From positions 1 to 37,771 of the forward strand of contig JAUMXI010000015.1 in assembly GCA_030529185.1 (NCBI GenBank): 37,771 nt of DNA, written 5' to 3'. The notes beneath the pieces were generated by a model. The model was not told the origin of the DNA and ran no database searches. It worked only from the letters and a program-made list of their open reading frames with translations. The stretch is from Flavobacteriaceae bacterium. Its GTDB lineage: Bacteria; Bacteroidota; Bacteroidia; Flavobacteriales; Weeksellaceae. The position numbers were made by a program, and so were the translations under genes. Positions 1 to 37,771 of the stretch are shown one piece after another (positions within the stretch are counted from its first letter, which is position 1; every line of letters starts with the position of its first letter).

Positions 1-109
1 AAACATATTTTACAAAATTTATTTAACTCTTTATTTATCAATATTTTATTTAATCCTAAAAATTGAAATTAAAAATTAAATTTGTTTTCATCATTTCAAA
101 TTAAAATTG

Positions 110-117
110 TACTTTTG
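110..117 (+). promoter_or_regulatory. Bacteroidota-type -7 promoter box of tig
   Basis: TACTTTTG matches the Bacteroidota -7 consensus TAnnTTTG. Taking the box as centred on -7, transcription would start near 121, giving a 5' leader of about 19 nt before the ATG at 140. A TTTG at 81-84 is too far upstream (25 bp) to be a convincing -33 element. The rest of 1-109 is AT-rich and shows no other feature. Confidence 0.65.
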
Positions 118-139
118 CACTTTAAAAATTTCAGAGAAA

Positions 140-1483
140 ATGAATGTTACGAGAACTAACCACGATGATGTAAGTGCTCTACTTACTATTACATTGAATA
201 AAGCAGACTACAAGGAAAAAGTAGATAGTGCATTAAATTCTTATGCTAAAAGAGCAACTATTCCTGGTTTCAGAAAAGGGAAAGCTCCGATGAGCCTTAT
301 CAGAAAACAATACGAAGAGGCTGTGACATTAGAAGAGGTAAATAAGCAAGTTTCTGAAACACTAAATAAATATGTTGCGGATAACAATCTTAGGCTTTTA
401 GGGCAACCTATTCCACAAGAAACACAAACTTTGGATTTCAATGCAGAAGAAGTTTCTGTAAATTTTGAAATCGGTTTTGAACCTGAATTTGATATTGATT
501 TATCTAAATATTCAGCGGAATATTACAAAGTAGAAGCTGGTGATAAAGAGGTGCAAAAAAGCATCGGAAATATGCAAAAAAGATTTGCAGAAAAGGTAAC
601 AAAAAATAAAGCAACGAAAAAAAGCCACATCAACTTCACCGTTTCTGAAATCGTAGAAGAAGGTGCAACGCCTATCCACAGACCAAAAAGGCTTTCTGCT
701 GTTGAAGAAAATAAAGCAGCTTTCTCATTCTTGAAAGAATTAAAAGCTGGGGAGAGCAAGGAAGTTAGCATTGAAGAACTTACTGCTAACGAAAACGAAT
801 TGGCGAAAGAATTCGGTTTCCACGATGTAGAAATCACTCACTTCAAAAATGAAAAATTTGAAGTAAAAATAGATGAAATCTTTGAACTAAAAGATGCTGA
901 ACTTAACCAAGATTTGTTTGACAAAATCTACGGAAAAGATGAAATAAAATCTGAGGAAGAACTAAAAGCAAGAGTAAAATCTGAATTAGATGATTTCTTC
1001 CAGCAAAATTCTGAGGCGGTTTTCGTTAATCAAATTTTAGAGCAAATCTACAAAGAAGATTTCTTGATTATCCCTGATACTTTCTTAACAAAATGGGTAA
1101 TGTATTCTAACCCAGACATCAAGGACGAGGAACAAGCAAAACAAATTATTGAAAACGAAAGAGCATTCTTGAAAACTCAAATGGTGGAGAACAAATTGAG
1201 AACAGCTCACAACATTCAATACGATTTTGAAGAAGTGTTAAGCCACGCAAAACTTTCTTTCAGAAATCAACTGATGTCTCACGGTGTTCACCATATCGGA
1301 GATGAAGAATTGCACAGATATGTTCTTGAAATGCTGAGAGATAGAGAGCAAATGAGAAGATACTCTTCTGAGGTTCTTTTAGTAAAAATCAGAAGTGTCG
1401 TTTTAGAAAAAGCCTCTAAAAAAGAAAAAGAACTTTCTTACGATGAGTTTATGAAGAAAATTCAGACAAAAGAAGAAAAATAA
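140..1483 (+). CDS. tig: Trigger factor (ribosome-associated chaperone)
   Basis: Trigger factor binds the ribosome near the exit tunnel and shields nascent chains in the cytoplasm. The 447-aa product has the N-terminal ribosome-docking signature GFRKGK at residues 43-48, then a weakly conserved region at the place of the FKBP-like PPIase domain (about 150-250), and a long helical C-terminal chaperone arm rich in Lys and Glu. The length fits the family. An in-frame ATG at 107 was rejected because it lies inside the -7 promoter region and would precede the predicted transcription start; ATG 140 starts directly at the conserved N-terminus. The gene appears monocistronic, with its own promoter and a strong terminator behind it. 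Peptidyl-prolyl isomerase activity cannot be judged from the sequence because that domain looks degenerate. Confidence 0.95.
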   Translation: MNVTRTNHDDVSALLTITLNKADYKEKVDSALNSYAKRATIPGFRKGKAPMSLIRKQYEEAVTLEEVNKQVSETLNKYVADNNLRLLGQPIPQETQTLDFNAEEVSVNFEIGFEPEFDIDLSKYSAEYYKVEAGDKEVQKSIGNMQKRFAEKVTKNKATKKSHINFTVSEIVEEGATPIHRPKRLSAVEENKAAFSFLKELKAGESKEVSIEELTANENELAKEFGFHDVEITHFKNEKFEVKIDEIFELKDAELNQDLFDKIYGKDEIKSEEELKARVKSELDDFFQQNSEAVFVNQILEQIYKEDFLIIPDTFLTKWVMYSNPDIKDEEQAKQIIENERAFLKTQMVENKLRTAHNIQYDFEEVLSHAKLSFRNQLMSHGVHHIGDEELHRYVLEMLRDREQMRRYSSEVLLVKIRSVVLEKASKKEKELSYDEFMKKIQTKEEK

Positions 1484-1490
1484 TAAATTA

Positions 1491-1522
1491 AAAAAAACCT
1501 ATCAGATTTGATAGGTTTTTTT
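1491..1522. terminator. Bidirectional Rho-independent terminator between tig and dprA
   Basis: CCTATCA and TGATAGG form a 7-bp stem around GATT, flanked by seven A on the left and seven T on the right, so it can work on both strands. It serves tig (+) and, read on the minus strand, the mnmA-dprA operon. The right T-tract overlaps the dprA stop codon. Confidence 0.9.
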
Positions 1523-2624
1523 AATTTATAGCATACTGCCTTCCTGAAAGGGATTTGATGTATCCCATTAATTCTAAATCTAAAAGAATAGGCAATAATT
1601 TAAACGCAGGAATGTCCAGTTTCAAGCTTATATCATCTAACGAAATCGGAGAATTTTCTTCTATCACTCGATAAATCGGTTTTATATTTTCATCTAATTC
1701 AATTTCTTTTGGAGCGAAAAGTTGTGTTTGTCGTGGTTCATCATCTCCCAATTCATCTAAAATATCTTGAAATGATGAAATAATTCTCGCCTTATGCTGT
1801 GCAATAATGAGATTGCAACCTTGGCTATACTTATCCGAAACACGCCCAGGCAAAGCAAAAACCTCCCTATTATAACCATTTGCGTGGCTTACCGTACTCA
1901 TAGAACCCCCACCAAAGGCAGATTCCACCACGATAGTCAATCCCGAAAGCCCTGCCACTACCCTATTTCGTTGTAAAAAATGTTCTCTATCTGGTTTGTG
2001 ATTGGAATTAAACTCCGACAACAAAGCTCCACCCTTTTCTATCATTTCCCTTGCCATTACAGAATGAGCCGAAGGATAAATCGTGTGCAACCCGTGAGCC
2101 AAAACTCCTATGGTAGGCAAAGAATGATTTAATGCCTCTTGATGAGCACAAGCGTCTGTCCCCAGTGCTAAACCACTGACTATCGTAATGTTTTTTCCCT
2201 CCAACTGCTCCATTAATTCTGCGATAAATTTCCTGCCATAGTTGGTCATTTTTCTCGTGCCGACAACGCTCACCAGCTTTCTATTTTCATCAAAATCTCC
2301 TTTTTGATAGAGAATAGCAGGAGCATCGGAACATTCCATCAATAATTTTGGAAGCTGATTAAGGTGCCTTAACCGAATTTTAATATTATTCTTCTCGCAA
2401 AATTTCAGCTCTTTTTCGGCAAAATCAAGGTATGAATCATTGCCAATTTCCTTTGAAATTTGGGTGCCAATCCCTGAGACTTCCCTCAACATAGATTTGG
2501 AAAGATTCCAAGTTTCCTTCGCTGACCCCGTTGATGAAACCAACTTCATAAAATTGACATCACCCACCAAAGGACAAGCTCTCAATGCGATGGAATAAAC
2601 TATTTCTTCTAATTCTGCAGACAT
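1521..2624 (-). CDS. dprA: DNA-processing protein DprA
   Basis: DprA (DprA/Smf family) loads RecA onto incoming single-stranded DNA during natural transformation. The 367-aa product shows an N-terminal helix-hairpin-helix segment (VSGIGT, about 49-54), then the Rossmann-like DprA core: SVVGTRK at 119-125, SGLALGTD at 150-157, the RNRVVAGLS segment at about 219-227 and GGGSMSTV at 238-245. The last 60 residues look like the usual winged-helix tail. It lies 14 bp downstream of mnmA and probably shares its transcript. DprA is widely conserved in species not known to be competent, so its presence alone does not prove natural transformation. Confidence 0.93.
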   Translation of the reverse strand: MSAELEEIVYSIALRACPLVGDVNFMKLVSSTGSAKETWNLSKSMLREVSGIGTQISKEIGNDSYLDFAEKELKFCEKNNIKIRLRHLNQLPKLLMECSDAPAILYQKGDFDENRKLVSVVGTRKMTNYGRKFIAELMEQLEGKNITIVSGLALGTDACAHQEALNHSLPTIGVLAHGLHTIYPSAHSVMAREMIEKGGALLSEFNSNHKPDREHFLQRNRVVAGLSGLTIVVESAFGGGSMSTVSHANGYNREVFALPGRVSDKYSQGCNLIIAQHKARIISSFQDILDELGDDEPRQTQLFAPKEIELDENIKPIYRVIEENSPISLDDISLKLDIPAFKLLPILLDLELMGYIKSLSGRQYAIN

Positions 2625-2638
2625 GATTTCTTTTTTTC

Positions 2639-3826
2639 TTAACTAATCACACCGCTTCCCAACAGCTCCTCGCCCTGATACCACGCCACAAACTGCCCTT
2701 CTGCGATAGCCGATTGAGGCACATCAAATTCCACAAAAAAGCCTTCCTCAAATTGATGAAGCCTTGCCCACTCCAAAGGTTGGCGATACCTAATTCTCGC
2801 CTGAACCCTCAGAGATTCTCCGTTTTTCAAGCGTAAGTCTTCTCGCACCCAATGCACCTCTTCGTTATTCACTTTCAAGGCTTTTCTGTACAAACCAGGG
2901 AAATCTCTCCCTTCGCCCACGAAAACCAAATTTTCCTTGACATCTCTGGAAATCAGAAAACAAGATTCTTTATGCCCTCCGATGCCCAAGCCTTTGCTCT
3001 GCCCAATCGTGTAGAAGTGAGCACCTTGATGCTTTCCTATGACTTTCCCATCAGATTTTTGATAATGGATTTTAGCCGAGAGATATTCTAATTCGTCTAA
3101 TTTTGTTTCAAATAAAGGCATTTCTTGATGATATTTAGGGAAATCCTTAAAAATCTCTACAATTTCGCCCTGTTTTGGTTCTAATTGCTGTTGAAGAAAC
3201 TGAGGCAAACTCACTTTTCCGATAAAACAAAGTCCTTGACTATCTTTCTTTTCTGCTGTTGCCAACCCGATTTTTCGTGCAATTTCTCTCACTTCGGGTT
3301 TTGTCAGTTCTCCAATAGGAAACAATGCCTTTGACAGCTGTTTTTGATTTAATTGACAAAGGAAATAGCTCTGGTCTTTGTTATTATCCTTTCCTGCCAA
3401 AAGCTGAAAGACTTCCTCACCATTTTCATTCTCAAAAGATGAAAGCCGAGCGTAATGCCCCGTTGCCACCTTATCCGCCCCAAGTGAAAGTGCCGTTTGA
3501 AGAAAAACATCAAATTTCACTTCACGGTTGCAAAGGACATCTGGATTGGGTGTTCTGCCTTTTTCGTATTCGGCAAACATATAATCCACAATGCGTTCCT
3601 TATAGAGTTCGCTCATATCAATCACCTGAAACGGAATTCCCAATTTTTGAGCCACCAAAAGGGCATCATTGCTGTCCTCCACCCAAGGGCATTCGTCTTC
3701 CAGAGTGACTGAGGCATCATTCCAATTCCTCATAAAAAGCCCTATCACTTCGTGTCCTTGCTCTTTCAAAAGATAGGCCGCCACACTGCTATCTACCCCG
3801 CCAGAAAGTCCTACTACTATTTTCAT
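2639..3826 (-). CDS. mnmA: tRNA-specific 2-thiouridylase MnmA
   Basis: MnmA thiolates U34 of the tRNAs for Lys, Glu and Gln, using ATP and sulfur passed on from a cysteine desulfurase. The 395-aa protein has the ATP pyrophosphatase loop SGGVDSS at 8-14, the first catalytic cysteine in NPDVLCN (C99) and the second in GLCFIG (C200), at almost the same positions as in E. coli. A longer reading frame begins 21 nt upstream, but the ATG at 3826 starts exactly at the conserved strand [19 protein letters not shown] box at 3845-3852 fits a 15-nt leader. It is first gene of an operon with dprA. Confidence 0.96.
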
Positions 3827-3844
3827 AATTAATTTATTATGATG

Positions 3845-3852
3845 CAAATTTA
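3845..3852 (-). promoter_or_regulatory. -7 promoter box of mnmA-dprA
   Basis: Read on the minus strand this is TAAATTTG, a full match to TAnnTTTG. The predicted start near 3841 gives a 15-nt leader before the mnmA ATG. No clear -33 TTTG is visible at 19-21 bp. Confidence 0.6.
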
Positions 3853-3956
3853 CTTTTTTTAATTTATTTATCGCTTTTTATTCTATCTCCTCAACCAATT
3901 AAATTTGATGCTAAAATTTGTATATTACCTTAGTAGGCAATATTTTGTACGCCATC

Positions 3957-4124
3957 TTTTCATTAAATCAGCTCAAAGATGGCATAATTTACCCCAAATT
4001 TTCTCTAACTTACCCCATTGATGGCATAAAATATGACAAATTTTCTCTAATTTACCCCAACGAAGCTCTAAATTAGCCCAACGATGGCATAATTTACCCC
4101 AAATTTTCTCTTCCGAAGAGCAAC
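3957..4124. repeat. Degenerate tandem array with 21-bp period
   Basis: The 349-bp gap between mnmA and coaX contains about eight head-to-tail 21-bp units starting at 3957, 3978, 3999, 4020, 4041, 4062, 4083 and 4104. Two unit types recur, one beginning GATGGCATAATTTACCCC and one beginning TTTTCTCTAATTTACCCC. The stretches 3978-4006 and 4083-4111 are identical over 29 bp. Because 21 is a multiple of three, the plus strand reads as heptapeptide-like repeats (phrases such as DGIIYPKFSL), but a stop interrupts it at unit six and no start or family match is seen, so it is not called a gene. GCCATCTTT at 3951-3959 is the inverted copy of AAAGATGGC at 3975-3983. The rest of the gap holds only the mnmA promoter and the coaX terminator. 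Confidence 0.85.
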
Positions 4125-4162
4125 CCCCTTATTCATTTAAGTATTGATAAAGTTCTTCACAA

Positions 4163-4191
4163 AAAAAAGACCTCTAACAGAAGTCTTTTTT
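4163..4191 (-). terminator. Terminator downstream of coaX
   Basis: AAAAAAGAC at 4163-4171 pairs with GTCTTTTTT at 4183-4191; within the loop TCT and AGA can extend the stem across a C/A mismatch. It lies 5 bp past the coaX stop codon, with a T-run on the minus strand. Confidence 0.75.
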
Positions 4192-4196
4192 ATTGA

Positions 4197-4973
4197 TTAT
4201 TTGCCTAAAACATACAAGCCTTTCAAAGTATGGAGCCTATCGCCTATATGGATTTTATCGGTCAAAGGTTTATAAATATGCGACACTCCGCCCGTAGCAA
4301 TCACAAAACAATCATCGCCCACCTCTTGATTTACCCTATCTATAAAGCCCTCTACCATGCCTAGATAACCATAAACCATTCCGCTGACCATACAAGACAC
4401 CGTGTCATTTCCTAAAACATTTTTCGGGGGCACGAGTTCTATCTCTGGCAATTGAGCCGTTTGCCCCACCAAAGCATTAAGGGAGGTGATAATCCCAGGG
4501 GCAATAATTACGCCCTGCACCTGTCCCGTTTCATCTACACAACTTGCCGTAAGTGCCGTGCCAAAATCAATGATGAGTTTCTTTTTTTCCTTTGGGTAAA
4601 GATGATGAGCCGCCACCAAATTGGCATAAATATCCGTTCCCATTTGGCTGGAAGTGTGCTTCACCCCAGAAGGCGTAGCCCTATCCACCAGCACGGGCTC
4701 TAACTGATGAATTTTGTGCAAGGCACTGCGGATAATCATGGTGAGTTGAGGCACTACCGAACCGATGATGATTTTGCTAAAATCCCCAGCTTTTACCTCA
4801 TAAGTTTGATAAAACAACTTAAACTGAGAGTAAAATTCATCTCGTGTGCGATAAGGTTTAGTGTTAATCACCCACGAAGTTTGGCATTCATCATTCTCAA
4901 AAACTCCAAAACGAATGTTGGTATTTCCGATATTGACTACAAGAACTTTATCTTGATTATTGATTGACATCAT
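4197..4973 (-). CDS. coaX: Type III pantothenate kinase CoaX
   Basis: CoaX phosphorylates pantothenate, the first step of coenzyme A synthesis. The 258-aa protein has the ASKHA fold motifs: VNIGNTNIRFG at 13-23, GTDIYAN at 112-118 and IDFGTALTAS at 135-144. Two family-typical residues differ: Asn14 stands where most type III kinases have the Asp of DxGNT, and Ile115 follows Asp114 where DR is usual. I recall similar Asn variants in related flavobacteria, so this may be a lineage trait rather than loss of function. The start overlaps the end of the upstream M1 peptidase gene by 17 nt; the next codon is also ATG, so the start may be 4970. It is probably the last gene of a three-gene operon. Confidence 0.92.
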   Translation of the reverse strand: MMSINNQDKVLVVNIGNTNIRFGVFENDECQTSWVINTKPYRTRDEFYSQFKLFYQTYEVKAGDFSKIIIGSVVPQLTMIIRSALHKIHQLEPVLVDRATPSGVKHTSSQMGTDIYANLVAAHHLYPKEKKKLIIDFGTALTASCVDETGQVQGVIIAPGIITSLNALVGQTAQLPEIELVPPKNVLGNDTVSCMVSGMVYGYLGMVEGFIDRVNQEVGDDCFVIATGGVSHIYKPLTDKIHIGDRLHTLKGLYVLGK

Positions 4974-6828
4974 ATTCTATTTCAACAAAATTATCTTCTG
5001 GATTTACATCGGCTAATCTTTGCGTAAAGTCTACCCCCATCACCTTTAATTGCTCTTTTCTAAAAGGAATTTTAAAGGTGTAATCTTTCGCCGTCCAGTT
5101 CCAATAATCCAGCGTGGCAAATCCTCCGAAATAATCGTTTTTCTTTGGCTCACGCATCATATTGAGCGGGATATGATAGGATGTAATTTTTCCATCGGTA
5201 GTCATCACCGAAAAATCTATCGGCATTGGGATTTCTCCTTTATTGGTCAAGGTTATTGTCGTAAATTCATCTTCGTATTGAATGTCCTTAATGGCGTAAT
5301 CGATGGTCTTCGTAGTGTTAATCCAGTAGTGATAAAACCATTTCAAATCCATTCCCGAAACTTTTTGAGCAATGTGCATAAAATCCCTTGCTGTAGGGTG
5401 TTTCATCGCCCATTCTTCGTAATATTTTTTCAAGATTTTAGATAAAGTTTCCTCCCCTACGATGTAGCCCAACTCCACTAAAAACAATTCTCCTTTGGTA
5501 TAGGAAGCTATGGAATAAGCCGAGCTGTGGTCGTGGTGGTCTGCCAACCAACTTGCTGGTTCTTCAATTCCTTTTTTCGTAAAATTCACATAATTCGCAA
5601 TCGGTTCCACAAATGGGTGTGGCTGATAAGTTTTCGGAGGGAAAAGTTGGAACATCACAAAATCTTCTGCGTAAGAAGTGAAACCCTCATCTAGCCAAGG
5701 GGCAACGCTTTCGTTTGTTGCCAACATATGCTGATACCAAGAGTGAGCCCCCTCGTGTGCCATTAGCCCAACCAGACGCTCTAATGTTTTGTGTTCGCCC
5801 AGCATTAAGGTGCACATTCCGTATTCCATACCGCCATCTCCCCCTTGAATAAAACTATAACTCGGATAAACATACCTTCCGAAATGAGCATTCATCAGCT
5901 GGAAAAACTTCTCTGCGTAAGGTTTCGCCTCTTCCCAAAACTTAGTTTTTTCGGATTTTTGATAAACGAAATACAATTTTGGTCCATCTATTACCGTAGT
6001 TTCTTCCACCACATAATCTGGGTCTGCTGCCCAAGCAAAATCCAAAATATTTTTCGCCGACCAAACCCAAGTTGCTTTGCCGTTTTTATTGATTTTGATT
6101 TTAGCATTGGCATCATAACCTTTAACCTCTTTTGGATTGAGGAGCGTTCCCCCAGCTCCGATAACATAGTCTTTATCTATATGAATCGTCACTTCAAAAT
6201 CTCCAAACGGAGCGTGAAATTCTCTTCCTACATAATCAAAAGCAGCCCAGCCGTCGTAATCGTATTCTACAATTTTAGGATACCATTGCGACATAGACAT
6301 TTCTATTCCCTCGCGGTTGTTTCGCCCAGCTCTACGGATTTGTTTGGGAATCACGGCGTCCCAATCCATCGTGAAAGTCGTTGTAGATTTCGGCTTAATC
6401 GGTTCATTAAGATAGACTTTCATAATGGTTTCCTGAACCTCAAATTTTAGGTTTTTTCCTTTTTGTTTTATCCAATTGATTTTTTGAACTCCTGCTTCAT
6501 TCTCTGGAATAGAACTCAGCCTTGAAACCGTTTTTCCATCAATGACTTCTTTCAAACGCCCATCTGCATTCTCCCCCTGATTGCTTACTCTTTGGTCCAT
6601 CATAGAACCAGTCTTAAAGGCATTCCAATACAAATGGAAATAAACCACCTTGAGCTCATCTAGGGAATTGTTGGTGTATTCTATCGTTTGCTTTCCGTGA
6701 TAGGTATATTCTTCTGCATTGACATCAATGTCCATTTTATACTTCACTTCCTGCTGATAATAAGCCCCTTTCTGAGCCGAAAACAAAGTGGAAACACCAA
6801 TGGCAATTCCTAAAAATAATCTTTTCAT
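4957..6828 (-). CDS. Exported M1-family (gluzincin) aminopeptidase
   Basis: This is a zinc aminopeptidase that should act in the periplasm or at the cell surface, trimming N-terminal residues from peptides. The 623-aa product starts with a signal peptide (MKRLFLGIAIGVSTLFSAQ). It carries the zinc signature HEGAH at 358-362 followed 18 residues later by Glu381 (HExxH-18-E), and GGMEYG at 332-337 in place of the family GAMEN substrate motif. The N-terminal part fits the beta-sandwich of the family, and the C-terminal helical domain is shorter than in PepN. It lies 6 bp behind the membrane protein gene and overlaps coaX by 17 nt, so the three are likely co-transcribed. Substrate preference is unknown. 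Confidence 0.92.
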   Translation of the reverse strand: MKRLFLGIAIGVSTLFSAQKGAYYQQEVKYKMDIDVNAEEYTYHGKQTIEYTNNSLDELKVVYFHLYWNAFKTGSMMDQRVSNQGENADGRLKEVIDGKTVSRLSSIPENEAGVQKINWIKQKGKNLKFEVQETIMKVYLNEPIKPKSTTTFTMDWDAVIPKQIRRAGRNNREGIEMSMSQWYPKIVEYDYDGWAAFDYVGREFHAPFGDFEVTIHIDKDYVIGAGGTLLNPKEVKGYDANAKIKINKNGKATWVWSAKNILDFAWAADPDYVVEETTVIDGPKLYFVYQKSEKTKFWEEAKPYAEKFFQLMNAHFGRYVYPSYSFIQGGDGGMEYGMCTLMLGEHKTLERLVGLMAHEGAHSWYQHMLATNESVAPWLDEGFTSYAEDFVMFQLFPPKTYQPHPFVEPIANYVNFTKKGIEEPASWLADHHDHSSAYSIASYTKGELFLVELGYIVGEETLSKILKKYYEEWAMKHPTARDFMHIAQKVSGMDLKWFYHYWINTTKTIDYAIKDIQYEDEFTTITLTNKGEIPMPIDFSVMTTDGKITSYHIPLNMMREPKKNDYFGGFATLDYWNWTAKDYTFKIPFRKEQLKVMGVDFTQRLADVNPEDNFVEIEYDVNQ

Positions 6829-6834
6829 TATTAT

Positions 6835-7572
6835 TTAATTTTCTGTTTTTATTTCTCCTGAAAAAATACGATTATACAAAACATAAATCATTGCACACCA
6901 AAATGGAAAAGTCAGTAAATAACCTACACCAAATAGCAATATTCCTAAATAACTAAACAAAAAAGCCACCATCACCCCTGTGAGAACCAACACGAAATTT
7001 TCTTTAAAAATTTTAGCACTCCATATCATCGCAGAGCCCATTGGTTCGCCCTTGAAGTACATTATCGGAACAATAAAGAGTGTAATTGCCACCCAGAGAA
7101 CTCCTAGTAAAATTCCTAACAAGAATGAAATTCCCAATAAATATTTATAAATCATCGTCCAGCAGATATAATAACTCGCATATTTGAAGAAATTCATTCC
7201 GTTGTATCCGTCTAACAAATCATTAAAAACAACTTCTTCTTTTTGTTCCGATTTTCGCAAGACATTCATCAGACCAATATGCAAAGGATAAACCAACCCG
7301 CTACAAATAGTGATTAAAAGGGTATAAGTAGCAAACTCAGGCGTTTGAGCGAGTCCTTCCGCTCTTCGTAGAAAAACCTCTGGATTTTTAGTCAATATGT
7401 TGGATAATTGTGTAAATTTTTCATACATTCCTGTATAAACCATTACTATACTGGTAAAAAATGCCAACAATCCAAAATACAAAATAGAAAATAATAAATT
7501 ATATTTCATTCCCTTTTTCCAAAGAGTAAGAGAGGTTGAAATAATTTCCGAAGTACTTGTTTTTTGATTCAT
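6835..7572 (-). CDS. Multi-pass membrane protein of unknown function
   Basis: The 245-aa product is not recognised as a named family. After a polar N-terminus of about 25 residues it has about six hydrophobic segments: around YNLLFSILYFGLLAFFTSIV, TYTLLITICSGLVYPLHIGL, two close together near ICWTMIYKYLLGISFLLGIL and VLWVAITLFIVPIMYF, and two near the C-terminus, placing it in the inner membrane. The layout resembles small glycerophosphoryl-diester-phosphodiesterase-like or DUF-type membrane proteins, but no motif decides. The frame could begin at a TTG at 7593; the ATG at 7572 is chosen because the -7 box (7591-7598) overlaps the TTG. First gene of the operon with the M1 peptidase and coaX. 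Confidence 0.75.
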   Translation of the reverse strand: MNQKTSTSEIISTSLTLWKKGMKYNLLFSILYFGLLAFFTSIVMVYTGMYEKFTQLSNILTKNPEVFLRRAEGLAQTPEFATYTLLITICSGLVYPLHIGLMNVLRKSEQKEEVVFNDLLDGYNGMNFFKYASYYICWTMIYKYLLGISFLLGILLGVLWVAITLFIVPIMYFKGEPMGSAMIWSAKIFKENFVLVLTGVMVAFLFSYLGILLFGVGYLLTFPFWCAMIYVLYNRIFSGEIKTEN

Positions 7573-7589
7573 TATTTTAATTATTTTAT

Positions 7590-7613
7590 GCAAAAATAAA
7601 GTTTTATTTTTGC
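7590..7613. promoter_or_regulatory. Palindromic divergent promoter (membrane protein gene / pabB)
   Basis: GCAAAAATAAA (7590-7600) and TTTATTTTTGC (7603-7613) are perfect inverted copies separated by GT. Each arm holds a TATTTTTG -7 box: 7605-7612 for pabB on the plus strand and 7591-7598 for the membrane-protein operon on the minus strand. Predicted transcription starts are near 7616 (+), one base before the pabB ATG, and near 7587 (-), 15 nt before the ATG at 7572. No convincing -33 elements are seen. Confidence 0.6.
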
Positions 7614-7616
7614 ACT

Positions 7617-8591
7617 ATGAAAAAGTTTTTAAGTTCATTTGAAGAAATGGATTTTCTTTCGGAGAAAAAAGTTCCTTTCTTCTTCGTTATTGATTTTTTA
7701 GCGAAAAACATTGTAGTTATCACGGAAGAAGATTTGAAAAACCAAGACCTTCAAATCAAATTCCCTCATTTTAAATGCGAAACAGCACCTATCTCAATAC
7801 AAAAAGATATTCTTTGGGAAAGTTTTCCGCAAGATGAAAGCACTTACAAAAAAGGCTTTGAAATCATTCAAAAGAATCTAAAAGAGGGAAACTCTTACCT
7901 CATCAACTACACTTGCAAAACGGAAATTAAAACCAATCTCACTTTAAGGGAAATTTACCAGCTTTCCGATGCTAAATACAAGGTTTATTTTAATGATAAT
8001 TTCACTTTTTTCTCCCCAGAAACTTTCATAGAAATAAAAGACAATCAAATATTTACCCATCCAATGAAAGGCACCATAGATGCCTCTATAGAAGATGCCG
8101 AAAATATTTTAAAACAAGATAAAAAGGAATTGGCAGAGCATTACACCGTGGTAGATTTACTCCGTAATGATTTGAGCATCATTGCAAAAGATGTAAAACT
8201 GGATGAATTTCAAAAAATAGATTTCATTAAAACGAGAAATAAAAACCTCTATGCAATGAGTTCCAAAATTTCGGGAATCATTCGCTCGGAATATCAAAAC
8301 AAAGTGGGAAGTATTTTGCGGAACCTCCTCCCTGCTGGGTCTATTTTGGGAGCTCCGAAAGAAAAAACTTTGGAGATTATTTTAGAGGCAGAAAATTATT
8401 CAAGAGGCTTTTATACGGGAGTTTGTGGTTGGTTTGATGGAAAAGATTTGGATAGCTGCGTGATGATCCGTTTCCTAGAAAAAGAAGGCAATCAAGTCTT
8501 TTTTAAAAGCGGAGGGGGTATTACCCATATGAGCCAAATGAAGGATGAATACGAAGAAATGAAAAATAAAATTTATGTCCCAATTCATTGA
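7617..8591 (+). CDS. pabB: Aminodeoxychorismate synthase component I (chorismate-binding)
   Basis: PabB converts chorismate to 4-amino-4-deoxychorismate for folate synthesis, using ammonia from the PabA glutaminase. The 324-aa product is mostly the chorismate-binding catalytic domain: HPMKGTID (the P-[IM]-KGT motif), DLLRNDLS, AGSILGAPK, SRGFYTG and GGGITHMS in the expected order. It is shorter than the classical 450-aa form and lacks most of the N-terminal domain, as is common for this flavobacterial version. No pabA is present in the window. pabC follows with a 17-nt overlap, which supports PabB over TrpE or a salicylate/isochorismate synthase. The -7 box ends 4 nt before the ATG, suggesting a leaderless mRNA. 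Confidence 0.9.
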   Translation: MKKFLSSFEEMDFLSEKKVPFFFVIDFLAKNIVVITEEDLKNQDLQIKFPHFKCETAPISIQKDILWESFPQDESTYKKGFEIIQKNLKEGNSYLINYTCKTEIKTNLTLREIYQLSDAKYKVYFNDNFTFFSPETFIEIKDNQIFTHPMKGTIDASIEDAENILKQDKKELAEHYTVVDLLRNDLSIIAKDVKLDEFQKIDFIKTRNKNLYAMSSKISGIIRSEYQNKVGSILRNLLPAGSILGAPKEKTLEIILEAENYSRGFYTGVCGWFDGKDLDSCVMIRFLEKEGNQVFFKSGGGITHMSQMKDEYEEMKNKIYVPIH

Positions 8592-9174
8592 AAGCATTAA
8601 AATAGAAAACGGAAAAGCGTTTTTGCTCAACCTGCATCAGCAAAGGGTAGAAAAGACTTTTTCTCATTTCGGAAAAACATCTCATCTGGATTTAAAAGCG
8701 ATTTTTAAAAATTCAAAATTCAATGAAAAAGGAATTTTCAAAATGCGAATGGTTTATGATTTGGAGCAAAATTTTGAAGTTCAATTCATTCCTTATCAAT
8801 TCACTGAAATAGAGCATTTTGGACTGGTAGAAAACCCGCACATTTCATACGATTTTAAATTTTTGGACAGAAACCAACTCAATTTATTAAAGGAAAACTT
8901 TCATTCTCAAGAAATTATTATCGTGAAAAACAGCTATATTACGGATACATCATTTTCTAACCTCCTATTTTTGAAAGATGAAACTTGGCACACACCCACC
9001 ACTTTTCTACTCAATGGGGTGCAAAGACAAAACTTGCTTCAACATGGGAAAATAAAAGAAACGGAAATTCATATTGAAAATTTAAAGGAGTTTTCTCATT
9101 TTCAAATCATTAATGCAATGAACGAAATGAATTCATCTTTTATTTACCCCATCAACAAAATCGTAAATGTTTAA
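8575..9174 (+). CDS. pabC: Class IV aminotransferase-fold protein, probable aminodeoxychorismate lyase
   Basis: PabC is a PLP enzyme that releases pyruvate from aminodeoxychorismate, giving p-aminobenzoate. The 199-aa product is short for the fold (usually about 270 aa), but the core is recognisable: Lys95 in FKFLDRN at 94-100 is the likely PLP lysine, VKNSYITDTSFSNL at 117-130 is the family's (N/D)G-x-x-T(D/E)-(T/S)-x-x-N strand, and FLLNGVQRQNLL at 144-155 the R-binding region. The N-terminal part is compact. The 17-nt overlap with pabB implies coupled translation and supports the role. The stop codon is directly adjacent to that of tadA on the other strand. Confidence 0.85.
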   Translation: MSQFIESIKIENGKAFLLNLHQQRVEKTFSHFGKTSHLDLKAIFKNSKFNEKGIFKMRMVYDLEQNFEVQFIPYQFTEIEHFGLVENPHISYDFKFLDRNQLNLLKENFHSQEIIIVKNSYITDTSFSNLLFLKDETWHTPTTFLLNGVQRQNLLQHGKIKETEIHIENLKEFSHFQIINAMNEMNSSFIYPINKIVNV

Positions 9175-9606
9175 TTATCTTTTATTTTTAAAAAAATCTT
9201 TTACCAACACCGAACATTCTTCTTCCAAAATTCCCGTAATGATTTCCGTTTTGGGATGAAGACCAATATTTTTGTTAATAAAACCTCTTCGCTCATCTCT
9301 TGCCCCAATCACCACGCGAGAAATTTGCGACCAAAACAACGCCCCAGTACACATCACACAAGGCTCCATCGTGATATACATCGTGCAATCTTTCAGATAT
9401 TTACCTCCTAAAAAATTGGCTCCTGCCGTTATCGCTTGCATTTCGGCATGGGCTGTAATATCGTTTAATCGCTCCGTAAGATTATGTCCGCGTGAGATAA
9501 TCCTGTTATTCAATACAATAACACACCCAATCGGCACCTCATCTTCTTGCAGAGCATACTGGGCTTCTTGGAGGGCGATTTTCATAAAATATTCATCGGA
9601 AAACAT
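9175..9606 (-). CDS. tadA: tRNA(Arg) adenosine-34 deaminase TadA
   Basis: TadA deaminates A34 to inosine in tRNA-Arg(ACG). The 143-aa protein carries the zinc deaminase motifs HAE at 53-55 (Glu55 is the proton shuttle) and PCVMC at 82-86, and lines up over its whole length with the family. A related guanine deaminase is less likely because of the TAHAEM and EPCVMCTGA contexts. Its ATG overlaps the stop codon of the upstream TonB-C-domain gene (TAATG), so translation is probably coupled. Its stop abuts that of pabC on the opposite strand with no terminator between. Confidence 0.93.
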   Translation of the reverse strand: MFSDEYFMKIALQEAQYALQEDEVPIGCVIVLNNRIISRGHNLTERLNDITAHAEMQAITAGANFLGGKYLKDCTMYITMEPCVMCTGALFWSQISRVVIGARDERRGFINKNIGLHPKTEIITGILEEECSVLVKDFFKNKR

Positions 9607-10226
9607 TATTCAAATCTCATTTTTAAGGGAAGTTTATAAAAACTACGCACTGGCATCCCTAACTTTCTTGCAGGAGAAAAATGATTGGACAACAAATAAA
9701 TGGCAATTTCTGCTTGTTTGTTGAAGCCATTATGTTCGCCCTTGGCTTTCACATTGCTAATCTGACCATCTTTCTCTACTATAAAATTAACCACCGTAGA
9801 TAACACCTCTTTATCCGTATGTATAACTTCCGTATTGAAATTATTCACCACTTCGGCTCTCAACATATCTATTCCACCAGGATATTCAGCATCTTTATCA
9901 ACTTTATCATTTGAATTTTTAGGAATTTTCACCTCATTTTTAACTTCTGATTTATTTAAATCTAACTCAATTTTAGTTTTTATCAAAGCATTAATATAAG
10001 CCACATTTCTTGCACTATCAATTTTAGAAGCTACCTTTTCAAATTGCTTTTTCAGCAATCCTTTTTGAAATTCACTTGCTTGGGCATAACGGACTTTAAA
10101 CTCTTCCATCAACTCTAATTCGTATCTATCATAAGTTTCTTTTTCTTCTTTAAAAAACTCATTTTGTTGAGCAAATCCTAAATTAACCCCCATCACAAGA
10201 ATTAAAAACATCAAATATTTTCTCAT
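9606..10226 (-). CDS. Exported protein with C-terminal TonB domain
   Basis: The 206-aa product begins with a signal peptide (MRKYLMFLILVMGVNLGFAQ). A charged, helical region of about 70 residues follows, and the last 75 residues resemble the TonB C-terminal domain: VVNFIVEKDGQISNVK, then a helix with NKQAEIAIYLL and the closing strand YKLPLKMRF. It has no N-terminal transmembrane anchor or Pro-rich spacer of a true TonB, so it is more likely one of the many TonB-C-fold periplasmic proteins of flavobacteria than an energy transducer. It is first in a two-gene unit with tadA. Its -7 box ends 4 nt before the ATG. Confidence 0.75.
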   Translation of the reverse strand: MRKYLMFLILVMGVNLGFAQQNEFFKEEKETYDRYELELMEEFKVRYAQASEFQKGLLKKQFEKVASKIDSARNVAYINALIKTKIELDLNKSEVKNEVKIPKNSNDKVDKDAEYPGGIDMLRAEVVNNFNTEVIHTDKEVLSTVVNFIVEKDGQISNVKAKGEHNGFNKQAEIAIYLLSNHFSPARKLGMPVRSFYKLPLKMRFE

Positions 10227-10230
10227 AGAG

Positions 10231-10238
10231 CAAATTTA
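10231..10238 (-). promoter_or_regulatory. -7 box of the TonB-C-domain gene (leaderless arrangement)
   Basis: On the minus strand TAAATTTG is followed by CTCT and then ATG. The predicted transcription start (about 10227) is one base before the start codon. A TTG at 10261-10263, about 22 bp upstream, could be a weak -33. Confidence 0.55.
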
Positions 10239-10275
10239 AAATTTTCTAATCATTTTTAATCAATAAAAACTTTGA

Positions 10276-10299
10276 AAACTTTTTTTGTTTTAAAAGTTT
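10276..10299. promoter_or_regulatory. Candidate operator for the TetR regulator
   Basis: AAACTTTT (10276-10283) and AAAAGTTT (10292-10299) are inverted repeats separated by 8 bp. The -33 TTTG at 10284-10287 lies directly in the spacer, so a bound TetR dimer would block the promoter. The length and symmetry fit TetR-family operators, which is an inference. Confidence 0.45.
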
Positions 10300-10314
10300 A
10301 TTTTTATATCTTTG
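10284..10314 (+). promoter_or_regulatory. Promoter of the tetR-tolC-RND efflux operon
   Basis: TTTG (10284-10287) and TATCTTTG (10307-10314) match the Bacteroidota -33 and -7 elements at the ideal 19-bp spacing; this is the best full promoter in the window. Predicted start is near 10318, with a 14-nt leader before the ATG at 10332. Confidence 0.75.
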
Positions 10315-10331
10315 CCAAAATTTTATAAGAA

Positions 10332-10967
10332 ATGAGAGAAAATATCCTCAATAAATCCAAGGAATTATTCCTAAAACACGGCTTTAAGACCGTAGGAATG
10401 GACGATATTTCCAACGAATTAGGAATATCAAAAAAAACACTTTACCAATATTTTTCTTCCAAAGATGAATTGGTAGAAACCTCTCTCAACCATATGTATG
10501 ATATGGTAATGCAAAAGATAAAGGCAATTTCAGGGACTTGCGAAACGCCCATCCACGAGCATTACGAAATCAATCGGTCGGTTCGGGATTTGTTCGGTGG
10601 AAAAATTAGTTACATCGCTATGTTTCAACTTAAAAAATATTACCCCCAATTAGCCCAAGAATTTCAAGAAAAAAGATACAAAGACAATAAAGTTCTTATC
10701 CAAAGAAACCTTCAAGAAGGCATAGAAAAAGGATATTATAGAAAGGAAATCAATATTAATTTTATTATCACTCAATTTATTACGGGTTCGTTGGCATTTT
10801 TCTACGATGAGGAATTCCCAATTGAAAAAATAGCAGGAGAAAAAGGAACAATGTCTTGCGAGGAATTTAATTGGAACTTTTTAGAATATTATCTCCGTGC
10901 GATAGTGACGCCCAAAGGTTTAGAAATTTTAGAAAACATTTTAAATAGCAAAGAATATGAAATTTAA
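10332..10967 (+). CDS. TetR/AcrR-family transcriptional regulator of the efflux operon
   Basis: The 211-aa protein has the N-terminal TetR helix-turn-helix: ILNKSKELFLKHGF, then TVGMDDISNELGISKKTLYQ and YFSSKDELVE (residues about 5-50). The rest is the helical ligand-binding and dimer domain, which is not conserved enough to name the inducer. It is the first gene of the RND operon and overlaps the next gene by 11 nt, so it probably represses its own operon and is relieved by an efflux substrate. An inverted repeat over the -33 box is the likely operator. Confidence 0.9.
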   Translation: MRENILNKSKELFLKHGFKTVGMDDISNELGISKKTLYQYFSSKDELVETSLNHMYDMVMQKIKAISGTCETPIHEHYEINRSVRDLFGGKISYIAMFQLKKYYPQLAQEFQEKRYKDNKVLIQRNLQEGIEKGYYRKEININFIITQFITGSLAFFYDEEFPIEKIAGEKGTMSCEEFNWNFLEYYLRAIVTPKGLEILENILNSKEYEI

Positions 10968-12258
10968 TTTATCCATCGTTTTTCTTCTCTTGATGAACTT
11001 CATCAAAGCACAAGAAGAATTGAGTTTAGAGAAGGCTATCAACTACGCCTTAGAACATAAGGCAGAAGCCGTGAAAGCAAAACTCAACTACGAAAATAGC
11101 GAATACCAAATTGCACAAGTGCGTTCGGCGGCTCTTCCTCAAATCAATGCAAGTGGAAACCTTGCCTACAACCCTTTGCTTCAAGAAATTAGCATTTTGG
11201 GTAAAAATATCAAAATGGGTAAAAATTGGAGTACATCGGCAGGGATTTCTCTTCATCAGCAGATTTTTAATCAAGGAGTTTTCATTGGTTTAAAAGCAGC
11301 GAGAACGACGAGAGAATTTTACGCTCTAAACCAACAAATGACCAAAGAAAACCTTATTGAAAGAGTGGCAACGGCTTATTATCAAGTCTATCAAACCAAA
11401 CAAAAATTGCTGACCATAGAGAATAACCTCAACAGCACTACAAAAACCCGAAATGTGCTTGATGGCTTATTCAAAAGTGGATTGGCAAAGAAGATTGATT
11501 TAGACCGAATGAATGTGGCTATCAATAATTTACAAGCGACTAAACAACAAATCATCAATGCTTTACAATTGCAGGAACATGGTTTGAAATTCATCATCGG
11601 AATGGATATTGACACGCCCATCACGATGCCGAAGGATACTTTTGAACCCAAACATCTATTGAGTGATGAGAATGAAAACATAGAAAACAGAACGGAGATG
11701 AAACTCATTGCCAAACAAATAGATATGCTCAATTTAGATAAAAAAGCAAAACTGGCAGAATATTACCCAACCTTGGCACTTACAGCAAATTTGGCTTATT
11801 CTGGAATGGGAAACCAATTTCCTTGGTTTAGCAAACACCAAGACACCAACTTTTTCAGTGCTTCGTCTATTGGTTTAACCTTAAATATCCCTATTTTTAA
11901 TGGATTTGCTACACGAGCAAAAGTTCAACAAGCGGAAATTAGCATTAAAAAAGCGGAATTAGATCAAAAAGATACTGCCTTGGCAATTAATTTGGATATT
12001 CTCAATGCAAAAACTCAAATCAACAATAGTTTATTGACCATCAACACGCAGAAAGAAAATGTTGGTTTGGCAAAACAAGTTTTAGCGAATGTCCAAAACA
12101 ATTACCGAAACGGCTTGGCAAATCTTACGGATTTATTAGACGCAGAAAAAGCCTACACAGAGGCAGAAAACAACTACACGAATGCCCTTCTGGAATACAA
12201 ATTAGCCGAAATCAAATTATTAAAATCAAAAGGAAATCTTCATTTATTAACTCAATAA
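10957..12258 (+). CDS. TolC-family outer-membrane efflux protein
   Basis: This is the outer-membrane channel of the tripartite efflux system. The 433-aa product has a signal peptide (MKFNLSIVFLLLMNFIKAQ) and the two-fold repeated outer-membrane-efflux-protein layout of long alpha-helical coils: the first half has LSLEKAINYALEHK and ATAYYQVYQTKQ, the second has ISIKKAELDQKD and GLANLTDLLDAEKAYTEAE, typical of the family's C-terminal repeat. It overlaps tetR by 11 nt and lies 15 bp before the adaptor gene, so all are made from one transcript. Confidence 0.92.
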   Translation: MKFNLSIVFLLLMNFIKAQEELSLEKAINYALEHKAEAVKAKLNYENSEYQIAQVRSAALPQINASGNLAYNPLLQEISILGKNIKMGKNWSTSAGISLHQQIFNQGVFIGLKAARTTREFYALNQQMTKENLIERVATAYYQVYQTKQKLLTIENNLNSTTKTRNVLDGLFKSGLAKKIDLDRMNVAINNLQATKQQIINALQLQEHGLKFIIGMDIDTPITMPKDTFEPKHLLSDENENIENRTEMKLIAKQIDMLNLDKKAKLAEYYPTLALTANLAYSGMGNQFPWFSKHQDTNFFSASSIGLTLNIPIFNGFATRAKVQQAEISIKKAELDQKDTALAINLDILNAKTQINNSLLTINTQKENVGLAKQVLANVQNNYRNGLANLTDLLDAEKAYTEAENNYTNALLEYKLAEIKLLKSKGNLHLLTQ

Positions 12259-12273
12259 TTAAATTTTACTACA

Positions 12274-13329
12274 ATGAAAAAAATCATTATATCTGTTTTA
12301 ACGATTGCTACCATTGGAGGCACAATTTACACCCTTAACAAAAACAAAAAAGACCGCGAGGAGCAAACCGCTATCGTGGCTCAAAAAAATTCTCATATCT
12401 CTGTAAGAGCCGAGCAAGTGGCTTTTAGAGAAATGAATACTCAATATGTAGCGAACGGGACTTTTCAACCGAAACAAGAGGTCTTGCTTTCTGCTGAAAC
12501 CCAAGGCAGAGTGCTTCGCGTGTTGGTAGATGAAGGGAGCTATGTGAGAGCAGGGCAAACTTTGGCTATCATTAAAGGAGATAAACTCAATGTGAATGTA
12601 AATAACGCACAAGCCGTTTATCAAAACGCATTGGCAGAAGTGAAAAGATTTGAAAGTGCGTATTCCACTGGTGGAGTCACCAAGCAACAACTCGACCAAA
12701 TCAAACTACAAGCCGAAACTGCCAAAAACAACCTCCAAAGTGCTAAATTAATGGCATCTGATGTGAATGTGACGGCTTCTTTCCCAGGGATTATCAACAA
12801 GAGAAATGTAGAACCTGGGGCTTTCGTGGCACCTGGACACGGCTTATTCCACATTGTGAATGTCAGCACGCTAAAACTTAATGTTTCCGTAGATGAGAAA
12901 AATATCGGAAGCCTTAGGCAAGGGCAAAGCGTGGAAATCACTTCTTCGGTTTATCCAGAGGCAAAATTCACGGGGACAATTACTTTCATCGCTCCAAAGG
13001 CTGATGCAGGGCTAAATTTCCCAGTAGAGATTGAGATTAAAAATAATGCCAATAATGATTTAAAAGCAGGAATGTATGGAACGGCTCATTTCGGTAGCCG
13101 TGCGACCAGTCAGGTTTTAACCATACCAAGAGCCGCTTTCGTGGGAAGTGTAAGCTCTAACCAAGTCTATGTAGTGAAAGACGGAAAAGCAGTATTGAAA
13201 ACCATAGTTTCAGGGAGAAATTTTGGAGATTATATAGAGGTCATTTCTGGACTGGCAAACGGAGAGCAAGTCATTACCTCAGGGCAAATCAACCTATCTG
13301 ACCAAGCTCCTGTGGAAATTATTAAATAA
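12274..13329 (+). CDS. RND efflux periplasmic adaptor (membrane fusion protein)
   Basis: The adaptor links pump and outer-membrane channel in the periplasm. The 351-aa protein starts with an N-terminal membrane anchor or signal (KKIIISVLTIATIGGTIYTL). It has a split lipoyl domain (GRVLRVLVDEGSYVRAGQTL before the hairpin; ASFPGIINKRNVEPGAFV after it), a short alpha-hairpin between (about 105-150), a beta-barrel domain (LNVSVDEKNIGSLRQGQ) and a C-terminal membrane-proximal domain. No lipobox cysteine is seen. The pump gene follows only after 280 bp of repeat DNA, an unusual gap for this operon type. Confidence 0.92.
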   Translation: MKKIIISVLTIATIGGTIYTLNKNKKDREEQTAIVAQKNSHISVRAEQVAFREMNTQYVANGTFQPKQEVLLSAETQGRVLRVLVDEGSYVRAGQTLAIIKGDKLNVNVNNAQAVYQNALAEVKRFESAYSTGGVTKQQLDQIKLQAETAKNNLQSAKLMASDVNVTASFPGIINKRNVEPGAFVAPGHGLFHIVNVSTLKLNVSVDEKNIGSLRQGQSVEITSSVYPEAKFTGTITFIAPKADAGLNFPVEIEIKNNANNDLKAGMYGTAHFGSRATSQVLTIPRAAFVGSVSSNQVYVVKDGKAVLKTIVSGRNFGDYIEVISGLANGEQVITSGQINLSDQAPVEIIK

Positions 13330-13354
13330 AAAAGCATTAATACTATTCAATTGA

Positions 13355-13576
13355 TATTAAATAAGGTTTTAGAACTCACAAAAACCACTTCGGAGGGAGT
13401 AAAAACTATCTTTTAAGAGATAAAAACTATTTCGGAACAGGTTTTTACCATTTCTAAACAAGTAAAAACTATCTTTTAGGAGATAAAAACTATTTTGGAA
13501 CGGGTTTTTGCCACTTCTGAACGAGTAAAAACTATCTTTTAAGGGGTAAAAACTATTTCGGAACGGGTTTTTTGAG
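13355..13576. repeat. Tandem array with 21-bp period and 63-bp higher-order period
   Basis: Three 21-bp unit types, A, B and C, alternate. A units (GAGTAAAAACTATCTTTTAAG-like, first 20 bases GAGTAAAAACTATCTTTTAA) start at 13397, 13460 and 13523. B units (AGATAAAAACTATTTCGGAA plus C) start at 13418, 13481 and 13544. C units (GGTTTTTGCCACTTCTGAAC) start at 13439 and 13502, with a cut-off third at 13565. Weaker units precede from about 13355. A and B contain GTAAAAAC or ATAAAAAC while C carries the inverted GTTTTTAC or GTTTTTGC. The minus strand is open across the array (70 codons, 13369-13581), reading as heptads such as KDSFYLL. It fills almost all of the 280-bp gap between adaptor and pump genes; no promoter box or terminator is visible there. 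Confidence 0.9.
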
Positions 13577-13609
13577 TTCATTTATTATCATCAACATTAA
13601 ATTTATTTT

Positions 13610-16600
13610 ATGAAATTAGCAGAAATATCCATAAAACGCCCCAGTATTATCATCGTGCTATTTAGCATTCTCACTTTGGGGGGAATACTCGCTTACAAAC
13701 AATTAAGCTACGAGCTTATCCCTAAAATGGAGACCAATACCATCTCCATACAGACCATTTACCCTGGGGCTTCACCTGCGGAGGTGGAAAATACCATCAC
13801 GAAGAAAATAGAAGATGCCGTTTCTACATTAGAAAATGTAAAAAAGATAGAATCTAAATCCTTAGAAAGTGTTTCTGTCGTGATTATTAACCTTAATACA
13901 GGGGCTGATGTGAATTTCCTCTTGACTGATGCTCAAAGGAAAATCAATGCCATTGCAGGGGAACTGCCCGACGGAGCTAAAACGCCTTCTTTGAGTAAGT
14001 TTTCGTTAGATGATTTACCGATTATGAACCTATCGATAACTTCCAAACTCTCCGAAAAAGAGTTGTATGAACTTCTGGATAAGAAAATTCAACCGATTTT
14101 TTCTCGTATCAATGGAGTCGCAAAAGTAGATATGCTTGGAGGGCAAAAACGAGAAATTAAAATCAGTATAGACCCTAAAAAATTGGAAGGTTATGGGCTA
14201 AATATCGCTCAGGTAAAGCAACTTATCGCCGCTTCCAATTTAGATTTTCCTACAGGAAATACTAAAACCAATGAAAGACAAACCATTATTCGTCTAATGG
14301 GGAAAATTTCTTCCTTGGAGGAAATGAGAAGTCTTCCGCTAATGACACCTACGGGGCAAACCATTCGTTTGGGAGATGTTGCAGATATTCAGGATTCGGA
14401 AAAAGAAGTTGAAAAAATCGCAAGGATTAACCAGCAGAATACCATTTTATTACAAATCGTGAAACAATCCGATGCCAATGCCGTTCAGGTAAGCCGATTG
14501 GTAAAACAAACGATTGAAAATGTAGAAAAAGACTACCAAAAAGAAGGCATCAAAGTATCTATTGCTAATGATACTTCGGATTATACCCTCAACGCTGCAA
14601 ATAATGTGATTTTTGACTTGTTTTTGGCGATTGTTTTGGTAGGATTTATCATGCTTTTCTTCCTTCATAGTTTGAGAAATGCCCTTATTACAATGGTGGC
14701 AATTCCCCTTTCTTTGATTGCAACTTTCATCGGATTGCATTTTATGGGCTATACCCTCAACCTGATGTCTTTATTAGGACTTTCCCTTGTGGTGGGGATT
14801 TTGGTAGATGACGCCATTGTGGTAATTGAGAACATTCACCGCCATATGGAAATGGGTAAAAGTAAAATCCGTGCCGCTTATGATGGTGCTTCGGAGATTG
14901 GCTTTACGGTAATGGCAATTACTTTGGTTATAGTAGTGGTATTCTTGCCTATTGCAATGGCAACGGGTTTGGTTGCCAATATTTTGGTGCAATTCTGCGT
15001 TACGGTAATGATTTCCACGATGCTTTCACTTTTGGTTTCCTTTACCATTGTGCCTTGGCTGTTTTCAAGATTTGGGAAATTGGAACATCTCAGCGAAGAA
15101 TCTTTCTTTGGTAAAATAATTTTAGACTTTGAAAGAATTTTAACCAATTTCACGGAAAGCGTTGGAAATCTTTTAAAATGGGCTTTGAGTTCCATCACCA
15201 CGAAATTAATTACCCTCGGAGCAACAGTAGCATTATTATTCGCCACAGTGGGATTACTTCGCTTTGGATATATCGGAGCTGATTTCTTCCCAAGTGCTGA
15301 TAAGGGTGAATTTATGGTTCAATTGGAATTAGAAAAAGATACTTCCATTGAAGTCACCAATAAAATGACTCAAAAAGCCGAACAATACCTCAGCTCTATT
15401 CCTCAAATTGATAAAATATTAACCACCGTGGGTCAATCCTCTGATGGAATGGCTTCCACTTCTGGAACGAAATACAAATCTGAAATTCAGGTTTTCCTTA
15501 AAAAAGATGGAAGCATTACAGAAGGAACCAATATTTATGCCTCTAAACTGAAAAGAGAACTGGAAAAACAATTGGTAGGAGCGAAAGTAAAAATCGTTTC
15601 CGTCGGACTAATGGGAGCAGAAAGAGCACCTATTACCCTCACTGTCATCGGTTCAGAAATGAAAGATGCAATGGAATTCGCCCAAAAAGCCGCCGAAGAA
15701 TTGAAGAAAATCCCAGGGGCGACCGAAGTGCGATTGACCTCCGAAGATGGGAACCCAGAAATCAATGTAAAAGTTAATAGAGATAAAATGACCCAATTAG
15801 GGCTAAATGTAGCCACTGTGGGAACGATTATGCAAACGGCTTTCTCTGGAAACACAGACTCTAAATACCGAGCAGGAGAATACGAATACGATATGAACAT
15901 CCGTTTTGATGAGCACGGAAGAATGGGCATTGATGATGTGAAGAACCTAAAATTCCTCAACAATATGGGACAAACTATCCGTTTAGAGCAATTTGCCTCT
16001 GTGGAATACGGCTCTGGACCAACATTGTTGGAGAGAAGAGATAAATCTCCTTCCGTGTCTATTCAGGCGAAAGCCATTGGTGTTCCCGCGGGTACTATCT
16101 CTGCCGAATGGGAAAAGCAACTCTCTCAAATGGAGAAAAAAGCAGGAGTAAGCTATATGTGGGGCGGAAATACAGAAAACCAAAAAGAAGGTTTCGGAAC
16201 TTTGGGGGTTACCCTTATCGCTGCTATCGTGCTGATGTATTTAGTAATGGTGGCTTTGTATGATAGTTTCGTGACGCCATTCATCGTGATTTTCTCCATT
16301 CCATTGTCATTTATCGGAGCATTATTGCTAATGGCACTTACCAACCAAACGCTCAATGTATTCACTATTTTGGGAATTATTATGCTCATTGGTCTTGTTG
16401 CGAAAAACGCCATTATGTTGGTAGATTTTGCCAACCATAGAAAAGAAGAAGGCGATAGCACTTTTGATGCTCTTGTAGCGGCTAATCAGGCTCGTCTTCG
16501 TCCAATTTTGATGACCACTATTGCAATGGTGGCAGGTATGATTCCCATTGCTACGGCAACAGGAGACGGTGCCGACATCAACCGAGGAGTAGCCATCGTA

Positions 16601-16741
16601 ATTATTGGAGGGCTTTTATCTTCGCTATTCCTTACCTTGGTGGTTATCCCAGTGGTGTATTCTATCTTTGACAGCATCCAAAACCGATTGGGCAAAAGCG
16701 AAAAAATAGACTACCACAAAGAAATATTTTCTGATAAATAA
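13610..16741 (+). CDS. RND-family (AcrB/HAE1-like) efflux pump
   Basis: This is the inner-membrane proton-driven pump that exports drugs or other compounds through the adaptor and TolC-like channel. The 1043-aa protein has the full RND layout: N-terminal helix (PSIIIVLFSILTLGGI), two periplasmic loops (about 35-330 and 555-860) and two bundles of transmembrane helices. The proton-relay aspartates are present in TM4 (GILVDDAIVVIEN, D400 and D401), and the TM10 lysine lies in VAKNAIMLVDFANH. The HAE1 type is favoured over the CzcA metal type by the DD pair and by the drug-type context with TetR. Substrate is unknown. A terminator follows at 16745. Confidence 0.94.
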   Translation: MKLAEISIKRPSIIIVLFSILTLGGILAYKQLSYELIPKMETNTISIQTIYPGASPAEVENTITKKIEDAVSTLENVKKIESKSLESVSVVIINLNTGADVNFLLTDAQRKINAIAGELPDGAKTPSLSKFSLDDLPIMNLSITSKLSEKELYELLDKKIQPIFSRINGVAKVDMLGGQKREIKISIDPKKLEGYGLNIAQVKQLIAASNLDFPTGNTKTNERQTIIRLMGKISSLEEMRSLPLMTPTGQTIRLGDVADIQDSEKEVEKIARINQQNTILLQIVKQSDANAVQVSRLVKQTIENVEKDYQKEGIKVSIANDTSDYTLNAANNVIFDLFLAIVLVGFIMLFFLHSLRNALITMVAIPLSLIATFIGLHFMGYTLNLMSLLGLSLVVGILVDDAIVVIENIHRHMEMGKSKIRAAYDGASEIGFTVMAITLVIVVVFLPIAMATGLVANILVQFCVTVMISTMLSLLVSFTIVPWLFSRFGKLEHLSEESFFGKIILDFERILTNFTESVGNLLKWALSSITTKLITLGATVALLFATVGLLRFGYIGADFFPSADKGEFMVQLELEKDTSIEVTNKMTQKAEQYLSSIPQIDKILTTVGQSSDGMASTSGTKYKSEIQVFLKKDGSITEGTNIYASKLKRELEKQLVGAKVKIVSVGLMGAERAPITLTVIGSEMKDAMEFAQKAAEELKKIPGATEVRLTSEDGNPEINVKVNRDKMTQLGLNVATVGTIMQTAFSGNTDSKYRAGEYEYDMNIRFDEHGRMGIDDVKNLKFLNNMGQTIRLEQFASVEYGSGPTLLERRDKSPSVSIQAKAIGVPAGTISAEWEKQLSQMEKKAGVSYMWGGNTENQKEGFGTLGVTLIAAIVLMYLVMVALYDSFVTPFIVIFSIPLSFIGALLLMALTNQTLNVFTILGIIMLIGLVAKNAIMLVDFANHRKEEGDSTFDALVAANQARLRPILMTTIAMVAGMIPIATATGDGADINRGVAIVIIGGLLSSLFLTLVVIPVVYSIFDSIQNRLGKSEKIDYHKEIFSDK

Positions 16742-16744
16742 TAA

Positions 16745-16777
16745 AAAAATAGCCTCTGAAATATAGAGGCTATTTTT
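16745..16777. terminator. Bidirectional terminator after the efflux operon
   Basis: AAAAATAGCCTCT pairs with AGAGGCTATTTTT around a 7-nt loop (GAAATAT). T-rich on both strands; it ends the efflux operon (+) and the small Cys-rich gene (-), whose stop lies 3 bp beyond. Confidence 0.9.
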
Positions 16778-16780
16778 ATT

Positions 16781-17059
16781 TTAATCATTCTTACATTCTG
16801 AATAATCTATAAATAACTTATTCCTTTCACGAAAAACCTTGTGTTTAAAAGATAGAGATTTTCCATCGTAAATACAACTACAATCTATCCCTCTCGCCAA
16901 AAGTTCTTCTATTAAAGCCCTATTAGAAACCCCACGAGCGAAACACCATCCTGAACAGCCTACTTGACGATTAAACTCTTCTATTAATGCCTTGATTGTT
17001 GATTTTGCAAATCCTTTTTTGCAGTCTCCGTAAAATTCTTGAAATTGTAATGTGTCCAT
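16781..17059 (-). CDS. Small Cys-rich protein of unknown function
   Basis: The 92-aa product is not assigned to any family. It has six cysteines (C13, C35, C39, C60, C62, C88), including VGCSGWCFARG and GIDCSCIYDG, and a mixed helix/strand composition without signal peptide or membrane segment, so it is probably cytoplasmic. It is flanked by the efflux terminator and by a 247-bp gap that holds a -7 box and a foldable leader. No Shine-Dalgarno sequence is visible before the ATG. The gene stands alone between unrelated genes, which could mean a recent arrival, but no mobile-element marks are seen. Coding is supported by a full frame between a terminator and a promoter and by a protein-like composition. 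Confidence 0.65.
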   Translation of the reverse strand: MDTLQFQEFYGDCKKGFAKSTIKALIEEFNRQVGCSGWCFARGVSNRALIEELLARGIDCSCIYDGKSLSFKHKVFRERNKLFIDYSECKND

Positions 17060-17079
17060 TGTAATATATATTTAAAAAG

Positions 17080-17157
17080 TTAAACATTATATTTACAACA
17101 GAAGTTTTTAGAAAGTGTATATGTGAGAAAACCTTTATTTTGGCAGGTCGCCCTCAT
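17080..17157 (-). CDS. Possible short upstream ORF in the leader of the Cys-rich gene
   Basis: A 25-codon frame starts with ATG at 17157 inside the structured region (MRATCQNKGF...) and stops at 17080, 20 nt before the Cys-rich gene. It contains three cysteines and could be a leader peptide whose translation opens or closes the fold. No ribosome-binding signal is visible and it may be chance. Confidence 0.2.
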   Translation of the reverse strand: MRATCQNKGFLTYTLSKNFCCKYNV

Positions 17158-17214
17158 TCTAAACCACCGTGGCTGGCTTGCTCGGTTGGTGTTCTGAACA
17201 CTCAGAAACTCCTG
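17144..17214 (-). ncRNA. Candidate structured leader or small RNA upstream of the Cys-rich gene
   Basis: This GC-richer island stands out from AT-rich flanks. CAGG (17144-17147) and CCTG (17211-17214) can close a multibranch fold enclosing two hairpins: ACCACC (17163-17168) with GGTTGGT (17184-17190, one bulge) and TTCTGA (17192-17197) with TCAGAA (17202-17207). A TATATTTG -7 box at 17232-17239 on the minus strand predicts transcription from about 17228 through it toward the Cys-rich gene. It may be a cis-regulatory leader or an independent small RNA. It does not match a known RNA class that I could recognise. The remaining part of the 17060-17306 gap is AT-rich and holds only this promoter, the short ORF and the aspS terminator. 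Confidence 0.4.
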
Positions 17215-17231
17215 ATGATATTATTGTGGTG

Positions 17232-17239
17232 CAAATATA
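17232..17239 (-). promoter_or_regulatory. -7 box for the structured leader and Cys-rich gene
   Basis: The minus strand reads TATATTTG, a full match to TAnnTTTG, 18 bp outside the folded element. No -33 TTTG lies at the usual distance. If it drives the Cys-rich gene, the leader is about 170 nt, far longer than the 0-56 nt seen for other genes here. Confidence 0.5.
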
Positions 17240-17256
17240 CACATATTTTTTAAAAT

Positions 17257-17291
17257 AAAAAGAGAATAATCAAAAAAATTACTCTCTTTTT
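17257..17291 (-). terminator. Terminator downstream of aspS
   Basis: AAAAAGAGAATAAT (17257-17270) and ATTACTCTCTTTTT (17278-17291) pair at 13 of 14 positions around an A-rich loop. It lies 15 bp after the aspS stop codon. Confidence 0.75.
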
Positions 17292-17306
17292 TTATTTCAC
17301 TCAATT

Positions 17307-19055
17307 TTATGCTTTTACTTCTAAAAATAATTCATCCAATTGCTCTTGATAAATCGGCGAAGGAGCATCTATCATCACATCACGCCCCGAGTTATTTTTT
17401 GGGAAAGCGATATAATCTCTAATCACTTCGTTGCCATCTAAAATCGCTACCAATCGGTCAAAGCCAAACGCCAATCCACCGTGTGGTGGAGCTCCGTATT
17501 TAAAGGCATTCATTAGGAAACCAAACTGCTTTTCAGCATCTTCTTTGGTAAAGCCTAACAAATCAAACATTTGCGATTGAAGTTCCTTATCAAAAATTCG
17601 GATAGAACCGCCTCCGATTTCGTTTCCATTCAGCACCAAATCATAAGCATTGGCTCTTACTTTTCCTGCATCGGTTTTTAATAAAGGAATATCCTCTGGC
17701 TTCGGTGAGGTGAACGGGTGGTGCATTGCGTGGTACCTTTCGGTCTCCTCGTCCCACTCCAACAGCGGAAAATCTACCACCCAAAGTGGTGCAAACTCTT
17801 TTGGATTTCTCAACCCAAGACGATTCCCCAATTCCATACGCAAAGCGGAAAGTTGGGAACGAACTTTATTCGTATTTCCTGAAAGAATGAGCATTAAATC
17901 TCCTGCTTTTGCTCCGAATTTTTGAGCAATGGCTTTTAAATCAGCTTCATTGTAAAATTTATTCACCGATGAAGTGAGAACGCCGTCCTCTTGATATTTC
18001 ACCCAAACCATTCCAGTCGCCCCTATTTGTGGGCGTTTCACCCAATCTATCAGCTCATCGATTTGCTTTCTGGTGTATCCTGCACAACCTTCTACATTAA
18101 TACCAACGACCAATTCTGCATCATCAAAAATTTTAAAATCTTTCCCTTTTGCTAAATCGTTCAGCTCCACAAACTCCATTCCGAAACGAATATCAGGCTT
18201 GTCATTTCCGTATTTTTTCATCGCTTCATCAAAAGTCATTCTTGGGAATTTTCCGAAATCTTGCCCTGTCACTTCTTTCAAAAGATGAGCCACCATTCCC
18301 TCAAACACCTGCATCACATCTTCTTGCTCCACAAACGCCATTTCGCAGTCAATTTGGGTAAATTCGGGCTGTCGGTCGGCTCTCAAATCCTCATCACGGA
18401 AGCATTTCACGATTTGAAAATATCTATCCATTCCCCCTACCATCAATAATTGTTTGAAAGTTTGAGGCGATTGAGGTAAGGCGTAAAATTGCCCTGCGTT
18501 CATTCTACTTGGCACCACAAAATCTCTGGCTCCCTCTGGCGTAGATTTTATCAAAACAGGCGTTTCCACCTCAATAAATCCTTTATCCGACAAATAATTT
18601 CTTACCTTCTGAGCCATCTGATGACGGAAAATCAACTTGTCTTTGACTGGATTTCTACGAATGTCTAAATAGCGGTATTTCATTCTGAGCTCTTCACCAC
18701 CATCGGTTTCATCTTCAATGGTAAAAGGCGGAAGTTCAGCCTCGTTCAAAATCGTAAGTGCTTCCACCAAAATTTCAATTTCCCCTGTTGGGATTTTTGG
18801 GTTTTTACTGGAACGCTCAATGACTTTCCCTTTCACTTGAATGACAAACTCTCGCCCCAATTTCTTAGCTTGTTCCATCAATTCTTTTGAGGAACGCTCT
18901 TCATCAAAAACCAACTGTGTAATTCCGTATCGGTCACGGAGGTCAATCCAAACCATAAAACCCTTATCTCTAATGGTTTGCACCCAACCGCTTAAAGTCA
19001 CGCTTTCATTTATATTTTTCAAGGAGAGTTCTCCATTGGTATGTGTTCTAAACAT
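17307..19055 (-). CDS. aspS: Aspartyl-tRNA synthetase
   Basis: This class II synthetase charges tRNA-Asp with aspartate. The 582-aa protein has the N-terminal OB-fold anticodon-binding domain ([20 protein letters not shown], residues 22-41), motif 2 [18 protein letters not shown] at 219-236, the bacterial GAD insertion domain (about 290-420) and motif 3 GGLAFGFDR at 526-534. The reading frame is open 39 nt further upstream with a leucine-type start, but the ATG at 19055 begins at the conserved [10 protein letters not shown]. Whether the enzyme also charges tRNA-Asn cannot be told here. It has its own -7 box, but no terminator separates it from the ZIP gene upstream, so read-through is possible. 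Confidence 0.97.
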
Positions 19056-19093
19056 TTTGATTGAAATATTAAAGTTAATTTGATTTAAAAGCA

Positions 19094-19101
19094 CAAAAAT
19101 A
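19094..19101 (-). promoter_or_regulatory. -7 box of aspS
   Basis: The minus strand reads TATTTTTG. The predicted start near 19090 gives a 35-nt leader. No clear -33 element. Confidence 0.5.
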
Positions 19102-19131
19102 AAATTTAATTCTGAAAATTCCGTGATTTAT

Positions 19132-19827
19132 TTAATGATGATGTCCGTGTTCGTGAAATAAATGCCCTGACAATGCCATTGCAATCCCCAAAACCACCAA
19201 CAACATTTTTTCCCAGTCCATTTTGTGGCTTTTATTGCTTTCAAAAATAATCACCGAAGAAATATGCAGGAAAATCCCCCCCGATAATGCCAAGAAATAT
19301 CCACGCCAATCAGCAGGGAAATAATCCCCAAAAAGTATTCCCAAAGGCGAAGCAATGGCAAAAAGAGAAATCGTAATCCATGCTATTTTGAGGTTCTTTT
19401 TTTCTCTCAACAAAAATGCTCCCAGCACAAAGGAAATCGGCAAATTATGCACCAAAATCCCTAATAAATACGGAGAAATCTCTTCTTCGTGAGCCAATGG
19501 AATTCCCTCTAAAAAAGCGTGAATGAACATTCCTAAAATCAAACCAACAGGCAAAATTTGGCACTTTTCATAATGAAAATGCCCATGTTCAAAGCCTTTG
19601 GTCAAACTCTCCAAAAACATTTGCAATAATATTCCAAGAATAATCCAAAGCCCAATATTCTCATCGTGAGCATGATACACCTGAGGAAAAACCTCCACCA
19701 CACAAATCGCAATGAGAAAACCGGCACTTAAAACCAAAAGTCTTTTGGCAAGTTTTTCATTATTCCCAAAGAACTTCCCTAAAAAAACACCCGATAAAAC
19801 ACTTAATATGAGTAAAGTAAAAATCAT
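19132..19827 (-). CDS. ZIP-family divalent metal transporter
   Basis: ZIP proteins import zinc or other divalent metals across the inner membrane. The 231-aa protein has about eight hydrophobic segments, a His-rich loop (EHGHFHYEK, about 79-87), the metal-site helix MFIHAFLEGIPLAHEEE and the partner helix VHNLPISFVLGA, where HNLPIS departs from the commoner HNIPEG in its last two residues. It ends in a His-rich tail (HLFHEHGHHH). The metal is most likely zinc by family, though iron or manganese cannot be excluded. Its -7 box ends 4 nt before the ATG, so the mRNA is probably leaderless. aspS lies downstream on the same strand after 76 bp. Confidence 0.88.
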   Translation of the reverse strand: MIFTLLILSVLSGVFLGKFFGNNEKLAKRLLVLSAGFLIAICVVEVFPQVYHAHDENIGLWIILGILLQMFLESLTKGFEHGHFHYEKCQILPVGLILGMFIHAFLEGIPLAHEEEISPYLLGILVHNLPISFVLGAFLLREKKNLKIAWITISLFAIASPLGILFGDYFPADWRGYFLALSGGIFLHISSVIIFESNKSHKMDWEKMLLVVLGIAMALSGHLFHEHGHHH

Positions 19828-19831
19828 TTTG

Positions 19832-19839
19832 CAAAGGTA
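19832..19839 (-). promoter_or_regulatory. -7 box of the ZIP transporter gene (leaderless arrangement)
   Basis: The minus strand reads TACCTTTG, then CAAA, then ATG. The predicted start (about 19828) is one base before the start codon. Confidence 0.55.
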
Positions 19840-19914
19840 ATTATTTATTAGAAATTTACACCTAATGGATAATATCTGACAAGAAAAAAATTATCAAGTT
19901 TTCCTAAAATTAAC

Positions 19915-19922
19915 TATTTTTG
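19915..19922 (+). promoter_or_regulatory. -7 box of the RlmL-like gene
   Basis: TATTTTTG ends 7 nt before the ATG at 19930, so the predicted leader is only about 4 nt. Confidence 0.5.
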
Positions 19923-19929
19923 CAGTGAA

Positions 19930-21087
19930 ATGAATACAGAAAATTTACAAATACAGGTTAAAACTTTTTTTGGGTTAGAGGAAGTCTTAGCCGAAGAAAT
20001 CAAGAAACTCGGCGGGAGAAATGTGGAAATTAAAAACAGAGCCGTCATCTGTGAGGGAGATTTAGGGTTTTTGTATAAAATCAATTATTCTTGTCGCACT
20101 GCTCTAAAAATTCTCGTTCCTATCCTTAGCTTTAAAGCCTGGAACGAAGATAGATTTTACGACAAGCTTTTTGATTTTCAATGGGATAAAATCATGGATA
20201 CTCAACAGACTTTTGCCATAGATGCAACGGTAAATTCTGAGCGTTTCAAGCATTCCCTGTTTATGACCCTCAAGATGAAAGATGCTATTGTGGATTTCTT
20301 TAAAGCAAAATACAGAAAACGCCCTGATATTGACACCAAAAATCCTGATATTAAATTTCATTTGCACATTGATAGAGAGTTGGTAAGCATATCTTTGGAC
20401 AGTTCGGGCGAACCACTTTTCAAAAGAGGATACCGAAAAATACAAACCCAAGCTCCTATTAATGAAGTTCTTGCTTCGGGAATGCTTCAACTGGCAGGTT
20501 GGGATGGCAAAGGCAATTTCATTGACCCAATGTGCGGAAGTGGAACTCTACTGATAGAAGCCGCGATGATTGCCCTCAATCTTCCTGCCCAAATCTTCCG
20601 AAAAGAATTTGCATTCCAAAATTGGAAAAATTACAATGCTGACCTTTTTGCGAAAATCAAAGAGTTTAGAATCAATAAATTACAAGAATTTTCTGGTAAA
20701 ATCATTGGCTATGATATAGATAATCAAGCTCTAAACGCAACCAAAACCCATATAGAAGCCACAGAATTAGAGGAAGTTATTGAAGTTAGAAAACAAAACT
20801 TTTTTGAATCTAAAAAAGAGGTTTTTCCTCTATTAATGGTCTTCAATCCACCTTATGATGAGAGAATTAGCATCAACGATGAGGCGTTTTATAAGAAAAT
20901 AGGAGACACCCTCAAACAATCCTACCCCAACACTTTGGCGTGGCTTATCTCATCAGATTTAGAGGCTGTAAAAAAAATAGGACTTCGCCCTTCCAGAAAA
21001 ATCAAACTTTTTAATGGAAAATTAGAATGTCGTTTCCTACAATACGAAACCTACGAAGGAACGAAAAAAGTGCATAAATTAAAATAA
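19930..21087 (+). CDS. THUMP-domain RNA N2-guanine methyltransferase, RlmL-like
   Basis: This class of enzyme methylates guanine N2 in 23S rRNA (G2445 for E. coli RlmL). The 385-aa product has an N-terminal ferredoxin-like and THUMP region (about 1-160), the linker SGEPLFKRGYRK at 159-170, the SAM-binding motif DPMCGSGTLLIEAAM at 199-213 and the catalytic NPPYDER at 306-312. E. coli RlmKL is a fusion twice as long; here only the RlmL half is present, as is usual outside gammaproteobacteria. The exact target base is inferred from family. The end overlaps the end of the TPR gene on the other strand by 9 nt. Confidence 0.87.
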   Translation: MNTENLQIQVKTFFGLEEVLAEEIKKLGGRNVEIKNRAVICEGDLGFLYKINYSCRTALKILVPILSFKAWNEDRFYDKLFDFQWDKIMDTQQTFAIDATVNSERFKHSLFMTLKMKDAIVDFFKAKYRKRPDIDTKNPDIKFHLHIDRELVSISLDSSGEPLFKRGYRKIQTQAPINEVLASGMLQLAGWDGKGNFIDPMCGSGTLLIEAAMIALNLPAQIFRKEFAFQNWKNYNADLFAKIKEFRINKLQEFSGKIIGYDIDNQALNATKTHIEATELEEVIEVRKQNFFESKKEVFPLLMVFNPPYDERISINDEAFYKKIGDTLKQSYPNTLAWLISSDLEAVKKIGLRPSRKIKLFNGKLECRFLQYETYEGTKKVHKLK

Positions 21088-22455
21088 ACCTTTTCTGGTT
21101 CGTTCTTTTTTAACCTCCTCATTAATAGGAGGGTATTTTTGCGACATATCTTCAGCAAGAGAAGAATCCAGCTTTAAAGCAATTTCAAGGGCTTCCTTGG
21201 CTTTTTTTTCGTTTTTCAAGTGGAAAAAACTATTGCTTAACTGGTAATACAACTCTGCTCTATAGTGAATTTTTAAAGCTCTTTCTATTGCGGTAATCGC
21301 TTCTTCGTATTCTCCAACCAACATTAAAACCTCGCTGTACGCATACCAATTATAGAATCGGTCGGGTTCCATTTCTACGATTTTGCTAAGGCAGGCTAAA
21401 CTCTCTTCAAATCTCTCACTATCAATATAAAGAAATGCCAATTTCTTGTAATACGCCAAATTTTCGCCGTTGAGTTGTATCGCTTCTTTAGCAAAATACA
21501 AAGCTTCTTCCTTTTTACCCATTTCTAAATACACATCGGATTGCTCCATCATAGACAAATAAAATTGAGGATCTTCTTTCAAAGATTTCTGGAACGACTT
21601 AAGAGCTAATGCCCAATTTTTCATCTCTTTATAACACAATCCTATTTTGTAATAGGTAAAAGCTTTGGTATATTCTACCTCTAATTGCTCTTCGTAAATT
21701 GCAATAGCCTCCTGCCATTTACCCATCGCTTCATAGCAAGCTGCTTTATTACCATAAACGCCAATTGCTTGAGAATTAATCGCTAAAAGATAATCAAACC
21801 CCTTGATGGCTTCTTCGTATTTTTTTTTATTGAAGAAAAAATGCCCATATTCAAACCAAGCTGTTTCAGAAAACGGATGCTGATCGAGATAACTTTTCAG
21901 AAACTCAATTGCTTCGCCGGATTTATTCAGTTTGTGATAACATTGCATGATGTTTTCCAAGGCATAATCATCTTCTGAGTCAAACTTCAAAGCCAAATGA
22001 TAATGTTTTAATGCCTTAAACGGATCTCCTAAATTAGTGTATTCATCAGCGATAAAATTATGTAAAAAATTCTCCTCCTCTTCCTGTTGCAATGCTTTTT
22101 CGCAGTATTCTATCGCTTTTTTAGAATTACCAAGATTAGAGTAATATTTTGCACAACACACCAAAAAATCAATATTTTCCAAACACGAAGGTTTTAATTC
22201 TTTAATTAAAATCCTGGCTTGGGTATAATTTTCTAATTCTAATAAAACTTCTAATTTTTTGGTTTTTATTTCAATAGAATTAGGATGCAATTCTAATCCG
22301 AAATTAGCCGCTAATTCCGCAAAAGTAATATCTCCCAATTCCAAATAATGAATGATAATATCTTCCAACTCCTCAGAGCTGAAATAATATTCTTCATTAT
22401 TCTCTATCATTTCCTCGAACTTTTTTACCAGTTCATTATCAAAAAAATCTTCCAA
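21079..22455 (-). CDS. Tetratricopeptide-repeat protein
   Basis: The 458-aa product is almost entirely TPR repeats, about eleven in number, with typical 34-residue helix pairs such as KKAIEYCEKALQQEEEE, FKALKHYHLALKFDSEDDYA and EEAITAIERALKIH. There is no signal peptide, so it is probably a cytoplasmic scaffold; partner unknown. The frame begins at TTG (22455). I chose this over the ATG at 22407 because the segment EDFFDNELVKKFEE looks like the conserved N-terminus of flavobacterial relatives and lies 25 nt after the predicted transcription start. No in-frame ATG lies between promoter and TTG. The 3' end overlaps the RlmL-like gene. Confidence 0.85.
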   Translation of the reverse strand: MEDFFDNELVKKFEEMIENNEEYYFSSEELEDIIIHYLELGDITFAELAANFGLELHPNSIEIKTKKLEVLLELENYTQARILIKELKPSCLENIDFLVCCAKYYSNLGNSKKAIEYCEKALQQEEEENFLHNFIADEYTNLGDPFKALKHYHLALKFDSEDDYALENIMQCYHKLNKSGEAIEFLKSYLDQHPFSETAWFEYGHFFFNKKKYEEAIKGFDYLLAINSQAIGVYGNKAACYEAMGKWQEAIAIYEEQLEVEYTKAFTYYKIGLCYKEMKNWALALKSFQKSLKEDPQFYLSMMEQSDVYLEMGKKEEALYFAKEAIQLNGENLAYYKKLAFLYIDSERFEESLACLSKIVEMEPDRFYNWYAYSEVLMLVGEYEEAITAIERALKIHYRAELYYQLSNSFFHLKNEKKAKEALEIALKLDSSLAEDMSQKYPPINEEVKKERTRKGLF

Positions 22456-22483
22456 ACTTTTATTTTTATTTTGGATTACTTTG

Positions 22484-22491
22484 CAAAAATA
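22484..22491 (-). promoter_or_regulatory. -7 box of the TPR gene
   Basis: The minus strand reads TATTTTTG. Predicted start near 22480, 25 nt before the TTG start codon. Confidence 0.5.
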
Positions 22492-22530
22492 CAGAATTAC
22501 AACGAAATGCTCCCCAAAAATTTATACACA

Positions 22531-22565
22531 AAAAAACGACTGTATAAATTTACAATCGTTTCTTT
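22531..22565 (-). terminator. Terminator downstream of glmM
   Basis: AAACGA (22534-22539) pairs with TCGTTT (22556-22561), and TGTA with TACA inside, across one mismatch. A run of T follows on the minus strand, 8 bp or so past the glmM stop. Confidence 0.7.
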
Positions 22566-22572
22566 ATTTTTC

Positions 22573-23955
22573 TTAAAGCAAGTTTTTAATTTTCTCTATC
22601 ATCTTATCTGCCAATTCATCGGCTTCTTGTTGAGACTTTGCTTCGGTGTAGATGCGGATAATCGGCTCGGTATTGGATTTTCGAAGATGAACCCAATTTT
22701 CAGCAAAGTCTATTTTTACGCCGTCAATGGTAGAAATTTCTTCGTTTTGATATTCTTGTTCTACCTTTTTCAAGAGAGCATCTACATCAATTTCTGGCGT
22801 CAGTTCTATCTTCTTTTTGCCCATAAAATAGGCAGGATAAGTCGCCCTCAGCTCAGAAACGGTTTTATTTTCTTTTGCCAAATGCGTAAGGAACAACGCC
22901 ACGCCCACCAATGAGTCTCTACCATAATGCAAATCTGGATAGATAATACCGCCGTTGCCCTCTCCGCCAATTACAGCGTTTTTTTCTTTCATCAAAGTGA
23001 CCACATTTACCTCACCTACGGCACTGGCAAAATATTCCGACTGATGCCTCTTCGCCACATCTCTCAATGCTCGGCTAGAAGAAAGGTTGGAAATCGCCAC
23101 GCCTTTTTTGTGCTTCAACAAGTAATCTGCCACCGCCACTAAGGTATATTCTTCACCAAACATTTCGCCATTTTCATCTATTAATGCCAATCTATCCACA
23201 TCAGGATCAACCACAATTCCCAAATCTGCTCCTTCCTTTTTCACCAATTCACAAATGTCAGTCAAATGCTCTTTCAACGGCTCTGGATTGTGTGGAAAAT
23301 GTCCGTTTGGTTCGCAATACAATTTTACCACTTCACACCCCAACTGCTCCAAAAGAGGTGGCAACGCCAATCCACCTGTGGAATTAACGGCATCAAGCAC
23401 CACTTTAAATTTTTTAGACTTTACCACTTCGGCATCCACCATTGGGAGGTCTAAAATCTTTTTAATATGAATGTCAAACGCATCATTTCTCGTTTGATAT
23501 TGTCCCAAATCATCTACTTCGGCGTAATTAAAATCTTCACTTTCAGCAATCGCCAATACTTCGGCACCATCTTTTCCGTTGATGAATTCACCTTTTTCGT
23601 TAAGGAGTTTCAAAGCGTTCCATTGTTTAGGATTGTGCGAAGCGGTGAGAATAATTCCCCCATCGGCGTTGAGCTCTGGCACCATTACCTCTACTGTGGG
23701 CGTGGTGGAAAGCCCCAAATCTATCACATTAATGCCCAAACCTTGCAAAGTAGCCACCACCAACGAAGAAACCATTTGCCCTGAAATACGGGCATCACGA
23801 CCGATAACCAGCGTCAAATCTTTTTTATTTTTATGATTTTGAAGCCAAGTCCCAAAAGCGGAAGTAAATTTCACCACATCAAGTGGCGTGAGATTATCAT
23901 TCACCTTACCGCCAATCGTCCCACGAATACCTGAAATAGATTTTATTAATGACAT
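22573..23955 (-). CDS. glmM: Phosphoglucosamine mutase / phosphohexomutase
   Basis: GlmM interconverts glucosamine 6- and 1-phosphate for UDP-GlcNAc and peptidoglycan. The 460-aa alpha-phosphohexomutase has the N-terminal SGIRGTIGG at 8-16, the phosphoserine loop TASHNP at 104-109 (Ser106), the metal loop DPDVDRLAL and the C-terminal phosphate-binding loop RKSNTEPIIRIY. The SNTEP form rather than SGTEP is shared with phosphomanno/phosphoglucomutases, so specificity is not certain; in flavobacteria this protein is generally taken as GlmM. It has its own -7 box and terminator. Confidence 0.85.
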   Translation of the reverse strand: MSLIKSISGIRGTIGGKVNDNLTPLDVVKFTSAFGTWLQNHKNKKDLTLVIGRDARISGQMVSSLVVATLQGLGINVIDLGLSTTPTVEVMVPELNADGGIILTASHNPKQWNALKLLNEKGEFINGKDGAEVLAIAESEDFNYAEVDDLGQYQTRNDAFDIHIKKILDLPMVDAEVVKSKKFKVVLDAVNSTGGLALPPLLEQLGCEVVKLYCEPNGHFPHNPEPLKEHLTDICELVKKEGADLGIVVDPDVDRLALIDENGEMFGEEYTLVAVADYLLKHKKGVAISNLSSSRALRDVAKRHQSEYFASAVGEVNVVTLMKEKNAVIGGEGNGGIIYPDLHYGRDSLVGVALFLTHLAKENKTVSELRATYPAYFMGKKKIELTPEIDVDALLKKVEQEYQNEEISTIDGVKIDFAENWVHLRKSNTEPIIRIYTEAKSQQEADELADKMIEKIKNLL

Positions 23956-23975
23956 ATTTCCATATTTTAATTTTA

Positions 23976-23983
23976 CAAAGGTA
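23976..23983 (-). promoter_or_regulatory. -7 box of glmM
   Basis: The minus strand reads TACCTTTG; predicted leader of about 17 nt. Confidence 0.55.
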
Positions 23984-24071
23984 AGGAAAAAAGGGGATTT
24001 TATTCATTTTTTATTATGAATTAAATTGTCCTTTTACAGATTAATTAACGCTCTATTTCGCAAGAAAATAC

Positions 24072-24110
24072 AAAAAGTAGAATCACCTCAATGAGATAAT
24101 TCTACTTTTT
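24072..24110. terminator. Terminator after the isochorismatase-like gene
   Basis: AAAAAGTAGAAT (24072-24083) and ATTCTACTTTTT (24099-24110) form a perfect 12-bp stem; the loop can add a CTCA/TGAG pair set. On the minus strand it lies 19 bp past the stop codon at 24130. Confidence 0.85.
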
Positions 24111-24129
24111 ATTTTGATAAATTTTTAAA

Positions 24130-24867
24130 TTATTTTCTCTTCGGAAGAGCTTTGAAGGCTTTTACCACCTCATCGGTTTTGAACAAGTGGCTTGAAATCA
24201 AACGGAAGTTATCCAAAGCGGATTTGTATCCATCAATGTTCATATCGGGAAGAATTGCCCCTGCCGTTGCGTCGGTAACCACAGAAACCTCAAATCCTTG
24301 CTCAACCAATTCTCTCATATGCGATTCTACGCATAAGTTTGAGGACATTCCTGCCAAAACGATTTTGTTGAAACCTTGTTTTCTAAGTTGTAAAATCAAA
24401 TCGTTGCTCTCTGGACCATACATTTTATGAGGACTTGAAACGATGACATTAGGTTGGTTGATGTATTTTTTGTAAGGCTCCAACCAATCTGCCCCCGAAC
24501 CTTCAAAACCTTCGGTGGTGAGCTGACCTTTTCTGTCAAACATTTTAATTCCGTGCATCAAAACCTCACCTGCTCCTTGGTGTTTCCAATCGTGGTCGTG
24601 CGGGAAATAATAATGAGGCGATACGAATACTTTGATGTTTTTCTCGTAAGCAATTTTGAAGAGTTTTTCCAAGTTTTCAACGGTATTATTCTCGGTTACG
24701 CTCTTTCCAACTACGCCCCAAGTCACTCCTTTTGGGCTTAAGAAATCGTTTTGTGGGTCGGTAATAACAATTGCGGTGTTGTTGTCAATTACAAAACCTG
24801 GGTCTGGCAGTTGAGCTTTCACTAATGAAACCACGCCAATCATTGCTGTTAATAAGATTTTTTTCAT
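24130..24867 (-). CDS. Exported isochorismatase-family cysteine hydrolase
   Basis: The 245-aa protein has the isochorismatase/nicotinamidase fold with a full catalytic triad: Asp37 in VITDPQND, Lys148 in SPHKMYG and Cys179 in SSNLCVESH, followed by the typical VVTDATAG at 197-204. A signal peptide (MKKILLTAMIGVVSLVKAQ) precedes the domain, so it should work in the periplasm, unusual for a family that is mostly cytoplasmic. The substrate cannot be told: nicotinamidase, ureidoacrylate-type amidase or a true isochorismatase are all possible. It lies 82 bp downstream of the AraC regulator gene on the same strand, with its own -7 box. Confidence 0.85.
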   Translation of the reverse strand: MKKILLTAMIGVVSLVKAQLPDPGFVIDNNTAIVITDPQNDFLSPKGVTWGVVGKSVTENNTVENLEKLFKIAYEKNIKVFVSPHYYFPHDHDWKHQGAGEVLMHGIKMFDRKGQLTTEGFEGSGADWLEPYKKYINQPNVIVSSPHKMYGPESNDLILQLRKQGFNKIVLAGMSSNLCVESHMRELVEQGFEVSVVTDATAGAILPDMNIDGYKSALDNFRLISSHLFKTDEVVKAFKALPKRK

Positions 24868-24895
24868 TGTAATTTTTATTTTAAAATTTCTGATG

Positions 24896-24903
24896 CAAAG
24901 TTA
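24896..24903 (-). promoter_or_regulatory. -7 box of the isochorismatase-like gene
   Basis: The minus strand reads TAACTTTG, with a predicted leader of 25 nt. It lies in the gap after the AraC gene. Confidence 0.5.
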
Positions 24904-24949
24904 TAACAACAATTTCCAAAATTTGTTATCCGTTTTTCCTTATTAATTG

Positions 24950-25792
24950 TCAATTTTTCCTATCGGGAGCGTTCTCTCTGAAGTAAGAAGGTGAAACATT
25001 TTCCATCTGCCTAAAAAATCGGCTGAACGATTGCACATCTTCATATCCTAAGGCATAACCTATCTCGGATACGGGCATTTCTGTATAGCACAAATATCTT
25101 TTTGCTTCAAGTAAAATTCGTTCTCTAATGAGTTGTAAAGGAGATTTTCCTATTAATTTCTTAAAAATATTAGATAATGTTTTTGGGGATTTGTTAAGCA
25201 TCTCGGCATAATCTTCAACGCGATGCAAGGCTGTAAAATGTGTTTCTAATAAATAATTAAACTCTTGAATGATATTAATTTGTTCTGGATTTTCTTCATC
25301 CCATTTCCGCTCTCTTTTATACAAACGAAGGCAAATGATGAGTATTTGTTTTAATAACATTTGTAGCATTTCCAACTGTAGGCTATCGCTTTCTTTCATC
25401 TCTTGTAAAAGAATTTGCCAAAAATTCTCCAACCTTGTTTTTTCCACTTTACAGAGGTTAAAAGCAGGTACTTCGGAGGAACCGTAATACAAAATCCCTC
25501 TACAACTCACCTCGCTCTCTTGCCCTAAAATACAATAAAAAGGGCGATTAAACCTGATGTATCTAATCGTTTTAAGATGATACCAATTAATTCTATTGAA
25601 TTCGGTTAAGCATATTATTTGATCTTTAGCAAACCGATGGAGTTTTGTGTCGATTATCATTTCATTACCTTCAGAACAAAACCAAATTAGGCACAATTCT
25701 CCTTCCGAAAGTCTGGGCAAAGCACAAGTTGAAGACACTTGCTCCAATTCTTTTACCTCTAATATTTCTGATATTTTACCTTGAAAAACCAT
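24950..25792 (-). CDS. AraC-family transcriptional regulator
   Basis: The 280-aa protein ends in the AraC double helix-turn-helix domain (last 100 residues): VEDYAEMLNKSPKTLSNIFK, then SPLQLIRERILLEAKRYL and the second helix-turn-helix SEIGYALGYEDVQSFSRFFR followed by SPSYFRE. The N-terminal half resembles a cupin-like sensor but has no clear ligand motif. The gene begins 9 bp after the small Cys-rich feo gene, so it can be read from the feoA promoter. It may control the feo genes, the downstream exported hydrolase, or unlinked targets; the sequence does not decide. Confidence 0.88.
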   Translation of the reverse strand: MVFQGKISEILEVKELEQVSSTCALPRLSEGELCLIWFCSEGNEMIIDTKLHRFAKDQIICLTEFNRINWYHLKTIRYIRFNRPFYCILGQESEVSCRGILYYGSSEVPAFNLCKVEKTRLENFWQILLQEMKESDSLQLEMLQMLLKQILIICLRLYKRERKWDEENPEQINIIQEFNYLLETHFTALHRVEDYAEMLNKSPKTLSNIFKKLIGKSPLQLIRERILLEAKRYLCYTEMPVSEIGYALGYEDVQSFSRFFRQMENVSPSYFRENAPDRKN

Positions 25793-25801
25793 ATCGTTTA
25801 T

Positions 25802-25939
25802 TTATGAGCATCCACAGTCGCTATCACATCCTCTTTTATTTTTAAATTTGCTTGGAGAAAAATTCTTCTTGAATATTTTATAGATAGAATAACAAGAAAA
25901 AAATACAATACAAGCCAAAATAACATACTGAAAAATCAT
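25802..25939 (-). CDS. FeoB-associated Cys-rich membrane protein
   Basis: This 45-aa product has one N-terminal transmembrane helix (FQYVILACIVFFSCYSIYKI), a basic stretch and a Cys-rich end (GCDSDCGCS). It starts 5 bp after the feoB stop codon, exactly where small FeoB-associated Cys-rich proteins are found in Bacteroidota. The cysteines may bind iron or sense redox state at the inner face of the membrane, an inference from the family. A longer frame reaching upstream into feoB was rejected because it would overlap feoB by over 120 nt; the ATG at 25939 fits. Confidence 0.8.
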   Translation of the reverse strand: MIFQYVILACIVFFSCYSIYKIFKKNFSPSKFKNKRGCDSDCGCS

Positions 25940-25944
25940 ATTTT

Positions 25945-27984
25945 TTATTTTAAAATCTGATATACTAAAAACGAAACTACATACGCCAGACCAGACATTC
26001 CCACCAATTGGAGCATTGTCCATTTCCAGCTTTTGGTCTCGCGATATACCACTGCAATTGTGGAAATACACTGCATCGCAAAGGCATAAAACATTAAGAT
26101 TGAAATTCCCGTAGCCAAACTAAATACTTTCTCGCCGTTGGGTTTGGTGTCTTCTCGCATTTTGTCCATTAAAGTTTTTTCACCCTCCTCGCTTTCTACA
26201 TCTACATCAAGACCATAGAGCGTTGAAATCGTCCCCACAAAAACCTCCCTCGCCGCGAAACTCGTAATCACGCTCACGCCCATTTTCCAATCGTATCCCA
26301 AAGGCTCAACAACGGGCTCTATCCCCTTCCCTATTATCGCCAAATAAGAATCATTAAGTTCAACATCTTGAGCAATCCATTCTTCATCATTTTGTTTCGG
26401 TCCGAAGTAAGCCAACACCCACAAAATCACACTTATCGCAAAAATCACTCGCCCTGCTCCGGCTATAAACTCCCAAACTTTACCCAAAATAAGTTTGAAA
26501 TTATACCCAAACAAAGGTACTTTATAAGTTGGTAAATCCAATACCAAATAAGAATTTCCTGTATTTTTAATAATTTTCTTTAAAACCCAAGACGCCAAAA
26601 GTGCCATTAAAAAACCTAAAACATACATCAGCAAAAGCATCATCGCTCGGTAATCTAAAATTCCAAAAAAATATTTTTCAGGGATAACCAAACTGATGAT
26701 AATGCTATAAATGGGTAATCTCGCCGAACAGGTCATAAACGGAGTGACCAATATCGTGAGCAATCTTTCTTTAACATTTTCAATATTTCGGGCGGACATA
26801 ATTGCAGGAATGGCACAAGCCGTCCCCGAAACCAAAGGCAAGATACTTTTCCCATTCAATCCGAAAGGTCTTAAAAATCTGTCCATCAAGAAAACCACCC
26901 TTGCCATATATCCTGAATCTTCCAAAAGGTAAAGAAAATATAGCAAAATCCCAATCTGTGGGGCGAAAACAACCACGCCACTTACCCCGGGTATTACCCC
27001 ATCTATCATCAAACTTCTCAAAGGTCCTTCGGGGAAGTATTCTCCTACTAATTCTCCCAAATATCCGAAGAAATCTTCTATCCAACCCATTGGATACTCT
27101 GCTAAGAAATATACCGAGTTGAAAATCAGAAGCAATAAAACTCCAAAAACAACATAGCCGAAAACAGGGTGCACCAAGCATCTGTCTATTTTCTCCGTGA
27201 AGAGCTCTTTTCCTCGCTTCTCTTTGGAGATGATTTGAGGCAGTAGTTTATCAATATTTTGGTATCTTCTAATGGTTTCCTGCACTTGCAATCTCTTCGG
27301 AACCAAGCATTTTACAGCATCTTGATTCAATTGTTCTGCAATGCTTTCCATTTTGCCTAAATATTTTTCCGCTGCTAAAAGCGTCCAAACTTTATATGGA
27401 TTATTTTCCTTTAGTTGAGTTTGCATTTTGAAAACCAAACCTTTATGTTCCATAGGAACTTCCAAAAGTATTTGCTCACTTTTCCTAAATTTATTCTGAA
27501 AAATAGCCTTTCTCACCTCATCTAATCCCTCGTTTTTTTTAGCATTGGTGGCAATGATTTTCACGCCTAAAAGTTCTTCCATTTTTTCAAAATTAAAGGA
27601 AAGCCCCTTTTTTTTCGCCAAATCTATTTGATTTATCAACATAATAATGGGCAACCCCCAGTCTTTAATCTGCTGAAATAATAAAAGACTTCGCCTCATA
27701 TTCAGAGCATCAGCCACATAAAGCACCCCTGAACATTTTTTTTTCTCTACCAAAAATTTACTCAAAATCGCTTCATCTTCGGAGGAAGGGTAAATACTAT
27801 ACGCCCCAGGCAAATCAATAATACTCACTTCTTCCCCTTCATAGAGATAATTACCCGTATGGCTCGCCACCGTGACCCCCGCGTAGTTTCCTGTCTTTTG
27901 TTGTCTATTGCAAAGATAATTGAATAGTGTAGATTTCCCAACATTAGGATTTCCTACCAATAATATATTTTTTGATTCCGTCAT
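25945..27984 (-). CDS. feoB: Ferrous iron transport protein B
   Basis: FeoB is the inner-membrane Fe(II) importer with an N-terminal GTPase. The 679-aa protein has G1 GNPNVGKS at 11-18, G3 DLPG at 57-60 and G4 NQID at 118-121, a helical linker, then about 8-10 membrane helices with the two Gate regions (the first around VSGTACAIPAIMSARNI with its conserved Cys, the second near FAAREVFVGTISTLYG). It overlaps feoA by 4 nt (ATGA) and is followed after 5 bp by the Cys-rich membrane protein. It is somewhat shorter than E. coli FeoB (773 aa) but complete. Confidence 0.96.
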   Translation of the reverse strand: MTESKNILLVGNPNVGKSTLFNYLCNRQQKTGNYAGVTVASHTGNYLYEGEEVSIIDLPGAYSIYPSSEDEAILSKFLVEKKKCSGVLYVADALNMRRSLLLFQQIKDWGLPIIMLINQIDLAKKKGLSFNFEKMEELLGVKIIATNAKKNEGLDEVRKAIFQNKFRKSEQILLEVPMEHKGLVFKMQTQLKENNPYKVWTLLAAEKYLGKMESIAEQLNQDAVKCLVPKRLQVQETIRRYQNIDKLLPQIISKEKRGKELFTEKIDRCLVHPVFGYVVFGVLLLLIFNSVYFLAEYPMGWIEDFFGYLGELVGEYFPEGPLRSLMIDGVIPGVSGVVVFAPQIGILLYFLYLLEDSGYMARVVFLMDRFLRPFGLNGKSILPLVSGTACAIPAIMSARNIENVKERLLTILVTPFMTCSARLPIYSIIISLVIPEKYFFGILDYRAMMLLLMYVLGFLMALLASWVLKKIIKNTGNSYLVLDLPTYKVPLFGYNFKLILGKVWEFIAGAGRVIFAISVILWVLAYFGPKQNDEEWIAQDVELNDSYLAIIGKGIEPVVEPLGYDWKMGVSVITSFAAREVFVGTISTLYGLDVDVESEEGEKTLMDKMREDTKPNGEKVFSLATGISILMFYAFAMQCISTIAVVYRETKSWKWTMLQLVGMSGLAYVVSFLVYQILK

Positions 27985-28241
27985 TTTATTGTTTCTACTA
28001 AAATGAATTTTGCCTCTTCAGCTCTTAATGCTACCTTGGTTTTTTCAATGCCATATTCCACATACATCGGTCCGCCCAAAGGGGCTCTATGTAAAACCAC
28101 GAATTCCGTATCGGGCAGTAATCCCATTTCTATGATTTTATTGGGCATTTGGAACTCTTCGTTGTCAAATTCCAAAATTTTTCCTTTTATCCCATTAGGA
28201 AAATCGCAAAGTCTTTTTATATTTTGAGGCTTTTCTTTCAT
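27981..28241 (-). CDS. feoA: Ferrous iron transport protein A
   Basis: FeoA is a small SH3-like cytoplasmic protein that supports FeoB. The 86-aa product fits the family: an early KRLCDFPNGIKGKI, a middle LLPDTEFVVLHRAPLGGP and a strand with ALRAEEAKFI. A longer frame could begin at a TTG at 28262, but this lies within the -7 box, so the ATG at 28241 is the start, giving a 15-nt leader. It is the first gene of feoA-feoB-Cys-rich protein, with araC 9 bp behind. Confidence 0.92.
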   Translation of the reverse strand: MKEKPQNIKRLCDFPNGIKGKILEFDNEEFQMPNKIIEMGLLPDTEFVVLHRAPLGGPMYVEYGIEKTKVALRAEEAKFILVETIK

Positions 28242-28259
28242 TGTGCTGTTTTCAGATAG

Positions 28260-28267
28260 CAAATATA
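28260..28267 (-). promoter_or_regulatory. -7 box of the feoAB operon
   Basis: The minus strand reads TATATTTG, predicted start near 28256. The gap between this and the ogt promoter is only 32 bp. No clear Fur-type box is seen. Confidence 0.6.
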
Positions 28268-28299
28268 CTTGTTTTGATTTAATCTAAATAAAAATTCAC

Positions 28300-28307
28300 T
28301 ACCTTTG
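28300..28307 (+). promoter_or_regulatory. -7 box of ogt
   Basis: TACCTTTG matches TAnnTTTG; predicted leader 15 nt. A TTTG at 28273-28276 is 23 bp upstream, slightly beyond the ideal spacing. Confidence 0.6.
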
Positions 28308-28325
28308 AATAGTTTAATTTGAAAA

Positions 28326-28814
28326 ATGAAGCTCTATTCCAAACTCATTAAGACGCCATTAGGGATAATAAAGGCCTTTGCCAATGATGACTATTTACTG
28401 GCATTAGATTTTATAGATAGCAAATATTTTGATAAAAATATCCCTTCTAATTTCTCTCAACAAGGCAACGGCATTTTAAAATTGACGGAAAAAGAACTGA
28501 CACTTTATTTCAAAGGGGAATTAAAAAAGTTTTCCATTCCTTTACAATTTTCTGGAACTGAGTTTCAAAAGATGATTTGGAGCGATTTGATGAAAATACC
28601 CTACGGACACACGATTTCCTACCAGCAACAAGCCGAAAACATTGGCAACCTCAAAGCCATAAGAGCCGTAGCCAACGCCAATAGCAAAAATAAAATTGTC
28701 ATAATAGTCCCTTGCCATCGTGTTATTGGGAAAAGCCAACAACTTACGGGCTATGCCGGTGGTTTAGACAGAAAAGCGTTTTTACTTAATTTAGAGAAAA
28801 ATCATTTTCAATAA
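28326..28814 (+). CDS. ogt: Methylated-DNA--[protein]-cysteine S-methyltransferase
   Basis: This suicide repair protein transfers the methyl group from O6-methylguanine (or O4-methylthymine) to its own cysteine. The 162-aa protein has the active-site motif IVPCHRVIG with Cys130, a helix-turn-helix with the arginine-finger region (AIRAVANANS at 111-120) and the C-terminal GYAGGLDRKAFLLNLE. It has no AdaA metal-binding domain, so it is an Ogt/AGT type rather than a full Ada regulator. It diverges from feoA and ends at a terminator shared with fabD. Confidence 0.93.
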   Translation: MKLYSKLIKTPLGIIKAFANDDYLLALDFIDSKYFDKNIPSNFSQQGNGILKLTEKELTLYFKGELKKFSIPLQFSGTEFQKMIWSDLMKIPYGHTISYQQQAENIGNLKAIRAVANANSKNKIVIIVPCHRVIGKSQQLTGYAGGLDRKAFLLNLEKNHFQ

Positions 28815-28816
28815 AA

Positions 28817-28850
28817 AAACTCTCACCAAAATAGCGAGAGTTTATTTTTT
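28817..28850. terminator. Bidirectional terminator between ogt and fabD
   Basis: AAACTCTC pairs with GAGAGTTT around an 11-nt loop, followed by a T-run (TTTATTTTTT); A-rich on the left for use on the minus strand. It overlaps the last bases of the fabD stop codon. Confidence 0.8.
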
Positions 28851-29727
28851 AAGTTGCCGAAGTGGTAGAAACCTCTGGGCTTATTTTCTTTATTAAACCT
28901 TGCAAAGTCTTTCCTGGTCCTACTTCAATAAAATGTTCAGCTCCATCGGCTACCATATTTCTTATGCTTTGTGTCCATCTCACAGAGCCTGTAAGCTGGG
29001 CAATCAGATTTTTCTTAATTTCTTCCGAATCTAATACCGCAGTAGTCGTAATATTCTGATAAATAGGGATAATAGGCGTGTTGAATTTCACTTCTTCAAT
29101 GGCTTTAGCCAATTTCTCTTGTGCAGATTTCATCAAAGGGGAGTGAAACGCTCCATTAACGGGAAGTATTAGAGCTCTTTTTGCTCCCTCCGCCTTTAAG
29201 ACTTCACAAGCCTTTTCCACAGCAGAAGTTTCCCCAGAAATCACCAATTGACCAGGGCAATTATAATTTGCAGGAACTACAATTCCCTCTATTTCGGCAC
29301 AGATTTGCTCTACTTTTTCGTCTTCCAAACCTAAAACCGCCGCCATAGAAGAAGGATTGGCATCACAAGCCTCTTGCATTGCCAAAGCTCTTTGATAAAC
29401 CAAAGACAAACCATCTTGAAAAGACAAGGTTCCATTAGCTACCAAAGCAGAAAACTCACCTAGAGAATGTCCTGCTACCATTTGAGCTCCAATAGCATCT
29501 ACAGCCTTCACTGCAGCAACGGAATGAATGAAAATCGCAGGTTGCGTGACTTTTGTTTTCTTTAAATCTTCCTCGCTTCCGTTAAACATAATTGATAGGA
29601 TATCAAAGCCTAAAATATCATTTGCGGAGTCCATTAGGTCTTTAATTTCCTTTCTACTTTCGTAAAGTTCTTTACCCATTCCCACAAATTGAGCCCCCTG
29701 CCCTGGGAATACTAACGCTTTCTTCAT
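28849..29727 (-). CDS. fabD: Malonyl-CoA:ACP transacylase
   Basis: FabD moves malonyl groups from CoA to acyl carrier protein to feed fatty-acid elongation. The 292-aa protein begins with FPGQGAQFVGMG, has the nucleophile motif GHSLGE with Ser88 (86-91), the substrate arginine in YQRA (Arg113) and the catalytic His195 in AFHSPLM, plus the closing VGPGKTLQGLIKK. It lies 27 bp downstream of the LysM gene on the same strand with no terminator between, so the two may share a transcript. No other fab gene is in the window. Confidence 0.95.
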   Translation of the reverse strand: MKKALVFPGQGAQFVGMGKELYESRKEIKDLMDSANDILGFDILSIMFNGSEEDLKKTKVTQPAIFIHSVAAVKAVDAIGAQMVAGHSLGEFSALVANGTLSFQDGLSLVYQRALAMQEACDANPSSMAAVLGLEDEKVEQICAEIEGIVVPANYNCPGQLVISGETSAVEKACEVLKAEGAKRALILPVNGAFHSPLMKSAQEKLAKAIEEVKFNTPIIPIYQNITTTAVLDSEEIKKNLIAQLTGSVRWTQSIRNMVADGAEHFIEVGPGKTLQGLIKKISPEVSTTSAT

Positions 29728-29754
29728 ATCTTTTTTTAAACCTTTATTTATTTT

Positions 29755-31410
29755 TTATGGCATCAATCTCACCACTCGATAGCCTGTATTAGCAAAAGCT
29801 CCGTTTCTCTTTGTACGAACATACTCAAACTTTGTTGCCAGGTGAGTGTGGGATTTATCCATTTGTTTAATCATATCATTTTTATACGCTCTTGCGATTA
29901 CATCATTTACCACATCAAAACCTATAATCATATATTTTGAAGGGGCTTTGCAATATTTCGCGTTGAAGTCTGCTAAAACTTCCTTTTCAAAATTCCCATT
30001 AACATTAATTTTTCTATCCATAAGATAAACCAAATTAGTTTTACTTAAGGCATCTACATTTCTCTCAAAATCAGAATGGTAATACATACTAAACGCCTTA
30101 ATCCCTTCTGCTTGCTTTCCTAATTCCATCAATTTTTGAGCGAACTCCTTCCCTGCTCTATCTTCATTATTTGCCAAAATCACAATCGCTGGGGCTTTTC
30201 TCCCCGTCATCATATTTTGTTCTAGCTCTACTTCTGCAGAAGAATTTAGCATAACGACATTGGCTTTGGACAGATCTTTTTTCAACTGATTTTTAATAAA
30301 CTCCGCCTCTTCATCATTCCCAACAATATAAATTTTTTGATTGGCATAAGCCTGTTTCACTTCCTTCACTATTCGCTCGGTATAAACTCTGTTGCCTGTT
30401 TCTACCAAAATCAAATTAGCATAATCATACAAATCTGAAGTGTTTGCAAAAGGAGCTACCACGGGGATTTTTTCTTCTTTCACATAATTCAACACCTCTA
30501 AGACATTAGATTTGAAGAATGGACCGACAATTACATTGGTATTTTGTTTATTGATTTGCGAAATATTATTTTTAAAAGAATTTTCATTTTCTGCATCAAT
30601 CACATTAAGGTTGATTTTTTTACCTTGTGCCACATTTCTTTCGGCTGCCAATTTTGCCCCAATCAAAAAGTCTGTCGCCAAACTTCTATACTTACTATCG
30701 TTAGAATCAAAGCCAAAAGGCAACATCAAGGCTATATTTAAAACATCGCTATTTGATTTTTTATATTGTTTTTCGTATTTCTTAATCTTCAATTTATCTC
30801 CCACACGGATACCATTGGGCAGACCATCATTCAGGTTTTCCAATTGTTCATAAGAAATATTATACTTGTTTATAATCCCAAAAGCTGTATCTCCCGCTTC
30901 CACAAAGTGGGTAAGATACTCTTCATCGGCGATTTTATCAGCAGGTGGTGGCGTTTCTCTCTGAATAGGCTTTTCTGCTCTTTTTTCCGTTATTTTCTCC
31001 TGTACTTTTAGCACGGCATTTTCATTCACACGAATAATATCATCCGGATGCAAACCTCTCTCCTTCAACCCAGGATTGAGATTAAACAGCTCTTTTTGAG
31101 AAATATTAAACTTTTTAGAAATTCCGTAAAAAGTATCTTTTGGCTGAACTTTATAAGTTCCATTATTTTTCATTACAGAGGTTTTTCCCTCCTCTTTCTT
31201 TTGTTTATTTTTAGTAGGGATAATCAAAACATCTCCAATGTTTAATTTTCCATCTTTAGTTTTAGGATTGTATTTTATCAATTCATCTAATGATACGGCG
31301 TATTTTTTAGCAATACCATATAGCGTCTCTTTTGCTACAACTTCGTGTTTATGCTGTGCAAAAAGCGAAATAAAAAACAATCCCAATAGGGCAATAAATA
31401 TTTTTTTCAT
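29755..31410 (-). CDS. Exported protein with three LysM domains and a periplasmic-binding-protein domain
   Basis: The 551-aa product starts with a signal peptide (MKKIFIALLGLFFISLFAQ). Three LysM domains follow, each with a TxYGI/TxFGI-type core: HEVVAKETLYGIAKKYAV (about 22-66), YKVQPKDTFYGISKKFNI (about 85-130) and HFVEAGDTAFGIINKYNI (about 165-213), which should bind peptidoglycan glycan strands. From about 225 to the end it has a type I periplasmic-binding fold (NIALMLPFGF, IGAKLAAERN, NVIVGPFFKSN, KIPVVAPFANT). The layout recalls LpoA-like cell-wall regulators and the flavobacterial 'PBP1 and LysM' proteins. Its role in envelope assembly is inferred. The leader is about 56 nt from the TAAATTTG box. 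Confidence 0.85.
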   Translation of the reverse strand: MKKIFIALLGLFFISLFAQHKHEVVAKETLYGIAKKYAVSLDELIKYNPKTKDGKLNIGDVLIIPTKNKQKKEEGKTSVMKNNGTYKVQPKDTFYGISKKFNISQKELFNLNPGLKERGLHPDDIIRVNENAVLKVQEKITEKRAEKPIQRETPPPADKIADEEYLTHFVEAGDTAFGIINKYNISYEQLENLNDGLPNGIRVGDKLKIKKYEKQYKKSNSDVLNIALMLPFGFDSNDSKYRSLATDFLIGAKLAAERNVAQGKKINLNVIDAENENSFKNNISQINKQNTNVIVGPFFKSNVLEVLNYVKEEKIPVVAPFANTSDLYDYANLILVETGNRVYTERIVKEVKQAYANQKIYIVGNDEEAEFIKNQLKKDLSKANVVMLNSSAEVELEQNMMTGRKAPAIVILANNEDRAGKEFAQKLMELGKQAEGIKAFSMYYHSDFERNVDALSKTNLVYLMDRKINVNGNFEKEVLADFNAKYCKAPSKYMIIGFDVVNDVIARAYKNDMIKQMDKSHTHLATKFEYVRTKRNGAFANTGYRVVRLMP

Positions 31411-31469
31411 TTTATTTTTCCAATTTTAGGGAGTTTATTAATTTTAACTCAATTCTTAAAATAAGGCTA

Positions 31470-31477
31470 CAAATTTA
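31470..31477 (-). promoter_or_regulatory. -7 box of the LysM-fabD unit
   Basis: The minus strand reads TAAATTTG just after the bshC stop codon; predicted start near 31466. Confidence 0.5.
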
Positions 31478-31488
31478 CACTTTTCTAC

Positions 31489-33054
31489 TCAAATGAAAGA
31501 AACTACAAGTTCCGATTTTTCTACATCTATATTTTCGTAGCATTTTTGTATCCACGCCTGACCATTTTGAGCGTAAAACACACTGAAATTCAGCACTCTT
31601 TCTTGCCAGACGCCATTATGATGAACCTCAAAATAAAGTTGGCTCATACGCGTATATTTCTCATTCTGTTTAATCTTTTCGGCACGAAGTAGCCTTTTTT
31701 TCATTCGGGTGTAAGATTTCAGCTGACGGGTTTGCTCTGCTTCCACCAAATTTCGGAAAGTTTTATCCGTGAGAGAAGATTTTTCTTTCAACAGCTCAAA
31801 TATCTTTTTTATTTCATCTTCTTTTTGGTTAATTACCTCCAAAAGTTCAGAGTTATTCAGCAACTTATCCCTCATCACCTCCGTATAATTTTCAAAAAAA
31901 TGATGAATATTTAGCCCTAAACGCTCTATTTTATCCCCAATTTTTTCCGTTAAAAACAACAAAGAATTTCGCGGAACCAACAAAGGGAAAGACACTTGCA
32001 TTTTACGGAAATAGTCTTTCAACTCCAGCCAATACATTATTTCTGCATTTCCACCGATATAGGCAATATTGGGCAATATTTTCTCTTGATAAATCGGTCG
32101 CATCACAGCATTGGGCGAAATATTTTCCATTTTTTCCAAAATCTTTTCTTCGCTCAGCACCCAGTTTTTATCTACAATTTTGTATTGATTTCCCTCTTTC
32201 TCTATTCTATCTCGGGTTTCTGAAAGATAAAACAAGTTAATCTCTCTAGGATTGACCTGCACTTTACCATATTTTTCGGTAAGATTTTGAATGGTGTTTT
32301 CCGTAGATTTTTTTAGCGTTTGATTTTTTATTTCATCGGTGAAAATCTCTCTCATTTGCTCTTTCAGTGCTTTATCATCACCATCAATCATCAAAATTCC
32401 TCTCTCACCGAAAAGCCTATTTACCAATATTTTAGTTGCCTGAGTTAAAGAATTTCCGAGTTTATAAGCCTCTTTCAACCAAAGAATAAGCTCCGTAGCA
32501 TACACATCATCCTTAAATTCTCGCTCAAAATCTTGAATAAAATGATTTTCCTCAATCTTGATTCTTCCAACCGCTCCACCAGCTTTTCCCGTGATTTGAT
32601 ATTGATGATTTTTAGTTTTAAAACTCTGAATTTCATCAAAATCGTGGTCTTCCGTAGCCAACCAAAACACTGGCACAAACTTCTTATCCTCGGAATGTTG
32701 GTTAAGAAATTCAGCAGTTTTTATCGTTTGTAAAATTTTATACACGAAAAAACTCGCCCCAGAAAAGAGATTTAATTGATGCCCCGTAGTGATGGTAAAG
32801 ACATTATTTTGAGCAATCAAATCTAAATTTTCTCTCTGTTTATCAGAAAGGTGCAAACTCCCCATCTGTTCTACCAAAACTTTATGTAGCGTTTCTCTTT
32901 GTTCAGGAGAAAAAGTTTTATGCTTAATTTCTGCCTGTTTTAGAGCATTATGCAGGGAAAATCTTTGAGATGAAAATTCCTCTTCGCTCAAAAAATCCTT
33001 AATCAATTGAGGAACACTCGCTATATCGTTGAAATTTAATCTTTTACAATTCAT
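31489..33054 (-). CDS. bshC: Putative cysteine ligase BshC (bacillithiol biosynthesis)
   Basis: BshC adds cysteine to glucosaminyl-malate, the last step in bacillithiol synthesis. The 521-aa protein has the family's Rossmann-like core with TTGHQLNLFSG at 89-99, WLATEDHDFDE at 131-141 and GGNAEIMYWLELKDYF, and a Lys/Glu-rich coiled-coil segment at about 390-470. The length is typical. It starts 4 bp after the putative porin gene and shares its transcript. Other bsh genes are not in the window. The assignment as the ligase rests on genetics in Bacillus; in vitro activity has been hard to show. Confidence 0.92.
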   Translation of the reverse strand: MNCKRLNFNDIASVPQLIKDFLSEEEFSSQRFSLHNALKQAEIKHKTFSPEQRETLHKVLVEQMGSLHLSDKQRENLDLIAQNNVFTITTGHQLNLFSGASFFVYKILQTIKTAEFLNQHSEDKKFVPVFWLATEDHDFDEIQSFKTKNHQYQITGKAGGAVGRIKIEENHFIQDFEREFKDDVYATELILWLKEAYKLGNSLTQATKILVNRLFGERGILMIDGDDKALKEQMREIFTDEIKNQTLKKSTENTIQNLTEKYGKVQVNPREINLFYLSETRDRIEKEGNQYKIVDKNWVLSEEKILEKMENISPNAVMRPIYQEKILPNIAYIGGNAEIMYWLELKDYFRKMQVSFPLLVPRNSLLFLTEKIGDKIERLGLNIHHFFENYTEVMRDKLLNNSELLEVINQKEDEIKKIFELLKEKSSLTDKTFRNLVEAEQTRQLKSYTRMKKRLLRAEKIKQNEKYTRMSQLYFEVHHNGVWQERVLNFSVFYAQNGQAWIQKCYENIDVEKSELVVSFI

Positions 33055-33058
33055 TTTT

Positions 33059-34930
33059 TTAGTGGAATAAATACCAAATCAACCCCAAATTTAGCCTAAA
33101 ATCAGCGACAGGATAATAGGGTGCTGCAAAGGATTGATTTTTCATAAAAGTTGTGTTAATATGCTGAGCTTCTATATAAACCATCATTCTTTTCACCTTA
33201 AAATTAAAATAAATATCGGCTATGGGCTGACCTCCGATAAAATGGGTATCAGATGGCAAAATAAACTCGTTGAGAATAGGAAAATACTCTCGTGAAGCAA
33301 ATTTAGAAAAATAATACGCCTTAACTCCCGTCTGGATTTCCGCCACATTTTTGAACATTTTATTTTGGTAATAAAAATTAGCCCGAGCTAAAATTTGAGG
33401 CAATGGCAGTAGATTCTTATTATTCAACACATTTTGTAGCAAAACCTTGGTATTCAAATGGAATTTTCTATAATTAAAGGTTGCTTCTCCACCGATTTGA
33501 GCAATATTCACAGCGGAAATAGATTGTTTCGGTTTTGCCAAAGCATCGAAATAAGACATTTGGTCAAGGATAAAATAATTAGCAAATAGTTTAGCATCAA
33601 AGCGTTTGAATTGAACATCTGCTCCAATTTCTAAAGTATTTTGGTTTTTAAAATCATTAAAATAATAATTATATTCTTTATAAAAAGAGGCGTTTAACAA
33701 ATAATTTAGGGACGGAGCGTGTGATTTAAAATTCAAATGTGCGTTCAGTAAATAGCCTTTTATTGGTTCTAAAATCAGCTTATTTTCCGAGTTAAGATAA
33801 TATCCCAAAACCTTTCCTTTGGAAATTTCTAAATCAGAAATCCAAGCGATTTTATCCCACAGCTTCATTTTTAAATTCCCTATAATACCGAAGCGATTTT
33901 CTCTCAATCCTTGTTGAATAACCGCATTTGGTTCTAAGGTATAGCGAATATTTTGATGTTGCAAACCAGCTTCCAACTTAAATTTTTCCTTATCAAAAGC
34001 CAAACTAAAAGTATTACTTAATTTTTGGGCAATTTTATTTGAGTGAGTTGGATAACCTGCAAAAACCTCCGATGGATAGTGTCTTTCTGTGCTTTCTTGC
34101 GTATAGTGAAACTCATTCTTTTGGTGAAAAGCTGTGTGTTTTATCTTAAAAGGATATTTTTCTGCATCAAAAGGTGTAAAATAATGGCTTAAATAAAATC
34201 TCCTTAGAAAAAACCGGGAATGTGTGCGGTGAAGATTTACCAATAAATTCTGCCTGTTATTAAACCGCGAATCTCCTCCTATAAAATTCTCAAAACTTTC
34301 AATTCCGCCATTTTCTTCATTCAAAACATTTTGGTGTAAATAATGAGCAAAAGCCTCGTATTTTTTATTTTTTGAAAGATAATGAACCGAGAAAACTGCG
34401 TGATTGGAAGCCGTTAAATTTCTTTGATAATACCCTCTTGACCTTAAGCCCATATACTCTAAAGCGAAATTAAAATTTTTACCTACATTTTGAGTATAGG
34501 TAGTTTGTAGCATTCCCCCATCGTTCATTCCATTAAGATAGCGAAACACCGTGGTAGGCGTTTTAATATCGTAATACTTCACATCTTTTATCCCTAAAAT
34601 AAAAAACGATTTTTTGGTTGGTAGAAGGGTTAAATCTTGTTCAGGATTTGCTTTATAAACCAGTTGCTGAAAGCCGTTTCCTATATTAGAAAAGGGAATT
34701 CTGCCAAAATTATCCTGAAGGTTGTATTGCGTAAATTGATAGGATTTATCTATAGTAAAAACCGTATCAAAGACTTTTTTCTCTGAAAATTGGGTATAAT
34801 ATTGATAATCTTTAATACTAGGGCGAAATATACGAACGGAGTCCCTTTGCCCATCATCAATAATGATTTCATCTCTTGATTGAGCTTTCCCCAAAACACT
34901 AATTAATAAAATAAAAAAAATGTACCTCAT
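33059..34930 (-). CDS. Putative outer-membrane porin
   Basis: The 623-aa product has a signal peptide (MRYIFFILLISVLGKAQ) and a body of alternating polar/aromatic beta strands ending in a strand with a terminal aromatic pattern (RLNLGLIWYLFH), as expected for an outer-membrane barrel. The N-terminal region (IRPSIKDYQYYT-like segment, FDTVFTIDKSYQFTQYN) resembles the Bacteroidota putative-porin family PF14121. No plug domain or TonB box is seen, so it is not a TonB-dependent receptor. The ATG and first codons lie in the right arm and T-tract of the susD terminator hairpin. bshC follows after 4 bp. Transported solute unknown. Confidence 0.8.
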   Translation of the reverse strand: MRYIFFILLISVLGKAQSRDEIIIDDGQRDSVRIFRPSIKDYQYYTQFSEKKVFDTVFTIDKSYQFTQYNLQDNFGRIPFSNIGNGFQQLVYKANPEQDLTLLPTKKSFFILGIKDVKYYDIKTPTTVFRYLNGMNDGGMLQTTYTQNVGKNFNFALEYMGLRSRGYYQRNLTASNHAVFSVHYLSKNKKYEAFAHYLHQNVLNEENGGIESFENFIGGDSRFNNRQNLLVNLHRTHSRFFLRRFYLSHYFTPFDAEKYPFKIKHTAFHQKNEFHYTQESTERHYPSEVFAGYPTHSNKIAQKLSNTFSLAFDKEKFKLEAGLQHQNIRYTLEPNAVIQQGLRENRFGIIGNLKMKLWDKIAWISDLEISKGKVLGYYLNSENKLILEPIKGYLLNAHLNFKSHAPSLNYLLNASFYKEYNYYFNDFKNQNTLEIGADVQFKRFDAKLFANYFILDQMSYFDALAKPKQSISAVNIAQIGGEATFNYRKFHLNTKVLLQNVLNNKNLLPLPQILARANFYYQNKMFKNVAEIQTGVKAYYFSKFASREYFPILNEFILPSDTHFIGGQPIADIYFNFKVKRMMVYIEAQHINTTFMKNQSFAAPYYPVADFRLNLGLIWYLFH

Positions 34931-34948
34931 AAACTTTTATGAGGTACA
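34913..34948 (-). terminator. Terminator of susCD overlapping the porin start
   Basis: TGTACCTCATAA (34921-34932) and TTATGAGGTACA (34937-34948) form a perfect 12-bp stem with a 4-nt loop, followed on the minus strand by eight T (34913-34920). It ends susCD transcripts. The porin ATG (34930-34928) and codons 2-4 lie inside the stem and the T-tract encodes the signal-peptide core. Confidence 0.8.
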
Positions 34949-34954
34949 AATATA
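34947..34954 (-). promoter_or_regulatory. -7 box of the porin-bshC unit
   Basis: The minus strand reads TATATTTG, 6 bp after the susD stop codon. The predicted start (about 34943) lies inside the terminator's 5' arm, leaving a 13-nt leader and only about 7 bp of the stem. Confidence 0.6.
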
Positions 34955-34959
34955 AGAAT

Positions 34960-36480
34960 TTATCTATTGATATATGGGTTATCTAAAACTTCTTGGACAG
35001 GAATTTCAAATGTAAGTTCTGGAGCATCATAACTAAAAGATGCACCTCCATAATACAAATGATTTTTTCCTCTTGTTATTGTTGCCCTGTTTCTCTTCAT
35101 TGCTAAATAAGATTTTCCTTCTCCCCAGAATTCAATTCTTGTATTTTTATAAATCTCATCTTGCAACTCTTTTCCACTAAGATTATCTATATAATCAACA
35201 TTTGTAATTCTTGTTTTTAGATATTCTTTCAAGATAGATTTAGCTTCTGCGTCATTACCATCTTTTGCTAAACTTTCTGCTGCTAAAAGGTGGAATTCAT
35301 CAACTCTCATAAACACATAGTCCGTGGATATTTTTCTTTGCTTAGCAATTTCTCTTTCTGGAGCAAAAAACTTATTCGCTGGAACATACCTATAAGTTGA
35401 CTTATCGTCGTCATTAGATACAACTTCATAATCTCTACCGCCTTGCCCTGTTTTTTTTATACTTATAAATTGATGCTTTCTAATATCATCTTCTTTGATG
35501 GATTTATACAATGTTTCATCAATCTGTTTAGAATTTCCTGCCCACTGATAGCTATAAGTAAATACATCAATCTGTCCCCACCAACTAGCAAGATCTAATC
35601 CATTTTCCGTAATAAGGTCAAAGCCCCAAAGCCAACTTCTATTAGTGTCTAAATTATTAAACCCTCCTCCTGTTTCATTAACTCCATCGTGCTTATATCT
35701 TACGATTTCTTCTCTTGTTGAAATAGGCACTCCAGAATTCATAACGGCTTTAGACATTTCAGCGGCTAATCTATGTTTACCTTGTGCTGCATAAGTATAC
35801 GCTAATAAGCCTTGTGCTACAGATTTATTAATCATTGATTTACTTGTTCTTTCAAAGCCTTCAAGTAAAGTTATCGCATCTGTTAAATCTTTCTCGATCG
35901 ATTGATAAACTACTGATTGCTTTGACTTTGGAGCAGATGAAAATCCCGCCTCTAAATATAATGGTATCGCTTCTTCTTCAGGATTATAACCAGTAGTGTA
36001 TAATTGCATTAAATAAAAGTAAGCGTACGCTCTCATTGCTTTGGCTTGTCCTAAAGCGTGTTTTACATCCAAAGATGTAGGAATCGCATCATTACCACCT
36101 ACACTTTTAACAACTCCATTAGCTGCTTTGATTAATCTATAATAATATCTCCAAGGAATATAATTGTATGTATCATCATAATTTAGCGTAGCTGTTAGAT
36201 TCACCACATTTCTATATCTTCTATATGCATCATTTGACATTGCCATATCAGCTGATAGAAGATCTGTAAATACATCTACACCCTTTTGCCCAAAATCTTC
36301 GTGTGAAGTAGTTCCTCCTGTTTCTGGATTGATCATCATAACATACAAACCATTAAGCTGAGTTGCTGCAGGTGGAGCAAATACCGTCTGGGTAGGATGT
36401 GTATTTAGAAATCTATCTTCACCACAAGATACTACCGACAATAATGTTACTGCTGATAATAATTTTACTATTTTTTTCAT
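34960..36480 (-). CDS. SusD/RagB-family outer-membrane nutrient-binding lipoprotein
   Basis: SusD proteins form the lid over a SusC channel and bind the nutrient. The 506-aa protein has a lipoprotein signal peptide ending in LLSVVSC (lipidated Cys19) followed by GEDRFLNTHP, typical of SusD-like proteins. The N-terminal TPR-like region includes AKAMRAYAYFYLMQLYTTGY, and the C-terminal part has the RVDEFHLLAAESLAKDG and NTRIEFWGEGKSYLAMKR motifs of RagB/SusD. Its partner susC lies 18 bp upstream. No glycosidase or peptidase is adjacent within the window, so the substrate cannot be inferred. Confidence 0.93.
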   Translation of the reverse strand: MKKIVKLLSAVTLLSVVSCGEDRFLNTHPTQTVFAPPAATQLNGLYVMMINPETGGTTSHEDFGQKGVDVFTDLLSADMAMSNDAYRRYRNVVNLTATLNYDDTYNYIPWRYYYRLIKAANGVVKSVGGNDAIPTSLDVKHALGQAKAMRAYAYFYLMQLYTTGYNPEEEAIPLYLEAGFSSAPKSKQSVVYQSIEKDLTDAITLLEGFERTSKSMINKSVAQGLLAYTYAAQGKHRLAAEMSKAVMNSGVPISTREEIVRYKHDGVNETGGGFNNLDTNRSWLWGFDLITENGLDLASWWGQIDVFTYSYQWAGNSKQIDETLYKSIKEDDIRKHQFISIKKTGQGGRDYEVVSNDDDKSTYRYVPANKFFAPEREIAKQRKISTDYVFMRVDEFHLLAAESLAKDGNDAEAKSILKEYLKTRITNVDYIDNLSGKELQDEIYKNTRIEFWGEGKSYLAMKRNRATITRGKNHLYYGGASFSYDAPELTFEIPVQEVLDNPYINR

Positions 36481-36498
36481 TTGTTTAATCCGTTTTAA

Positions 36499-37771
36499 TT
36501 AAAATTTAACTCTTAATCCAAAAGTAAAGTTTGATACAGGGGCATAACGATAACTACTAGACTCTCCTGTTTCACTAGAAATAGGATTCAATCCTTTTCT
36601 TGCAGAACGCAACCACAGATTATCTGCAGACAAAGTCAATTTCACCTCTTGCAAACCAGTTCCGTTTAATACATCTTTAGACAAAGTATATCCTATATTT
36701 ACATTATTTAAAAGGAAATAATCTGCTCTTGTTAAAAACCTTGTAGATCTTCCAGCATATAAAGCATCTCCTGGATCATTTTCGGAAACTCTGTTGGAGG
36801 TATATCTCGGCACATTTGTAATATCCCCTGGTTTCTGCCATCTATTGCGGATGTTTGTATGCCAGTTATTCTCTCCGACTTTAAGATTACCCATTAAATC
36901 AGCATAAGAAGCATCATAAACATATCCTCCTATACTATATAGCATCTGTGCTCCAATGGAAAACCCTTTATATCCTAAATTTAAATTAATTGCTCCTCTC
37001 ACATCTGGAATAATTGATTTTCCAACAAATTTTTGAGTTGCTTTACTATAATCTTCTGTAATAGTTTCACTAATTACTGCATTAGGGTTTTCTGCTAAAA
37101 ACTGTGTTAAAGATAAGATTTCTTCTCCCTCGTCATATTTTCCATTTCTTTGTCCTGTTATTGGATCTACTTTGTCCTCATAATTCATCCACCATCTTGC
37201 TGCTCCTGTATTAGGATCTACTCCTGCCCATTCTCTCATATAGAAATCATAGATTGAGCTCCCCTGTGTTCTACCATAACCTACTTCAGACGCATCTAAT
37301 ACTTTTCTTTTTTGAGTAGTGTTATCAAATGGCATCTCTATAATTCTATTTCTCATCATTTCACCATTCACACTTAAATCTAAGAAAAAGTTTTCTGTTC
37401 TAACAAGATGTCCAACTAAATTAAACTCTATTCCTTGGTTTAATAATTTACCATCATTTACTTTCATTATAGCATCTCCTATAGAAGGTGATATTCTCGA
37501 GTCAAAAATCAATTGCTCTGTTAATTTACTATAAAAATCAACGGAACCTTCTAATCTTCTGTTGAATAAAGTAAATTCTACTCCTGTTTGGAACATTTTA
37601 GATTTTTCCCAAGTCAAATTCGGATATCCAGATCTGTGAAACGAAGTAGCAATAGCTCCTCCCAAGTTATCAATATTATATACATCATAACCAGGATAGA
37701 AACCAACACCGGCTTGGTCTCCTACAAATCCATAACTTGCCTTTAACTTCAAGTTATTAATCATTCTTGAA
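36499..37771 (-). CDS. SusC/RagA-family TonB-dependent outer-membrane receptor (partial, N-terminus outside window)
   Basis: This is the C-terminal 420-plus residues of a receptor that would be about 1000 aa long. The reading frame stays open to the window edge, and the ATG at 37764 is only an internal methionine (preceded by Ser-Arg codons). Typical SusC features: LKLKASYGFVGD, LTWEKSKMFQTGVEF, a strand-rich barrel, EWAGVDPNTGAARWW, and the ending ADNLWLRSARKGLNP and FTFGLRVKF with terminal phenylalanine. It forms a pair with the SusD-type lipoprotein gene 18 bp downstream. Plug domain and TonB box are not visible because they lie beyond the window. Confidence 0.93.
   Translation of the reverse strand, partial: SRMINNLKLKASYGFVGDQAGVGFYPGYDVYNIDNLGGAIATSFHRSGYPNLTWEKSKMFQTGVEFTLFNRRLEGSVDFYSKLTEQLIFDSRISPSIGDAIMKVNDGKLLNQGIEFNLVGHLVRTENFFLDLSVNGEMMRNRIIEMPFDNTTQKRKVLDASEVGYGRTQGSSIYDFYMREWAGVDPNTGAARWWMNYEDKVDPITGQRNGKYDEGEEILSLTQFLAENPNAVISETITEDYSKATQKFVGKSIIPDVRGAINLNLGYKGFSIGAQMLYSIGGYVYDASYADLMGNLKVGENNWHTNIRNRWQKPGDITNVPRYTSNRVSENDPGDALYAGRSTRFLTRADYFLLNNVNIGYTLSKDVLNGTGLQEVKLTLSADNLWLRSARKGLNPISSETGESSSYRYAPVSNFTFGLRVKF

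Follow-up and report, generated by a model that had tools for sequence, protein, structure and literature searches.

Why does an RND efflux operon carry a block of tandem repeats between its adaptor and pump genes? A first-pass annotation of the DNA analyzed here, a 37,771-nucleotide stretch from a Flavobacteriaceae bacterium (the window; assembly GCA_030529185.1), placed an array of 21-bp units at 13355-13576, described an A-B-C order with a 63-bp superstructure, and treated the array as a feature of the pump operon (Table 1).

Table 1. Coordinates of the repeat arrays, operon genes and predicted transcript structure in the window.
Feature	Coordinates	Strand	Basis
Second array, TTTACCCCAAnnATGGCATAA theme, unit unrelated to focal array, between mnmA and coaX	3959..4110		TRF, period scan
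TetR-family regulator gene, operon head	10332..10967	+	Pfam
Outer-membrane efflux protein gene (OEP), same operon	10957..12258	+	Pfam
Periplasmic adaptor gene (HlyD_D23/HlyD_3), upstream of array	12274..13329	+	Pfam
Predicted single long hairpin of operon transcript	13352..13592	+	Fold, z = -5.9 vs dinucleotide shuffles
Focal array, ten 21-bp units, 63-bp A-B-C higher-order repeats	13371..13580		TRF, in-register alignment
Pump leader, outside hairpin pairing	13593..13609	+	Fold prediction, homologue comparison
RND pump gene (ACR_tran), downstream of array	13610..16741	+	Pfam

The array and its organization were confirmed. TRF reported a period of 63 at 13398-13572 (2.8 copies, 90% matches, 0% indels); read as a 21-bp unit, this segment gave 8.1 copies, also with 0% indels. 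Mean pairwise identity was 0.65 among six consecutive 21-mers and 0.87 among the three 63-mers, while the maxima reached in 1000 dinucleotide shuffles were 0.44 and 0.43, respectively. The focal array is thus a genuine repeat, far outside the shuffle range. Both the A-B-C units and the 63-bp superstructure stand as first described, although the in-register limits are slightly shifted.

As claimed, A and B units contain AAAAA and C units TTTTT. The phasing of the 14 A/T tracts of at least 4 bp at 10.5 bp (R = 0.90) agrees with the in-phase A-tracts proposed earlier, and the vector sum of these tracts, 12.5, is the largest in the window (background 95th percentile, 4.5). A test of the 63-bp repeat for dyad symmetry gave p = 0.02-0.04. 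The units abut one another, so the array lacks the unique, constant-length spacers between near-identical repeats that define a CRISPR. No codon-phase bias was seen among the 63-bp copies, whose 12 variable columns fall 4/5/3 by phase; coding heptad repeats were rejected on this lack of bias and the few open frames.

The adaptor and pump of the operon are 66% and 74% identical to Sphingobacterium proteins and only ~50% and ~61% identical to those of its own family. Because the adaptor is ~50% identical within the family while aspS of the window is 90% identical to that of the closest genome, G005, the operon (10332-16741) was probably acquired horizontally. In the closest homologous operons, those of Sphingobacterium, the adaptor-pump gap is 12-26 bp as compared to 280 bp in the window, and AAATTTATTT, which precedes the pump start codon, recurs in several of these homologues. 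The array would then have arisen in the operon, or reached it, after the acquisition.

The expectation that adaptor and pump genes lie only a few bases apart is only partly borne out in the family of the window: its gaps span 1 bp to ~1970 bp and contain simple repeats, a period-22 array (G025) or three genes (G002). The gap is a site that tolerates insertions. The three ORFs in the gap of G002 (L160 9397-11367, complement) resemble, by eye, a phospholipase A, a SemiSWEET transporter and a nitroreductase. In G005, the closest relative, a gap of almost equal length (285 bp) holds a period-21 array (L184 3391-3675) whose units are unrelated to those of the window and find no match in the source genome, G000. 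The G005 pump operon is not orthologous to that of the window, its adaptor being 72% identical to the G002 adaptor and ~50% identical to the window's. An array is absent from this gap in most related operons.

To place the array in its genome, we masked genes by a simple ORF rule and compared periods of 13-39 bp in the intergenic DNA of 784 kb (46%) of G000. Genomes were sampled rather than covered whole; G000 is a fragmented draft of 118 contigs (93% complete), and the G005 assembly is 79% complete. In the G000 draft, the short contig L101 (G000:C98), and possibly L102 and L105, have frames seemingly broken by TGA, unlike the remaining genome, and may be mollicute contamination. Contig L096 (G000:C94) carries two similar coding regions, at 1-300 and 2060-2360, with proline/glycine-rich 15-bp repeats.

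The first-pass annotation had proposed looking for similar arrays elsewhere in the genome, and they do exist. Nine period-21 arrays, the second array of the window among them, were found in the 784 kb at a score of at least 0.47, and all four arrays scoring at least 0.55 had a period of 21. Extrapolation from the sampled 46% suggests ~20 arrays genome-wide. Arrays related to the second array of the window lie on contigs C55 and C8. The theme GTAAAAAC occurs in arrays on C91 and C70, the theme ACCCCAA/ATGGCATAA in arrays on C91, C55 and C8, and a third recurring theme on C55 and C92. Each of these three themes is present at two or three loci; the remaining themes are single. At three loci (window 3959-4110, L112 9558-9784 and L168 15314-15500) about five interchangeable types of 21-bp unit recur, their order differing by locus, and two copies of this three-locus family also contain a 42-bp imperfect hairpin (GGGCTTCC...GGAAGCCC).

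Within the arrays, higher-order blocks of 42, 63 and 84 bp (2, 3 or 4 units) have been duplicated. In aggregate the units show dyad symmetry, with a Fisher p of about 1e-6 over 20 arrays that overstates the evidence because some arrays share themes and were treated as independent; this symmetry is a tendency, and several individual arrays show none. The helical phasing of A/T tracts exceeds that of the surrounding DNA, but no more than a 21-bp period alone imposes, so that A-tract curvature was rejected as a trait defining the class. Little or no clear bias was seen in the siting of arrays relative to promoters or terminators.

Similar arrays were found in other genera. In 520 kb of G002, a member of a different genus, eight of the 12 best arrays have a period of 21 and the others 22 or 23, while 43 kb of G005, from another genus of the family, contain two period-21 arrays. 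The period is kept in both genomes and the sequences differ from those of G000. A Bacteroidales metagenome contig (L035) contributed one candidate array, and no period-21 arrays were seen in eight further relatives (40-80 kb sampled from each). Since G002 and G025 also hold 22- or 23-bp arrays, 21 is a strong preference and not a law. Two near-perfect 23-bp tandem arrays of G002 (L147 14282-14412 and L160 5816-5930) look younger than the 21-bp arrays. Except for the pump slot, no gene pair flanking an array turned up intact in what was sampled of the other genomes, which says nothing against a conserved position.

Taken together, we favor the interpretation, at a probability of about one half, that the focal array is a copy of a lineage-restricted, satellite-like intergenic class in which the 21-bp period is fixed. 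Because the ~20 arrays of the genome share a period but often not a sequence, a satellite-like element probably landed in the operon, and the array is probably not a pump switch. The view of the array as a feature of the pump operon was not supported, as it belongs to a dispersed class found between unrelated genes. The class is dispersed, holds its period while its sequence varies, has undergone duplication of two-, three- and four-unit blocks, and tends to dyad symmetry. We infer that arrays could expand, and swap units, through recombination or slippage between units, every change being a step of 21 bp, the lowest integer length in bases that completes whole helical turns (2 x 10.5), and that arrays may persist where insertion is tolerated. 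The focal array would have come into a gap that tolerates insertions, in a pump operon that itself appears to have been acquired horizontally. Any effect on the pump would probably be passive, through a long, REP-like intercistronic mRNA hairpin and local DNA curvature, with no dedicated regulatory site.

Eukaryotic satellite DNA offers a parallel, as it consists of diverged monomers in higher-order repeats, with blocks of several monomers amplified together. The present arrays share the diverged monomers and block amplification but are bacterial, ~100-300 bp long and spread over many short loci.

Several points count against the satellite-like reading, among them the 22- and 23-bp arrays noted above and the shared themes behind the dyad p-value. 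We know of no mutational route that favors exactly 21 bp; the absence of indels from a diverged array could mean that spacing is under selection; and the folding advantage predicted for the focal sense strand would be in keeping with selection on the RNA at this locus. As to why the period should be 21, two helical turns are the natural guess, whether spacing is selected or the mutational process senses helical phase.

Another possibility, less likely than not, is that these arrays form an undescribed intergenic class of Bacteroidota, confined to one family, in which spacing of exactly two helical turns is conserved and sequence is not. Such a class would imply either that a generating enzyme works in steps of 21 bp or that a DNA-binding lattice exerts selection for spacing alone. 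A literature search, from which subscription journals were largely absent, returned no account of intergenic 21-bp arrays in this group. Among published intergenic arrays in Bacteroidetes, the nearest are the direct repeats of the TAACTGA heptamer, known from Beggiatoaceae, cyanobacteria and some Bacteroidetes including Elizabethkingia (PMC4679880). Both kinds are intergenic, tandem and patchy in distribution; however, the heptamer arrays have a 7-bp unit and one sequence (PMC4679880), whereas no 7-bp sub-period was detected here. Lag-7 identity was 0.24, lag-7 and lag-14 identity were both at baseline, and an origin from heptamer repeats was rejected on this ground.

A third explanation, which we consider improbable, is that the array is an intercistronic mRNA element selected in this operon, with a hairpin that would protect or isolate the adaptor message and set the adaptor-to-pump ratio, in the manner of the REP hairpins of enteric bacteria. 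The pairing of the inverted C unit with A or B units in RNA, suggested earlier, agrees with the predicted fold, and folding of the transcript, also proposed at that stage, gave a single hairpin of 241 nt and 82 pairs with its axis at about 13476, in which the MFE and centroid structures are the same. Its outer pairs (TGATA..., GAACTCA/TGAGTTC) lie partly beyond the repeat consensus, and 22 nt past the adaptor stop codon and 17 nt ahead of the pump start are left unpaired. The sense strand is predicted to fold far better than the antisense strand (-65 vs -48 kcal/mol), and most column-shuffled arrays fold worse, 9 of 300 reaching the focal value. Consistent with a role in the transcript, there was no intrinsic terminator (a G+C-rich stem followed by a T run) at 13250-13700 and no obvious promoter in the gap. 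Searches of Rfam gave weak chance matches only, far below gathering scores.

On the other hand, no single hairpin is predicted for the array that fills this slot in G005 (z = -2.5), and most related operons have no array, the gap being 12-26 bp in the horizontally related ones. Among the other arrays good folds occur on either strand, with the sense strand not consistently favored, and for this reason RNA-level selection was rejected as a trait of the class. Neither the one-hairpin fold nor such well-phased A/T tracts are universal among the arrays.

We give the same low weight to a DNA-level explanation, in which a dimeric or nucleoid-associated protein would sit on the dyad units along one face of the helix, once every two turns, so that spacing is selected while the bases drift. 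The two-turn spacing, the aggregate dyad symmetry, the absence of indels and the in-phase A/T tracts are all consistent with such a protein. However, no single sequence-specific protein can bind all of the themes because their sequences are unrelated, no candidate protein was identified, the arrangement of A-tracts within units is no better phased than that of rearranged units (p = 0.12), and arrays show little siting bias toward promoters. Plasmid iterons are direct repeats about two helical turns apart that lie next to a rep gene and are bound by the Rep protein. Their spacing is similar, but the arrays described here occupy many chromosomal loci with unrelated sequences, and the focal array is flanked by the adaptor and pump genes with no rep gene.

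A purely local, neutral duplication unconnected with the remaining genome, which the first-pass annotation had foreseen if no similar arrays were found elsewhere, is very unlikely: tandem duplication is common in bacteria and the adaptor-pump slot accepts insertions, but similar arrays do occur at other loci, with shared themes and a genome-wide excess of exactly 21 bp. A plasmid or phage origin was not supported by similarity; in exact pattern scans of viral contigs the GTAAAAAC theme had no match, and another theme had four single, unrelated matches without periodicity.

Least probable of all, and by our estimate nearly negligible, is that the arrays are REP/REPIN-type palindromes spread by a RAYT (Y1 transposase), since none of the four array-bearing genomes searched (G000, 93% complete; G005, 79%; G002; G025) yielded PF01797 (Y1_Tnp), which does occur in several relatives that showed no arrays. 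The idea draws on real likenesses. REP, BIME and REPIN elements of enteric bacteria and Pseudomonas are palindromic, intergenic, dispersed and often intercistronic, where they can form mRNA hairpins, and each genome carries one or a few conserved REP sequences associated with RAYT (PMC3116915, PMC12306157). In their operon context these are the closest of the known systems, as the present arrays are likewise intergenic, hairpin-capable and dispersed at many loci (nine in 784 kb, with three of the themes present at more than one locus). In contrast to REPs, at least five unrelated themes are present in G000 in place of a single conserved core, and they are united by the fixed 21-bp period.

The satellite-like reading carries a caution, namely that the presence of an array in an interesting operon is no ground for assigning it a regulatory role. 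Bacterial repeat families are mostly defined by sequence, while the present arrays, which come from several genera, are unrelated in sequence yet agree in one exact period. If this holds true on complete genomes, a mechanism that measures 21 bp would be needed, and the answer would cover arrays across the family.
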